In this document: positions 1-64,000 of the stretch, piece by piece | How positions within the stretch are numbered: position 1 is the first letter of the stretch | How the letters are laid out: each line of letters begins with the position of its first letter | Assembly: GCA_013215375.1 (NCBI GenBank) | Contig: JABSRB010000001.1 | Location: 1-64,000 of the forward strand | DNA length: 64,000 bases | DNA from: Oceanospirillaceae bacterium | Lineage (GTDB): Bacteria; Pseudomonadota; Gammaproteobacteria; Pseudomonadales; Balneatricaceae | Direction: 5' to 3' | Notes under the pieces: generated by a model | What the model saw: only the letters and a program-made list of their open reading frames with translations | Database searches by the model: none | Told to the model about the DNA's origin: nothing | Made by a program: the position numbers and the translations under genes

Positions 1-253
1 ATATTTTTGCATGATTTCACGTGGTTGCTTGTCTTGATATTAGCAAGTCAACGTTACTACCTTCTATTGCTAGAAAGTGGTTAAGTTACTTACAATGCTA
101 TTAAGCTTTTGTAGCTAATATCGACAAGTGCCCACACGAATTATCTGACCAAATTTTTAAAGAGCGTTTCTTATCTGCAAGAGATAAGAAGTTCTTAACC
201 GTTAAGCCGAAGCTTAGTGAGTCGCTGATGTTTGCGGCTCCGTTTAAGTGAGG
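1..253 (-). promoter_or_regulatory. Leader of an rRNA operon (boxB-like hairpin and boxA)
   Basis: Read on the minus strand, transcription from the two promoters upstream enters a leader with a perfect 9-bp hairpin (168-176 pairing with 182-190, 5-nt loop). It is followed at once by a boxA-like sequence, GCTCTTTAAAAATTTGG, at about 149-165. Hairpin then boxA is the antitermination signal of gammaproteobacterial rrn leaders, bound by NusB/NusE with SuhB. The GTGTGGGCACTTG stretch just after it (about 127-139) is also typical of rrn leaders and spacers in this class. The 16S gene should lie left of position 1; none of it is visible. A 16S-23S spacer would also carry boxA, but the strong tandem promoters favour the leader. 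Confidence 0.75.
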
Positions 254-258
254 TGCGT

Positions 259-286
259 ATTATATATTTGCGCCTCGTTAAGTCAA
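259..286 (-). promoter_or_regulatory. rRNA operon promoter, proximal (P2)
   Basis: On the minus strand the -35 is TTGACT (281-286) and the -10 is TATAAT (259-264), separated by 16 nt, as in rrn promoters. The discriminator is rich in G/C. An A/T-rich stretch at about 287-345, upstream of the -35, fits an UP element. Transcription should start near 252. Confidence 0.8.
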
Positions 287-465
287 TCATTAATTTGTTT
301 ATTTTTGAATTTTCTTTTTAGCGAGAAGCTAAATCAAAAACCCAAAACAACTTGATTAAAACCTAACCAAAAATTAATTTAAACGTTATAAAGCAATGCG
401 TTACAACAATTAAAACTCATTTTCTCTCGCGGTGTTTTTCGGGTCACCCCGTTGCGAGGAGGCGA

Positions 466-493
466 ATTATATACAGATCAGCGAGGGCGTCAA
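466..493 (-). promoter_or_regulatory. rRNA operon promoter, distal (P1)
   Basis: A second near-consensus promoter on the minus strand: -35 TTGACG (488-493), 16-nt spacer, -10 TATAAT (466-471), then a GC-rich discriminator. It lies 207 bp upstream of P2, the usual P1-P2 arrangement of an rRNA operon. Apart from the two promoters and the leader I see no gene in 1-613. Confidence 0.8.
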
Positions 494-613
494 CTGTTAT
501 CTACCATTAACTCAATATTAGTTCATTGCTGACATATATAGACCTATATATGCTTATTGAAAGTCGTTTTGATTGTTCATCAAGTCTTATAAAAGGCTAT
601 AAAGAGCTCGTTG

Positions 614-1975
614 CTATTGGCGCAACTGCTCTAATACTGGTGCTCGCAGCGAGATAAGCGGGGGGATTAGTGCAAACACTGCTGAGCCTGCACAAAAAAT
701 AGCTAATAGATGCCACTCTTGCCAATTCAGCGTAGCTTCAATGTTAATGTTAATCTCACTGGATATATAAGCTGATATTGTCTTGGTTAAGAAGACTGCA
801 ATTAACAGCCCTACAATCGCACCTAAACTAATAAGTGACGCCGCATATCCCCAGATTACTGCGTAGATATACCTTTTTGGTGCCCCTACCGCACTTAACA
901 TAGCGATATGTTTTGAAAAGAGTCTATTTAATATCACAAAGCTGGTCATAACACTTATAACGACTAACACTTGAGTAACTATTCCCAGTATTGAAATCAG
1001 CTTTTGCACATCTCCAATAATACGATGCAATTCAGACAATACGCTCCCTGGGAAAAATGCCATAGAGCTTGTCGTGGTAAATTCTCTTTTCAATGCATAA
1101 TTGGCCATGAGTTTTTTGGCTTTAATCACCACAGCTTGCGCGCCGTGAAAACCATTAGCGCTAAACGGTGGCCCCAGCTTTGTTAGCTTGTTCTCTCTTT
1201 CGTGGTCTTCTTCTTTATCGAGGTTAGCTCTACCTATAGAGTGTACAGACCATACCCCCTCTATTGGCACCAAGATTGCTTTATCCCAAGGCGTTCCTGT
1301 ATACGGCATCTTACCGACAATTTTATAGGAGTGATCTTTATGATGATCTACGTTCCTTACGCTTAACTTGAGCTGCTTGGCACTTACATGTTCGGGAGAG
1401 AAAAAGTCTCCTATAGATAACTGCGTTGAAAATCCAATAACAGCTTGTTGCTCACTTTCAAATAACTTACCTGCTAATTCCCCTTTGGCCAGATGCTCAA
1501 TAAAATCAGCGGTTGTTCCGACAATGACTGCACCTTGATATGAATCTCCAAAGGCTAAAGGTGCTGCCATTTCAACCTGTGGATGCTGAAAAATTTTATG
1601 ATAAATTTCACCATTTAATAACGGCATTTCATTTTTCTGTAAATAAACTACCGACATTAATGCACTTACTTTTCCGCCTGGAGAAGTAACAATCAGATCA
1701 AAATTTCCCGCAGCTTTAGCACTCGCCTCTCGCAGTCCTCGTTCTTGTGCAGTCAAACTAAGACTCATGGCAACCGATATGCCAATTAAACTTATAAAAG
1801 CTAAATTTATATATGCAAAGCGGACCATCATCGCTTTAATCAATAGAAAAGGAGCTTGTCTAAAAAATAATAGACAAGCTATAACGCTGGGGATGGCTAG
1901 CAAAATTGCTAAAATTATAATATCTTGTTGATCAGCAGACCGTGTGAGCCAATAATCACTAAAAGGGTTTAACAT
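614..1975 (-). CDS. ABC transporter permease, FtsX/MacB type
   Basis: A 453-residue inner-membrane permease. Hydrophobic segments lie at about 19-38 and 54-74, then a large non-membrane region (about 75-320), then three more near the C-terminus (about 325-350, 370-397, 425-445). The last four segments and the large periplasmic domain match the MacB/LolC/FtsX family; the first is an additional N-terminal segment. These permeases use ATP hydrolysis to work on substrates in the periplasm or membrane (lipoproteins, peptides, copper-related factors) rather than as a simple channel. It is the last gene of a three-gene operon, 5 nt after its ATPase. The substrate is not evident. Confidence 0.8.
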   Translation of the reverse strand: MLNPFSDYWLTRSADQQDIIILAILLAIPSVIACLLFFRQAPFLLIKAMMVRFAYINLAFISLIGISVAMSLSLTAQERGLREASAKAAGNFDLIVTSPGGKVSALMSVVYLQKNEMPLLNGEIYHKIFQHPQVEMAAPLAFGDSYQGAVIVGTTADFIEHLAKGELAGKLFESEQQAVIGFSTQLSIGDFFSPEHVSAKQLKLSVRNVDHHKDHSYKIVGKMPYTGTPWDKAILVPIEGVWSVHSIGRANLDKEEDHERENKLTKLGPPFSANGFHGAQAVVIKAKKLMANYALKREFTTTSSMAFFPGSVLSELHRIIGDVQKLISILGIVTQVLVVISVMTSFVILNRLFSKHIAMLSAVGAPKRYIYAVIWGYAASLISLGAIVGLLIAVFLTKTISAYISSEININIEATLNWQEWHLLAIFCAGSAVFALIPPLISLRAPVLEQLRQ

Positions 1976-1980
1976 CTCAC

Positions 1981-2664
1981 TTAATTACCCGCCACTATAA
2001 GGCCATTTTCAATTTGAATGATCCGATCTGCTTTTTCCTGTACTGCAGGATCATGGCTAATCAACACAACTAATTTTCCCTGTTGATGTGCGAGCCTTCG
2101 TAAATAACTAATCAGCAACTGCGCGTTACTTTGATCTAGACTGGCTGTCGGCTCGTCTGCCAAAACAACATCAGGGTTATTGACCAATGCTCTTGCGATA
2201 GCAGTACGCTGCCTCTCTCCGCCCGATAAATGTCTTGCACTGTGCTTCTCTCTGCTACTTAATCCAAAAATATCTAACAGACGCTTTGTATTAGCTGCAA
2301 TTTCTTGACGCCTTTGCGGCGATTGATAGCCTGCACCCAAGCTAATATTTTGCGAAGTATTTAATTCATCAAACAATAGAAAGTCTTGGAATAGAAAGCC
2401 TACATGCTGTCGGCGAAACTCACGTATCTGTTTATCGCTCAAGCCTAAGATGTTTTGGCCTCGCCAAAGCACCTCTCCAGTTCTTTTTTCAGCAAGGCCG
2501 GCCAGCGCAAATAACAAGGTGCTCTTTCCCGCGCCTGATGGACCGCATATAACATTGAAGGTGCTTGAGCTGAGCTTGAGCTTTTCAACATCAATTAAAC
2601 ATTGATCATGCTCGCCGAATACTTTTAAATCTCGTAGCTCTATCGCCGAATTATCTAGCCCCAT
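1981..2664 (-). CDS. ABC transporter ATP-binding protein, LolD/MacB type
   Basis: A 227-residue cytoplasmic ATPase for the adjacent permease. All nucleotide-binding elements are present: Walker A GPSGAGKST (41-49), Q-loop Gln93, signature LSGGE (146-150), Walker B VVLADE (166-171) and the switch His204 (ISHD). Size and sequence fit the LolD/MacB/FtsE group. The gene lies between the CPFC protein gene (2-nt gap) and the permease gene (5-nt gap), so the three are probably co-transcribed and translationally linked. Confidence 0.88.
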   Translation of the reverse strand: MGLDNSAIELRDLKVFGEHDQCLIDVEKLKLSSSTFNVICGPSGAGKSTLLFALAGLAEKRTGEVLWRGQNILGLSDKQIREFRRQHVGFLFQDFLLFDELNTSQNISLGAGYQSPQRRQEIAANTKRLLDIFGLSSREKHSARHLSGGERQRTAIARALVNNPDVVLADEPTASLDQSNAQLLISYLRRLAHQQGKLVVLISHDPAVQEKADRIIQIENGLIVAGN

Positions 2665-2666
2665 TT

Positions 2667-3104
2667 CTACGCCCTATCATAGATAGAGCTGATCATACGC
2701 ACACGGCTGACAAAACCGGTACTTGAATCTGTCTGGGTCCCGAGCTGCAGAATACCTTTGGTGGTAATACGGGTGTTATAAGATATAACTTCGACAGGCC
2801 GCTTGGTATAAACTAATAATATATCATCGGGCCATTCAGCCTCGGTTTCACAAAAAGGACATACAGACATAGGTCTAGCGGTTAATACAAAGAAATTGGC
2901 ATTCGCTTTTAAAGGAGGAGCCATATAACCCGATATAAATACTGGCTTACCTACCTCGACATTAGCATAATCCGAAAAGGTTAAATCTTTATTGTAAAGA
3001 TCTCTGATTTTGAACGGGCGCTGCACTGCTAGCGAAACAGCAGGAAGCATTAAACTCATGCTTACTACCGCTAAAGACTGCTGGATTAATTGACGACGAT
3101 TCAT
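2667..3104 (-). CDS. Small exported protein with a CPFC motif, DUF3299-like
   Basis: 145 residues. The N-terminus has Arg-Arg at 3-4 and a hydrophobic stretch ending near 26, so it is exported, possibly by Tat. The mature part has a CPFC motif at 82-85. Its segment order (a VxxSGY-like strand, a Cys/Pro-rich loop, then a strand after TTKG) resembles the small OB-fold-like DUF3299 family. CxxC could bind metal or act in thiol exchange; that is inference. First gene of the operon with the ABC ATPase and permease, preceded by an A/G-rich ribosome-binding site (GAGAGGGA). Function unknown. Confidence 0.6.
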   Translation of the reverse strand: MNRRQLIQQSLAVVSMSLMLPAVSLAVQRPFKIRDLYNKDLTFSDYANVEVGKPVFISGYMAPPLKANANFFVLTARPMSVCPFCETEAEWPDDILLVYTKRPVEVISYNTRITTKGILQLGTQTDSSTGFVSRVRMISSIYDRA

Positions 3105-3117
3105 TTTATTTCCCTCT

Positions 3118-3140
3118 CAAAAAAGGGGCTTACGCCCCTT
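3118..3140 (-). terminator. Rho-independent terminator after phoA
   Basis: On the minus strand a GC-rich hairpin (arms 3123-3129 and 3134-3140, 4-nt loop) is followed by six or seven T. It separates phoA from the ABC operon, so that operon needs its own promoter or relies on readthrough. Confidence 0.85.
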
Positions 3141-3157
3141 ATTTGGTGCTCTATAAT

Positions 3158-4648
3158 TTAATTTGTCGCCGCGTGCAGCATCACATGGAAGATGTAGTTT
3201 TGCTCAACGGTTCCATTGAATAAATGCGCCCATGGGCCGCTGGCATAGACTGCAACATCTTCACCAGAGTGCGTCTCTGAAGATTTAGGTATCAACGCTT
3301 GTTGAATGTAATCAGGATCAATGGCATCAGCCTGAGTAAGTGCCGGACGAGTACCCGTCCAGTTTTGATCTTCTTTTAACACAGAACCTGAACCGTTTAG
3401 ATAACCAAGCACTGTGTACGGTTTACCATCATCGGCCTTTTCTGGTGTGTTAGTGTGCTTGGTACCTTTAGTGTCTATCCCCATGCACAGACCTGTTATA
3501 GGCGTACCACGACCACAGTATCCATTAAAAGCAATGGCATGTTCATGATCAGCAGTCACTATAATCAAGGTATCTTCGCTGTTAGTTAACTCTACCGCTT
3601 TTTTTACAGCCGCCATAAACGCAGCGCCATCAGTCATTGCACGATGCGCATTGCCATCATGGCTTGCATGGTCAACACGACCCGCTTCTACGTGCAAGAA
3701 GTAACCTTGCTTGTTATTTGAAAGGGTTTTAATGCCCTTTTCAACCATCTGCGCTAATGATGGCTCATTAGTACGATCGTGTTCATATTTCATATGCGAA
3801 GATTCAAACAATGCCAACACAGGTTTGTCACCACTAGTATCTAATTTATCAAAACTAGCCTGATCCCAGGCATACTGAGCACCAAAACCTTGCGCTTTTT
3901 CGATAAGATTTTTACCGTCTGTGCGACGACCACTCTTATTTTCTCCATCCTTTACATCTTTAGGCAAGAAGTGGCGACGCCCGCCGCCCATCGCAAAATC
4001 TACTTCACCACTGGCCATTTTTTCAATCAGCTGCACAGCGATATCTTTTTGACCAACACAGCCTTCAGGAAGTTTAGTATTGTCTTCAAAGTTACGATCT
4101 GCGGAGTGAGCATAGACACTGGCAGGTGTCGCATGAGTCAAGCGAGCGGTAGAAATAATACCGATAGCCTTGCCTTTTTTTGCCAGTATTTCAGCAATAC
4201 TATCAACCGATCCAGCCGCGACAGCAGAACAATCGCCACGAACCACTGAATCATCGACACCCAGCATGCCTGCTTTAGTTTTAACACCTGAGTGCATCGC
4301 TGTACCTGTGCCTGCTGAATCTGGTGTCTGAGCATTAGTGTTATAGGTTTTAACTAAGGCAATGTGCGGGAATTTTTCTTGGGGCAGCACATACTCCTCG
4401 CCTAGTAGGCCATTTTTTTGCCCTTGCCAAATTCGAGTTGCATAGTTAGTACCCACACCGTTGCCGTCCGCCACTAAAATAATCACATTTTTGGCACGTT
4501 TGGTATTCAACTTAATGGCGATGTTTTCTTGAAGTGTCTGTTGTGCCGCTTTATACCATTGATTGGATTGTTGAGTAATATTTTCATTCGCCTGTGTCAT
4601 AGCTGACACCAATACAAGTGGTAATAATATGTTTTGCTTAAGTTTCAT
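3158..4648 (-). CDS. phoA: Alkaline phosphatase, PhoA family
   Basis: A 496-residue periplasmic phosphomonoesterase with an N-terminal signal peptide (cleavage near residue 20). The active-site set of the family is visible: Asp61 in VADGNG, nucleophile Ser111 in TPDSAGT, Glu320 followed by Asp325/His326/His329 (GRVDHASH), Asp366/His367 in TADHEH, and His459 in THSGED, supplying two Zn and one Mg site. It releases phosphate from organic esters. The gene is monocistronic, with a terminator behind it. A possible Pho-box lies upstream (4780-4797), which would fit phosphate control. Confidence 0.95.
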   Translation of the reverse strand: MKLKQNILLPLVLVSAMTQANENITQQSNQWYKAAQQTLQENIAIKLNTKRAKNVIILVADGNGVGTNYATRIWQGQKNGLLGEEYVLPQEKFPHIALVKTYNTNAQTPDSAGTGTAMHSGVKTKAGMLGVDDSVVRGDCSAVAAGSVDSIAEILAKKGKAIGIISTARLTHATPASVYAHSADRNFEDNTKLPEGCVGQKDIAVQLIEKMASGEVDFAMGGGRRHFLPKDVKDGENKSGRRTDGKNLIEKAQGFGAQYAWDQASFDKLDTSGDKPVLALFESSHMKYEHDRTNEPSLAQMVEKGIKTLSNNKQGYFLHVEAGRVDHASHDGNAHRAMTDGAAFMAAVKKAVELTNSEDTLIIVTADHEHAIAFNGYCGRGTPITGLCMGIDTKGTKHTNTPEKADDGKPYTVLGYLNGSGSVLKEDQNWTGTRPALTQADAIDPDYIQQALIPKSSETHSGEDVAVYASGPWAHLFNGTVEQNYIFHVMLHAATN

Positions 4649-5223
4649 CTCAAACTCCCGCGAAATGATGAAAGTGAATGTGTGATTGATACACAGAAAG
4701 CTGCGGCAAAAATTTAGTTAAACTGGTTTATCAAAGATACTCCGCCTCTTACCTACCGGTAGATTTATACACTTACTTTTTTACACTTTGGTGACACTTA
4801 TATTAAACAAAGCTAGAGCGCCAAAAAATGCACATCGAATTTAGTAAGTTACAAAGTTTCCTCTTACCTTGCTTAATGACGGCGGCTGTAAAATGTTTAG
4901 GATAAAAGCTGATAGGAGGCAAAATACTAATTGGCAGATATTTGATTACGACTGCTTTGCTGTGCTAATAAACACTAAAAACAACAGCACAGCGGAAATT
5001 AATTCGGCTTGTTAATTCATGCAGGGAGATAGTCATAATTGTTGAAGAACAACCTAATTGACCACGAATAAACATCGAGATTCGCTTATCAAAAGAGGGT
5101 GCGGGGGAATTGTAATGGACGGGGATAGTGGGAAGTATATCTAGACTCAGGCAATTAAGGATTGTTATCTAGAACCCTTAATTGCTGTTGCTTGTACTAA
5201 GTCATAAGGCTATGACAAAGAAA
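4649..5223. other. 575-bp intergenic region between phoA and der
   Basis: No convincing ORF or RNA gene. It contains the possible Pho-box and, at 5151-5185, a perfect 10-bp inverted repeat (GCAATTAAGG with its complement, 15-nt spacer). The repeat sits about 40 nt past the der stop and may mark the end of the der transcript, although it has no T-run. Confidence 0.6.
4780..4797 (-). promoter_or_regulatory. Possible Pho-box upstream of phoA
   Basis: On the minus strand GTGTCAC, CAAA, GTGTAAA: two 7-mers spaced by 4 nt, the geometry of a PhoB site (CTGTCAT repeats). A third GTGTATA follows 14 nt further on (4766-4772). The match to the enteric consensus is partial and the site is about 130 bp from the start codon, so this is a suggestion. 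Confidence 0.35.
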
Positions 5224-6651
5224 TTATCTTCTAACAGAATTTTTCTTAGAAGCAGTCTTTCTCAATTTGCGTATTTGCTTTTGGAAACGCTCTTTTTTGT
5301 CTAGCTTCTCGCCAGTAGAATCATTGCGATCTCCAGCATAAGGGTTAATGCCGGTTCTAAATTCAAAACGTATCGGCGTACCAAATACTCTTAAGCGTTT
5401 GGTAAACTTATTTTGCATATATTTTTTATAAGATAATGGCAGTGAGTCTGTTTGATTACCGTGCACAACAATGACCGGCGGGTTAGAGCCACCTTGGTGC
5501 GCGTAACGCAGCTTGATACGACGTCCACCGGGTGATGGTGGCTGATGATCTGCAACTATGTCACCTAACAACGTCGTTAGAAAGTTGGTACTCCACTTCA
5601 TCATCGCGCATTCATAAGCTTCATTGATCGAATCATACATTTCACCAACACCAGTACCATGCAGTGCTGAGATGAAGTGGAATCGAGCAAAGCTGGCAAA
5701 GTCTAGCTTACGCTGAATTTGCTCTTTAACATCTTTACGATCCTCTTTAGACATATTGTCCCATTTATTCAGGGTAATAACTAAAGATCTTCCGGTACTC
5801 ATCACAAAACCTAACATATGCAGATCTTGATCGGTCACACCTTGGCGCGCATCTATCACTAACACAACCACGTTTGCATCATTGATAGCCTGCAACGTTT
5901 TAATAATAGAGAATTTTTCAACCGCCTCACGAACATTTTTGCGACGGCGAACACCGGCAGTGTCTATCAAGGTATAATCTTGACCATCACGCTCATAGGG
6001 AATATAGATGCTATCACGCGTGGTACCTGCCTCATCAAAGACGATAACTCTATCTTCACCTAATAAACGGTTAACCAGTGTAGATTTACCAACATTTGGC
6101 CGACCTACTATCGCTATTCTGACACCTTTACCTAAATGACGATCGTCATCTTGGATAGATTCAGGAAACGGCTTTAAGACATACTCAATTAACAGCGTTA
6201 CGCCACGGTTGTGCGAGGCTGCTATTGCCAGTGGGTCGCCCATTCCCAAACTATGGAAATCGGAAACAGCTATATCCGGGTCGATGCCATCGGTTTTATT
6301 AACCACTAGATGAACGTTATCTTTGGTCTTTCGCAAATAGTTTGCTATTTGCTGATCCCCAGGGTTTAGACCATGGCGACCATCTACCATGAATAAAACG
6401 ATATCAGCCTCATCTATCGCAAGTAGCGACTGCTCGGCCATTTTAAAGTCTATTCCCTGTTCATCACCTGTAATCCCCCCGGTATCGACGACGATAAAGC
6501 TGTGTTCCGAACACTGCCCCTCACCGTATTTTCGATCGCGAGTAACACCCGGCATATCAGCGACTAGCGCATCCCAAGTTTTGGTTAGGCGGTTAAAGAG
6601 AGTCGACTTACCTACATTCGGTCGACCTACTATTGCAATTACAGGTAACAT
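5224..6651 (-). CDS. der: Ribosome-assembly GTPase Der (EngA)
   Basis: 475 residues with two tandem G domains, the hallmark of Der. The first has GRPNVGKS at 9-16, DTGG at 56-59 and NKTD at 118-121. The second has GRPNVGKS at 183-190, DTAG at 230-233 and NKWD at 295-298. A KH-like C-terminal domain and a Lys/Arg-rich tail follow. Der is an essential factor in 50S subunit maturation. It lies directly after bamB, as in most gammaproteobacteria, with a weak terminator between them. Confidence 0.96.
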
Positions 6652-6668
6652 TTTTCTTTCTCAAAAAT

Positions 6669-6691
6669 AAAAAAGCCTTTCAATATGAAAG
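6669..6691 (-). terminator. Weak terminator or attenuator between bamB and der
   Basis: On the minus strand a 6-bp hairpin (6677-6682 with 6686-6691, 3-nt loop) is followed by GC and a T-rich run. The stem is short and A/T-rich, so it probably reduces rather than blocks readthrough into der. Confidence 0.5.
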
Positions 6692-6768
6692 ACTATTAAC
6701 ATGACAACATTCGCAAAGCGTATACCATCAACTAAATCATAAACTTAAGCCACTAGGCCTCGTTTAAT

Positions 6769-7911
6769 TTACTGCTTAAAGCTCAACGCCGTTAAACGAC
6801 CGTTATTACTAAGCACGTATAATACATTATCTTTAACCAACATATCGCCAATTAATGCTGCGCCAATTTTATGTCTGGCAATAAAACGCCCGTCATCTTG
6901 TGCAAGGAAATGTATATATCCCTGCTTATCTCCGACAGCCACTGTACCTAACATAGTAACAGGCGAGTTCAATCTTCGATTTAGCAGTAAATCTTGGCGC
7001 CAAATTTCTGCGGCAGTTTTGGTGTCTACCGCATGTACCACATCTTCAGCCGAGCTTAAAAACAAGGTGTTGTTAGCAGCCGCTAAACCGCGGTAGCTAG
7101 AATACGGCTTGCGCCATAATACTTGAGCATTAAAAGGGTTGATAGCAGTCAAATTACCGCGGTAACTGGGTATATAAATGACTTTTTTGTACAAGATAGA
7201 CTTACCATCTATATCGGTGAGTCGCTCAATATCTGATTTACCTTTAGATATTGCTACTCGTTGCTGCCAAAGTAGATGACCGTCTTCGTTATCTAGTGCA
7301 ATATATTTACCATTATCCAAGCCAACTAAGGTTGCGTCAACCGCCACTAGTGGCGAACTTGTTCCACGCAACGTCAAACTTGGTTGATTACTAGTGTACA
7401 CCCAACGCTGCTCACCGGAGAGTCTATCCAGAGCAACAACATCACCAGTCACTAACTGCACTACCACTATTTGACGATTAAGCTGCGCCTGTGAAACGAC
7501 TTCGCCGCCTACCGGTACCTGCCATAAAATATCGCCATTTTCAGGTGATAACGCGATCACATCCCCTGAATAAGTTGCAACGACAACCATGCCTTCACTA
7601 GCACCGACGCCACTACTGATAGCCACATCTAAAGACTGACTCCACTGCAGTTTGCCATTGGCTGTACTATAGCTCGATACTTTACCTTTAGTGTCTGATA
7701 CAAAGATGCTTTCACCAACAACGGCAGGTGTTAACTGGTGATATTTATCACCAAAGCTTGAGCCTATGCTTTTAGACCAAAGTGTATTTACCGTTCTCTC
7801 ACTCGCTATTTTTACTAGCGGGCTAGGTTTTATATCATCGCCATTTCCTGCGCAACCCGCTAGGAAAGTGACAACAGCAGTAAGAGCAACTACCTTAGTG
7901 AAGCTAAGCAT
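6769..7911 (-). CDS. bamB: Outer-membrane assembly lipoprotein BamB
   Basis: 380 residues with a lipoprotein signal (LAGC, lipidated Cys20) and a PQQ-type beta-propeller; repeats such as GKLQWSQ, GDILWQV, GEQRWVY and GHLLWQQ mark the blades. BamB is the scaffold lipoprotein of the BAM complex that folds outer-membrane beta-barrels. It follows yfgM by one base and precedes der, the conserved order. Confidence 0.93.
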   Translation of the reverse strand: MLSFTKVVALTAVVTFLAGCAGNGDDIKPSPLVKIASERTVNTLWSKSIGSSFGDKYHQLTPAVVGESIFVSDTKGKVSSYSTANGKLQWSQSLDVAISSGVGASEGMVVVATYSGDVIALSPENGDILWQVPVGGEVVSQAQLNRQIVVVQLVTGDVVALDRLSGEQRWVYTSNQPSLTLRGTSSPLVAVDATLVGLDNGKYIALDNEDGHLLWQQRVAISKGKSDIERLTDIDGKSILYKKVIYIPSYRGNLTAINPFNAQVLWRKPYSSYRGLAAANNTLFLSSAEDVVHAVDTKTAAEIWRQDLLLNRRLNSPVTMLGTVAVGDKQGYIHFLAQDDGRFIARHKIGAALIGDMLVKDNVLYVLSNNGRLTALSFKQ

Positions 7912-7912
7912 A

Positions 7913-8569
7913 TTAGCCTTCCTCTGTGGTTAAATCATTTAGCTTCATCGAAAGAATAGCCGGCGCTGTATTTTCAGTATTCAAGGCCATGGCTTGTTCA
8001 TAGGCAGTGCGCGCTTTAAGCTTTTCGCCTTGGGCTAAGTATATATCGCCTTCTAATTCTATCGCCTGCATCTTCAATGACGCCAACTGTACATTTTCTA
8101 GCGCGGCAAGTGCCTGTGGATATTTTTTCTGCTCTGCTAAAATTTGCGCTTTTCTTATATTGGCGACAGAAACCAATAAAGGCTTTTTAGCAACACTTAA
8201 CAACCAGTCAAGCTCTTGCTCTGCCTTGGCTAAATCTTTAGCATTAACAGCCATTTTAGCCATCAATAAAGCCGCTAACTTTGAGTACTCACTATCAGCA
8301 TAATCAGCTTTGAGCGTTTTAACTAAATGCTTAGCAGTCGCTAAATTTTCATCGATATTGGCACCAGGCGTGGGTACTACAACATCCACCAACTGCTGAT
8401 AAAGGGCAGAAGCATTTTCACTTTTCTCTAACGTTTGTTGCTGCCAAGCTTTGAATCCATACACAGCAACAAGAGCCACTACGATCATAATTACCAGAGA
8501 TTTACCGTTATCTTTCCACCAAGCCTTCAGAGCTTCTACTTGTTCTTCATCTGTGCGTACTTCGTTCAC
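7913..8569 (-). CDS. yfgM: YfgM-like TPR membrane protein (SecYEG-associated)
   Basis: 218 residues: a short cytoplasmic N-terminus, one membrane segment (about 24-40) and a periplasmic helical part with TPR-like repeats. This is the architecture of YfgM, an ancillary factor of the SecYEG translocon that works with PpiD on secreted proteins. Its position between hisS and bamB is conserved and supports the call. In E. coli the N-terminal part also affects RcsB turnover; whether that applies here is unknown. Confidence 0.88.
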   Translation of the reverse strand: MNEVRTDEEQVEALKAWWKDNGKSLVIMIVVALVAVYGFKAWQQQTLEKSENASALYQQLVDVVVPTPGANIDENLATAKHLVKTLKADYADSEYSKLAALLMAKMAVNAKDLAKAEQELDWLLSVAKKPLLVSVANIRKAQILAEQKKYPQALAALENVQLASLKMQAIELEGDIYLAQGEKLKARTAYEQAMALNTENTAPAILSMKLNDLTTEEG

Positions 8570-8644
8570 TTTTACTACTCCTAAAACTTAATCGATAGAT
8601 CGTTTTATGGTCAATTATCAGATATTTTTTTAGCAAACTTACGT

Positions 8645-9904
8645 TTAGTTAACGCTTAGCTCTGCTATTAGTTTTTCAATGCTTAAATCATAGCTAACTT
8701 CTTGCTCATCCCACAGTGTTGCAGTGAGCCCGACGCCTTCAACGTCCTTAATTAAAACAATTTTCTTAGCCGCTGTTTGCCTAGCTTTATTAAGTATATT
8801 TTTCAGACCGGCACAGTGAGTTCTGATTTTCAGATCGGGAAACTCTGCTCTAAGTTGCTCAGCAACCAAGATAACCTGTGGCTGTAAGCCTTTATCTTGT
8901 GCGGATAAATAAACATCTAAATGCTCGCCGACACTTGCAGGCAATGCGTCCAGAGTTTCTAGCAACAGTAAAAGGCGCTCTTCGCCCATCGCAAAACCAA
9001 CCGCTGGTGTCGCTTTACCACCTAATTGTTCTACCATACCGTCATAGCGACCGCCCGCACATACTGTGCCTTGCGCGCCAAGTTTATCAGTGGTCCATTC
9101 AAATACAGTTTTATTGTAATAGTCTAAACCGCGTACTAGTCGCGGGTTTATAACGTATTTGATATTGGCAGCATCCAATATGCTCGTTAACATGGAGAAA
9201 TGCTGTTTCGAATCATCATCTAAATAATCCATTAGACAAGGAGCATCATCAAGCAAGGTTTGAGTGGCCTGCTCTTTACTGTCTAGAATTCTTAGGGGAT
9301 TGGTATGCAAACGTCGTTTGCTATCTTCATCGAGTAATGACTCTCTATCGCTTAAATAAACGACTAAAGCCTCAATATAAGAATCTCTCGCCTCTTTACT
9401 GCCAAGAGAGTTTATCTCAAGGGTTAAATGTTCAATCACCCCTAGCGAGCGCCACAAATTAGCAGAGAGTAAAATCACTTCTGCATCAATATCAGCACCG
9501 CCCATACCAAAGGTTTCTACACCTATTTGATGAAATTGACGATAGCGCCCCTTCTGCGGTTTCTCGTAGCGAAACATCGGACCACGATACCAAAGGCGCT
9601 GTGTTTGGTTAAATAATAAGCCGTGTTGGATACCCGCTCTAACGATACTTGCAGTACCTTCAGGTCGCAGCGCAATACGCTCGCCATTACGGTCTTCAAA
9701 GCAATACATTTCTTTTTCAACAATATCAGTCACTTCACCGATAGAGCGATTAAACAACTCGGTACTTTCTACGACTGGTGTTCTTATTTCTGCGTAACTA
9801 TAGCTTTTAACAACACTTAAAAACTTTTCTTCTAGGTAGTGCCACGCTGATGATTGCTCAGGAAGGATGTCATTCATCCCCCTGATTGCTTGAAGTTTTG
9901 ACAA
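8645..9904 (-). CDS. hisS: Histidyl-tRNA synthetase
   Basis: 419 residues, class II synthetase: N-terminal GMNDILP, motif 2 region with the Arg-rich [18 protein letters not shown] segment, the histidine-A signature [11 protein letters not shown], motif 3 [11 protein letters not shown], and an anticodon-binding domain at the C-terminus. It charges tRNA-His. It starts only 17 nt after rodZ; in most relatives ispG lies between the two. A paralogue without synthetase function, hisZ, lies at 18232-19434. Confidence 0.96.
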
Positions 9905-9921
9905 GTTAAATTTACCGATAT

Positions 9922-10953
9922 TTAAAGTGGTAGCTGAAAGTTCGCAATGTTATTACGACTCAGAGCTTTAAGATCTATTTTTGTGCCGCCAAATGTCAAA
10001 TTTGATACGCTATTAACCCGACCAATAGACACTTTAAGCGGAGTATCTCCACTTAGAGACAATAGTTCGCCTGATTTCTTAATGCCATTAAACAGTATTT
10101 TACCACGAGCATCTTTAATAGTTACCCAGCATTCATTACTAAACTGTATCTGTAATAGTTTAATATCTACTGAGACAGGTAGAGTATCAGCGACATTGGC
10201 TGATGAATCTGCCACTGGTTCAGTGACAATTTCAGGTTCTAATGCTTTTACGACTTTTTCAAGCTCTGCCAGTTCCTCGTGATTCACTGCTTCGTCATCA
10301 ACATTAAGCGTCAATTCGATGCCAGTACCCGTATTCGTCACTGTATTCACGGTCTCTGTTGCTAGAGGCGCCTCAACAGCGGCAGAGTTACTTGCATGTG
10401 CTTTAATCAGCTCATCGGTACTAAGCTCACTCGAAGCTTGAACCGTATCGGGATCTAAAGACTCCAATACCAGTTCGTCACCATTGACAGTTTCAACAGC
10501 GACAACGTCATTGTCACTTACAAAAGGTGACTCTAAACCGTACTGTTTATCCCACCACCAAAAGACCAGACCACATAAAACAAGCACAAAGATCAAGCTC
10601 GACCACTTCATTACCGGGTCGCCCACTTTTACCTGTTGATCTATCTTAGAGACGGACATCAGAGGCGTTTTTATATTTTGCTTGCCATAAATATTATCGA
10701 GAAGTTCTATTAGCTCATCACCACTCTCATTGACAGCTTTTGCATACGCACGAATATAGCCACGACAAAAAACCATACTTGGCAATTTGTCATACGCCCC
10801 TTCCTCGATCCACAATATATAATTACGTGGCAGGTACAAATCGTCCGCAAGTGCCTTTTGGCTAATACCTAATGCTTCGCGCGCTATTTGTAAACGATTT
10901 CCAGGAGAACTATTTACTTCAGTCACTACAACTTCGTCAGACTTACTACTCAC
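9922..10953 (-). CDS. rodZ: Cytoskeletal protein RodZ
   Basis: 343 residues. An N-terminal helix-turn-helix (about 18-85) binds MreB rather than DNA in the family. One membrane segment follows (about 117-134), then a variable acidic Thr/Val/Glu-rich periplasmic linker and a C-terminal DUF4115 beta domain (about 265-340). RodZ couples MreB filaments to the elongasome and sets rod shape. Its start overlaps the pilF stop by 4 nt (ATGA type), so translation is coupled. Confidence 0.92.
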
Positions 10954-11717
10954 TGAGCGGACTCCTTAAATTTTTTATATTTTTTAGGAAATAAATTTTC
11001 TAAGAGTATGGAATAAGTGACTACTTCAGACAAATCACCGTTAGCCCGGGCCAGATTCACCCCTAAAATTAAACTCTCAGCTGTATGATGTGCTTGATTT
11101 TGCGTAACTAATTCCAAAAATTCTTGATATTTGGCATTCGATTTAAACGTTTCTCCGGCCTCAAGTAAACTATTACTTATATTTAATAGTGCGAAACTGC
11201 TTCGCCCTCCTAAATTCACCGATCGTTGAAAGGCTTTACCCGCTTTACTTTTTTGCTTTAATGCTGCGTAACAGCGGCCTAAATTATTTAAAGCATTAGC
11301 ACGTCGATTGTAAAAAGGATCTTTGGTGGCGAACTCTAACTCCACACAAGCCTCGGCATATCGCTCTCTAGCAAACAAAAAAGCACCGTAGTTATTGTGA
11401 AACATGGATGCATCAGGGTCTACCGCTATAGATTTTTTAAAATACTGCTCAGCTAATTCAAACTCTTTTTCAGATTGAAACACTGTCGCGAGCACAGAGT
11501 ATGCTCTTGCATACTTATCATCGTATTTAAGCGCTTTTTGCAACCAGTTTCTAGCACTAACATTATCGCGATTCTTTAAATGCGCAATGGCAACATCCGT
11601 GAAACTTTTAGCTTTCTCGCTGCTATCTACTTTATTGGGGTCTTTAGCGCCAATTGCACAACCAGTTAAGAGCAGTAATACCGCTAGTAATGCTGCTACA
11701 CTTTTGAACTTATGCAC
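10950..11717 (-). CDS. pilF: Type IV pilus biogenesis/stability lipoprotein PilF (PilW)
   Basis: 255 residues. A lipoprotein signal ends LLLTGC (lipidated Cys20), then six or so tetratricopeptide repeats (for example the YARAYSVLATVF and MFHNNYGAFLFA segments). PilF/PilW is the outer-membrane pilotin that helps the PilQ secretin assemble. The gene lies between rlmN and rodZ as in pilus-bearing gammaproteobacteria, so this organism probably makes type IV pili although no other pil gene is in the window. Confidence 0.9.
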   Translation of the reverse strand: MHKFKSVAALLAVLLLLTGCAIGAKDPNKVDSSEKAKSFTDVAIAHLKNRDNVSARNWLQKALKYDDKYARAYSVLATVFQSEKEFELAEQYFKKSIAVDPDASMFHNNYGAFLFARERYAEACVELEFATKDPFYNRRANALNNLGRCYAALKQKSKAGKAFQRSVNLGGRSSFALLNISNSLLEAGETFKSNAKYQEFLELVTQNQAHHTAESLILGVNLARANGDLSEVVTYSILLENLFPKKYKKFKESAQ

Positions 11718-11757
11718 TGTGCCATCACTCCTTTTGTTAGCGCTAAATATTCTTGTT

Positions 11758-12894
11758 TTAATGAATTATTCGAACTTTTTCTACTGCTGCCTGCTGCTGA
11801 ACAACCGCTTTTATGCCCGCAGTCCGTTTAGTCCTATCATCCACCATCCCCACTAACTGCCCGCAGGCGGCATCAATTTCTTCACCACGTGTACGCCTCA
11901 CCGTGGTGCGAATACCCGCTTTGTGCATGGTATTTTTAAAATGCTCAATGGCTGCAGCTTTAGGTCGTTGATAGCCAGAGTTAGGAAAAGGATTAAAAGG
12001 GATTATATTGAGTTTACAAGGTAATGTTTTCAACAATTTAGCCAATTGATGCGCGTGTTCTGGCAAATCATTGACCCCTTCCATCATAGTGTATTCAATG
12101 GTAATTACCCGCTTATCATTGAGTTTGGCTAAATAGCGATGGCAGGCATCCATCAATTCTTTTATCGGGTATTTTTTATTAACGGGCACGAGTTCATCTC
12201 TTAACTCGTCGTTAGGTGCATGTAATGACACCGCAAGAGATACATCTAGTACGTCGCCCAGTTTATCTATCGCCGGCACAACTCCAGCAGTACTAAGGGT
12301 AACTCGACGTTTAGAAAGACCGTAAGCATTATCCTCCATCATCAGCGTCATGGCACTTACCACGCGCTCAAAATTCATTAATGGCTCGCCCATGCCCATC
12401 ATTACCACGTTGGTAACTACTCTGTTGTTGGCAGGGTCCATCGCCCCAAATGACTTAATTGCAATTCTCACTTGCCCGATAATTTCAGCGGCACTTAAAT
12501 TGCGATTAAATCCTTGCTTACCTGTGGAGCAAAAACTACAGTTTAGTGAACAGCCTACTTGTGAAGAGACACACAGTGTTCCTCTATTACCCTCTGGGAT
12601 TAAAACAGTTTCAACACAAGAGCCGCCATCAACTCTTATTACCCATTTACGTGTTCCATCTTTAGACGTTTCTTCACTGACCACTTCAGGTTCACGAATT
12701 TCAGCTTGTTCATTCAGCTTTACCCGCAAAGATTTACTAATATTGGTCATTTCATCAAAACTTTCAACACCGTGCTGGTGCATCCACTTCAGTACTTGAG
12801 TCGCTCGAAACGGCTTCTCTCCTATTTCTTGAAAATAGCTCGCCAATTGTACTGGCGTCATACCGAGTAAATTAGTTCTTGATGTTTCTTTCAT
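11758..12894 (-). CDS. rlmN: Dual-specificity 23S rRNA/tRNA adenine-C2 methyltransferase RlmN
   Basis: 378 residues, radical SAM enzyme. The 4Fe-4S ligands are Cys115, Cys119 and Cys122 (CSLNCSFC). The second catalytic Cys is in EIDAACGQL near the C-terminus, and MGMGEPL is the SAM-contact motif. It methylates A2503 of 23S rRNA and A37 of some tRNAs. It follows ndk; the gap contains an imperfect hairpin but no clear terminator. Confidence 0.96.
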
Positions 12895-12919
12895 TGATCT
12901 TTTCTCTTAATTATTCTAA

Positions 12920-12956
12920 CTGCAGAGCCGCCACTTAAAAAAGCACGGCTTTGCAG
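12920..12956 (-). other. Hairpin between ndk and rlmN
   Basis: An 11-bp stem with one G-T wobble (12920-12930 with 12946-12956) and a 15-nt loop. There is no T-run after it, so it may be an mRNA-processing or stabilising structure after ndk rather than a terminator. Confidence 0.4.
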
Positions 12957-12965
12957 CTCAACTAC

Positions 12966-13373
12966 TTACTTAGCGAAGAAGTAAGCAATTTCACGTGTAG
13001 CAGACTCTACAGAATCAGAACCGTGTACAGCGTTAGCATCGATTGATTCAGCGAAATCGCTACGGATAGTACCAGCATCAGCGTCTTTAGGGTTAGTAGC
13101 ACCCATCAAGTTACGGTTTGTTATTACTGCATTCTCGCCTTCTAAAACTTGTACAACAACAGGACCAGAAGTCATGAAGCTTACTAGATCAGCGAAGAAA
13201 GGACGTTCGCTGTGCTCTGCGTAAAAACCTTCAGCATCGGCTTTGCTTAACTGTCTAAGAGACATTTCAACAACTTTAAGATTCGCGCCTTCAAAACGAG
13301 ATACGATTTGACCGATTACATTTTTTGCTACTGCGTCTGGTTTGATAATTGAAAGCGTGCGCTCAATTGCCAT
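12966..13373 (-). CDS. ndk: Nucleoside diphosphate kinase
   Basis: 135 residues. The phosphorylated His117 lies in NAVHGSDS and the N-terminal [10 protein letters not shown] is typical. It transfers the gamma-phosphate of ATP to other NDPs. It ends at REIAYFFAK, about eight residues shorter than the E. coli enzyme; the missing tail is not catalytic. A -10-like TATAAT (minus strand, 13436-13441) lies about 60 bp upstream, with no good -35. In relatives the gene directly upstream is the end of the isc operon; here it is iscS itself. Confidence 0.97.
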
Positions 13374-13566
13374 GATAATTTTCCTATTATTAAATTAAAA
13401 TTTGATCAATTTGCATCGATCGTAAAAAACTCCGCATTATACGCCACTGTCCCCCAAAAACACCACCTAAGATGCAGGGTTTTAGTAAACTAATGTTTAG
13501 ATTTTTATATCTACCTAGCCGCTAATTTTATTGTGCTGCGCGATACCAATAAACAGCGCACCAAGA

Positions 13567-14721
13567 CTAGTTAAAAGCGCGCAATTTTGTCACTGTATCG
13601 ACGATTAACTGCCCGACAAATTCAACTTCTTCCACCGTGGTAAACCGACCGATGGAGATCCTTAAAGACCCATGCGCCTGCTCATCGCTCAGGCCTATTT
13701 GCTTAAGCACATACGAGGGTTCTAAACTCGCTGAGGTACAAGCAGATCCTGTCGATACCGCGATGTCTTTAAGAGACAACAGCAACATTTCCCCATCCAT
13801 TGCACCAAAACATACATTTAGGTTCCCCGGCACTCTATTTTCAATACCGCCATTCAAGCTGACACCCTCTAACTGCTGTAGCTTATTCCAGAGCATATCT
13901 CTTAATTGTGTCAGTTTTAGCTGCTGCTGTTCAAGTTCGGCACCCGCAATCGCAAAAGACTCCCCCATCCCCACCAACTGATGGGTAGGCAAAGTACCAG
14001 AGCGCATGCCACGCTCGTGACCGCCACCATGAATCTGCGCTTTGATGCGCACTTTGGGCTTTTGCCGTACATACAAAGCCCCAACACCTTTAGGGCCATA
14101 TATTTTGTGGGCGCAAAAGGACATCATATCCACATCTAACTGCGCTAAGTTGATCGCAATCTTGCCCACTGACTGCGCTGCATCCACATGAAAACACACC
14201 GCTTTTTTGGCGCAAACTCGCCCTAACGCCGCGATATCATTAATCGTCCCTATTTCATTATTGACATGCATGAGACTGACCAGAATAGTATCTTCGCGGA
14301 TGGCTGCCGCTAATTGATCAACACTAATACAGCCATCGGCACCGGGCTTTAAATAAGTAACGTCAAAACCTTGCTGTGCCAGTTCCGCACAAGTATCTAG
14401 TACTGCTTTATGCTCAACGGTACTAGTAATAATATGCTTACCAATCGCCTCTTTTTGCAGAGCAAGGCCTTTAATTGCCAAATTATTTGACTCTGTCGCC
14501 CCGGAAGTCCAGACGATTTCTCGATTTTGAGCCCCTACCAAATCAGACACTTGACGACGCGCTCGCTCCACCGCCTCCTCAGATTTCCAACCATACACAT
14601 GAGATCTTGAGGCGGGGTTAGCAAAATTGCCATCCATAGTAAGGCAGCCCATCATCGCCTCTGCCACTCGTGGGTCGACAGGAGTACTCGCTGCATAATC
14701 CAAATAAACAGGTAATTTCAT
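13567..14721 (-). CDS. iscS: Cysteine desulfurase IscS, C-terminally shortened
   Basis: 384 residues, PLP-dependent. Lys206 (HKIYGPKG) binds PLP and Cys328 (TGSACTSAS) carries the persulfide; both fall at the same numbers as in E. coli IscS, so the alignment is essentially gap-free. It stops about 20 residues early and lacks the C-terminal segment that contacts IscU. iscR, iscU, iscA, hscB, hscA and fdx are all absent around it. It follows trmJ with no gap. It probably supplies sulfur for tRNA thiolation and perhaps cofactors; a role in Fe-S assembly through a distant iscU is not excluded. Confidence 0.93.
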
Positions 14722-15507
14722 TTAATTATCCAACTCTTTTTTCGACTGACTAATATTTTTAATACTTTTATCAACGCTGGTTAAAATGCCACGCAAAATA
14801 TTCACCTCAATACTATCCGGTAGCGCGCGCATGATTAAGCGTCTGACCCTGGTCATTAACTGCCGCGGTTTCTGCGGATCTAGAAAACCCGTTTTTAATA
14901 CGGTCTGCTCCAAATGAGAGAACAATAAATCCAACTGATCTTGTGTTGCTAGAGGCGCATCCCACTTAGTGCCCCACTGTGGAGATGGCAGCGCATTTTG
15001 CGCAAGGAAGCTCATACGCAATTCGTAGGCAATCACTTGTACTGCCGAGCCAATATTTAAGGAACTAAAAGCTTCGACAGAGGGAATACAGACATGATGC
15101 TGGCACAGATGTAATTCATCATTGGTCAAACCTCGATCTTCGCGACCAAACACTATCGCCAGCTTTTTACTTGGATTAGCTTTCTTCGCCTCGCCAACGA
15201 CAGCTGCCATTTCCCGGGGATCCATAATTGGCCAGGGGATATGACGCGCTCTTGCGCTTGTAGCAAACACCAACTCACAGTCTTTAATGGCCTCCTGCAA
15301 ACTTGCCACTCTAGTCGCTTGAGACAACACATCATCCGCACCCGCTGCACGAGCAGAGGCTTCTTCACTTGGGAAACTTTTTGGATCAACCAATACTAAA
15401 TCAGTCATCCCCATATTTTTCATGGCACGTGCTACCGCCCCGATGTTCCCAGAATGCGTAGTATTTACTAGGACAATTTTTATTTCTGTATACACAAACT
15501 TACCCAA
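14722..15507 (-). CDS. trmJ: tRNA (cytidine/uridine-2'-O-)-methyltransferase TrmJ
   Basis: 261 residues, SPOUT (SpoU) family. The N-terminal domain begins with the typical IKIVLVNTTHSGNIGAVARAMK segment split by the family Asn/Arg positions; the knot motifs are VFGREDRGLTNDEL and SSLNIGSAVQV. The C-terminal helical tail resembles TrmJ. It 2'-O-methylates position 32 of several tRNAs. Adjacent to suhB (divergent) and iscS, the conserved neighbourhood. Confidence 0.93.
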   Translation of the reverse strand: MGKFVYTEIKIVLVNTTHSGNIGAVARAMKNMGMTDLVLVDPKSFPSEEASARAAGADDVLSQATRVASLQEAIKDCELVFATSARARHIPWPIMDPREMAAVVGEAKKANPSKKLAIVFGREDRGLTNDELHLCQHHVCIPSVEAFSSLNIGSAVQVIAYELRMSFLAQNALPSPQWGTKWDAPLATQDQLDLLFSHLEQTVLKTGFLDPQKPRQLMTRVRRLIMRALPDSIEVNILRGILTSVDKSIKNISQSKKELDN

Positions 15508-15757
15508 CCTAAATTTTTAGTCATATTAACAGATTCCCCTTCATGTTGAGACACAACGCACTGGAAGTTTTTAAATTCGGCGCTATCTTTTAAAAAACCA
15601 ATTAAATAGACCAACACTCGCGACTCCCCATAACCAGACCTCAAGATCTCCTTAAATAAGGAGAGCTATTTTTAATAAAAACTAGCGACACTTGAAAGCG
15701 CTAGATGTTACAATGTGCGCAATTCTAGCCCTTAAATTTATACCAGGTTCTTTAACA

Positions 15758-16558
15758 ATGCAGCCAATGCTTAACATAGCCCTTCGGGCAGCTCGCCTAG
15801 CCAGCGAACAAGTACAACACGCACAAGGAAAAGTGGAAATTATTCGCTCTGAAAAAAGCGAGATCTCTGAACTTATTGAAGAGACAGCTATTAGTGCGGA
15901 AAAAACCATCGCATACACTATCCAAAAAGCTTTCCCGAATCATGCTCTGCAAGGTGAGTACTCCGGAGACTATGCCTCTGCGGGCAGCAAAACAGAAGCC
16001 ACTTGGCACATGAGCGCCTTTGACAACCTCGCTAACTTCTCCAACGGCGTACCGCAAATTGCTATTTGCCTAGCCGCGACGATTAACGGAAAAATACAGC
16101 ACGCAGTTATTATCAACCCTGTAACCGGTGAAGAATTCACTGCGAGCCGTGGTTACGGCGCTATTTTAAACGGACGCCGAATCCGTGTCACTGACTGTAA
16201 AGGCCTTGAGAACAGCACTATTTCTACAAACTTTGCAGACAATAGTGGCGACAAGGGACTACTGGACAAGCATTTAAACATGACGGCCAAATTGCACGCG
16301 AATCGTGGTATTTTACAAAACACTGGATCTGCCGCACTCAATTTTGCCAGTGTAGCAGCCGGTCGTATCGATGGCAGCTATGCGGACAACTTGCAGATTG
16401 CCACCACGCTTGCCAGCGCACTGCTTATCCAAGAAGCAGGCGGCCTAGCTGGTGACCTGAATGGCGAGCCGAACTTCAAGAAATCTAAAAGCCTTGCCAC
16501 TGGCAACGCCAAAGTTTTCAAAGCGCTTATTCAAGCTGTACACCACAGCGCAAAATAA
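15758..16558 (+). CDS. suhB: SuhB-like protein with degenerate inositol-monophosphatase active site
   Basis: 266 residues. The start ATG 15758 gives MQPMLNIALRAAR, matching the SuhB N-terminus; an upstream in-frame ATG (15692) adds 22 unlikely residues. The IMPase fold is recognisable throughout (RGYGAILNGRRIRV, TGSAALNFASVAAGRIDG, LLIQEAGG). The Glu ligand (Glu67) and one Asp (Asp89) remain, but the WxxDPxDGTxNF motif reads WHMSAFDNLANF at 83-94: ligand Asp is Ser86 and catalytic Thr is Leu91. The WD before the C-terminal helix is Ala215-Thr216. It is very likely not a phosphatase. In E. coli the rRNA-antitermination role of SuhB with NusA does not need catalysis. Divergent from trmJ. Confidence 0.88.
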   Translation: MQPMLNIALRAARLASEQVQHAQGKVEIIRSEKSEISELIEETAISAEKTIAYTIQKAFPNHALQGEYSGDYASAGSKTEATWHMSAFDNLANFSNGVPQIAICLAATINGKIQHAVIINPVTGEEFTASRGYGAILNGRRIRVTDCKGLENSTISTNFADNSGDKGLLDKHLNMTAKLHANRGILQNTGSAALNFASVAAGRIDGSYADNLQIATTLASALLIQEAGGLAGDLNGEPNFKKSKSLATGNAKVFKALIQAVHHSAK

Positions 16559-16580
16559 TAGTTACTATTATTTGATCACA

Positions 16581-16608
16581 AAAAAAGGCATGTTTTCATG
16601 CCTTTTTT
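16581..16608 (+). terminator. Rho-independent terminator after suhB
   Basis: A 12-bp stem (16581-16592 with 16597-16608), 4-nt T loop and an 8-nt T-run. The A-rich 5' arm makes it potentially bidirectional. Confidence 0.9.
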
Positions 16609-16628
16609 TTCGTCTAAAAAGGCTTGAG

Positions 16629-16663
16629 GTCTTTGGTCTTTGGTCTTTGGTCTTTGGTCTTTG
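16629..16663. repeat. Five perfect copies of a 7-bp tandem repeat
   Basis: The unit GTCTTTG is repeated five times without error, just after the suhB terminator and outside any gene. Such heptamer arrays vary in copy number by slippage. Confidence 0.95.
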
Positions 16664-16810
16664 GCCAGCTCAAACCAAACAAATCGTTTGAGCAACATAT
16701 TGATAAATATAGAAATTGTGATGCTAAATTTTTTGCCACATAGTCCCTAAAAAACTAAAAGACCTTTGTTTTCCCTGTATAGCACAGCGACTCTGTGCCC
16801 TGTCTTTAGC

Positions 16811-16880
16811 CCTTAGGCGTTATCGAGAGCAAGACTCTTGCCTACCACTTACACTTACCGCATATTCTATGCATAAAAAA
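16811..16880. repeat. Dispersed repeat, copy A, beside the purA terminator
   Basis: 70 bp that align without gaps to 35811-35880, 49 of 70 identical by hand count; in the last 35 bp all seven differences are transitions. Both copies run directly into the A-rich arm of a terminator. With the suhB terminator, the heptamer array and the purA terminator, this accounts for the 368-bp gap 16559-16926. Confidence 0.65.
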
Positions 16881-16912
16881 GCCGGTGGAGCTTTCGCTCA
16901 ACCGGCTTTTTT
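16875..16912 (-). terminator. Rho-independent terminator after purA
   Basis: A 12-bp stem including AAAAAAGCCGGT (16875-16886 with 16901-16912) with a partly paired apical region and a T-run on the minus strand. Confidence 0.9.
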
Positions 16913-16926
16913 GTAAGACCTAATCC

Positions 16927-18231
<1,305 letters not shown>

Positions 18232-19434
18232 TTAACCCTTAAGTTTAAGATTATGATCTCTAGGCATTACTACCCAGCTATCAGCTTGTTTTTCCAAAGT
18301 CCTATCACAGCGTAATTCAGCTTCGTGATCATCCCCTGGCAACCGTTGTATTACACGCACTCCCTGTGCTCGAAGAGCCGCTATCGCCGTTAACAGCGTA
18401 GCTTCTTCGCCAGATGGTGCTAATACACCAAACCTAGCCTGTATATCTGCACTGATATCACATAAGGTGATTAAATCAGTACTAAATCCTGTGGCAGCCC
18501 TTGGCCTGCCAAAATCTTCGCCAATGCCATCATAGCGACCACCTTTGGCAATAGCCTGAGCAAAATTGGGCGATAGCGCAGAAAAAACCACGCCCGTGTG
18601 GTAATTAGCGCCACGCAGCTCCGCCAAATCAAAATACAAATCTACACTTGGGTAACGCAGCTGCATAATAGCGGCAAGTTTTTGCAAATAAGACAATGCA
18701 TCTTTTACGGTTGCAGAGGCATCCGCTAAAGTCTCACTGGCCAATTGCAATACATCGATACCACCATTAAGTCTTGGCAATGCCAACAACATATTAGCCA
18801 TTGACTCAGACACCGCTAACGAGGCGACAAATTGTGCCAAATCAGGAAGCGCTTTTGCCTGTACTAAATCATGGTATTGCTTGCTTTGCTGTGCCGTTAA
18901 TGTTGCTTGCTCAACAACACTGCGATAAATATCCACATGCCCCAAATCTAAACTGAGTTCATCTTTAATACCGCAGGCAAACAAAGTTTCAAGCATCAAT
19001 GAGATCACTTCTACATCACTTGCCATACCCGCATGACCATAAACTTCAGCGCCTAATTGCAGCGGATTTCGTGAAGCCAACATGTTTTCAGCGCGGGTAT
19101 GCACTACAGAGCCACAGTAGCAAAGGCGATTAGCGCCTTGGGCATTCATTCGATGCGCATCAATTCGCGCAACCTGGGGGGTAATATCCGCGCGCAAGCC
19201 CAATGTTTGACCAGACTCTTGATCAACCAGCTTGTAAGTATTTATATCAAGATCTTTGCCGACACCGGTCAGTAGAGACTCTAAATGCTCTACTAGCGGG
19301 GGCATTACTTGCTCGTAGCCCCAGTTATCGTACAAATCAAGTAAACGACGGCGCAACACTTCAACTTGACGCGCCTTGGGCGGCAATATTTCTTTTACAC
19401 CATCTGGTAATAGCCAACGCTCAGCTAAAGCCAT
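18232..19434 (-). CDS. hisZ: ATP phosphoribosyltransferase regulatory subunit HisZ
   Basis: 400 residues, a histidyl-tRNA-synthetase paralogue without the anticodon domain. ADITPQVARIDAH corresponds to synthetase motif 2 and GGRYDGIGEDFGRPRAATGFS to the histidine-A region. HisZ is the regulatory subunit that short-form HisG needs for the first step of histidine synthesis, so this organism should have short HisG. I choose ATG 19434, which has GGAG 7 nt upstream; a TTG four codons earlier is less likely. Start of the hisZ-purA pair. Confidence 0.92.
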   Translation of the reverse strand: MALAERWLLPDGVKEILPPKARQVEVLRRRLLDLYDNWGYEQVMPPLVEHLESLLTGVGKDLDINTYKLVDQESGQTLGLRADITPQVARIDAHRMNAQGANRLCYCGSVVHTRAENMLASRNPLQLGAEVYGHAGMASDVEVISLMLETLFACGIKDELSLDLGHVDIYRSVVEQATLTAQQSKQYHDLVQAKALPDLAQFVASLAVSESMANMLLALPRLNGGIDVLQLASETLADASATVKDALSYLQKLAAIMQLRYPSVDLYFDLAELRGANYHTGVVFSALSPNFAQAIAKGGRYDGIGEDFGRPRAATGFSTDLITLCDISADIQARFGVLAPSGEEATLLTAIAALRAQGVRVIQRLPGDDHEAELRCDRTLEKQADSWVVMPRDHNLKLKG

Positions 19435-19578
19435 ATCAATCTCCAATCACTATTACATAATTATAGATCTTTTGTGCACTACCGGTAGAAACAGGTCATA
19501 TCATGCTAGATTATGCAGCGCTACCAACAATCGCTAACAACCTTGGCCAAATAGACTAAATGACTTTCTAACACACAC

Positions 19579-19607
19579 AAAAAAACCGGACTAACGTATT
19601 AGTCCGG
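19579..19607 (-). terminator. Rho-independent terminator after hflC
   Basis: A 9-bp stem (19586-19594 with 19599-19607), 4-nt loop and a run of seven T on the minus strand. It ends the hfq-hflX-hflK-hflC transcript before hisZ. Confidence 0.9.
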
Positions 19608-19665
19608 CTTGATCTATTCTAACATTAAAGCGCTACGCAATTACATTACTTTTGCACTTTGATGT

Positions 19666-20598
19666 TTATTTAGCCGCATTCGGTTTTGAAAAGTACTTGA
19701 AGAATTCGCTGTTAGGCTTAAGCAACATCACATCGCCATTACCACTAAAGGCCTCTTCGTAAGCTTTCAAACTACGGGTAAAAGAATAAAACTCAGCATC
19801 TTTTTGAAAGGCAGTAGCATAAGTAGATGCCGCTTTGGCATCGCCAATACCTCGGGTGGTTTCAGATGTTTTATAGGCCTGAGCCAATAAAATAGTCTTT
19901 TCCCGATCAGCGTCTGCGCGGATTCCCTCGGCAACTTCCTTACCACGAGATCTCAACTCACGCGCCAAGCGCTCACGCTCAGTACGCATCCGCTGATAGA
20001 CTGACTCAGACACTTCTGGCGGCAGCTCAATCTTCTTGATCCGCACATCGACGATTTCAACACCGAGCGATTCGGCAAGACCGAGCAGATTAGCAGTCTC
20101 CGCTGCGACATCACTGGCTTTAGCACGTGCCGCTGTCGGGTCGTTCAACCACAACTTAACATCGGCCATTAACTTCTCGCGCTCACCAGATACCACTTCA
20201 CTTAAGGTACGGGTACCAAACTGGTTACGCAGCTGAGTTTCAACACGTACTGATATCAAATCAGAGGCACGGAACTCGTCACCTGAAGTCGCTGTGTAGT
20301 ATTTTTGCACATCAACAATGCGCCATTTGACAAAAGAATCGACGATTAAACGCTTTTTCTCACTGGTCAAAAATGCCTGTGGACGTGTATCTAAAGTCAG
20401 TAGACGACCGTCAAACTTTCGTACTTTATTGACAAAAGGAATCAGCACATGCAAGCCAGGGGCTACATCACTCTCTACCACTTCACCAAACTTAAGTTTT
20501 ACAGCTCGCTCTGTCTCTTGCACTATGTACAGTGATTTTGACCCTATAATAAGCGCCAGTAACAATGCAATAGTGACTAATAATGGCTTACCGCTCAT
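19666..20598 (-). CDS. hflC: FtsH-protease modulator HflC
   Basis: 310 residues: an N-terminal membrane anchor (about 6-24), then the SPFH/prohibitin domain (FGEVVESDVAPGLHVLIPF region) and a helical tail with ARELRSRGKEVAEGIRADADR. HflC and HflK form a large periplasmic cage around FtsH and limit its activity toward membrane proteins. Its start overlaps the hflK stop by 4 nt. Confidence 0.95.
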   Translation of the reverse strand: MSGKPLLVTIALLLALIIGSKSLYIVQETERAVKLKFGEVVESDVAPGLHVLIPFVNKVRKFDGRLLTLDTRPQAFLTSEKKRLIVDSFVKWRIVDVQKYYTATSGDEFRASDLISVRVETQLRNQFGTRTLSEVVSGEREKLMADVKLWLNDPTAARAKASDVAAETANLLGLAESLGVEIVDVRIKKIELPPEVSESVYQRMRTERERLARELRSRGKEVAEGIRADADREKTILLAQAYKTSETTRGIGDAKAASTYATAFQKDAEFYSFTRSLKAYEEAFSGNGDVMLLKPNSEFFKYFSKPNAAK

Positions 20599-21797
20599 TG
20601 ACGCGCCTCCCTTCTGGTAGTTTGACGACGACGTAACTGATCGTAAACTTGATCACTTACTTCACGTATCGCTTGCTCATCTAAACGCGCACTGCCACCA
20701 ACATTCGATGCAGGACGATTTTGCATTAGCTTATCCAGTGGCAAATACATCACGTTATTGCCCCCTTCAACATCAACCAATACTTTAGAGTTATTAGCCA
20801 ATACTTTTTGCATAGTATCTAGATACAATCTATCACGGGTAACACCCGGAGCCTTTTGATACTCCGTTAACAGCGCCGTAAATCTTGACGCTTCACCTTC
20901 TGCGTTAGCCACTACTTGCTGTTGATAAGCATCTGCTTCAGCGACCATACGCTTAGCTGCACCTCGCGCCTCAGGCAAAATACCTTTAGCATAAGTTTCA
21001 GCTTCGTTTTTAGAGCGCTGCTCATCTTCACGTGCTTTGATTACATCATCAAATGCATGCTGAACCTGATCCGGTGCCTGCGCATTTTTGATGTTAACTT
21101 GGGTAACTTGAATACCGGTATTGTAGTTAGCCATGTAGCTCTGCAATAGTGACTGTACCTCAACCGCCAGCGCGTTACGCCCCTGGGTTAAAATAGAGTC
21201 CATGTCAGATCCGCCCACCACATGTCGCAGTGCAGATTCTGCCGCTAGCGCCATACTCTGATCCGGGTTGCGCACTTTAAGTACAAAAGCACTGGCATCG
21301 GAAACCACGTATTGAACAGTCATACCGACATCAACAATGTTCTCATCGCCCGTCAACATTTGAGCATTATGATCAGAACTTCTGACTCTGGTGGTATTGA
21401 CCACAGTAACAGTATCAAGCAATGGCGGATTCCACTGTAAACCAGGACCCACTGTTTCGCTGATCTTACCTAGTCTTAGCACTACGCCTCGCTCTTGCTG
21501 ATCGACCGTATAAAAACCGAGTCCAGCCCAAACTAAAGCACCGATGACAAACAGCACTGCAAACATCACAGGACTATTTGCGGGCCCTTTAAGTTTGTTT
21601 CCAGAACCAGAGCCTGAACCCTTTTTCTTGCCTCCGAAAATTTCGCTCAGCTTATCTTGGAGCTGCCCAAGAGCCTCATCCAAATCAGGTGGCCCTTGTT
21701 CATTGCCACCTTTGCCACGGTCTTTACCTTTTTTATCGTCGCCGTTTCCCCAAGGATCCTGGTTATTACCATTACCACCGGGCTCATTCCAAGCCAT
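20595..21797 (-). CDS. hflK: FtsH-protease modulator HflK
   Basis: 400 residues. A Gly/Asn/Lys-rich cytoplasmic N-terminus (MAWNEPGGNG onwards) is followed by one membrane segment (about 75-95), the SPFH domain, and a coiled-coil region with EDEQRSKNEAETYAKGILPEARGAAKR split by family positions. Partner of HflC in the FtsH-HflKC complex. It follows hflX after 178 nt with no visible terminator. Confidence 0.95.
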   Translation of the reverse strand: MAWNEPGGNGNNQDPWGNGDDKKGKDRGKGGNEQGPPDLDEALGQLQDKLSEIFGGKKKGSGSGSGNKLKGPANSPVMFAVLFVIGALVWAGLGFYTVDQQERGVVLRLGKISETVGPGLQWNPPLLDTVTVVNTTRVRSSDHNAQMLTGDENIVDVGMTVQYVVSDASAFVLKVRNPDQSMALAAESALRHVVGGSDMDSILTQGRNALAVEVQSLLQSYMANYNTGIQVTQVNIKNAQAPDQVQHAFDDVIKAREDEQRSKNEAETYAKGILPEARGAAKRMVAEADAYQQQVVANAEGEASRFTALLTEYQKAPGVTRDRLYLDTMQKVLANNSKVLVDVEGGNNVMYLPLDKLMQNRPASNVGGSARLDEQAIREVSDQVYDQLRRRQTTRREARQ

Positions 21798-21975
21798 ATC
21801 GCTCTCCGTTAAATAAGAGTTAGTAGTTTGTTAAAAATTTGAAAAGTCGCTACAACACGCTTTTCAAAACGCTTTTGTATAAATTTTACTAAAGATGTTT
21901 TAGACAAAGCCTAAATCATCCAGGGTAAATCGTAAACTGGTTAATACCTAAAGATTGCCGCTATCAGACAGCCAT

Positions 21976-23274
21976 CTAGAAGACCTCTACAATCCTATAA
22001 GGTTCTGTAGACATTCCCACTCTCGTCAACATTTGCAGTAAATCTTTACGCTGCACTCGGACATTGAGCAACATGCTGCCGTCTTCCTCTATTGTTTCTG
22101 AGACGACTGCGCCCTTTGCATACAGCAGAGATCTAAGCTGCCCAAAGCATGGCGCAACTTTAATCACTTCAACAATCAAATCCTCACTCAACAAGGCAGT
22201 GATGGCTTTGAACATCAAGTCCAACCCTTCACCGCTGACGGCTGACAGCCATACTTTTTGAGGAACCCCTTCGCTGTTATAGTCTATGCGGGCACGCTGC
22301 CCCTCCATCAAATCTATCTTATTATAGACTTGTAAAACAGGGACATCAGCGGCGCCTATCTCCATTAATACTTGATTAACTTCATCAATATTCTTGGAGC
22401 GGTTTTCATCGTATGCATCAATCACATGCAATAACAGCGTCGCTTCAACGGTTTCTTGCAAGGTAGCGCGGAACGACTCTACTAGTTTATGGGGCAGATG
22501 ACGGATAAATCCAACCGTATCAACCAAAATAGCCGCACCTACATCATCTAATTCAACTTTTCGCAAGGTCGGATCCAGCGTCGCAAACAACTGATCCGCA
22601 GCGTAGACATCCGCCGCTGTTATTTTATTGAATATAGAAGACTTGCCCGCATTGGTATAACCTACCAGCGCCAGCGTTGGTACTTCGGCTCGCGCTCGCG
22701 CTTTACGCCCTTGTTCACGTTGCATACGCACTTTGCTTAAACGTTTGTTAATCGTTTTTACACGTTCTTGCAATAGTCGTCTATCTGTTTCTAACTGCTT
22801 CTCTCCTGGCCCACGTAAACCAATACCGCCTTTTTCCCGATCCAAGTGAGTCCAACCACGCACTAGACGTGTTGACATATGCTCAAGCTGAGCTAGCTCA
22901 ACCTGCAACTTACCCTCGTGAGTTCTTGCACGTTGCGCAAAAATATCTAAGATCAAACCGGTTCTATCAAGGACGCGACACTCGAGTTCTGTCTCGACGT
23001 TTCGCTCTTGAGCAGGGCTCATCGCGTGATTAAAGATCACCAAAGTAGCTTCGTGCTTATGCACTAGCTGCTTTAATTCATCAAGCTTACCTGAACCTAT
23101 GAAATATTTCGGGGAAGGTTTACTACGAGATCCAGTTAACATCTCGATGGGATCGGCACCCGCAGAAAGAGCCAATTCCTCTAATTCACGTGGAGATTCT
23201 TGATCGGCCTCCTGGGCCATTTCCATGTGAACTAGTATCGCTCTTTCGCCGGACTCTGGGCGTTCAAAAAACAA
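21976..23274 (-). CDS. hflX: Ribosome-associated GTPase HflX
   Basis: 432 residues: N-terminal HflX domain, a Gly-rich linker (GGIGLRGPGEKQLE), then a G domain with GYTNAGKS (205-212), DTVGF and NKID. HflX splits stalled or heat-damaged 70S ribosomes. It starts 12 nt after hfq and belongs to the hfq operon. Confidence 0.95.
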   Translation of the reverse strand: MFFERPESGERAILVHMEMAQEADQESPRELEELALSAGADPIEMLTGSRSKPSPKYFIGSGKLDELKQLVHKHEATLVIFNHAMSPAQERNVETELECRVLDRTGLILDIFAQRARTHEGKLQVELAQLEHMSTRLVRGWTHLDREKGGIGLRGPGEKQLETDRRLLQERVKTINKRLSKVRMQREQGRKARARAEVPTLALVGYTNAGKSSIFNKITAADVYAADQLFATLDPTLRKVELDDVGAAILVDTVGFIRHLPHKLVESFRATLQETVEATLLLHVIDAYDENRSKNIDEVNQVLMEIGAADVPVLQVYNKIDLMEGQRARIDYNSEGVPQKVWLSAVSGEGLDLMFKAITALLSEDLIVEVIKVAPCFGQLRSLLYAKGAVVSETIEEDGSMLLNVRVQRKDLLQMLTRVGMSTEPYRIVEVF

Positions 23275-23286
23275 TAAACTTTTCCT

Positions 23287-23577
<291 letters not shown>

Positions 23578-23741
23578 TCAAATATTAGATAACTGCCCTA
23601 TCATGCTCTCACTTTTCACAATGGGCATCGGATGCAGCCAGTTGCAACAATACAACTCAAACTTTACTATCCAAAAATGTCGATATAAAGAAAATAAAAT
23701 CCGTTTTTCTTCAACCCCATCAACAGCAAAACACGTTACAT

Positions 23742-24683
23742 CTATATAGTGTCAGAGTCTAGTAATTTCAAGACCCTAGCTGTTAAATCTATTGACTCCA
23801 AATCAAACCAGTGCAGATTTTCCCAACTTCGCAACCAAGTGATCTGACGCTTGGCTAGCTGGCGCGTCGCTATGATGCCTTTTTCCTGCATGGCCGCATA
23901 ATCCAGTTCCCCTTGAATGTAAAGCCAAGCCTGACGATATCCAACACAGCGCATTGAAGGCATCTCTAAATTTAAATCACCACGCTGATACAATGCTTTT
24001 ACTTCATCCAAAAAACCTTGCTCGAGCATCACTTTGAAGCGCTGCTCTATACGCTGATGTAATGTCTGACGCTGCTCTGGCATCACCGCTATATTGAGCA
24101 CATTAAAGGGTAACTGATACTGTTCCTGCTCAGCCCAGTGCATCGTCAGTGTCTTACCACTAATTCGAAACACTTCTAACGCCCTTTGGATTCGCTGCGA
24201 GTCATTTGGGGCTAACCTTGCAGCGGAACTAGGATCCACCTCCTTCAGCAATTGGTGCACCGCAGGCCAACCTTGAGCTTGGGCTATGTCAGTGATCTGC
24301 TGGCGTATTTCCTCATCGGCATTAGGCAGCTTGGCCATTCCCTTGGTCAGCGCATTGAAATACATCATGGTGCCGCCTACCAACAGAGGAATTTTACCTC
24401 TATCGACAATATCCTGCATCAGCGGTAGCACATCCGCGCGAAACGCAGCCGCTGAGTAACTTTGTGCCGGATCAATAATATCAACCAAATGATGCGGATA
24501 GCGCAACAGCTCATGGGCACTCGGCTTTGCTGTGCCAATATTCATCTCTCGATATATTAGTGCAGAATCGACTGAAATCAACTCGCAAGGCAATTTATCA
24601 AATAAATCCATCGCCAATGCTGTTTTACCTGCGGCGGTTGGCCCCATCAAAAAAATGGCGCGCGGCATGGCCTTTTTACTCAT
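23742..24683 (-). CDS. miaA: tRNA dimethylallyltransferase MiaA
   Basis: 313 residues. P-loop GPTAAGKT (14-21), [18 protein letters not shown] and the conserved [10 protein letters not shown] and RCVGYRQ segments define the family. It adds the isopentenyl group to A37 of tRNAs reading UNN codons. It follows mutL by one base, with hfq 215 nt downstream; that gap probably holds the hfq promoter, although I could not pick a convincing one. Confidence 0.96.
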
Positions 24684-24684
24684 G

Positions 24685-26550
24685 CTACTGCCCTCGCATA
24701 AATAACTTATCTAAATCATTTAAGCTCATGGTGCTAAAGGTAGGCCGACCATGATTACACTGACCACTGCGCTCGGTGGTCTCCATGTCTCGCAATAGTT
24801 GATTCATCTCGGGAATCGTTAACTGTCTATTGGCGCGAACCGAGCCATGACAAGCCATGGTAGACAATAGTTCATTGACCGATTCTTCTATTTTCCTGGA
24901 ATTGCCTAGTGTCACCATATCCGACAACACATCACGCACTAGCTGCTCTACATCTGATTTCGCCAGAGTCACCGGCACTTGGCGGATCGCAATGGTCTCC
25001 TCCCCCAAGCGCTCAAGCTCAAACCCCAACTGACTGAATACTTCTTTATTTTCTTCTGCACAATCAACTTCTAGACCACTCAAAGACACACTAACGGGTA
25101 CTAACAACGGCTGAGAGCGCACCTTTTCAATACTGTAGGAGGTTTTTAAACGCTCATAGACAATTCTTTCATGCGCGGCGTGCATATCAACCACCACCAT
25201 ACCCGTGGCGTTTTGCGCCAAAATATAAATACCGTGCAGTTGGGCAATCGCAAAACCCATCGGGGGAATTTCAGAAGGGCTATTATCCACTGAATCCAAG
25301 GCGGGAGCGGCGACTGAGCCAGTCTCTCCCGGCCTGCCTAATTGATTGTAAATACTACTTTGCTCACGCAGATTAGCCGGCGAAAACCTATTTGCTTGAT
25401 AAGCGGGTTGGGACAACACATTATTAGGTACGGAGTTTGTCGGTATATTTAAACCAATTCCCTGCTGCAGCGGTGGCTGTTCAGCAACGGTTTCAATAGC
25501 ACTGCCATCTGCCTGCTCAATGGCGGTTTTTTGAAAGCCCGGACGCTCATCCGCGATCACGCGATGGATGGCGCGAAACAAAAAATCATGAACTAAGCGA
25601 TTTTCACGGAACCTGACTTCATGTTTAGTGGGGTGTACATTGACATCCACCAGCGCCGGATCCAGCTCCAAATAAAGCACATAAGCGGGATGCCGACCAT
25701 TAAACAATACATCGGAATACGCCTGCCTTAATGCGTGAGTGACCAAACGGTCTTTTATCATGCGCCCGTTGACAAAAAAGTACTGCAGATCTGCCTGGGA
25801 GCGGGAAAAAGTCGGCAAACTTATCCAGCCTTTTAAGCTCAGCCCCGAAGACTCAGCCTGCATTTCAACTTTGATGGATTGATCGATAAAAGCGGGACCA
25901 CAAATGGTGGCAACTCTGCGCTCTTGCTCGCGCAAGCTAGTGGCTTTTTTTAACTGGCGAATAACACGACCGTTGTGTGACAGCGAAAAATCAACATCAA
26001 AACGCGACAGCGACATGCGCTTAATCACTTCATCAAGATGTTTGAATTCAGTGTTCTCGGTACGCATAAATTTACGCCTAGCGGGCGTATTAAAAAACAA
26101 ATCGCGCATTTCAACGGTGGTACCCTGGGGATGCGAGCTTGGATTTATCTGTGTAGACATCTCCCGCCCCTCGGTTTGCACCGACCAAGCAGCCTCTGCG
26201 CCTTTTCTGCGCGAGGTGAGCGTAAGGCGTGACACTGAGCTGATACTGGCCAGCGCCTCTCCTCTAAAACCTAAACTGCCTACCGCCTCAAGATCTGCCA
26301 ACTCAGTAATTTTGGACGTCGCATGTCGACTTAACGAAAGCGAGAGGTCATCCTTTTCAATACCAAAGCCATTGTCGCGAATTTTAATTAATTTAATGCC
26401 ACCTTGTTCAATGTCGACATCTAGCTTGGTTGCTCCCGCATCTAGGCTGTTTTCTAATAGCTCTTTTACCACTGAGGCCGGTCTTTCAACCACCTCACCC
26501 GCGGCAATTTGGTTGGCTAAACGGGGGGACAATAACTGTATACGCTGCAT
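24685..26550 (-). CDS. mutL: DNA mismatch repair protein MutL, endonuclease type
   Basis: 621 residues. The N-terminal GHKL ATPase has [25 protein letters not shown] and GFRGEAL. The C-terminal domain has [12 protein letters not shown] at 455-466, matching the endonuclease motif DQHA(X)2E(X)4E with Met for Gln, plus ACHGSVRA and CNHGRPT. It therefore looks like the nicking MutL of Pseudomonas rather than the MutH-dependent enteric form. A Pro/Asn/Gln-rich linker (about 345-430) separates the domains. Confidence 0.96.
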
Positions 26551-26576
26551 ATTTTATCTCTGTACAAATTTCTTGC

Positions 26577-27995
26577 TTAACTGGTAGGAATTTGCAACTT
26601 TTGACCGATGCGAATTCTATCATTTTTCATTTTATTTAAGGCTTTTAACGAGGCGAGTTTAACCCCGTAGCGATGGGCAATTCGAGACAGCGAATCGCCA
26701 CTGACCACTTGATACTGCACTCTCTTGGTTAACCCGTCGCCGTGTTTCTGTCGGTAGATTTCAGTAAAAGCTGGCGGCTTATTGATAAAATGCTCTTTGA
26801 TGCCTTTAAAAATAGCGCGGGCCATTTTTTGTCTATAGGCCGTGGTTTTTAACGCCCGCTCTTCTTGCGGGTTAGAGATAAAACCTGTCTCTATTAAAAT
26901 CGACGGTATATCGGGGGATTTTAATACTAAGAATCCTGCCCGTTCAACACTTGGCTTGTGCATTTTGGCAAATTTATCGATATTTTTATGAATCTTTTTC
27001 GCCACTTCTCGGCTGTCTTTTCGCGAGGCTGTCATTGACATATCCAACAACACGCCCTTGAGCACTTTATCTTTTCCGCCCAAGCTGAGATTGCCAACGC
27101 CACCAATCAAGTCGGAACTGTTTTCTTTTTGCGCCAGCCAGCGACCCACTTCACTACTCGCACCGCGATTGGATAAAACCCAGACAGAAGCGCCTCTGGC
27201 TTTCTTATTTTTAAAGGCATCCGCGTGAATCGATATAAACAGATCCGCATTTTTTTTACGTGCAATGGCAGTTCGACCCCGTAGACTGACATAATAATCA
27301 TTGCGCCTTATCATCCGAGAAATAAACCCGGGCTCAGCATCAATTAGCTTTTCCAGCTCCTTAGCAATAGCCAACACTACGACTTTCTCGCGCAATCCCG
27401 ATGCGCCAATAGCGCCGGGATCTTCGCCACCGTGACCAGCATCAAGTGCTATCACTATATCTCTGAGCTTTTTCCCGGGTAGTGACTTAACCGCCGTAAC
27501 ATTAGCACTAGGCACTACAGGAACCGCAGGTGCAGGCAAATCCTTTTTTACTGCTAGCGGTTTGGTTTTCTCGGCCTTTTTCTCCCCTGTTCGCCCTAAA
27601 TCAACCACGAGACGATGACCGTAATTACCACTGGGCGCCAGTGAAAAACTAACGGGTTTTAATGGCTCTGATACGTCGAGCACAATTCTCAGCGGCAGCC
27701 CTCTGCCGGCCCTCAGCTTCTTTACCGGAGAATCACCCAAATCTACTTTATTTAAATCGACGTTTAAAGTAACGCCTTCAATGTCTAGCACTACTCTGTC
27801 TGGATTGTTTAAGGTGAAAATTTTATGTTTAACTTCACCCGATAAATCAAAAACAAGACGGGTATTTTCCGGCGCCAACCAAACTCGCAAATTGTTTATT
27901 TTCTCTGTGGCGTGCACTGACACATGTAAGAGCGCCAAACAACAGATGAAAAGCTGTAAAAAATACTTAAATACGTTTTTTGGTAAAGCTTTCAT
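26577..27995 (-). CDS. amiB: N-acetylmuramoyl-L-alanine amidase (AmiB/AmiC type)
   Basis: 472 residues from ATG 27995; a TTG 12 codons upstream is the other option. Order: signal peptide, N-terminal AMIN domain (septal-ring targeting), a Lys/Pro/Val-rich linker, amidase_3 domain with the zinc ligand segment DAGHGGEDPGAIG and a later Glu in SILIETGFISN, then a C-terminal LysM (YQVVSGDSLSRIAHRYGV). It cuts the stem peptide from peptidoglycan during daughter-cell separation. It lies between tsaE and mutL as usual. Confidence 0.94.
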   Translation of the reverse strand: MKALPKNVFKYFLQLFICCLALLHVSVHATEKINNLRVWLAPENTRLVFDLSGEVKHKIFTLNNPDRVVLDIEGVTLNVDLNKVDLGDSPVKKLRAGRGLPLRIVLDVSEPLKPVSFSLAPSGNYGHRLVVDLGRTGEKKAEKTKPLAVKKDLPAPAVPVVPSANVTAVKSLPGKKLRDIVIALDAGHGGEDPGAIGASGLREKVVVLAIAKELEKLIDAEPGFISRMIRRNDYYVSLRGRTAIARKKNADLFISIHADAFKNKKARGASVWVLSNRGASSEVGRWLAQKENSSDLIGGVGNLSLGGKDKVLKGVLLDMSMTASRKDSREVAKKIHKNIDKFAKMHKPSVERAGFLVLKSPDIPSILIETGFISNPQEERALKTTAYRQKMARAIFKGIKEHFINKPPAFTEIYRQKHGDGLTKRVQYQVVSGDSLSRIAHRYGVKLASLKALNKMKNDRIRIGQKLQIPTS

Positions 27996-28050
27996 AGTGA
28001 GAAGAAGCGCCTTTATCAATAAGATGAACAATATAGATACTGCAAATCAG

Positions 28051-28533
28051 TTAGCGTTCAATACCTGCTTGAACTAATTTATTTAAATGCGCCACCGCCT
28101 GCTCCCCTTTTTTACTCATAGAGCGAAACTCCAGTAACCGGCCCATCTTTTTTATACTCAAAGCTATCTCCAGATCAGCGCTAGGCAAAGCGCCTACGCC
28201 TTTTTCTGGCCATTCAATCAAACTGAGCATTCCCTTAGAAAAATAATCTCTTATTCCTAAATATTCAAGCTCTTCTGGATCACTAAGCCTATAAAGATCA
28301 AAATGATAGATAAATGACTCGCCATCTTCATAAGCTTCGACCAAAGTGTAAGTAGGGCTCTTAACCGCTCCTTGATGACCACTGGCGCGAATAACCCCAC
28401 GGGACAAGGTAGTTTTCCCCAGGCCCAAATCTCCCAGCAAAAACACCACTCCCTCGTGAGCCATCGCCGTATACAACATATTACCGAACACCAACATTGC
28501 CGCTTCATCTTTGGCGTAATACTGACCTTTCAT
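28051..28533 (-). CDS. tsaE: tRNA t6A biosynthesis ATPase TsaE
   Basis: 160 residues from ATG 28533 (a TTG start 13 codons earlier is less likely). P-loop GDLGLGKTT (34-42), KSPTYTLVE and FDLYRL are the family motifs. TsaE is the ATPase partner of TsaB/TsaD in making t6A37. The gene usually found just upstream, nnrE (NAD(P)HX epimerase), is missing: the upstream neighbour is the divergent queG. Confidence 0.93.
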   Translation of the reverse strand: MKGQYYAKDEAAMLVFGNMLYTAMAHEGVVFLLGDLGLGKTTLSRGVIRASGHQGAVKSPTYTLVEAYEDGESFIYHFDLYRLSDPEELEYLGIRDYFSKGMLSLIEWPEKGVGALPSADLEIALSIKKMGRLLEFRSMSKKGEQAVAHLNKLVQAGIER

Positions 28534-28893
28534 ATTTTTCCCACTAAGCTTATTTCTAGAAACTTGTAACAATGAATAAATACCGATATCAAAAACTTTC
28601 GCATTCTATCATTACTGCCTGTGGATATCTTTATTTAGACTAGAAGCACGCAGGACTTAACGCCAATGTTATGCAAAAAATCTACATTGAAGCATAAACC
28701 TTATCCTTTTTAGCCACAGCCTACAGACGACTCAAACAATAATTTTTTAGACTTTCTATAAAACTTTCTCTAACTTAGTTGTTTTATCCATTCCTGAGTT
28801 CGTATAATAACGATGTAACATCAGCAACTTTCGCTTTTGATACTTTACCTGCTAAAAAAACCGCTTTAACTGAAGTATCCCGAGACCCCCATT
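28534..28893. other. 360-bp divergent intergenic region tsaE/queG
   Basis: No ORF of note. It holds the plus-strand promoter for queG at 28779-28808. I see a -10-like TAGAAT toward tsaE on the minus strand but no good -35. Confidence 0.5.
28779..28808 (+). promoter_or_regulatory. Probable queG promoter
   Basis: -35 TTGTTT (28779-28784), 18-nt spacer, -10 TATAAT (28803-28808). Transcription would start near 28815, about 80 nt before the start codon. Confidence 0.5.
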
Positions 28894-30054
28894 TTGAATA
28901 CAAGCCACCACCCATTCAACCCAATTCAGCTGCGTGAACTAGCGACACAGATAAACACTTGGGCAATAGAGCTAGGCTTTGCCCAGTCGAGCATTATTGT
29001 CCCTGAGCTGTCTAAAGAACACCAACAGATGCAGCAGTGGCTTAGTAAAAACTATCACGGACAAATGGCTTATTTGGCAAACAATGCTGCACTGCGTAAA
29101 AACCCACTGGAGATAGTCCCGGGAAGTTGTCGTATTATTAGCTTGAGAATGGATTACAACCCACCGGCTAAGAATGCTATCGACGTGCTTATAGACAAAG
29201 ATAAAGCCTATATCGCCAGGTATACTTTGGGCCGCGACTACCATAAAACTGTTAAAAAAAGACTGACACAACTGGCCAAGCGGATCGAACAGCAAACTCA
29301 GCAATTAGGCTACCGAGCTTTTGTTGACAGCGCCCCGATCATGGAGCGCGCTATCGCTGAACAAGCGGGCTTAGGCTGGACTGGCAAACACACACTACTA
29401 ATTAATCGCAAAGCCGGGTCCTATTTCTTTTTAGCAGAACTATTCATTGATATACCGCTACCCACTAGCGAAAAATTAGTCATGAACAACTGCGGGCGCT
29501 GTACCGCCTGTCTTGACATATGTCCGACTCAAGCTTTTGTCGGTGCAAACATCCTCGATGCAAGACGCTGTATCTCCTATCTCACCATCGAGAGCAAGGA
29601 AGCCATACCGGTTGAACTACGCAGTAAAATTGGCAACAGAATTTTTGGCTGTGACGATTGCCAGCTTATCTGCCCCTGGAACAAATTTTCCAAACATAGC
29701 CCAGAAGACGACTTCAAACCCCGTCACCAACTCGATGACATCAGTTTATTGGACCTCTTTAACTGGGACGAACAAAGTTTTCTGAAGAACACAGCAGGTT
29801 CGGCAATACGTAGAACGGGTTATCAAGGCTGGCAGAGAAATTTAGCGGTAGCTCTGGGAAATAGTCATGGCGGCGCTGAAATAATCAGCGCACTTAAAGA
29901 AAAAAGACTGCACAGCGAGCCATTAGTAACTGAACATATAGATTGGGCGTTAGCACAATTATCCCAGCGCAAGACACCCAGCGGCTCAACTCAACAACTG
30001 CTAATTACCAACGCCGCAGATCGAGATCAAGCGTTAATTATTAAACGTGGCTAG
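28894..30054 (+). CDS. queG: Epoxyqueuosine reductase QueG
   Basis: 386 residues. Two 4Fe-4S clusters: Cys200, 203, 206, 210 (CGRCTACLDICP) and Cys253, 256, 260 (CDDCQLICP) with Cys227. The catalytic Asp145 is in FVDSAPIMER, and WTGKHTLLI lines the cobalamin site. It performs the last step of queuosine synthesis in tRNA. The likely start is TTG 28894, since no ATG or GTG fits the family N-terminus; the start is uncertain. It converges on orn with only 7 nt between stops and no terminator. Confidence 0.94.
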   Translation: MNTSHHPFNPIQLRELATQINTWAIELGFAQSSIIVPELSKEHQQMQQWLSKNYHGQMAYLANNAALRKNPLEIVPGSCRIISLRMDYNPPAKNAIDVLIDKDKAYIARYTLGRDYHKTVKKRLTQLAKRIEQQTQQLGYRAFVDSAPIMERAIAEQAGLGWTGKHTLLINRKAGSYFFLAELFIDIPLPTSEKLVMNNCGRCTACLDICPTQAFVGANILDARRCISYLTIESKEAIPVELRSKIGNRIFGCDDCQLICPWNKFSKHSPEDDFKPRHQLDDISLLDLFNWDEQSFLKNTAGSAIRRTGYQGWQRNLAVALGNSHGGAEIISALKEKRLHSEPLVTEHIDWALAQLSQRKTPSGSTQQLLITNAADRDQALIIKRG

Positions 30055-30061
30055 TTAATAC

Positions 30062-30607
30062 TCAAACATTAATAAAATGTTCTTTGTAATATTTCAACTC
30101 GGCTATTGATTCACGAATATCATCAAGTGCTAAGTGCGTCCCTGTTTTAGTGAAACCTTTGAGCAACTCTGGACGCCAGCGCTTGGCAACTTCTTTAAAA
30201 CTACTGACATCGATGTGACGATAGTTGCAATGCGCCTCTAATGCCGGCATAAATTTATACATAAACCGTCGGTCCTGGGAAATACTATTACCACACAGCG
30301 GCGAAGCACCTTGCTCAACATATTGAGTGACAAAATCCAAGGTTATTTGCTCAGCCTGGGAGAGGCTAATCTGACTGGCACGCACCCGATCAGTCAAACC
30401 TGATTTACCGTGCTGCTCAATGCACCAAGGATTCATGTTATCGAGAATTTCATCGGGTTGATGAATCACCAAAGAGGGCCCCTCAGCCAATATATTCAAA
30501 TGAGCATCGGTAATAATGGTGGCAATCTCAATAATATGGTCAGTTTCAGGATCCAGACCTGTCATTTCTAGATCTAACCAAATAAGATTATCTTTCAGGG
30601 ACATCAA
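30062..30607 (-). CDS. orn: Oligoribonuclease
   Basis: 181 residues, DEDDh exonuclease: [12 protein letters not shown] (first acidic pair), an internal Asp, and [15 protein letters not shown] at the end. It degrades 2-5-nt RNAs and pGpG from c-di-GMP turnover and is essential in many gammaproteobacteria. Divergent from rsgA, the conserved arrangement. Confidence 0.96.
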
Positions 30608-30803
30608 AATTCCTCATTTATGAGACAGCAGCAGCACAGCCATTTATAATAGGTGCGCCAATCTCTTTTAATATAGCGTAAATTGACCAAAATTCGAGAA
30701 ATCGATGGATTTCTCATCTTATTAAACGATCTCCCCCTATATAATGCAAACACATTATATAGTTAGAGGCATTAGCTTCATTTAAACTGGACAACAACGA
30801 TAG

Positions 30804-31829
30804 ATGTCAAAAAGAAAATTAACACGCCACCAAGCGTGGCGGGTAGAAAAAATCCACAAAGAACGCACTGAGCGCGCTTTAAAAAAAGACAACAAAATCA
30901 TTGAACAGTTAGATGCAAGTGAACTAGGCTCCGAACAGCAAGGGTTAATCATTTCGCATTTCGGCAAACAAGTGGATGTTGAAGCGCTTGAAGGCCCTAG
31001 CAGCGGCACCATTACTCGCTGCCACTTGCGTACCCACCTCGGGCAACTAGTTACCGGTGACAAAGTAATCTGGCGACAGGGAGCTGAAACTGGCGTTATT
31101 GTCGCGGTACTGCCGCGTACAACGCAATTACAGCGCCCAACTAGTCAGGGAGAGCTAAAACCTGTCGCGGCCAATATTGACCGTATCGTTATCACTTTTG
31201 CCATAGAGCCCCAGCCTTTTAGTAACTTGATCGACAGGTACTTAGTGGCTTGCGAGTTAAGCGGTATCACCCCCATATTACTACTCAACAAAGCGGATTT
31301 AATCACCGACGACAACCGCCAAGAGATTGATCACTTAATTAATAGATACAAAAAGATTGGCTATGAGGTGCTCACCGCATCAACCACTTTAGAAAGTGGC
31401 ATGGACGAGCTTCACGCGCGTTTAAATAACAAAATATGTGTTTTTGTCGGACAGTCAGGCGTGGGGAAATCTTCACTGATTAATGTATTGCTACCAGGGG
31501 TCGATATAAAGGTAGGAGTTTTGTCAGAACAAACCCGCAAGGGCAAACACACCACGACCACCGCAAGATTATTTCACATGCCCACAGGCGGTGATTTAAT
31601 TGACTCTCCTGGTATTAGAGAGTTTGCTTTGTGGCATTTAGATGAAGATAGCATTATCCATGGGTTTGTCGAATTTAAACCTTTTATTGGCACGTGCAAA
31701 TTCAGAGATTGTAAACATATCAGCGAGCCAAAATGCTCGCTACTTAAAGCCATTGAAGACAATCACATTAGCCAGTCGAGAATGGATAGCTACCGTCGAA
31801 TTATCGGCTCATTAAACGAGGTTAAATAA
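30804..31829 (+). CDS. rsgA: Ribosome small-subunit GTPase RsgA
   Basis: 341 residues. A Lys/Arg-rich N-terminus and an OB fold precede a circularly permuted G domain, seen from motif order: NKAD, then GQSGVGKSS, then DSPG. A C-terminal zinc site follows in the GTCKFRDCKHISEPKC region. It checks late 30S assembly. Note that rsgA and der are two assembly GTPases in one window. Confidence 0.95.
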   Translation: MSKRKLTRHQAWRVEKIHKERTERALKKDNKIIEQLDASELGSEQQGLIISHFGKQVDVEALEGPSSGTITRCHLRTHLGQLVTGDKVIWRQGAETGVIVAVLPRTTQLQRPTSQGELKPVAANIDRIVITFAIEPQPFSNLIDRYLVACELSGITPILLLNKADLITDDNRQEIDHLINRYKKIGYEVLTASTTLESGMDELHARLNNKICVFVGQSGVGKSSLINVLLPGVDIKVGVLSEQTRKGKHTTTTARLFHMPTGGDLIDSPGIREFALWHLDEDSIIHGFVEFKPFIGTCKFRDCKHISEPKCSLLKAIEDNHISQSRMDSYRRIIGSLNEVK

Positions 31830-31939
31830 CCACTTGTTTAATGTCCATAGTATTGACTATAGTTAAGATAATACATTTCAGAAAATTAATAGTTCTGATC
31901 AACTTTTAGTCATTTGGTTACCCACGGACAGACAAATAA

Positions 31940-33571
31940 ATGAGCAATGAGATAATCACCAATTTTGAGTTCGAAGATGAGCAAATTCTCTATGGCCTCG
32001 ACGCTTGGACTCAATATTTATTCGACAAAGACTTGCCTGCCCGTGCCAGCAGCATCAAACGACTGAAAAAATTATTAAATAGTGATAGATCGACCGTTGG
32101 ACAGCTTGAGCAAGTCATAAAAAAAGATCCAGTACTGACGCTGTATGTGGTGAAAGCCGCACAGCTGAAGCACAATGACAACGAATCCTCAGTTAAAAGC
32201 ATTTTACATGCAGTAACATCACTAGGTTATGACGGAATAGAAAAGATCACCCAGCAGATCAAACCTATGTCTTTAAACCCTACTAATGTCCAGCAAAAGC
32301 GTTTTCTGCATGCTTTGTCCAGCAGCCATCATGCTGCTTCCCAGCTGCAGAGCTGGATGCACCTAAAAAACTTGCCCCTTGTTGAAGAATCTTTTTTGGC
32401 CGCCATGTTTTATAGCGTTGGTTTCTGGTCGCTTTGGTTACACGCCCCACTTCATATGCAAAAAATTCAGAAACGTATTCACGAGCAGGGCGAGTCGCCA
32501 ATGGAAGTGGAGCAGGATGTGCTTGGTTGTAGCATGCAGATGATTTCGCAGAATATCGCTAAAATCTGGCAGCTTTCTGAGCTGACGCAACAATCCCAAG
32601 ATCATGCAACTTCTCCCTCCTTTGAAATACTTAACAAGCTGCATAAAAGAGCACTCAAAGACCCAAACTTAAGCGCTAAAGAGCTGCGTGAGCTCAATCA
32701 CATTACACAACAAAAATACTTTCCGGTTAAACTAGCCAACTGGCTAGCTCTCAACGCCAATCGAGACTGGTACTCGGCACAAACACTGCGCAACATCGAT
32801 TTAATTAGCGATTACTTAGGACTTCCTCCTGAAAAAACCATCGGCCTAGTCCATAGCACTTGCGCTAAGTCCTCGCGCGACTACTTTGCCCCCGGGATTA
32901 TGTCCCCCGCCTGCCAGTTACTTTTTTCTCCAAGCGAGATTAAAATTCAATACAAGATGGGCGCAAAAGAATACGCCAGTACTGTATTGCAATACCCGGC
33001 ACCAGAGACGCCGATGATTAAACCAATCGATTTAAGCAAGTACCAACACGAGTATGCAGATGAGGCATTCTATCAACTGATTGATGCTCATATGAGTGCC
33101 AGCAGCGCTAAATCAAAGTTCCAAAAGCCCACTCAAGTACTGATAGCACTGATCCAAGGTTTACAGCGAGGCATAGGTGTTAAACAATTATCTTTGTTAT
33201 CTGTCAGCAAAAAGAACAACTTAGTTAAGTCGGTACAAAGCAGTGGTTACCCGTCGAACGCAGGCATGCCAGAGTTCAGTGCAAAATTGACCGACGAAGT
33301 GATCATAAAAGAACTGTGTAACAAACAAACTTACGTGGTCTACGATCAGCTGACGCAACAGAAATTAGCCCCAAAGCTTGGCGATACTCTACAGTATGCC
33401 GCCGCCTCCGAATTTATGTTGATATCTATATTCAAAGTAAATCAACTGGTCGGCATTTTATACTTAGATATGGATGACGCTCCCCTGGGGAATTTTATTC
33501 GTGAGCGCACACGCCATCTATGCTTCTCCGCTTCGCGTGCCTTGGAAAACTTACACACTACAAGCTCATAA
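31940..33571 (+). CDS. HDOD domain protein with C-terminal GAF-like domain
   Basis: 543 residues, no signal peptide. The N-terminal half looks like HDOD: a long helical region with LLNSDRSTVGQLEQVIKKDP and LSSSHHAASQLQSWM, related to HD phosphohydrolases but without a clear HD pair. The last about 160 residues resemble a GAF sensor (EFMLISIFKVNQLVGILYLDMD). HDOD proteins act in signalling, often with c-di-GMP or two-component systems, and have no known catalysis. It stands alone between rsgA and psd. Its ligand and partner are unknown. Confidence 0.75.
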   Translation: MSNEIITNFEFEDEQILYGLDAWTQYLFDKDLPARASSIKRLKKLLNSDRSTVGQLEQVIKKDPVLTLYVVKAAQLKHNDNESSVKSILHAVTSLGYDGIEKITQQIKPMSLNPTNVQQKRFLHALSSSHHAASQLQSWMHLKNLPLVEESFLAAMFYSVGFWSLWLHAPLHMQKIQKRIHEQGESPMEVEQDVLGCSMQMISQNIAKIWQLSELTQQSQDHATSPSFEILNKLHKRALKDPNLSAKELRELNHITQQKYFPVKLANWLALNANRDWYSAQTLRNIDLISDYLGLPPEKTIGLVHSTCAKSSRDYFAPGIMSPACQLLFSPSEIKIQYKMGAKEYASTVLQYPAPETPMIKPIDLSKYQHEYADEAFYQLIDAHMSASSAKSKFQKPTQVLIALIQGLQRGIGVKQLSLLSVSKKNNLVKSVQSSGYPSNAGMPEFSAKLTDEVIIKELCNKQTYVVYDQLTQQKLAPKLGDTLQYAAASEFMLISIFKVNQLVGILYLDMDDAPLGNFIRERTRHLCFSASRALENLHTTSS

Positions 33572-33752
33572 CATCCGCAATCGAACAAAAGCGGGGGTCG
33601 CAGCGGCTTAATAGCCCACCTTGAATGCTAAAAATCAAACCCTTTACCACACAATTTATTGCTAACACATCAAGATCAATTTACTATTCTACTCTTCAAG
33701 CAACGTCACTATTTCTAACTTTTAAACATTCATCCATTAATTGGAATTTATT

Positions 33753-34625
33753 GTGAAAGAACAATTATTTATTTTACTGCAGAAAATTCTCCCACAACAT
33801 CTAATCTCTAGAATTGTTGGAGCTTTCGCACAGAGCACTCATCCTGTGATTAAAAATCAATTTATCAGCTGGTTCGTGGCGAGATACAACGTCGACATGA
33901 GCCAGGCAAAAGAGGAAGACCCTAGCAGCTATGAAAGCTTTAACGCCTTTTTTACCAGAGCGCTAAAAGATGATGCGCGCCCAATTGATGTTAACTCCGG
34001 TTTAGTATTCCCTGCAGATGGCGCTATTAGTCAATTGGGAGATATCAATAAAGGCAGAATTTTTCAGGCAAAAGGTCGTGATTTTTCTCTCAGCGCAATC
34101 CTAGGTGGAGATTCTCGCCTGGTTGATAAATTTGAAAACGGGCGATTTGCCACTATTTATTTATCACCACGCGACTACCACCGTGTACACATGCCAATTA
34201 GTGGCAAGTTGATCGAAACTATCTACATTCCCGGTGATTTGTACTCGGTAAACCAAACAACTGCCGAAAACATCGACGGTTTATTTGCTCGCAACGAGCG
34301 ACTTGTGGTTATTTTTGATACTGAAGCAGGCCCTATGGCGATGATATTAGTGGGAGCGATGATAGTCGCTGGCATCGAAACCCCATGGGGAGGACAAGTG
34401 TGTCCGATTGGCAAGGCTCTACAAAAACAGCATTATAGCGCTAGCTCAAAAGAAGATATATTTATTGAGAAAGGCCAGGAAATGGGTAGGTTTAAACTGG
34501 GATCAACGGTTGTATTACTTTTCGCGGAAGACGCCATTAACTGGAAAGAGCACTTATTCCCGCAAATGCCTACCGTTTTAGGCGAGGCAATGGCTGATCA
34601 AAACACTGTTAAAGACCCTCTTTAA
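33753..34625 (+). CDS. psd: Phosphatidylserine decarboxylase proenzyme
   Basis: 290 residues from GTG 33753, with TTGGA upstream; a TTG four codons earlier is the alternative. The self-cleavage site LGST (GRFKLGSTV) near the C-terminus generates the pyruvoyl group, and PADGAISQLG, YLSPRDYHRVHMP and YIPGDLYSVN are family motifs. It makes phosphatidylethanolamine in the inner membrane. It ends soon after the alpha subunit and lacks the long tail of E. coli Psd. Confidence 0.95.
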   Translation: MKEQLFILLQKILPQHLISRIVGAFAQSTHPVIKNQFISWFVARYNVDMSQAKEEDPSSYESFNAFFTRALKDDARPIDVNSGLVFPADGAISQLGDINKGRIFQAKGRDFSLSAILGGDSRLVDKFENGRFATIYLSPRDYHRVHMPISGKLIETIYIPGDLYSVNQTTAENIDGLFARNERLVVIFDTEAGPMAMILVGAMIVAGIETPWGGQVCPIGKALQKQHYSASSKEDIFIEKGQEMGRFKLGSTVVLLFAEDAINWKEHLFPQMPTVLGEAMADQNTVKDPL

Positions 34626-34733
34626 TCCAACCTAAGTTCGATCGTTGAATCTTGGTTATAAGGACAACCCAGCCACTTCTACTAAAGAGCGACTACTCAA
34701 GCTGCGCTCTTCAATTGACCACCGAGAACAGTC

Positions 34734-35753
34734 ATGACAACCTCTGCTAGCTGGAACACATTATTAAACGCAACCTGTATAGAAAAGTTAAACTCTTTTA
34801 CAGACTCTAGCGCTGCACTGCAAATTTCACCACTGGATTACCAGGCATTATTTAGCATTAGCGGGGCTGATAGCCAGTCATTTTTACAGGGACAGCTGAC
34901 ATGTGACATGCGAGATGTATCCTCCCAGGGCAGCAGACTAGCAGCTCACTGCACACCTAAAGGCGCCATGGTGAGCGCAATGCGAGTAGTTAGTTTTAAT
35001 GACAGCTTTTTACTTCGCGTCAATAGCGCCAGCACAGCGCAATGCATCACTGCGTTAAATAAGTATATGATGTTTTCAAAGGCGCAAGCGACTGATTTAT
35101 CAGAGCAATGGGTGGGCTTTGGGATATCAGGTAATGATGCGCTATCCTTCATCAGCAATCACTTTGACAATATCCCCACGGATGTAAACCAAAGCATTAC
35201 TGAACAGGACAAGGTTCTCATTAAAGTCCCCGGGAATCGATATGAGGCATGGCTGACACTAGATGAGGCAAAAAAGTGGCTGGCGGAACCTCTACTAATT
35301 GCAGCTTTAGCCCCAAGCACGCTCTGGCATAAGCTTGATATTATTAACGGTATAGCCGATGTTTACCCGCAGACAAGTGGCATGTTTATTCCACAAATGT
35401 GTAATCTGCAGGCTTTAGCGGGCGTTAGCTTTAATAAGGGCTGTTACACCGGCCAAGAAGTGATTACTCGATTGCATTTTCGCGGCAAGCTCAACAAACA
35501 ATTAATAATTGCCCAATTTCAATTAGACGACTTGAATAATGAAAACTATATTGCTCAGCTGGTGAATAGCAAGGAGCAAAACAACGTCGGTAAAGTATTG
35601 CAGAGCTGCATTATCGAAAACATCTGCTATTTACAAATCATTATCAATCACAGTAAAGCGGAAAATGCACTGCACCTTGATAATGATACCAGCTTAAAAA
35701 CATTACCGTTGCCCTACATTCTCGACCCTGATTTATTTACCCGTAAGGTATAA
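34734..35753 (+). CDS. ygfZ: Folate-binding Fe-S protein YgfZ
   Basis: 339 residues, COG0354. The signature KGCYTGQEVITRLHFRG carries the conserved Cys, and an aminomethyltransferase-like fold is suggested by the FLQGQLTCDMR and CTPKGAM segments. YgfZ uses tetrahydrofolate to help maintain certain Fe-S enzymes such as MiaB. It follows psd after 108 nt. Given the missing isc genes, this is one of the few Fe-S maintenance factors in view. Confidence 0.9.
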   Translation: MTTSASWNTLLNATCIEKLNSFTDSSAALQISPLDYQALFSISGADSQSFLQGQLTCDMRDVSSQGSRLAAHCTPKGAMVSAMRVVSFNDSFLLRVNSASTAQCITALNKYMMFSKAQATDLSEQWVGFGISGNDALSFISNHFDNIPTDVNQSITEQDKVLIKVPGNRYEAWLTLDEAKKWLAEPLLIAALAPSTLWHKLDIINGIADVYPQTSGMFIPQMCNLQALAGVSFNKGCYTGQEVITRLHFRGKLNKQLIIAQFQLDDLNNENYIAQLVNSKEQNNVGKVLQSCIIENICYLQIIINHSKAENALHLDNDTSLKTLPLPYILDPDLFTRKV

Positions 35754-35810
35754 ATTGCTAGCTAAAGTTTAAGTATAAACGCTCTTTGACACTGCTATAT
35801 GGATGTAGCT

Positions 35811-35880
35811 ACTTAGGATTTGTCGAAAACAAAATCCCGCTCTAACATTTACGTTTACTGCACATTCTGTGTATAAAAAA
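35811..35880. repeat. Dispersed repeat, copy B, beside the rluB terminator
   Basis: Partner of 16811-16880 (49 of 70 bp identical, no gaps). Like copy A it ends in a run of A that forms the outer arm of a terminator for a minus-strand gene. Confidence 0.65.
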
Positions 35881-35899
35881 AGGGCCTTTAGCCCTTTTT
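35876..35899. terminator. Bidirectional terminator between ygfZ and rluB
   Basis: A 9-bp stem AAAAAGGGC / GCCCTTTTT (35877-35885 with 35891-35899), 5-nt loop, T-run on both strands. It serves the two convergent genes. Confidence 0.88.
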
Positions 35900-35919
35900 A
35901 AATAATCATGTAAATTCAG

Positions 35920-36765
35920 TTACGAATCTTTGCGCTTACGACCCACTTCTTGGCGAATACGCTGATTTTTATAACGTCTTTCAAAACCTGCTTTTTCTGC
36001 TGGCTTCATTTTAAGTGGCTTTTTATCACCTAGCTCTAACTTCTTTGCTATCGCTTTAACTTCTTTGTTCTCAAGCTCTTTCCAAGTGCCTATTTTCACG
36101 TCACTTGGCATAAAAACACTACCATAGCGTACACGCTTTAAACGGCTAACCTTGATGCCCTGAGACTCCCACAGACGCCTAACTTCCCTATTGCGCCCTT
36201 CCATGACCACACAGTGGTACCACTTATTAGCACCATCACCATCGAAGAACTGCACATCGGTAAATTTGGCCATGCCATCTTCCAACAATACACCTTCTTT
36301 TAGCCTGGCGATCATGTCGTCATCGATATTGCCTAATACACGCACTGCGTACTCGCGATCTATATTAGCCGATGGATGCATCATCTTATTGGCCAACTCG
36401 CCATCGGTGGTAAAGATAAGTAGACCAGAGGTATTAATATCCAAACGGCCTATCGCTATCCAGCGACCATTTTTTAATGGCGGCAAATGATCATATACCG
36501 TAGGTCGGCCTTCAGGATCCTGCCTAGTAGAAACCTCGCCGACAGGCTTATTATAAATCATCACCCTTCTAGGGCTATCCATCTCAGAGACTAGCTCAAT
36601 TGCTCTGCCATCGAGTTGCACTGCATCACGTCTAGTGACTCGATCACCTAATGTTGCTTTTTCACCATTGATAGAAAAACGTCCTTCTCCTATCCAGCGC
36701 TCCATCTCACGACGTGAGCCATATCCGGAGCGCGCCAATACTTTCTGTAATTTTTCATCACTCAT
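35920..36765 (-). CDS. rluB: 23S rRNA pseudouridine2605 synthase RluB
   Basis: 281 residues from ATG 36765 (MSDEKLQKVLARSGYGSRRE, like RluB); ATG 36786 would add seven residues. An S4-like N-terminal domain is followed by the RsuA-family catalytic domain with Asp in GRLDINTSGLL and EGRNREVRRLWE, then a Lys/Arg-rich tail. It isomerises U2605 near the peptidyl-transferase centre. RluE/RsuA are related, but the tail favours RluB. Confidence 0.9.
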   Translation of the reverse strand: MSDEKLQKVLARSGYGSRREMERWIGEGRFSINGEKATLGDRVTRRDAVQLDGRAIELVSEMDSPRRVMIYNKPVGEVSTRQDPEGRPTVYDHLPPLKNGRWIAIGRLDINTSGLLIFTTDGELANKMMHPSANIDREYAVRVLGNIDDDMIARLKEGVLLEDGMAKFTDVQFFDGDGANKWYHCVVMEGRNREVRRLWESQGIKVSRLKRVRYGSVFMPSDVKIGTWKELENKEVKAIAKKLELGDKKPLKMKPAEKAGFERRYKNQRIRQEVGRKRKDS

Positions 36766-36911
36766 TTTTGACGCCCCATTATTCATTTAATTCTAAATTT
36801 TAAAACATTACCCCAAGGTGGTTGCTATAAAAACACCACCGAGAAGCGACAGATTAGTTTTTGATTAACAGCTCGAAGAAGCCCAACCCAAAAACCATTC
36901 CCCCTAAAACG

Positions 36912-36940
36912 AAAAAACCCTCTGACAGAATCAGAAGGTT
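36912..36940 (-). terminator. Rho-independent terminator after the H-NS-like gene
   Basis: A 10-bp stem with one mismatch (36916-36925 with 36931-36940), 5-nt loop and six T on the minus strand. Confidence 0.85.
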
Positions 36941-36968
36941 CTAAAATACTTAACCTATTGTACAGGAA

Positions 36969-37358
36969 TTATTTAATTAAGCAGCTTTCTTTTGTCGCAT
37001 TATTCTCATCGAAGTACTGCTGAAAGACAACAGGAGTGCGTCCGCGTCCAGACCATTCATGGGTAATATCATCAACGGTAACACGATACTTTGCCTGTAC
37101 CTTCTTCTTAACAACAGTAGGAACAATTTCTCGAAGATCTTCAAAGCCAATACCAGACTCTTGCATTGCCTTGCGAATCGCCTCAATTTTTTCCGCTTTT
37201 TCGCTCTCAGCTTGTGAGCGCGCAAGCTCTAGCTCTTTATGCTCTTCTAAAATATCACCAAGATCAGTGATGATTTTACTCAGCTCATCGACAGAAAGCT
37301 CCTGACATTGTTTACGCAATGAATTTTTACGGGTCAACATTCTTACAAAGTCAGTCAT
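36969..37358 (-). CDS. H-NS family nucleoid protein
   Basis: 129 residues. A helical N-terminal oligomerisation domain (about 1-65, with a heptad-like LxxxLxxI pattern) precedes a C-terminal AT-hook-like DNA-binding motif WSGRGRTP, the H-NS signature. H-NS proteins silence AT-rich, often acquired DNA. It is monocistronic, with its own terminator, and its upstream region is very A/T-rich, which fits autoregulation. An odd extra tail with one Cys (ENNATKESCLIK) follows the motif. Confidence 0.85.
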   Translation of the reverse strand: MTDFVRMLTRKNSLRKQCQELSVDELSKIITDLGDILEEHKELELARSQAESEKAEKIEAIRKAMQESGIGFEDLREIVPTVVKKKVQAKYRVTVDDITHEWSGRGRTPVVFQQYFDENNATKESCLIK

Positions 37359-37463
37359 TTGATATATCCAATTTCATTTATTTAGTCTGCTAAAATTAGC
37401 GCAAGTTTTAAAACATTACAAGTTTATGATATCAGTTTTAAATTAATTTAAAATAGTTTAAAT

Positions 37464-38081
37464 TTAAAAATTACTAATATCTCCCGCTCCTTCACGTATT
37501 ATCTCAGGCACATCATCTACTAAATTTATTACTGAAGTCGCCTCCATACCACAATAGCCGCCATCAATAACCAAATCTACCTGGTGTTGTAATATTTCTC
37601 TAATTTCATAGGGGTCTGTTAGAGGGGTATCATCCCCCGGCAAAATTAAAGAGGTACTCATTATTGGTTCGCCAAGCTCTCTCATTAATTCTAAAGCTAT
37701 ATTACTATCTGGTATTCTTAAACCTATTGTTTTACGTTTTGCATGTAATAATCTTTTAGGCACCTCGGAGGTAGCTCTTAAAATAAAAGTATAAGCACCC
37801 GGAGTATGATTTTTTAATATTCGATACTGCGGGTTATTAACTTTTGCATAGGTGCCAATCTCACTTAAATCTCGACAAACTAAGGTAAAGTTATGTTTAT
37901 CGTCTAATTTACGAATACGCTTTAGCCTATCAACTGCGCTTTTATCACCTAGATGACAGCCTATCGCATACGCACAATCTGTGGGGTACACAACCAACCC
38001 GCCCTGGCGAATTATTTCAACAGCTTGTGCAATTAATCTTTTTTGGGGATTATCAGGATGTATTTGAAATAACTGACTCAT
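37464..38081 (-). CDS. yciO: YciO-like Sua5/YrdC family protein
   Basis: 205 residues, YrdC fold: GGLVVYPTDCAYAIGC, KHNFTLVCRDLSEI and TIGLRIPD. The family binds RNA or nucleotides; TsaC members form threonylcarbamoyl-AMP. It matches the YciO subgroup better than TsaC and lies 13 nt after rnm as in E. coli, so I call YciO; weak t6A activity is possible. Confidence 0.85.
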   Translation of the reverse strand: MSQLFQIHPDNPQKRLIAQAVEIIRQGGLVVYPTDCAYAIGCHLGDKSAVDRLKRIRKLDDKHNFTLVCRDLSEIGTYAKVNNPQYRILKNHTPGAYTFILRATSEVPKRLLHAKRKTIGLRIPDSNIALELMRELGEPIMSTSLILPGDDTPLTDPYEIREILQHQVDLVIDGGYCGMEATSVINLVDDVPEIIREGAGDISNF

Positions 38082-38094
38082 ACTCCCTCCTTAT

Positions 38095-38964
38095 TTACTG
38101 TTTTTGTTTATTAATAACACCATCACTATTTAGCACATGCGGTAAATCAGCAGATATCTCGGGATAAACACCTAACCTAGTCCATCTATTTTCAGGTGTA
38201 TGAAAATCACTCCCAGCAGAAACTAACAACTCATGCTTTTGCACTTCAAATTTAAGAATATTCTGCTGTTCTCGGTTAATCCCAGGATAACCTAATTCCA
38301 ACGCATCCCCTCCTAAAGCACTAAATTCTGCAATAATTTTTCTGAGCTTACTCATCGTTAACTTATATTTAGTAGGATGTGCTAACACAGAAACAGCGCC
38401 ACTGGCTTTAATAACTTCTAGTACCTTTTCAAGGCTAGGCCAAGCAACAGATACATTCGCTAATTTCCCGGCGCCTAAATATTTTTTAAAGGCTTCTTCC
38501 TCTGAATTTACCACTTTTAAATCACAGAGTACTTTGGCAAAATGTGGCCGACCTATTTGTGCGCCAGCCGCTTTTTCACAAACTAAATTGTATATATTTG
38601 GGATTCTCTTTTTTTCTAACTTTAGCGCTATCCGTTTTGCTCTATCCACCCTTAATGTTTCTAGGTCAGCTAAATGCCGTTTTAATTCGGGATGCTCTAT
38701 GTCTAACCCTAATCCCACTATATGTAAAATCTGTTTACCCAGCAGGCAAGTAAACTCAGCCCCGGGAATTAAAATCATATTGTCTTCATTTTCCGATGTG
38801 TTTTTTATTGCCATTAAACCTTTGACACCTTCAATAGTATCATGATCGGTTATAGCAAGAACCTCTACTCCCGCCTCTCGGGCTGAATCATATAAAGCTA
38901 AGGGGCTTAATACTCCATCAGATGCCGTGGTGTGAGTATGTAAATCATATTTTGGTAAGTTCAT
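38095..38964 (-). CDS. rnm: PHP-domain 5'-3' exonuclease RNase AM
   Basis: 289 residues. Metal-binding PHP motifs: YDLHTHTTASDG at the N-terminus, ITDHDTIEG, and GSDFHTPENRWTRLG near the C-terminus. The family removes nucleotides from 5' ends and also acts on 3',5'-bisphosphonucleosides; E. coli RNase AM (YciV) matures 5' ends of rRNA. It heads a two-gene unit with yciO and is divergent from yciB. Confidence 0.88.
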   Translation of the reverse strand: MNLPKYDLHTHTTASDGVLSPLALYDSAREAGVEVLAITDHDTIEGVKGLMAIKNTSENEDNMILIPGAEFTCLLGKQILHIVGLGLDIEHPELKRHLADLETLRVDRAKRIALKLEKKRIPNIYNLVCEKAAGAQIGRPHFAKVLCDLKVVNSEEEAFKKYLGAGKLANVSVAWPSLEKVLEVIKASGAVSVLAHPTKYKLTMSKLRKIIAEFSALGGDALELGYPGINREQQNILKFEVQKHELLVSAGSDFHTPENRWTRLGVYPEISADLPHVLNSDGVINKQKQ

Positions 38965-39112
38965 ATTTTGTACACTTGTCGATAAATTAATAACGTTGCT
39001 TATTTGCGCAATAAACTTTCATTAAATATTTTTGAACATATTAACAACTTGAGCCCAACATCTGTTAAATTTACACAATATATTTAAATCTTTCTAACTT
39101 TATCGAGATCCT

Positions 39113-39679
39113 ATGAAATTAATTTTAGACTTTCTACCCATTGTTATTTTTGTCGCTGTTTATAAATACACCAACGATATAATAATCGCTACCGCCGCGC
39201 TCATCCCCGCTACTATCATCGCTATTGGTTACTCTTGGTTCAAAGAGAAGAAAATTGAAAAGATGCAGATAATTACGCTGGCTCTTGTTATTACTATGGG
39301 TGGCGCAACCGTTATTTTTCAGGACAAAACGTTTATTCAATGGAAGCCTTCTGTGGTTAATTGGCTTTTTGCTATTACTTTCCTCGGCAGCCAATTTATC
39401 GGCAAGAAAACCATTATTGAAAGAATGATGGGTGCTCAAATAGTACTGAAAAATAAAACATGGAATATTCTCAATATTGCCTGGGTCTTATTCTTTACTT
39501 CTATGGGTATCGTAAACCTCTACGTCGCATTTAATTACTCTGAAGAAACTTGGGTTAATTTCAAATTATTCGGCATGTTAGGCCTGACTGTTATATTTAT
39601 TATTGCCCAGGGAATATATATATCACTCAACAGTAAAACCAGCGAATCTTCTTCAGAAGATAACCACATCAAGGACTGA
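39113..39679 (+). CDS. yciB: Inner-membrane protein YciB (IspZ family)
   Basis: 188 residues, almost wholly membrane, about five segments (first at 4-35, last at 156-177). The start MKLILDFLPIVIFVAVYK, NWLFAITFLGSQF and WVNFKLFGMLGLT match YciB/IspZ. It links cell-envelope synthesis and septation, and its loss affects envelope integrity. The next gene, yciI, starts 3 nt later. Confidence 0.92.
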   Translation: MKLILDFLPIVIFVAVYKYTNDIIIATAALIPATIIAIGYSWFKEKKIEKMQIITLALVITMGGATVIFQDKTFIQWKPSVVNWLFAITFLGSQFIGKKTIIERMMGAQIVLKNKTWNILNIAWVLFFTSMGIVNLYVAFNYSEETWVNFKLFGMLGLTVIFIIAQGIYISLNSKTSESSSEDNHIKD

Positions 39680-39682
39680 ACA

Positions 39683-39982
39683 ATGCTGTATGCCATAATA
39701 GCAGAAGACAGACCAGACTCATTAGCCGCTCGTCTAGTAACAAGAACAGAACACTTAGCACGCTTAACAAAGCTGCATGATGAGGGAAGATTGGTGTTAG
39801 CTGGCCCTCATCCAGCAATTGATAGTAAAGACCCAGGGCAAGCTGGTTTTAGTGGCAGTTTAATTGTCGCTGAATTTGCAGATTTGAGCGCTGCGCAACA
39901 ATGGGCGGATCAAGATCCTTATAAAAAAGCTAACATTTACAATAAAGTTACGGTAAAACCCTTCAAAAAAGTGTTCCCGTAG
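39683..39982 (+). CDS. yciI: YciI-like protein
   Basis: 99 residues, ferredoxin-like fold. [22 protein letters not shown] carries the conserved His-Asp pair, and [11 protein letters not shown] is typical. Close over its full length to E. coli YciI, which has no settled function. Co-transcribed with yciB. Confidence 0.93.
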
Positions 39983-40152
39983 TCTATAACTAATAGAACT
40001 GATGAATACAACCTTGATAAGGGTTCCAAATCAAGATTACAACCAGTACAATACTTGAACATGCGCACACCTACTAATGAACCGTTATCTGAGTCACAGA
40101 GGTTGCACTTGATGTTAGTAGCAATATTCACACTATAAAGGAATTTAAAAAA

Positions 40153-40707
40153 ATGAAAAAATTCGCTATTACTGCCGGATTGGCCTTAGCGGTGACTCTA
40201 TCTGCATCTGCGATGGCACACCAAGAAAACCACGGCTATGTTACAAATTCAAATGGATCTATCTGGCAGACTCTTAGTGGTTGCCTAAAGCATTCTGTAT
40301 GGACTGAAGCTGATACCGCAGCGTGCGACGGCCCTGCTGCTGTAACACCTGATGCTGTAGATGCTGCTAAGAAATTTGCAATTTTCTTCGATTTTGACAG
40401 TGCTACTGTTGGTAATGTTTCTCAAATCGCAAATTACATCAACGGTCTATCTAAAGTTTCAAACGTTAGCCTAGTTGGCCACGCTGATCCTATCGGTGAC
40501 AATGCTTACAACATGGCTCTTTCTAAGCGCCGTGCAGTTAATGTTGCAAACGCACTGACACAAGCTGGTGTTACACCTTCTTCTATCTCTGTTGATTACC
40601 AGGGCGAGTCTGCTCCTGTAGCACAGTGTTCAGGTACTGGTGCTTCACTAATCAGCTGCCTACGCGCTGACCGTCGTGTTGACGTTCAAATCGCAGGTAA
40701 GAGCTAA
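40153..40707 (+). CDS. Exported OmpA C-terminal domain protein without a beta-barrel
   Basis: 184 residues. A signal peptide (cleavage after SAMA, residue 22), then a short segment with W, C and W (GSIWQTLSGCLKHSVWT) and a second Cys, then the OmpA-like peptidoglycan-binding domain (about 75-180; FFDFDSATV, NMALSKRRAVNVANAL). Two more Cys lie in the C-terminal part. It should tether outer membrane and peptidoglycan without a barrel. Its own ribosome-binding site (AAGGA) and a terminator flank it. Confidence 0.88.
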   Translation: MKKFAITAGLALAVTLSASAMAHQENHGYVTNSNGSIWQTLSGCLKHSVWTEADTAACDGPAAVTPDAVDAAKKFAIFFDFDSATVGNVSQIANYINGLSKVSNVSLVGHADPIGDNAYNMALSKRRAVNVANALTQAGVTPSSISVDYQGESAPVAQCSGTGASLISCLRADRRVDVQIAGKS

Positions 40708-40757
40708 TTTAATTAGCCCTATTCTCTCTGCTTAGCTATAACAGCTAAACAGGGCAC

Positions 40758-40786
40758 AAAAAAACCAGCTAACTAGCTGGTTTTTT
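40758..40786. terminator. Terminator after the OmpA-domain gene
   Basis: A stem of about 13 bp around ACCAGCTA / TAGCTGGT with A-run before and T-run after, so functional in both directions. Confidence 0.9.
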
Positions 40787-40830
40787 ATTGCCTAAGCTAT
40801 AATTCTAATGCATTCATTATAGCCAGTTAC

Positions 40831-40855
40831 AAAAAAGCCGACTTGCGTCGGCTTT
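40831..40855 (-). terminator. Rho-independent terminator for purL
   Basis: A 9-bp stem (40834-40842 with 40847-40855), TTGC loop, six T on the minus strand. It lies 123 nt past the purL stop; the inverted-repeat element sits between them. Confidence 0.85.
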
Positions 40856-40880
40856 GTTCTACTTAGCTATTACTAGGGCC

Positions 40881-40980
40881 TAGGAGCCTTTCCGAGAACT
40901 GCGATCGTAGCGAGAGCAAGGCTATTTTAACCAAATAGACTTGGTAGCAGTAGATTAGTCTGCTCTCGGACAGGCTCCTA
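40881..40980. mobile_element. 100-bp inverted-repeat element (MITE-like) at the purL stop
   Basis: Terminal inverted repeats of 17 bp: TAGGAGCCTTTCCGAGA at 40881-40897, and its complement with one mismatch at 40964-40980. An inner hairpin (CTATTT / AAATAG) lies in the middle. It has no coding capacity. The right end shares three bases with purL, forming its TAG stop. I see no clear target duplication, so a miniature transposon is inferred from shape alone; a folded 3' UTR is the alternative. Confidence 0.6.
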
Positions 40981-43900
40981 GCCTAACCAGACTCTTGCAT
41001 TGCGGAACAGGCGCATCCAAGCTCCATCTTCCTGCCACTCATCTGGCGCCCAAGAGTTTTGCACCGCTCTAAACACTCGCTCAGGGTGAGGCATCATAAT
41101 GGTTACACGCCCATCCACTGAATTCATACCCGCCACACCCATAGGCGATCCATTCGGATTTTGCGGGTACTGTTCAGTCACTTGACCGTAATTATCCACG
41201 TAGCGCAACGCCACTGCAGCGGCATTATTTGCATCCAACAAATGAGCCTCGGTGGAAAATTGTGCATAACCTTCACCGTGCGCTATAGCAACAGGCATAA
41301 TTGATCCCTGCATCCCCTGTAAAAATACCGATGACGACTCTTGCACTTGAGCCAACGCCACCCTACCTTCAAACTGCTCGGACTTGTTGCGAACAAACTT
41401 CGGCCAGTGCTCAGAACCCGGCACAATACTTTGCAAGTTAGAGATCATCTGACAACCATTACACACGCCGAGCGCTAGAGTATCTTTTCTATCAAAGAAA
41501 GCTGAAAACTCGTCTCTCGCCAGGTTATTGAACAATATTGATTTTGCCCACCCCTCACCAGCACCTAACACATCACCATAGGAAAACCCGCCACAGGCAA
41601 CGAGCGTTTTAAATTCTTTAAGCGAAACTCGCTGCTGCAAAATATCACTCATGTGCACATCAACCGCATCAAACCCAGCTTTATCAAAGGCCGCAGCCAT
41701 CTCAATCTGACCATTAACGCCCTGCTCTCTTAATACCGCAACCTTTGGTCTAACACCGGTAGCTATATAAGGCGCCGCTATATCTTGATTGACATCAAAA
41801 CTTAAACTTACTGATAAGCCTGGATCTTGCGCATCTTCTATCTGGCTATACTCTTGCTCTGCACACTCAGAGTTATCACGTAACTTTTGCACTTCATAAG
41901 AAGTTCTAGACCAAATCTTTTGCAGCGCAATGCGTTTTTCACTAAATATTTCTTCATCATCAAAGTGAATACGTAACTCATCATCCCAGTTTGGTGATCC
42001 AATCACCCCGCATGCATCTCCCAACCCCGCTGCATTTAGCTCAAAGAGAATCTCTACTGTGTTCTCTTTAGCCACTTGAATAACAGCGCCTAACTCTTCA
42101 TTAAATAATGCAGCCAGACAATCATCTCTATCCGCAGCCAACATATCTAAGTTGATATCAACACCGACGTGTCCTGCAAAACACATTTCTGCAACCGTTG
42201 CTAACAAACCGCCATCAGATCTATCGTGATAGGCAATAATCACTCCCTGAGAATTTAATGCCTGAATGGCACCAAAGAATGTTTTTAACATAGCAGCACT
42301 ATCTACATCGGGAACACTTTGACCCACCCCATTATAAACTTGTGCTAGCGCAGAGAGGCCTAAACGATTTTTACCTACCCCTAAGTCAATTAGAATTAAG
42401 TCAGTATCCCCTAGATCAGTACGTAACTGAGGCGTTAACGTCTTTCTAACATCTGTCACTGGTGCGAATCCTGACATGACAACAGACATCGGCGAAGTTA
42501 CACTTTTTTGCTCGCCATCTTCCTGCCACTGGGTACGCATCGACATTGAATCTTTACCTACCGGAATGGTTATTCCAAGTTCAGGGCACAGTTCCATTCC
42601 AACGGCTTTCACGGTATCGTAGAGTTTTTCGTCTTCACCTGGGTGCCCTGCGGCAACCATCCAATTCGCCGACAGTTTAATATCACTGATATCGGCAATA
42701 GCAGCCGCTGCCATGTTGGTTAATGTCTCACCGATGGCGATTCGACCAGAAGCGGCGGCATTCACCAATGCCAGCGGCGTGCGTTCGCCCATCGCCATCG
42801 CCTCGCCTTTATAACCTTGATAAGAAGCCGTTGTTACCGCGCAATCCGCAACAGGCACCTGCCAGGGACCAACCATTTGATCACGCGCTACCTGCCCGGT
42901 AATGGTTCTATCGCCAATGGTAATTAAAAAGGATTTTGAGGCGACAGCTGGCAATGCTAATACACGCTCTATCGCGTCTTTCATTTCAATATCAGTGGGA
43001 TCAAAAGCTTCGACCTCATAGGCAACACGCTCGATACTACGATGCATCTTAGGCGCTTTACCAAAGAGTACTTCCATCGGTAAATCAACGGGCTCATTAT
43101 CAAAATGCGTATCACCCAATCTTAAGTGATGCTCTTGAGTCGCCTCGCCCACTACTGCAAACGGGCAGCGCTCTCTTTCACATAGAGCCTTGAATAAAGG
43201 CATATTTTCAGGCTGAACAGCAAGCACATAGCGCTCTTGGGATTCATTACTCCAAACCCCTAATGGAGACATGCCCGGTTCATCGTTATTAATGTTACGC
43301 AGTTCAAAGTCTCCGCCACAACCACCATCCTTTACCAACTCAGGAAAGGCATTTGACAAACCACCGGCACCCACGTCATGGATAAACGCGATCGGGTTTT
43401 TCTCTCGCAGCTGCCAACACCTATCGATAACTTCCTGACAGCGTCTCTCCATTTCTGGATTACCGCGCTGTACTGAGGCAAAGTCTAAACTTTCAGCAGA
43501 ACTGCCCGACGCCATTGAAGAGGCAGCACCACCACCTAAACCTATTAGCATTGCAGGGCCACCGAGACAAATTAGTTGCGCTCCTGCTTCTATCTCGCCT
43601 TTTTCAACATGATCGGTGGCAATATTACCCATGCCACCAGCAATCATAATCGGCTTGTGATAACCACGCACTTCTTCACCTGCGGCACCGTTAACAACTT
43701 GCTCGAAGGTTCTAAAGTAACCTGTTAATGCAGGACGACCAAACTCATTGTTAAACGCTGCCCCACCGACAGGCCCCTCAATCATAATATCTAACGCTGA
43801 TACGATGCGACTCGGCTTACCATATTGAGACTCCCAAGGCTGGACATACCCGGGGATATTTAAATCGGAAACACTATAACCGGTTAAGCCAGCTTTAGGT

Positions 43901-44880
43901 TTACCGCCACGACCTGTTGCTCCTTCATCGCGAATTTCACCGCCAGAACCGGTTGCTGCTCCTGAAAATGGGGCTATTGCCGTTGGGTGATTATGTGTTT
44001 CAACTTTAATTAGGATTTCAATTGATTCTTGATTGTAACTGTATTGGTGTCCAGCTTGTGATGGATAAAAACGCGTTGCTTCACTGCCAACGATAACTGC
44101 CGCATTATCTTTATAAGCGGATAACACTCCCTCCCCGCCCAATTCATTGGTATTTCGGATCATTGAAAAGAGCGATTTTTCCTGTGCTTGTCCATCTATA
44201 TCCCAAGATGCATTAAATATTTTATGACGACAATGCTCAGAATTGGCCTGTGCAAACATCATTAACTCTACATCTGATGGGTTGCGTCCTAAATTGGTAA
44301 AACTGCTGACCAGGTAGTCAATTTCATCATCTGCAAGTGCCAAACCTAAATTTTCATTGGCCTGAATCAACGCAGTTTTTCCCTGCCCAATAATATCCAC
44401 TGTTTGCATTTTCGCAGGCTCTGTCTGCTCAAACAATACCGATGCAGCATCCAAGGTTGAGAATATTTGCTCAACCATGCGATCATGCACTAACGCTGTC
44501 ACACTAAGTAACTCGTTGGCGGTTAATTCACGGTCTGCTTGTATATAAAAAGCAGTACCTCGCTCAAGACGCGCCACAGCATTCAAACCGCAATTCACGG
44601 CAATATCCGTAGCCTTACTTGACCATGGAGAGATAGTCCCTATTCTAGGTGTAACAAACAGGATTTGACCTTGTGGATCTTCTTTTGCTACATTTGGTCC
44701 GTATTGCAGTATATTTTCAAGTTTTGTTTGATCAATCGCGCTAAGGGGTTCATGCAACTCAACTAGATGCATATACTCAGCATATACTCCGTTAATAGCG
44801 GATACTTGTTGCTGTAAAGTCGTTAACAATTTGGCCTTACGGAAATGGGAAAGAGCGGGAGCGCCTCGCAATATAAGCAT
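40978..44880 (-). CDS. purL: Phosphoribosylformylglycinamidine synthase
   Basis: 1300 residues from ATG 44880 ([14 protein letters not shown], as in E. coli PurL); in-frame starts upstream add eight residues. Order: N-terminal PurS-like region, linker, the synthetase domain with [14 protein letters not shown] and [11 protein letters not shown], and the C-terminal glutaminase with nucleophile Cys in LGVCNGCQM and HGEG. Fourth step of purine synthesis. The protein ends RNARVWLG as expected, so the element at the stop codon has not truncated it. Divergent from mltF. Confidence 0.96.
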
Positions 44881-44973
44881 TTTTAGATTGATCCTCATGG
44901 GCAAAACAAAGGGCAGAATGAAGCTCGATATTTTACCTTAGACGCAACCTTTAGAGTACTAGAATCACTTCTT

Positions 44974-46452
44974 ATGAGCCAAAAATCACGCTCCATATAT
45001 TTTTTAGCCTTTCTATTAAGCATTTCATTTTTATTGCTACTGATGCTTCAACTAGACAGCAACAATCAACTTGCCAAGATAATTCAATCTGGAAAATTAA
45101 GAGTCAGCACCACCAACTCTGAAGACACCTATTTTTTGGAAAAAAACGTACCCGCCGGCTTCGAGTACGATCTCATGAACGCTTTTGCCGCTAACTTAGG
45201 CGTTAAGATTCAACTAAATATTCGCAATACAGAACAGCGACTAGAACAAGATCTTTTCTCTAGAGATAGCCACATCAGCATTCCCGGACGATCATCCGCA
45301 GTAACTGCCAACAATAACTTACAGCGAAGCGTCAGCTATACCAGCAATCAGGCGGTGGTTATTTACCGAGAAACACGTGGCAAAAAATACCCCCGAGACA
45401 CCTCAAACATCATCGATCGCAGCATCATAGTGACAGCCAACTCCGCTCAAGAACAGCAGCTTCTCAATCAAAAAATTCAGCACCCGGAATTGACTTGGAC
45501 CAGCACCACAGATCTGACCACCTATGAAATGCTCGAACTAGTTCTTAATAAACACACCGATATTGCCGTTATCAGTTTAGCTGAGTTTCAAGGCGTAGGC
45601 CCTTTTTTCCCCGGCCTAAAGATTGCCTACAAGCTCGGTACTCCACAGAGTGTACACTGGCTAGTTGCCGACAAAGATGACCTATCTCTACTGGTTGCTA
45701 TCAATAAATTTTTTAAATCAGAAAAAGGAATATCAACGTTATCTGAACTCGAAAAAACTTATTACAGCAACGACAACCCACTTAATTTCTTTGATACGCT
45801 GACTTTTAAAAACGACTTTAATACCCGCTTGCCTGGACTGGAAAAGTATTTTAAACAAGCGGCTAAAAACACTAACACTGACTGGCACTTACTCGCTGCC
45901 ATTGCCTATCAAGAATCTCACTGGAATCCTAAAGCCGTATCTTCCACCGGTGTTAAAGGCATCATGATGCTCACCAAAGCTGCCGCCAAAGAAGTCAATG
46001 TAAGCGATAGAACCGACCCTATGCAAAGTATTATAGGCGGTGCCCAATACCTCATGAATGTGAAGAAGAAAATCCCCGCCAGAATTAAAGATCCGGATCG
46101 TACATATCTTGCGCTTGCTGGCTACAACACCGGATTTGGCCATTTGGAAGATGCCAGAATTTTGGCAAAACGCGCCGGACTAAATCCCGACAAGTGGGAA
46201 GATGTTAAGACTCAACTGCCACTACTAACAAAACCTAAATATTATAAAAGCGTAAAACACGGTTACGCCAGAGGATATGAGCCGGTTAATTACGTCAAAA
46301 ACATCCGACAATATTTAACCGTTTTAAAATGGGAAATTCAACAACAACAACTTAAAGACTCGTCAGGCCAGCAAGCTGCCACCAAAAACAGCGACACAGC
46401 GACAGAAGAGAAAAAGACTTCAGAGAAAGACACAGCGCCCTCAACATTATAA
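44974..46452 (+). CDS. mltF: Membrane-bound lytic murein transglycosylase F
   Basis: 492 residues. An N-terminal membrane anchor (about 8-27), a periplasmic solute-binding-like module (about 38-265; GKLRVSTTN, GFEYDLMNAFA), then a family-1E SLT domain with catalytic Glu314 (AIAYQESHWNPKA) and GYNTG. A Lys/Ser/Thr-rich tail follows. It cleaves peptidoglycan strands to 1,6-anhydro ends. Divergent from purL as in E. coli. Confidence 0.94.
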   Translation: MSQKSRSIYFLAFLLSISFLLLLMLQLDSNNQLAKIIQSGKLRVSTTNSEDTYFLEKNVPAGFEYDLMNAFAANLGVKIQLNIRNTEQRLEQDLFSRDSHISIPGRSSAVTANNNLQRSVSYTSNQAVVIYRETRGKKYPRDTSNIIDRSIIVTANSAQEQQLLNQKIQHPELTWTSTTDLTTYEMLELVLNKHTDIAVISLAEFQGVGPFFPGLKIAYKLGTPQSVHWLVADKDDLSLLVAINKFFKSEKGISTLSELEKTYYSNDNPLNFFDTLTFKNDFNTRLPGLEKYFKQAAKNTNTDWHLLAAIAYQESHWNPKAVSSTGVKGIMMLTKAAAKEVNVSDRTDPMQSIIGGAQYLMNVKKKIPARIKDPDRTYLALAGYNTGFGHLEDARILAKRAGLNPDKWEDVKTQLPLLTKPKYYKSVKHGYARGYEPVNYVKNIRQYLTVLKWEIQQQQLKDSSGQQAATKNSDTATEEKKTSEKDTAPSTL

Positions 46453-46465
46453 GAGCGCTAGTGTT

Positions 46466-46951
46466 TTAGAGATTTTGTTTTTGGCGTTTTTTCTCTGCCC
46501 TGCGACGCGCAAAAAAATCGGAGATAACAGCAGAGCAAGACTCTGCTTGAATACCAGCAACCACCAGCACCTTATGATTCATACACTCTTGCTCGAGCAA
46601 CCTAAGATTACTCTGCACTGCGCCAGACTTAGGCTCTAAGGCACCAAAATGCAATGTGCGAATACGGCTGTGAACAATAGCGCCCGCACACATAGCGCAA
46701 GGCTCTAATGTTACGTACAAATCAGCATTAACCAGCCGGTAGTTACCAATGGCAGCTGCCGCTTGTTGCAAAGCTTGAATTTCAGCATGAGCCGTAGGGT
46801 CGCACCTACCGATCGGCCCATTACTACCACACCCTATTATTTCACCCTCTAATACCACAATCGCCCCCACTGGGACCTCATTGTTTGACGCCGCAAGCTC
46901 TGCCAATTCCAGCGCTTGCTGCATCCATTGCTCAGGTGAATTAAAAGACAT
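46466..46951 (-). CDS. tadA: tRNA-specific adenosine deaminase TadA
   Basis: 161 residues. Zinc site His55 and Glu57 (HAEIQ) with Cys85 and Cys88 (PCAMC). It makes inosine at position 34 of tRNA-Arg. It follows guaA after 24 nt and converges on mltF. The Arg/Lys-rich C-terminus (RRRAEKKRQKQ) is typical. Confidence 0.95.
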   Translation of the reverse strand: MSFNSPEQWMQQALELAELAASNNEVPVGAIVVLEGEIIGCGSNGPIGRCDPTAHAEIQALQQAAAAIGNYRLVNADLYVTLEPCAMCAGAIVHSRIRTLHFGALEPKSGAVQSNLRLLEQECMNHKVLVVAGIQAESCSAVISDFFARRRAEKKRQKQNL

Positions 46952-46975
46952 AATATCGTTCAGTTAAAACTATAA

Positions 46976-48556
46976 TTATTCCCACTCAATTGTTGCTGGC
47001 GGCTTACTAGAAACATCATAAGTCACACGTGAAACTCTAGATATCTCATTAATAATCCGACCGGAAACCGTCTCTAACAACTCATAGGGCAAATGCGCCC
47101 AACGCGCCGTCATGAAATCGATAGTTTCAACGGCTCTCAGCGCAATCACATATTCATAACGTCTTGCATCCCCCACCACACCTACCGACTTAACGGGAAG
47201 AAAAACAGCAAATGCCTGACTGGTCTTTTCATACCACCCCGACGCATGCAGCTCTTCCATAAAGATAGCATCCGCCTCTCTCAATATATCGGCATATTCG
47301 GTGGTTACCTCCCCCAAAATACGCACGCCTAAGCCGGGGCCTGGGAAAGGATGACGATATACCATCTTCGCCGGCAAACCGAGCTCAAGCCCTAATTTGC
47401 GCACTTCATCTTTAAACAATTCACGCAGTGGCTCTACCAATTCAAAAGCCATGTCATCGGGTAAACCGCCAACATTATGATGCGATTTAATCACATGCGC
47501 CTTGCCTGTTTTAGCCGCTGCTGACTCAATAACATCCGGATAAATAGTACCTTGAGCCAAGAAATCAACATCTTTTATTAGATTTGCCTGCTGATCAAAT
47601 ACCTCAATAAACGTATTACCGATAACTTTACGTTTCTTTTCAGGATCACTAACACCCACTAAACGACCTAAAAACAGATCTCTAGAGTCGGCACGTATAA
47701 CACGCACCCCCATGTTATCAGCGAACATACTCATTACTTGATCGCCTTCGTTTTTACGCAGCAATCCGTTATCAACAAAGACACAGGTAAGCTGATCGCC
47801 AATTGCCTTGTGCAATAAAGCAGCGACTACAGAAGAATCAACACCACCTGACAGCCCTAACAAGACTTTACGATCACCCACTTGAGCACGCACTTTCTCA
47901 ATTTGATCAGCGACGATATTCGCCGAAGTCCACAGCGCCTGTGTTTGACAAACATCTACTACGAAGCGCTCTAAAATGGCACCACCTTGCTTAGTATGCG
48001 TTACTTCAGGATGGAACTGTACACCGTAGTATTTTCTAACGGGATCACTCATTGCAGCGATAGGCGCAGATTCAGTAGAGGCGGAAACACCAAACCCTTC
48101 TGGTAGCGTAACCACTTTATCGCCGTGACTCATCCACACATCCAACATTGATGCACCATTGTTAGCGAGATGATCTTGCAAACCATCAAACAACGGACAG
48201 AAACTATCGGATAATTTAACTTTTGCGTAACCAAATTCTCGCAGCGAGGATCCTTCAACGGCGCCACCGAGCTGCTCTGCCATTGTTTGCATACCGTAGC
48301 AAATACCTAAAATAGGAACATTGGCATCGAACACTACTTGCGCAACTCTTGGAGAACCACCTTCTGTCACTGACTCTGGCCCGCCTGCTAATATATAACC
48401 TTTAGCATTAAAAGCGACGATATCTTCCTGCGAACAATCCCAGGGGAATATTTCACAGTAGACTCCAATTTCTCGCACTCTACGTGCAATTAGCTGAGTG
48501 TATTGCGAACCAAAATCTAGAATTAAAATTTTCTGTGAATGTATATCTGCGCTCAT
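46976..48556 (-). CDS. guaA: GMP synthase (glutamine-hydrolysing)
   Basis: 526 residues from ATG 48556, which has GGAG 8 nt upstream. The class I glutaminase has Cys86 (GICYGMQ) and the His-Glu pair in QFHPEVTHT. The ATP pyrophosphatase domain has GLSGGVDSS, and the C-terminal dimerisation domain ends KPPATIEWE. Last step to GMP. A full terminator separates it from guaB. Confidence 0.97.
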
Positions 48557-48592
48557 TAGAGGTACTCCATCGTCGCACATTTGGCATTAGCC

Positions 48593-48628
48593 AAAAAAAA
48601 AAGCGGGGTGCTTATGCACCCCACTTTT
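48593..48628 (-). terminator. Rho-independent terminator between guaB and guaA
   Basis: On the minus strand a stem GGGGTGC / GCACCCC (48605-48611 with 48616-48622), 4-nt loop, then GC and ten T. It lies between two genes usually co-transcribed; guaA starts only 37 nt after it. Confidence 0.9.
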
Positions 48629-48642
48629 GACGAATCTATTTA

Positions 48643-50109
48643 TTAAATTCGATAATTTGGTGACTCTTTGGTGATACTTACATCATGCACGTGGCTCTCA
48701 CTCATGCCCGCACTAGTAATACGCACAAATGTAGGCTCTGTTTGCATCGTTTGGATATCGGGACTACCGGTGTAACCCATCGAAGCTCTCAAACCACCCA
48801 TTAATTGATGCACGACCCCTTTCATAGCCCCTTTACAGGCAACTCTTCCCTCTACGCCTTCAGGAACAAGCTTTTCAGCGCCTTCTGAAGCATCTTGGAA
48901 GTAGCGGTCAGATGACCCAGAACTCTGCGCCATAGCACCAATTGAGCCCATGCCACGGTAAGATTTATAAGCACGCCCTTGGAACAGCTCGACTTCACCA
49001 GGCGCCTCATCTGTGCCTGCTAACATAGAACCCACCATCACAGCAGATGCTCCGGCGACAATTGCCTTAGATATATCACCTGAAAAACGAATACCGCCAT
49101 CGGCAATTATGGGAATATCACGGTCTTTAAGCGCTTCGGCAACGTTGGCAACCGCTGAGATTTGCGGCACTCCGATACCTGAGACAATACGCGTGGTACA
49201 AATAGACCCGGGGCCGATACCGACCTTAACGCCATCCGCACCGGCATCAGCAAGCGCTATCGCCGCTGCAGCAGTGGCGATATTACCGCCGATTACTTGC
49301 ACTTCAGGGAAATTAGTCTTAATCCAAGCAACGCGATCAATAACGCCTTTAGAATGACCGTGAGCTGTATCGACGATGATGACGTCCACACCCGCTTCTA
49401 CCAGTAATTTAACGCGCTCTGATGTTTCAGGACCAGTGCCTACAGCCGCACCTACAAGGAGGCGACCTAGCGCATCTTTCGCGGCATTGGGAAATGCCTG
49501 CGCCTTGTACATATCCTTGACAGTCATCATGCCTTTTAAAACAAAATTTTCATCTTCTACTAAGATTTTTTCGATGCGGTGTTTACGTAATAAGTTGCGT
49601 ACTTTCTCTTGATCCACATCTTCAGCAACAGTGACTAAACGCTCTCTAGGCGTCATGATCGAAGCCACCTTCGCGTCTAAATAATTTTCAAAGCGCATAT
49701 CTCGGCTAGTAACGATACCAACCAATACATTATTATCGACAACAGGGAAACTTGAGAAGCTAAGAGAACCAGCCATCTCTCTAAGCTCACCTACTGTCAT
49801 GTCAGACCGACAGGTAATAGGGTCACTGACCACTCCCGCTTCATACTTTTTAACTTTTTCAACTTCGCGAGCTTGATCAGAAGGCGTGAAATTCTTATGC
49901 ACGATACCAATACCACCCTCTTGCGCCATGGCGATAGCCAGACCAGATTCGGTAACTGTATCCATGGCAGCAGACGCCAGAGGAATGTTAATAGAGATTT
50001 TTTTTGTAATACGTGTGACAAGGGAAACATCTTTAGGTAATACCTCAGAATAACCAGGTATCAATAAGACATCATCAAAGGTAAGGGCCTCTTCAGCGAT
50101 TCGCAACAT
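48643..50109 (-). CDS. guaB: IMP dehydrogenase
   Basis: 488 residues from ATG 50109 ([21 protein letters not shown], the family start; a longer frame upstream is not supported). Two CBS domains (about 95-205) interrupt the barrel. The catalytic Cys lies in [13 protein letters not shown] and the flap Arg-Tyr in the [10 protein letters not shown] region. First step from IMP to GMP. Divergent from xseA. Confidence 0.97.
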
Positions 50110-50268
50110 AATTAACAATCCCACCAGGGTAAAATGAACGGTTAAAAATAAGCGCTGCATTATACCTAATATCATGGACGCTAACAATCAGAATAAACAC
50201 TTCGCGCAAGATTCTATTAAGAATAAATATGTATAAACTAATCTCTTACTTTGCTTTATTATAAACCA

Positions 50269-51705
50269 ATGATTACATATAAGAATTTTAGCAACACTGC
50301 GCCTTCCAGATCCACCCAAAGCAGAAACATTGGAGCAGACACCAGCGCGATCTCTGTCACAGAGCTAAACAGCCAAGTAAAATCGATGTTAGAGAACTCT
50401 TTTTTAAGCTTGCGCGTGCAGGGAGAGATTTCAAATCTCGCCAAACCTAGTTCTGGGCATTGGTATTTCACTTTAAAAGATGCCAGAGCACAAATTCGCT
50501 GCGCCATGTTTAAGGGCAGTAACAGACATTTAAGATTCTCCCCAAAAGAGGGGGACGAAGTGGTAGTACAAGCAAAAGTTAGCCTATACGAGGGCCGTGG
50601 CGACTACCAGCTGATCTGCAATAGCATGGAAGAAGCGGGTTCCGGCAGATTGCAAATCGCCTTTGAACAATTAAAAGCTAAATTATTAAAAGAGGGATTA
50701 TTTGACGCCCGCAACAAACAAGAAATCCCTACACTTTGCTCTCATTTGGCAATCATCACCTCCCCTACCGGCGCCGCTATACATGACGTATTAAGTGTTT
50801 TGAAACGCAGATTCCCCGCACTTGCTGTGACTATTTTCCCCTCGCAAGTACAAGGCCCGAAAGCCAGTTCAACAATTATTAGCGCACTTCACCTAGCAGA
50901 ACAATCCGATTGCGATCTAATATTATTAACCAGAGGCGGAGGATCACTAGAGGATCTATGGCCGTTTAACGAAGAGGCACTGGCTAGAGCTATTTTTAAC
51001 TGCCAAAAGCCTATCATCAGCGCCATTGGTCACGAAGTCGATTTTTCTATCAGTGATTTAGTCGCAGACTACCGAGCGGCAACCCCCTCTGTCGCCGCTG
51101 AATTTATTAGTCCTGACCAGGACAGTCTAAAAATACATATAGACCAACTGCAACAACGGCTACTCACCCAAGTTCGCAACCAAATCAATAACAAAAGGAG
51201 CGCTTGCTTAGCAACAGCTGCAAAGTTGAGATCTCCAGCACAACACCTTTCTTTACAAAAACTGCGACTTAGCGGCCTCGACAAAAGACTACAGAGCGCA
51301 AACTCAATTCACAGTAATCACTTTCGGCAAAAGCTTGCGGCACTTACACAAAAAGTCACTGCATACCAACCTAAATATTTGATAAACAACCACAAATCTG
51401 TGGTAAAACAACTAGCACAGCGCAACCAACAACTCATCCAGCAACTCCTTGAGCGCAACAGACAAAAATTTCGAGTTTCGGCCAGCGTATTACATACAGT
51501 CAGTCCTCTAGCGACACTTGAGCGCGGCTATTCAATCACCCAAACTATCGATAGAAAAACGATCATAAGCGACAAAGAAGTTGGCATTGGCCAAAGTATT
51601 ATCACCAGAATTCACAGCGGCGAATTGATCAGTACCGTTACAACAATAAATAAGCATACATTGCCAGATAAACCTCTGTCCGAGCAACCTGAACTACCCT
51701 TATAA
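50269..51705 (+). CDS. xseA: Exodeoxyribonuclease VII large subunit
   Basis: 478 residues from ATG 50269 (a TTG six codons earlier is possible). An N-terminal OB fold (VTELNSQVKSMLENSF, GHWYFTLKDARAQIRC), the catalytic domain with GGGSLEDLWPFNEE and IGHEVDFSISD, then a long helical part. Exo VII degrades single-stranded DNA with the small subunit XseB, which is not in this window. No good ribosome-binding site precedes the start. Confidence 0.94.
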   Translation: MITYKNFSNTAPSRSTQSRNIGADTSAISVTELNSQVKSMLENSFLSLRVQGEISNLAKPSSGHWYFTLKDARAQIRCAMFKGSNRHLRFSPKEGDEVVVQAKVSLYEGRGDYQLICNSMEEAGSGRLQIAFEQLKAKLLKEGLFDARNKQEIPTLCSHLAIITSPTGAAIHDVLSVLKRRFPALAVTIFPSQVQGPKASSTIISALHLAEQSDCDLILLTRGGGSLEDLWPFNEEALARAIFNCQKPIISAIGHEVDFSISDLVADYRAATPSVAAEFISPDQDSLKIHIDQLQQRLLTQVRNQINNKRSACLATAAKLRSPAQHLSLQKLRLSGLDKRLQSANSIHSNHFRQKLAALTQKVTAYQPKYLINNHKSVVKQLAQRNQQLIQQLLERNRQKFRVSASVLHTVSPLATLERGYSITQTIDRKTIISDKEVGIGQSIITRIHSGELISTVTTINKHTLPDKPLSEQPELPL

Positions 51706-51817
51706 ACACCCCTAACTTCGCCGCCTTACCTGCGCGGCGACAGCCCATGACGCTAGAGCCTATTAGCTTTCTGTGGTAGCCTTAGTTTTTTAAAAAATCA
51801 TTATGAGAAAATCAAAC

Positions 51818-52444
51818 ATGTCTGAACTAATCATTGAAACAATGGAACAACGTGCCAGCTATGGAATTGGCCGTCAAATGGGTGACCAATTAGCACAAAA
51901 CGGCTTTGAAGGCTTAGATTTCAATGTACTCGCAGCTGGAATTGAAGACTCATACACCGGCAAAGAACTACGCATTCCCGCTGAAGAAATTCAGGGCGCT
52001 TTCACCAAGCTAAATGAAATCTTACAGAAAGCACAAGCGGAGCAACAAAAAGAAGCTAGCGCCGAAGGCGTTACTTTTCTTGCAGAAAATGCCAAGAAAG
52101 ATCAAGTAACCACTCTTGATTCCGGCTTACAATACGAAATTTTAGAAGCAGGCGATCCGCAAGCAGAAAAAGCGACTGCTGAGTCAACAGTACGCTGCCA
52201 CTATCACGGAACTTTCATCGATGGCAGCACCTTCGATAGCTCATACGATCGTGGACAGCCTGCAGAATTCCCTGTAAGCGGAGTTATCGCTGGCTGGACT
52301 GAAGCACTACAGCTAATGAACATTGGCGCTAAATGGAAGCTTTCCATCCCCTACGAACTCGCATACGGCACTAACGGCTCACAGGGCTCTATCCCACCTT
52401 GCGCGACACTCGTTTTCGATGTTGAGCTTTTAGCGATCGTTTAA
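51818..52444 (+). CDS. fklB: FKBP-type peptidyl-prolyl isomerase, FklB-like
   Basis: 208 residues from ATG 51818 (a start 15 nt upstream has no ribosome-binding site). An N-terminal helical dimerisation domain (about 5-95) is followed by the FKBP domain (VRCHYHGTFIDGSTFDSSY, GWTEALQLMNIGAKW, YELAYG). No signal peptide. Close to E. coli FkpA/FklB-type FKBP22. Followed 3 nt later by the hydrolase gene. Confidence 0.9.
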   Translation: MSELIIETMEQRASYGIGRQMGDQLAQNGFEGLDFNVLAAGIEDSYTGKELRIPAEEIQGAFTKLNEILQKAQAEQQKEASAEGVTFLAENAKKDQVTTLDSGLQYEILEAGDPQAEKATAESTVRCHYHGTFIDGSTFDSSYDRGQPAEFPVSGVIAGWTEALQLMNIGAKWKLSIPYELAYGTNGSQGSIPPCATLVFDVELLAIV

Positions 52445-52447
52445 TAG

Positions 52448-53221
52448 ATGAAATTACACTATCGAATCAGTGGCGCTGGCTCGCCACTGATTATTTTACA
52501 CGGACTATTTGGCACCTTAGAAAACTGGGGCAGCCAAATAGCGACGCTTAGCCAACACTACCAAGTTATAGCTGTTGATTTACGTAATCACGGATTAAGC
52601 CCGCACAGCGACGCCATAGACTACCCATTAATGGCTGCAGATGTAATCGAACTAATGGACGATCTAAACATTCCTAGCGCCGCTATTATCGGTCACTCAA
52701 TGGGTGGCAAAGTAGCAATGCAAATCGCCTTAGAGCACCCGCTATATTTAAACAAACTGGTTGTAGTAGACATTTCTCCGGTTCGCTACACCGCACATCA
52801 CGACAGTGTTTTTCAAGGGTTATTCAGCATTGATTTAGATTCTCTTAAATCAAGATCTGCTGCTGATTCAAGCTTGGCTGAGCATATTGATGAGCCCGCT
52901 GTACGCGCGTTTTTATTAAAAAACCTGTACAGAACTGAACACAAAACTTTCGCTTGGCGCCCCAATATAAACGCTCTGTACAACCAGTATTCCAATATTA
53001 GCGAAGCCCCATTTGGCCATAAATATCCCGGCGACACCTTGTTTATTAAAGGCAATAATTCCGACTATATGCTCAACGAACACCAGAGCGACATCAATCG
53101 TTTGTTCGCCCAGGTGAAATTCAAAATTATTGAAGGCGCAGGCCATTGGCCGCACGCAGAAAAGCCCAAAGTATTCAGCTCTATCATCCTTAAATTTTTA
53201 AAAGACAATCATGCCAAATAA
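52448..53221 (+). CDS. ybfF: Alpha/beta hydrolase, YbfF-like esterase
   Basis: 257 residues. Nucleophile Ser in GHSMGGK, oxyanion HGLFG at the N-terminus, Asp in DISPVRY area and a catalytic His in GAGHWPHAEKP near the end. Resembles YbfF, an esterase on acyl-CoA and small esters. It probably forms an operon with the FKBP and the next small gene, which overlaps its end by 11 nt. Confidence 0.85.
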   Translation: MKLHYRISGAGSPLIILHGLFGTLENWGSQIATLSQHYQVIAVDLRNHGLSPHSDAIDYPLMAADVIELMDDLNIPSAAIIGHSMGGKVAMQIALEHPLYLNKLVVVDISPVRYTAHHDSVFQGLFSIDLDSLKSRSAADSSLAEHIDEPAVRAFLLKNLYRTEHKTFAWRPNINALYNQYSNISEAPFGHKYPGDTLFIKGNNSDYMLNEHQSDINRLFAQVKFKIIEGAGHWPHAEKPKVFSSIILKFLKDNHAK

Positions 53222-53417
53222 TTTTGTAATCACTAAAGTTTTTCCAGCATTGGCTATTCTTGCCATCTACGGCGTTGGATCGCTAAACCTTCCTGGCGTC
53301 ATTTTTCTGCCAATAGCACTTTCTATTGCCGTTTTAGTTTTTTATATAACAAAGAGATATGGCGACAAAGAGCACAAAAAGGAAATTACAAACAAGACAG
53401 ACGCAAACAAAAAGTAG
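53211..53417 (+). CDS. Small membrane protein of unknown function
   Basis: 68 residues with two hydrophobic segments (about 8-24 and 27-47) and a Lys/Asp-rich charged tail. The ATG lies inside the end of the hydrolase gene (11-nt overlap), suggesting translational coupling. No recognised family. It is a plausible real gene because of the hydrophobic pattern and charged cytoplasmic tail, but this is not certain. Confidence 0.6.
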   Translation: MPNNFVITKVFPALAILAIYGVGSLNLPGVIFLPIALSIAVLVFYITKRYGDKEHKKEITNKTDANKK

Positions 53418-53454
53418 CATCTATAATTGGAGGGAAGCAATAGCAAAAAAGAGT

Positions 53455-54435
53455 TTAAACGCTCTGATTAATTAAATGACCTTCGGGGAATACTTTAGAA
53501 AAAGCACCAGAGTCCACCAGCTGTGTATTTAGCCTACGTAAAGTTTCCTGGATCTCATTGATTTTTGAATTGTAATCTTTAAGAACAGCAATTGATTCGT
53601 CATTACGCTGCTGACGAGCTTCTAATAAAGCTGCAGACTTTTCCCGCTTCGCTTCATTAAGCTCTTGCTCTGCTAAAAACTCTTCACGCTTCAGCTGATC
53701 TTGCTCTAACATCACTTGGTTTTCACGAGCAACACTAGGCTTTCCTTCATTTTCAATTCCCGCTGCCTCGCGTATATCTGACATTGCCCGCAACGCTAAT
53801 GATTTTGCCTCAGCGGCGATTTGCCTATCGGCATTAGAAGGTTCGGTAACTGAAAGGGCAGCTCTGATGATTACCTGGGCCTTTTCCAGCGTTGCCTGTG
53901 GATCGCTTTCTACTGCAGAAGTATCAATAGACACTTCGCCAGAGGTTGCATACAACCGACCATCTGGACCGCTAGTATAATCAAAACGTGGAGCGCTGGC
54001 ATAAGATCCACCTATCGATGCATGTGTCTGCTCATGAGCTTTCACTTCTCTGTCTCTAGCCGCTAGCTGCTGAGTTATTTTTAACTCAGCTTGCTCAACC
54101 TTAAGCTCAGCTTTTAACTCACTGGACGCACTTACATTTTTACTGACTTCAGTATTAGCCTGATGACTCGCTCTATCGTTTTTACCGCCCTCAACCGACT
54201 CTGATACTAGCTGACCGTATACTGCAACGGCAGCCTCAACGCCTACTACGATTTGAGTAACGACAGAAGTAGATTCTACTTGGGAGGAAAAATTCTTAGC
54301 TGATTGTTCAAGATTCTGTTCGGGGGAGCGCAGCTGTAGAGCCGCATCTTTTGCGGAGTTTAGCTTTTGCCCACTTTCCATAGAGGCAGCAGATGATCCA
54401 TGATCAACATGAAATTTAGCACTCTGAAGTTCCAT
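53455..54435 (-). CDS. Putative metalloprotease, SprA-related family
   Basis: 326 residues from ATG 54435, with GGAGG 5 nt upstream. A low-complexity N-terminus rich in Ser/Gln/Glu is followed by a zinc-binding-like HEQTH (134-138) in REVKAHEQTHASIGGSY, then a conserved region with YTSGPDGRLYA and DPQATLEKA, and a coiled-coil tail (about 235-305). This matches the SprA-related family of secreted or flagella-linked putative proteases. No signal peptide is visible. The next gene on the same strand encodes an 81-residue partner. Substrate unknown. Confidence 0.7.
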   Translation of the reverse strand: MELQSAKFHVDHGSSAASMESGQKLNSAKDAALQLRSPEQNLEQSAKNFSSQVESTSVVTQIVVGVEAAVAVYGQLVSESVEGGKNDRASHQANTEVSKNVSASSELKAELKVEQAELKITQQLAARDREVKAHEQTHASIGGSYASAPRFDYTSGPDGRLYATSGEVSIDTSAVESDPQATLEKAQVIIRAALSVTEPSNADRQIAAEAKSLALRAMSDIREAAGIENEGKPSVARENQVMLEQDQLKREEFLAEQELNEAKREKSAALLEARQQRNDESIAVLKDYNSKINEIQETLRRLNTQLVDSGAFSKVFPEGHLINQSV

Positions 54436-54473
54436 ATTACCCTCCAACTAGCCCAAGACGCATTTAGCTTAAG

Positions 54474-54719
54474 CTAAACTACAACGTCTACATTTGCCCC
54501 AAGCACTTCACTTGCACTTGTAACAACTTTTGTCGATGCAGCTTGATCCGTAGCCGACAGTGTAGTTTCAGCAACAGCATTTTCTAAAGGTCTACCAGAG
54601 GCAGTCTCTGGCACTTGCGCGCTACCCGACCCATGAAAATCACCGGCCGCTCTAGGGTTGTTATCTAGACCTCTATTAAGACCTATTAAACCTGTTTGTA
54701 ATGAGTTAGTAATATTCAT
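54474..54719 (-). CDS. Small protein upstream of the HEQTH protease
   Basis: 81 residues from ATG 54719, with GGA 10 nt upstream. It starts NITNSLQTGLIGLNRGLDNN, an amphipathic stretch like those at the start of flagellar and hook-type small proteins; the rest is Ala/Ser/Thr-rich and ends in hydrophobic Val residues. No recognised family. It lies 38 nt upstream of the protease gene and probably shares its mRNA. Confidence 0.6.
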   Translation of the reverse strand: MNITNSLQTGLIGLNRGLDNNPRAAGDFHGSGSAQVPETASGRPLENAVAETTLSATDQAASTKVVTSASEVLGANVDVVV

Positions 54720-54801
54720 AACAATCAATCCACTTCCAAATTATAAGCTGTCTATTACGGACACAACATCCGCCTCTGGCGCACTGCAAACACATAGATA
54801 C

Positions 54802-54821
54802 GGTATGTTAAAAAACATACC
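54802..54821. promoter_or_regulatory. 8-bp palindrome between bioD and the small gene
   Basis: GGTATGTT and AACATACC with a 4-nt A/T spacer, in the spacer downstream of bioD and about 80 bp upstream of the 81-residue gene. The symmetric arms look like an operator; no T-run follows, so it is not a clear terminator. Confidence 0.35.
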
Positions 54822-54875
54822 AGCTATAATATTATAGATCATTTAACGAACAATTAAAAATTTTTCAAGAAAACG

Positions 54876-55559
54876 CTAAAGAATTCTCTCAATCTGCAGG
54901 TACCTGGACACGTTTTCTGCTTTGTTATCTATCAGATAGGGGATAATACCAATTAACGGCGCATGTATTGCCCCAGTTAAATACTCGACGCTTTCATCAC
55001 TCATCGACATATTAGAGTCAACTTTATTCGCCACCCATCCCGCAAGCTCTATTCCATCCCTTTTTATAGCCTCAACGGTTAGTAGGGCATGATTAATGCA
55101 TCCAAGTTTAACCCCGACCACTAATATGACCGGCAGATTCAGTTCTTTAGGTATTAGCGCCAATGTTTCACGATTATTTAAAGGCACCCGCCAGCCGCCA
55201 GCTCCTTCAATTAACACAAAATCCGCTTTATTCATCAAAGCGCCACGACAAAAACCACTAATGCGCTGCGCATCTAATTTTCGCCCTTGCATCGCAGCGG
55301 CGACATGTGGCGCCACTGCTGCTTTTAAGGCTATTGGATTAACTTGCTGATAACTTAACTTAATACTCGAGCTAGCCATTATTTTTAAAGCATCTTGATT
55401 CTCTAATCCCTGTTCCCCCTCCTCACAGCCAGCAGCTATCGGCTTCAGACCAAAACAGCTCAATCCTTGTTGCTTCGCTGCCTCCAACAAACCTTGTGAC
55501 ACTAACGTTTTTCCTACATCAGTATCTGTTCCGGCGATAAAGAACTTATGACCACCCAT
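54876..55559 (-). CDS. bioD: Dethiobiotin synthetase
   Basis: 227 residues. P-loop GTDTDVGKT (10-18), and EGAGGWRVPLN carries the switch region. It closes the ureido ring of dethiobiotin from DAPA, CO2 and ATP. Last gene of bioB-bioF-bioH-bioC-bioD, 3 nt after bioC. Confidence 0.95.
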   Translation of the reverse strand: MGGHKFFIAGTDTDVGKTLVSQGLLEAAKQQGLSCFGLKPIAAGCEEGEQGLENQDALKIMASSSIKLSYQQVNPIALKAAVAPHVAAAMQGRKLDAQRISGFCRGALMNKADFVLIEGAGGWRVPLNNRETLALIPKELNLPVILVVGVKLGCINHALLTVEAIKRDGIELAGWVANKVDSNMSMSDESVEYLTGAIHAPLIGIIPYLIDNKAENVSRYLQIERIL

Positions 55560-55562
55560 GCG

Positions 55563-56381
55563 CTACCCTTCCTTCTCTTTTCTTAAACACAAATAATAAA
55601 CTTCATAGCTGGCCGGCAACTTACCATTTTCTTGACGGTATACTTCATAGTTTTGCTTGAACTGCTTTACTTTTACCCTGCCCGTTAAGCCCTTAGCTTC
55701 ACCAGCATTCATATTATGCGCTCCGATATTCTTAATATCGGTAGTTAATTGCTGTAACTTATTGTATTCAAGTTTATGTGATTTTTTCTCACACAACTCA
55801 ACGGATAACCGCGGATCAATACGAGTCATAATATCTGAAAGAGGCTCGAACTGATTGACATGCACTTTGCCATCAACCATTGCCCAAGAATCGCGAAGCT
55901 CTTGAAGACTGCCAGGACCCAGCGTTGACAACAGTGCTATCCCACCTGGCTTAAGCGCCCTAGCTATCTCTGAGAATAATTGATTTAAATTTTCACACCA
56001 CTGTATAGCTAAGCTTGAGAAAATAAAATCAATGCTCTGACTAGCAAGCGGCAATGCCTCTGCATCAGCACATAGCCACTTAATAGATTCTGAGCCACGC
56101 AAGGCTCTAGCATGCTCCAACATCCCCTGGGCGATATCCAAACAATACAAGTTTGCCTGTGGGTAGTGTTCGGTCAACTTTTGCGAAAAATATCCCGTAC
56201 CACTCCCCAAATCCATCATATTCACGTTTTCATGTTGCATTATCGAAGCTGCATGAGGCAAGCCAAAATCCAGCAGCTGATGACCCACATCGCGCTGCAG
56301 CTGGGCAGAACCATCATAGCTATTAGCCGCCTTACTAAATGAGTCCGCCACTCGGAGTTTACTTATCTGAGAGGACATCAA
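55563..56381 (-). CDS. bioC: Malonyl-ACP O-methyltransferase BioC
   Basis: 272 residues, SAM-dependent: DLGSGTGYFS is motif I, and SSLAIQWC with the LKPGGIALLSTLGPGSLQEL region is typical. It methylates malonyl-ACP so that fatty-acid synthesis can build pimelate. The start ATG overlaps the bioH stop by 4 nt. Confidence 0.93.
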   Translation of the reverse strand: MMSSQISKLRVADSFSKAANSYDGSAQLQRDVGHQLLDFGLPHAASIMQHENVNMMDLGSGTGYFSQKLTEHYPQANLYCLDIAQGMLEHARALRGSESIKWLCADAEALPLASQSIDFIFSSLAIQWCENLNQLFSEIARALKPGGIALLSTLGPGSLQELRDSWAMVDGKVHVNQFEPLSDIMTRIDPRLSVELCEKKSHKLEYNKLQQLTTDIKNIGAHNMNAGEAKGLTGRVKVKQFKQNYEVYRQENGKLPASYEVYYLCLRKEKEG

Positions 56382-57154
56382 TGCACTTCACCATCAATAC
56401 AGCCAATGAACTTGGCAATTTCAGCACTAATCATTTGGCCATCAGATAGAAACGGTAAATGCCCAGCTTCAGGAACTGCTACGGTGGTAATGTACTCTGA
56501 CCACTCAGGTAGAATGTCAGCTAATATCACAGGGACTAAATTATCTTTTTGGCCATAGAAGTGTAAGGAGGGGATAGTTAACGTCTTTAAGCTATCTCTA
56601 CAATCGATATTTAATAGGCCTAAGGTGTCATGCAAATGACTGTGATCGGCCTCTGAATCAATTTTTTTAAGTGCTTTTAAGATAGGCCGAGCTTCACTTC
56701 CGCTCAGCGACTGAAGCTTAAAAAAGCCAGCCAATATTTCTTTTTGATCACTAACTAACTGCTTAGAAAACTTCTCAAATATCTCTTTTTGCATGGCGTT
56801 TTGCCAATCGTCTGTGCTCACAAAGCAGGGATTACTGGCAATAGTTATCACTCTAACGACTTTGTCTGTTAAGCGCTGAGCCAGCAGAATTGCTATAACA
56901 CCACCTAAAGACCAGCCTAACAAAGTACTTTTAGCAGGTATATGCTCAACTAAGACACTAAGAGTATCTTCAATAGAGAGATGCTCCTTATTACTAAATG
57001 ATTTCCCCAAACCCGGAAGATCAATACAAGTAACAGAAAAATTTTCCTTTAGCTGAGGTAGCCATGCTTGCCAAATAGCACTGGTTGTCCCCCAGCCATG
57101 CAATAATACTAAATTCGGCTTATCGGCCTTATGTTGTTCTATGTGTATATTCAA
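56378..57154 (-). CDS. bioH: Pimeloyl-ACP methyl-ester carboxylesterase BioH
   Basis: 258 residues. Nucleophile Ser82 (GWSLGG), HGWG at 19-22 and a catalytic His in EAGHLPF. It removes the methyl group added by BioC and so ends pimelate extension. It probably starts at TTG 57154, 7 nt after GAG, overlapping the bioF end by 26 nt; no in-frame ATG is near. Confidence 0.92.
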   Translation of the reverse strand: MNIHIEQHKADKPNLVLLHGWGTTSAIWQAWLPQLKENFSVTCIDLPGLGKSFSNKEHLSIEDTLSVLVEHIPAKSTLLGWSLGGVIAILLAQRLTDKVVRVITIASNPCFVSTDDWQNAMQKEIFEKFSKQLVSDQKEILAGFFKLQSLSGSEARPILKALKKIDSEADHSHLHDTLGLLNIDCRDSLKTLTIPSLHFYGQKDNLVPVILADILPEWSEYITTVAVPEAGHLPFLSDGQMISAEIAKFIGCIDGEVH

Positions 57155-58319
57155 TATTCATCTCTTTAAACACCAGCGCCAGTGCACTTAGCAATTTTTT
57201 TATATCATTTTCAGTGTGAGCCGCGCTTAGAGTCACTCTTAAGCGAGCCTGCCCAACGGCGACAGTTGGCGCTCTAATAGCCTTCACTTGCACACCTAAT
57301 GCCTTTAGATTTTCACTGGCTTGCATCGCAACTTGCGCAGAACCAATCATGATTGGTTGAATAGGAGTGATTGAAGGAAGCAATACTACCCCTAGTTTGT
57401 GACAGCCCAAGGTAAACTGCGCAATCAATTGTGCTAGATGCTCCCGACGCCAACTCTCTTTTTTCACTATCGACAAGCTAGTGCGGGTTGCCGCAGCTAT
57501 AGCTGGGGGCATACTGGTGGTATAGATATAAGTGCGAGCGAACTGAATTAATGTCTCTATTAAAGCATCACTTCCTGCGACAAAAGCTCCCGAGGTACCA
57601 AAGGCTTTGCCTAATGTGCCGATCAATACCGGCACTTGCTGCTCGTTAAGCCGATACTTCTCACTGCAGCCCCCACCTGTATCACCGATACATCCGATAC
57701 CATGGGCATCATCTATCATTAACCAAGCATCATGCCTGCTGGTGACATCAACCAATTTTGGTAAATTGGCGATATTACCATCCATACTAAACACTGCATC
57801 ACTAACAACCAGTTTCTTAGCCGCCTTTGAGCGAGTTAACTTTGCCTCTAAACTCGCGGCATCATCGTGCAAATAGCGGCGAAAAGTAGCACCACTTAAT
57901 AAACCACCATCCAAAAGTGATGCATGGTTTAATTTATCTTGAAATACCTCATCACCCTTGCTCACTAACGCATTGATAACACCAACATTAGCCATATAAC
58001 CACTACAAAACAACAGCGCCCGAGATCGACCACAAAACTCTGCTATTTCCAACTCTAGCTGGTGATGATGATAAGAGTGGCCATTCACTAGGTGCGATGA
58101 ACCTCCCCCCACACCAAACTCATCTGCGGCGAGCTTAAAGCTAGCAACCACTTCAGGATGATTAGCTAAGCCTAGGTAATCATTTGCACTGAAATTGAGT
58201 AATTTTTTACCGTCAATTTTAATACTTGAACCTTGCGGGCTCTGCAGCACTTCACGGCGACGATAAAGCGATTGCTTTTTTCGTGCATCCAATACTTTTT
58301 GTAAATCATTAAAAGACAT
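57129..58319 (-). CDS. bioF: 8-amino-7-oxononanoate synthase
   Basis: 396 residues from ATG 58319, with AAGGA upstream. PLP-Lys238 in IGTLGKAFG, HG in IDDAHGIG and GGGSSHLVNGH define the alpha-oxoamine synthases. It condenses pimeloyl-ACP with alanine. A 141-nt gap after bioB has no gene; it shows a short palindrome (CCGAAATATCGG). Confidence 0.95.
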   Translation of the reverse strand: MSFNDLQKVLDARKKQSLYRRREVLQSPQGSSIKIDGKKLLNFSANDYLGLANHPEVVASFKLAADEFGVGGGSSHLVNGHSYHHHQLELEIAEFCGRSRALLFCSGYMANVGVINALVSKGDEVFQDKLNHASLLDGGLLSGATFRRYLHDDAASLEAKLTRSKAAKKLVVSDAVFSMDGNIANLPKLVDVTSRHDAWLMIDDAHGIGCIGDTGGGCSEKYRLNEQQVPVLIGTLGKAFGTSGAFVAGSDALIETLIQFARTYIYTTSMPPAIAAATRTSLSIVKKESWRREHLAQLIAQFTLGCHKLGVVLLPSITPIQPIMIGSAQVAMQASENLKALGVQVKAIRAPTVAVGQARLRVTLSAAHTENDIKKLLSALALVFKEMNIEYTHRTT

Positions 58320-58460
58320 GTAGATTCCTTGAATCACTTCCCAAGGACATCACCGAAATATCGGAAAATCCCAATCAATACTGCCCAGGTAAAATTGCGT
58401 TACTTGCGACTGTTTGACTGGCTGACCCCACCTATATTTACAGTGATAAATAGAAGCTAT

Positions 58461-59504
58461 TTACGCTTGATAGAAATGCTGACTATCTTGTTCCGCTTGA
58501 ATGCCCTTCATCAACATCGCAGATTGAGTATCGTCATCTTCCGAGATCCCCTGCTCAGGGTTGATGCCCAAACGTTTGAATAGCAGTAAATCTTTATTGG
58601 TTTCAGGGTTAGGAGTAGTCAACAAACACTCGCCATAAAAAATAGAGTTAGCACCGGCAAAGAAAGTCATCGCCTGCATTTCATCTGACATGGCTTGACG
58701 CCCAGCAGATAGCCTAACGTGTGATTTAGGCATCATGATTCGAGCGACAGCAATGGTGCGGATAAAAATAAGATGATCTAAATCTTCCACATTTTCCATT
58801 GGCGTCCCCGCGACTTTAACCAACATATTAATTGGCACACTCTCAGGTTGAGTGGGCATATTAGCGAGCTGCATCAGCAAGCCTATGCGATCTCCCTCAG
58901 TTTCTCCCATACCTAATATACCGCCACTGCAAACCTTCATACCAGACTCTCTGACATTATGCAGCGTATCTAATCTATCCTGAAAAGTTCTAGTAGTAAT
59001 AATTTTGTCGTAAAACTCGGGTGAGGTATCCAAGTTATGATTGTAATAATCCAACCCAGCTGCGGCTAACTGATCTGATTTATCCACATCCAACATGCCC
59101 AGTGTCATGCAAGTTTCCAGCCCTATTTCTTTCACTCTTTTGACCATATCAATCACATAGGGCATATCTCGCTCGTGCGGGTGTTTCCATGCAGCACCCA
59201 TACAAAAACGAGTAGAGCCCGACGCTTTAGCTTGGCGAGCTTTGGCAACAACGGCCTCAACCTCCATCAACCGCTCTCTTTGAAGGCCGGTATTATATCT
59301 GGCACTCTGTGGACAGTATTTACAGTCTTCAGGACAGGCACCGGTTTTTATTGATAATAAAGTGCTGACTTGCACTTGATTTGGATCGAAATTCTCACGA
59401 TGGGTACAGTGTGCTTTAAAAAGCAAATCGTTAAAAGGTAGATCAAACAATTGCTGAACTTGCTGTTTCGTCCAATTGTTGCGGACTTGTTGGCTGGCTT
59501 GCAT
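58461..59504 (-). CDS. bioB: Biotin synthase
   Basis: 347 residues, radical SAM: Cys57, Cys61 and Cys64 (CPEDCKYC) hold the 4Fe-4S cluster. Further conserved positions include [13 protein letters not shown]-like residues for the 2Fe-2S cluster and SAGR. It inserts sulfur into dethiobiotin. The 2Fe-2S cluster is the sulfur donor, so cluster supply matters given the absent isc genes. First gene of the operon; ribosome-binding site AGGAG lies 10 nt before ATG. Confidence 0.97.
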
Positions 59505-59550
59505 TTAAACTATACTCCTAACATGGTCATCTTAATCTTTATTTGCCCTC

Positions 59551-59578
59551 ATGATAAAGCCCGCAAAAAATCTGTCAA
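59551..59578 (-). promoter_or_regulatory. bioB operon promoter
   Basis: On the minus strand -35 TTGACA (59573-59578, perfect), 16-nt spacer, -10 TATCAT (59551-59556). Transcription from about 59544 gives a 40-nt leader. The -35 ends 3 nt before the divergent comF ATG. I find no BirA-type operator (TTGTAAACC palindrome) here. Confidence 0.7.
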
Positions 59579-59581
59579 CTT

Positions 59582-60280
59582 ATGATATTAGATTTAAAGA
59601 ACATATGGTCAAATATTAATCACAACTGCGTATTCTGCGACTTAATATCCGCTAACAAATCGATCTGTCATGATTGCTTCGAAGACTTACCACGCCCGAC
59701 AAACCCCTGCCTTTGTTGCGCCATTGATTTACCTGTCACGAGTAAATATCAATATTGCCATCAATGCGTTAGTAATCCGCCTCCGTTCAAACGCACTTAT
59801 GCTGCGTTTAATTACCAATTCCCGATAAATTTAGTCATCCCAAAAATAAAAAAGGAGCGACAGCGGTTTCATTTAACCTGGTTGGCAGCTGCATTGGCCG
59901 CGCAAATAAGCAACCAACCGAGCAGCAAACATCCACAAGCGTTAATCCCTGTGCCTATATCCATGCTTAAAAAAATCTATAAGGGCTACAACCAAACAGA
60001 ACAATTAGCACAATATTTAGGCAAACTATTAAAGATACCTGTTGATGATTCACTCGTATTAAAAAACAGAAACACCCGTCCGCAGGCTGAATTAAATGCC
60101 AGGGAGCGCAAACAGAATTTACAACAGGCCTTCAGTGTCACTGACAATATTTACCAACATGTCGCCATTATCGATGATGTAATGACAACAGGATCTACGG
60201 CTATTGAAATAGCAAAAGCGCTGCGAGAAACAGGCATTGAGCAGGTCGATTTATGGATTTTAGCCAGAACACCCCTATGA
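59582..60280 (+). CDS. comF: ComF family amidophosphoribosyltransferase-like protein
   Basis: 232 residues. An N-terminal zinc-finger region (Cys16/19, 29/32, 43/46, 59/62), then a phosphoribosyltransferase domain with VAIIDDVMTTGSTA. ComF proteins take part in DNA uptake in competent bacteria; in E. coli the related GntX serves gluconate use. Its ATG lies 3 nt from the bioB -35, so this pair has a minimal divergent region and its mRNA is likely leaderless or starts inside. Confidence 0.88.
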   Translation: MILDLKNIWSNINHNCVFCDLISANKSICHDCFEDLPRPTNPCLCCAIDLPVTSKYQYCHQCVSNPPPFKRTYAAFNYQFPINLVIPKIKKERQRFHLTWLAAALAAQISNQPSSKHPQALIPVPISMLKKIYKGYNQTEQLAQYLGKLLKIPVDDSLVLKNRNTRPQAELNARERKQNLQQAFSVTDNIYQHVAIIDDVMTTGSTAIEIAKALRETGIEQVDLWILARTPL

Positions 60281-60310
60281 ACCAAGAGACGATACACCTT
60301 GTCGATTGTA

Positions 60311-60339
60311 TTGAGACGCGAGGGGTTTCTGAGTAGAAT
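60311..60339 (+). promoter_or_regulatory. trmO promoter
   Basis: -35 TTGAGA (60311-60316), 17-nt spacer, -10 TAGAAT (60334-60339). Transcription would start near 60346, 24 nt before the trmO ATG. Confidence 0.6.
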
Positions 60340-60369
60340 AGTTTTTTAAAACACTTATTTGAGAGACAA

Positions 60370-61089
60370 ATGCCTTTACCTCCCATTAATTATTCTTTTA
60401 ACCCCATCGGTATAATCAAATCTCCATTTAATGAAAAATTTGGCATCCCGAGACAACCCAGACTCACCCCCAGCATAAAATCAACGCTTATATTCAGTAC
60501 CGAATTGGGTAATCACGACATACTTGATGGATTAGAGCAATCCTCTCACTTATGGCTAATATTTGTCTTTAGCGAGTGTTATGAAAAAGGCTGGAAAGCA
60601 AAAGTGCGCCCCCCGCGACTAGGCGGTAACCAAAAGCTGGGAGTATTTGCGACAAGATCTCCATACCGCCCAAACCCTATCGGTATTTCTGCGGTTAAAA
60701 TAGAAAATATTGTTAGCGATAAAAATGGCTTGCGAATCGAAGTATCAGGTGCTGACTTATTGGACGGAACGCCTATTCTAGATATCAAACCTTACATTCC
60801 CTACTCCGATGCCATTAATGAGGCGACTCATGAATTTGCTGAAACTTTCAACTTATTAGGTCAGCCAATTTTTTTCAGCTCACAAGCGCAATCGGCCTGC
60901 GAGCAACATCTACTAGACACTGGTGAAAAACTAAGCGTCATTATCGAGCAAGTACTGCGTTGTGATCCCCGCCCGGCATACCACAACAATGCTACCAGGG
61001 AATACGGCATCACTATCTATCAGTGGAATGTGCGCTGGACCATAAACCAACAAAGAATTGATATTCTTGATATTAGCTCCCTAAACTAA
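60370..61089 (+). CDS. trmO: tRNA (m6t6A37) methyltransferase TrmO
   Basis: 239 residues, TsaA/YaeB family: IGIIKSPFNEKFGIPRQP split by the family Pro-Arg-Gln, ATRSPYRPNPIGIS and DLLDGTPILDIKPY. It methylates t6A37 of tRNA-Thr with SAM. It precedes bioA; a hairpin at 61120-61146 may mark the end of its mRNA. Confidence 0.93.
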   Translation: MPLPPINYSFNPIGIIKSPFNEKFGIPRQPRLTPSIKSTLIFSTELGNHDILDGLEQSSHLWLIFVFSECYEKGWKAKVRPPRLGGNQKLGVFATRSPYRPNPIGISAVKIENIVSDKNGLRIEVSGADLLDGTPILDIKPYIPYSDAINEATHEFAETFNLLGQPIFFSSQAQSACEQHLLDTGEKLSVIIEQVLRCDPRPAYHNNATREYGITIYQWNVRWTINQQRIDILDISSLN

Positions 61090-61119
61090 TAAAGATGCGG
61101 GGCCAGCCCCCTTGCTTAA

Positions 61120-61146
61120 ACTCCTCTTCACTTTGTGAAGCGGAGT
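61120..61146 (+). terminator. Hairpin after trmO
   Basis: Stem ACTCC-T-CTTCAC / GTGAAG-C-GGAGT with a TTT loop, 11 bp with one internal mismatch. It lacks an immediate T-run, so its terminator role is uncertain. Confidence 0.5.
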
Positions 61147-61334
61147 CTTCCCTGCTATTTTTAGTTATTACTCTTTCACTATCTTTGATGATTTAGGCTC
61201 CACTTATTTCATCTCTATTAAATTTAAAGCACTAGCTCCTATTTGCTTTTTCAGTTAATTTAGCCAGCATTGATTTAACCGATGACAGCCACGACCTTTA
61301 GCGCTGTCGACATATCCATTTACAAGGAACAGAC

Positions 61335-62612
61335 ATGACTCCAGAGCAGCTAAAATTTGATCGCGAGCACATTTGGCATCCCTACACCAGCATGACTAAC
61401 CCCACACCTTGCCTACCTGTTGCCTCCACACAGGGCACTTGCATAACACTGTCTACCGGAGAGCAATTGATCGATGGCATGTCCTCTTGGTGGTCTGCCA
61501 TACACGGTTACTCAAACAGCCAATTAAACGAGGCAGCTCACCAGCAAATAGACAATATGTCTCATGTGATGTTCGGCGGATTAACCCACGAACCCGCCAT
61601 AGAGCTGGCGAAAAAATTAGTGCAGATAACCCCCGCCTCTCTCGATAAAGTATTTTTCGCCGACTCAGGTTCTGTCGCTGTTGAAGTGGCCATAAAAATG
61701 GCGCTACAGTACTGGCAAGCAAAGGGGAAGAGCAAAAAGCACCGGCTGATTTCACTGTTAAATGGTTATCACGGCGATACTTTCGGCGCCATGGCGGTCT
61801 GTGATCCTATCAATGGCATGCACGATATTTTTAGCGACATTCTGCCAAAACACTATTTTGCGCCGAGTCCATCCACCACTTTTGATCAGGAATGGGACCC
61901 TAAAGATATCGCCCCCCTTGAACAAATACTAAGCGACAACCACCAAAACATTGCCGCTTTAATTTTAGAGCCTATCGTCCAAGGTGCCGGTGGCATGCGT
62001 ATTTACCACCCACAATATCTTGTCCATGCTAGAGAACTATGCGACAAATACGATGTTTTGTTAATTGCCGATGAGATAGCAACGGGCTTTGGCCGTACCG
62101 GTAAGATGTTTGCCTGCGAGCACGCTGCTATTTCACCGGACATCATCTGCTTAGGTAAAGCACTCACTGGCGGCTACATGACACTCGCCGCCACACTGAC
62201 CACCAAGAAAATAGCAGACACTATCTCCAACGGTGGTGCCGGATGTTTTATGCATGGACCGACTTTCATGGGAAACCCGTTAGCTTGCGCGGTTGCCAAT
62301 GCCAGCATAGATTTGCTGCTAGCAAAAGACTCTCTAGCTCAAGTCGCGGCAATAGAGCAGCAGCTCAAAGTAGAGCTGGAACCGGCCAGAGCTCTTGACT
62401 GTGTGGCAGATGTTAGAGTAATTGGCGCTATTGGTGTTATCGAATTAAAACAACCAGTAGACAGCGTGAAAATTCAGCAACAATTTGTAGAGCAGCGAGT
62501 TTGGGTCAGACCTTTTGGCAAGCTTGTCTATATAATGCCAGCTTATGTAATGGATACAGCAAGCCTAAGTAAATTAACCAGCGCCATTATTCACGTCATC
62601 GCCAACCAATAA
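61335..62612 (+). CDS. bioA: Adenosylmethionine-8-amino-7-oxononanoate aminotransferase
   Basis: 425 residues, class III aminotransferase. Tyr18 (HPYTS) and WW at 52-53 belong to the BioA substrate site, Asp246 ([12 protein letters not shown]) contacts PLP and Lys275 (LGKALTGG) binds it. It turns KAPA into DAPA, the step between BioF and BioD. It lies apart from the bioBFHCD operon, on the other strand, beyond comF and trmO, so the biotin genes are in two transcription units. Confidence 0.96.
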
Positions 62613-62710
62613 CTACTTGATTAATAAAATATTTAAGATAAAAAGCTGAAACAGCTAAATATAAGAATTTTTCCTATATTTAAATATTACTCAACTCTCA
62701 TAATATTGTG

Positions 62711-62854
62711 GTGGATCTCCTATTCACTAAGAAGTGTACAAAGGATGGCCAAAGACAAGCGCTCAGGACACAAGGTAGTACACAGGGATTATCAGCTGCG
62801 CAGGGAAAAAGGAGCCAATCAAGCCTTTATGATGGATCATAAAGGCTTTTTTAT
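62711..62854 (+). ncRNA. Candidate CsrA/RsmA-binding small RNA (CsrB/RsmY-like)
   Basis: A stretch of about 140 nt with seven GGA motifs (62713, 62743, 62766, 62786, 62804, 62811, 62834), several in A-rich unpaired-looking context, ending in a strong terminator whose 2-nt loop and flank expose the last GGA. GTGTAC (62734-62739) can pair with GTACAC (62778-62783). CATAAT at 62699-62704 can serve as -10. Length, GGA density and terminator fit RsmY/RsmX/CsrB RNAs that sequester CsrA/RsmA. A frame from ATG 62745 exists but runs through the terminator, so it is not a likely gene. Function is inferred from motif content only. Confidence 0.5.
62821..62854 (+). terminator. Strong terminator between bioA and sfsA
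   Basis: A 13-bp stem (62821-62833 with 62836-62848), 2-nt loop, then a T-run. It lies more than 200 nt after bioA, so it more likely ends a separate short transcript. The rest of 62613-62994 (382 bp) holds no gene I can support. Confidence 0.9.
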
Positions 62855-62994
62855 TGCCTTGAGGCCTTGGCATAACTACTGCTCTCGATAATACGGCGTT
62901 AAATACAGGCTTAAGAGGAGCACATTAACTCCGCTATTTTGCCGATTTCTGCCTTGCCTTATCTTCGTTCGTTACGTTATGCACAGGTCTCACC

Positions 62995-63711
62995 TTAATT
63001 TAATTGTAAAGGCAGCAGCTTATCTAAATGCAAACCACTGACAGACATTCTCACCCCGTAGCAATATACCTCCACACCTTGTTCGATAACTTCCCTTAAT
63101 AACTCCCCATATTTTTTATCGATTTCATCGGCCACTGTCACCTCTTTAATCGCACTGTGTAAAACACAAAAGACCAAAATTGCTCGCGCACCCGCCTTTT
63201 TCATACTTAACAATTCGCTTAAATGTTTTTGTCCTCGCAGCGTAACAGCATCAGGAAATGCACCTAAGTTATTATTGACATGTAAAGTAACGCTTTTAAC
63301 CTCAAGATAAACATCCGCCAACCCTTCCTGAGTAAGAAAAAAATCAACCCGACTAGCCTCACCGTATTTAACTTCACGTTTTATAGTTTTATATTGGGAC
63401 ACCGGAGTTATTAAGCCTTTTTTTAAGCCGCTTTCGACAATTTGATTGGCTCTGGCTGTATTCACACAGATAAAGCCTACTTGATCACCTAACTCAACCA
63501 ATTCCCAGGAATAGCTATATTTTCGTTTTTTATTGTCACTTTTAGACAACCAAACCTTACTACCAGCAACAGCACAACCGGTCATCGCTCCGGTATTCGC
63601 ACAGTGAACTGTTATCTCACTACCATCTTCTAAGCGCACATCGGCTAAAAACCTTTTATATCTTTGCAAAAGAACCGCAGGAACTAACGCCTTTTCATAA
63701 TTCATAAACAA
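62995..63711 (-). CDS. sfsA: DNA-binding/nuclease-like protein SfsA
   Basis: 238 residues: an N-terminal OB-like part (RYKRFLADVRLEDGSEITVHCANTG split by family positions) and a restriction-endonuclease-like C-terminal part with RVDFFLTQEG and VYLEVKSVTL (Asp, Glu-x-Lys). SfsA was found as a sugar-fermentation stimulator in E. coli; its exact activity is unsettled. Convergent with the small-RNA transcript. Confidence 0.9.
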   Translation of the reverse strand: MFMNYEKALVPAVLLQRYKRFLADVRLEDGSEITVHCANTGAMTGCAVAGSKVWLSKSDNKKRKYSYSWELVELGDQVGFICVNTARANQIVESGLKKGLITPVSQYKTIKREVKYGEASRVDFFLTQEGLADVYLEVKSVTLHVNNNLGAFPDAVTLRGQKHLSELLSMKKAGARAILVFCVLHSAIKEVTVADEIDKKYGELLREVIEQGVEVYCYGVRMSVSGLHLDKLLPLQLN

Positions 63712-63858
63712 CCTTATTAAAACTTATCATGGACTTATGATTAATATATTAGCCATATTCACATTTATAATCAGCGTAATTAATCGACAATTTCACAACA
63801 GTTTACACGTTCATCCCTTTAACCGAACATGAACCTACTAAGAAACTTTTATCTTCTG

Positions 63859-63879
63859 ACACTTTATTTAGTGTTTTTT
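63859..63879 (+). terminator. Possible weak terminator near the window end
   Basis: ACACT / AGTGT (63859-63863 with 63870-63874), 6-nt loop, then five T. Weak stem. The last 289 bp hold no gene I can identify; a short AAGGA lies near 63961 but no frame of useful length follows before the window ends. Confidence 0.35.
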
Positions 63880-64000
63880 GGATGAAAAGCTTTTAAATCC
63901 AAAAAAGGTCTGGTACTTTCACCAACCTTCCGAGAAGGATGACCATTTAAAAAATAACTGTAAGGACAGTGCGATTCTATCTATCGCCAAAATATTCGGA

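Follow-up and report, generated by a model that had tools for sequence, protein, structure and literature searches.

The window, by which we mean the whole 64,000-nucleotide stretch of DNA that was analysed, carries a gene for a protein of the inositol-monophosphatase (IMPase) fold, preceded by two genes on the opposite strand:

13567..14721, minus strand: iscS-type cysteine desulfurase gene, adjoining trmJ
14722..15507, minus strand: trmJ, divergently oriented beside suhB and a marker of this locus, in an arrangement as in E. coli K-12; its start codon is unsettled
15758..16558, plus strand: suhB, 266 amino acids, a catalytically degenerate SuhB/IMPase-fold protein (Pfam PF00459, 104.8 bits)

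The suhB frame is open throughout and its product begins with MQPMLNIALRAAR. Between positions 13567 and 15507 the iscS-type gene abuts trmJ with iscR absent between them, a point on which E. coli K-12 differs, and an Rfam scan of the window returned no match.

Four segments of the protein correspond to the catalytic site of its relatives; their ranges are given below along the window protein, and individual positions here and throughout follow the numbering of E. coli K-12 SuhB, the alignment reference:

15863..15889, plus strand: residues 36-44, ISELIEETA, the former motif-1 loop (SNDFVTNVD in E. coli), with D38 changed to E and D44 to A
15947..15970, plus strand: residues 64-71, LQGEYSGD, with the ligand E67 kept and E68 changed to Y; five of the six congeners have Q at 67
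16004..16039, plus strand: residues 83-94, WHMSAFDNLANF, in which the IMPase signature WxxDPxDGTxNF is destroyed, D84 being changed to S and T89 to L, with D87 kept
16382..16420, plus strand: residues 209-221, ADNLQIATTLASA (EIGLRPWDFAAGE in E. coli), with E205 changed to A, W211 to A and D212 to T

The map of metal ligands and substrate contacts was transferred from Mycobacterium tuberculosis SuhB, for which the accessible part of the source describes Mg sites formed by Glu83, Asp104, Asp107 and Asp235 together with a carbonyl, a phosphate contacted by Gly108/Thr109 and an inositol contacted by Glu228 (PMC2080633). Read against this map, the window protein keeps two of the four acidic ligands, E67 and D87, and lacks D84 and D212. 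The DPxDGT signature, including the catalytic Thr, reads SAFDNL, with P85 changed to A, L86 to F and G88 to N in addition to the substitutions listed above, and R184 is replaced by N. The signature motif is letter for letter that of the sister species (90% identical), and in the remaining five congeners it is WYIS..D, so the loss is due neither to chance nor to a sequencing error. These alignments make it nearly certain that the enzyme site has been lost. The first-pass annotation had placed the frame and its motif correctly and had counted two of the four metal ligands as gone, which the changes at D84 and D212 confirm, further active-site residues being lost as well; its second Asp ligand has indeed become a Thr, the residue that it called Thr216 being position 212 in E. 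coli numbering.

By sequence comparison the gene is the orthologue of suhB, an assignment made in the first-pass annotation and borne out by trmJ linkage, N-terminus, alignment and gene tree. The protein aligns with SuhB over its full length (31% identity to the E. coli protein) and carries the N-terminal pattern M[QH]PM.NIA.RAAR; in the PDB it is matched best by P. aeruginosa SuhB (E 1.2e-56), with E. coli SuhB next. The motif RR.GSAAL, typical of SuhB according to the accessible part of PMC5516325, is present in part, the window reading QNTGSAALN with GSAAL kept and RR gone. Among NCBIfam models the one for SuhB, PRK10757, scores highest, with 155 bits; its equivalog cut-off of 332 must be regarded as narrow because an intact Pseudomonas SuhB, at 322, also falls below it. 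Adjacency of trmJ and suhB was seen in 34 of the 36 genomes read from the window's family, suhB lying at a contig start in one of the two misses, and in all three degenerate loci of other families that had enough flanking sequence. In a SuhB gene tree, all 22 degenerate sequences fall within the SuhB clade (98/84) and form a single group (92/82), with long branches present.

The loss of the site is old and wide in the order. We drew 145 genomes from 47 families, of which 136 had a match and 105 of these were read (none from families f28 and f31; f3 gave no match), and added 36 genomes of the window's own family. The resulting survey of 137 genomes from 44 families gave 63 degenerate proteins, 73 intact ones (counting two doubtful orthologues, G112 and G049) and one cut off by a contig end. 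The 63 degenerate genomes fill eight families, none of them mixed, and the 73 intact ones make up 35 families; all 36 genomes read from the window's family are degenerate. T89, R184 and E205 are lost in every degenerate genome, and the metal ligands that remain number two in 20 genomes (among them the window protein and those of 18 others of its family), one in 42 and none in one. Among 80 named loci, 14 are degenerate (L037-L049 and L057) and 66, mostly from Pseudomonas and relatives, are intact. Closest among the named records are Oceanospirillaceae/Nitrincolaceae metagenome-assembled genomes (MAGs) and symbionts of the bone worm Osedax, followed by Neptunomonas, Marinobacterium, Neptuniibacter, Balneatrix and Pokkaliibacter, and all 14 share the degenerate site. 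The lineage is not Cellvibrionales, as proposed at first, nor is the loss confined to one lineage, as had been supposed, since it extends to seven other families of the order; the family and order surveys rule out that it is limited to the genus or to Cellvibrionales.

A class-wide sample of 114 genomes had matches in 106, and the 40 low-scoring ones that were read comprised 39 intact proteins and one degenerate one; this reading passed over the partial matches G208, G238, G256 and G266, as well as G096, which had already been read as intact. The degenerate case (L360, G259:C5:8868-9619) lies elsewhere in the class, in a genome of 1.4 Mb that is 82% complete, and encodes a SuhB with WYIEAINGQENF and STIELA that retains MKPILNIALRAAR and NPKLFKACLQ. 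From its sequence, it is possibly a further loss of the SuhB site.

Within the genus, the degenerate suhB is under strong purifying selection. The four genus pairs with dS below 1.5 gave dN/dS values of 0.048, 0.069, 0.045 and 0.036 at dS 0.62, 0.95, 1.37 and 1.45, the last being the window against its sister species, and the 17 other pairs of the 21, with dS above 2 or saturated, gave 0.056-0.131 where a value could be computed. The frame is open to the C-terminus in all seven genus genomes, one of which ends about three residues early. The predicted structure of the window protein has a pLDDT of 91.1 and a pTM of 0.89 (from a 30-row alignment); the solved folds nearest to this model are those of P. 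aeruginosa SuhB, with TM scores of up to 0.94, and its predicted TM scores against E. coli SuhB, including the chains in the SuhB-NusA AR2 and rrn complexes, are 0.84-0.90.

The part of the protein through which SuhB contacts NusA in E. coli has a clear counterpart in the window:

16502..16537, plus strand: C-terminal helix, residues 249-260, GNAKVFKALIQA, in which K255 and I258 correspond to K251 and L254 of the E. coli protein

In E. coli, K251 and L254 bind the AR2 repeat of NusA, and replacing both by Ala (K251A/L254A) weakens this binding, the Kd going from 94 nM to 141 uM (PMC6614801). The first of the pair is identical in the window protein and the second is a conservative change. Across the 63 degenerate genomes, position 251 is basic without exception (K in 58, R in 5) and position 254 is L in 37, V in 15, I in 7, T in 2, A in 1 and M in 1. 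As position 251 is about equally conserved in the intact SuhBs of the order (basic in 68 of 73, and in 16 of the 39 intact class genomes read), this is retention and not gain, and a basic residue typical of the order would appear to have outlived catalysis.

A broader view of what was retained came from 84 positions conserved to at least 90% across 71 intact sequences, compared with the 63 degenerate sequences weighted by family; this set excludes G046 (the cut-off protein), the weak, doubtful orthologues G112 and G049/f15, named loci and duplicate sequences. Of these positions, 25 stay at 80% or more in the degenerate set, including P3, R13, W81, P119, E124, G130, G132, N136, R139, R141, L190, E222, G224, G232 and K251, with P3, W81, E124, G130, G132, N136, R139, R141, E222 and G224 at 97-100%. 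The 35 that drop below 50% cover the metal, phosphate and substrate sites and many positions around them.

Of the partners with which a Nus factor would work, NusA AR2 and, in related genomes, boxA are still there. Among 60 family genomes, 59 have both C-terminal repeats of NusA and the exception is 71% complete; the NusA of the window genome has both, AR2 included; AR2 aligns in all 20 NusAs examined from degenerate genomes, in one of them (G041) in shortened form. A search with 12 bases and at most two mismatches, run on 18 degenerate genomes, found boxA-like sites in the rRNA leader of 9 of the 11 that had a 16S gene (the misses being G134 and G168) and in the spacer of all 11; the leader sites lie 149-227 bases before 16S, where shuffled sequence would yield 0-0.04 per leader, a control that covers the leader only. 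Both intact control genomes carry leader and spacer boxA-like sites as well. Neither 16S rRNA nor rpoB was found in the assembly of the window genome, given as 95% complete, and rpoB of this genome was set aside as a tree marker because the gene is absent there; an rpoB match is likewise absent in G007 and G143.

In the window genome, six matches to PF00459 comprise suhB, one CysQ (TIGR01331, 301 bits, above cut-off), two intact-motif IMPase-fold genes that fall below every curated cut-off, and two pieces of one broken gene. The broken gene (G000:C19:49264-49844, L005 and L006) lies by sugar-nucleotide genes and is split by a stop or frameshift, its pieces still matching PF00459. A second SuhB, which the first-pass annotation had named as the finding that would overturn its reading if it were intact and carried the antitermination residues, was sought in this 95%-complete assembly by PF00459 search, reading of the matches, models and a paralogue search, and none was found. 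In a wider reading of 38 IMPase-fold loci (36 distinct), a subset of the matches found, every protein has DPxDGT and none has the SuhB N-terminus. One kind among the IMPase-fold genes stands out by its distribution, its reference copy being:

G019, 911-1681, minus strand: L145, intact IMPase-fold paralogue with DPIDGTVNFA; relatives at L427-L430 and L432-L444

Relatives of this paralogue, which has the motif DPIDGTVN[FY]A, occur at 45% identity or above in 16 of the 22 degenerate genomes asked (G019 counted), with each of the eight families represented, and in none of the 11 intact genomes asked, where the best match is the SuhB gene itself at 36-41%. In the order draw, which we take to be the 145-genome SuhB draw (same size and same listed handles, 99 of the 119 match-free genomes being unlisted), it occurs at E <= 1e-52 in 26 of 32 degenerate genomes and in no others, the co-occurrence being clustered on the tree and so not a count of independent events. 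By family, it was found in 1 of 5 genomes of f1, 5 of 5 of f6, 1 of 2 of f7, 4 of 4 of f20, 3 of 4 of f27 and 4 of 4 in each of f37, f38 and f44.

Of 21 rows entered as paralogues in the gene tree, G011b and G125b proved to be of other kinds, and the remaining 19 form one clade (97/98) outside that of SuhB, which gives no support to an origin as a duplicate of the degenerate SuhB. Aligned to the reference, 18 of the 19 keep the whole catalytic site, G162 having Ala at position 84; position 251 is basic in 3 of the 18 that cover this stretch, and 15 of the 18 lack K251. Within the window's family the paralogue was seen in G019 and G011 only, and it is absent in the window genome and in G003, G007, G017 and G021, so that, short of its own later disappearance there, it cannot account for the SuhB site loss in the window's sub-lineage.

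The number of losses in the order is undecided between one and two on the two trees. In a RpoB+NusA tree of 31 genomes and E. coli, six of the degenerate families (f1, f6, f7, f20, f27 and f38) form one clade (ultrafast bootstrap 77; SH-aLRT 95 in a rerun without the window genome), f37 is unplaced and f44 falls among intact families (98 and 71), which would mean two changes; when the degenerate rows were constrained to a single clade in the rerun, the likelihood fell by 25.5 log units (AU p = 0.056). The SuhB gene tree, built from 22 of the 63 degenerate and 22 intact SuhBs, has the degenerate sequences in one group, recovered in 88% of 200 bootstrap trees, which would mean one loss, and its long branches may attract each other.

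SuhB is a moonlighting protein, being both an enzyme and a transcription factor. The combination of a lost site with strong selection on the gene suggests that only the role in rRNA synthesis was worth keeping, and we consider it likely that SuhB has been kept in these families as a Nus factor, in the complex for rRNA antitermination and rRNA folding, without IMPase catalysis. The fold and the C-terminal helix that binds NusA AR2 would have been preserved for the rRNA transcription complex, and the three-Mg site, the catalytic Thr and the substrate Glu would have decayed. The first-pass annotation had suggested that antitermination alone was kept; the conservation pattern fits a Nus role, which may be the sole one left. 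Several observations count against the reading of a Nus factor without catalysis, namely that the window protein still has E67 and D87, D87 being kept throughout its family; that residues away from the active site have drifted too; and that position 254 is L in little more than half of the degenerate genomes. The universal loss of R184 is a further such point, an R184A variant having reportedly been used in earlier structural work.

As an intact IMPase-fold enzyme is present in most families with a decayed SuhB, the enzyme and Nus jobs may be divided between two proteins, the window genome being without the separate enzyme. We give about even chances to the fuller version of this split, in which the trmJ-linked SuhB is the Nus factor, a second enzyme took the phosphatase role or had already freed SuhB from it, and the Mg site is dispensable for rRNA synthesis, most of the window's family having later lost the second enzyme or never had it. 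If SuhB did give up catalysis and stay a Nus factor in this way, the Nus role would be the real constraint on SuhB in the order.

One alternative that we regard as unlikely is that the pocket was repurposed to bind a ligand or protein without hydrolysis, making SuhB a sensor or regulator, perhaps in the transcription complex. Constancy within the window's family would suit it, with D87 kept in 36 of 36 genomes, D118 changed to N in 32 and position 84 being N in 18 and S in 12, as would W81, E222 and G224, which stand at 100% in the degenerate set; across the eight families, however, the former pocket residues vary freely (E67 to R, L or Q; T89 to Q, E, R or N), as expected of relaxed constraint rather than of one new ligand. 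It is quite improbable that the protein still works as a phosphatase, on a different substrate or with different metals or ligand residues: although the window protein and 18 other family genomes retain two ligands and the predicted fold is intact, each of the 63 degenerate genomes has lost the catalytic Thr and the substrate Glu along with two or more ligands, the lost residues stand at 98-100% in the 71 intact sequences, and a separate intact enzyme co-occurs in most degenerate genomes.

We attach very little weight to the idea that the gene is a paralogue, the true SuhB being lost or lying in an assembly gap. The PRK10757 score would allow it, being below the cut-off and lower even than the 165 bits of the intact paralogue L145, but an intact Pseudomonas SuhB is under the same cut-off; trmJ linkage, N-terminus and best PDB matches all point to SuhB, and the 22 degenerate sequences sit inside the SuhB clade, apart from the paralogue. 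Genes often decay in a host-associated setting, and some congeners are named as Osedax symbionts, yet simple decay of the gene in such a lineage is hardly credible given a frame open in 7 of 7 genus genomes at dN/dS 0.036-0.069, values that rule out a pseudogene, and a loss common to all 14 nearest named records, including Neptunomonas, Marinobacterium, Balneatrix and Pokkaliibacter.

Families without the enzyme site but with SuhB amount to a natural separation-of-function experiment. They point to the surfaces that the transcription role may need, namely the N-terminal helix, R139/R141, E222/G224 and the C-terminal K251 helix, and to those that it may not, the Mg site and R184; if the paralogue did take over the enzyme job, they would also provide a clean example of division of labour. 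The annotation as inositol monophosphatase is probably wrong for the degenerate SuhBs of these families. The literature that we searched holds no report of degenerate SuhB lineages, most subscription papers being outside its scope and novelty thus unproven.

Among known systems, a close one is E. coli K-12 SuhB, Nus factor and inositol-1-monophosphatase (PDB 2QFL, 6IB7, 6IB8, 6TQN), which the window protein resembles in its end-to-end alignment, trmJ neighbourhood, N-terminal helix, K251-type C-terminal helix and predicted fold, and from which it differs in lacking D84, T89, E205, D212 and R184, the E. coli protein having a full Mg site. According to the accessible parts of the sources, the IMPase activity of E. 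coli SuhB is not needed to relieve the effects of suhB mutants (PMC6614801) and a link between the enzyme activity and the rRNA role is left open (PMC4807359). The closest solved relative is P. aeruginosa SuhB (PDB 9J90, 8WIP, 8WDQ; 39% identity in the structural alignment, TM 0.94), which differs in its intact WVIDPLDGTTNF and EWD motifs and for which, by the title of 8WDQ, a structure with inositol-1-phosphate exists. M. tuberculosis SuhB shares the fold family but is an active Mg-dependent IMPase. The L145-type paralogue, finally, is of the same superfamily and co-occurs with the degenerate SuhB, from which it is set apart by its own clade, by a catalytic site kept in nearly all copies and by the absence of the SuhB N-terminus.
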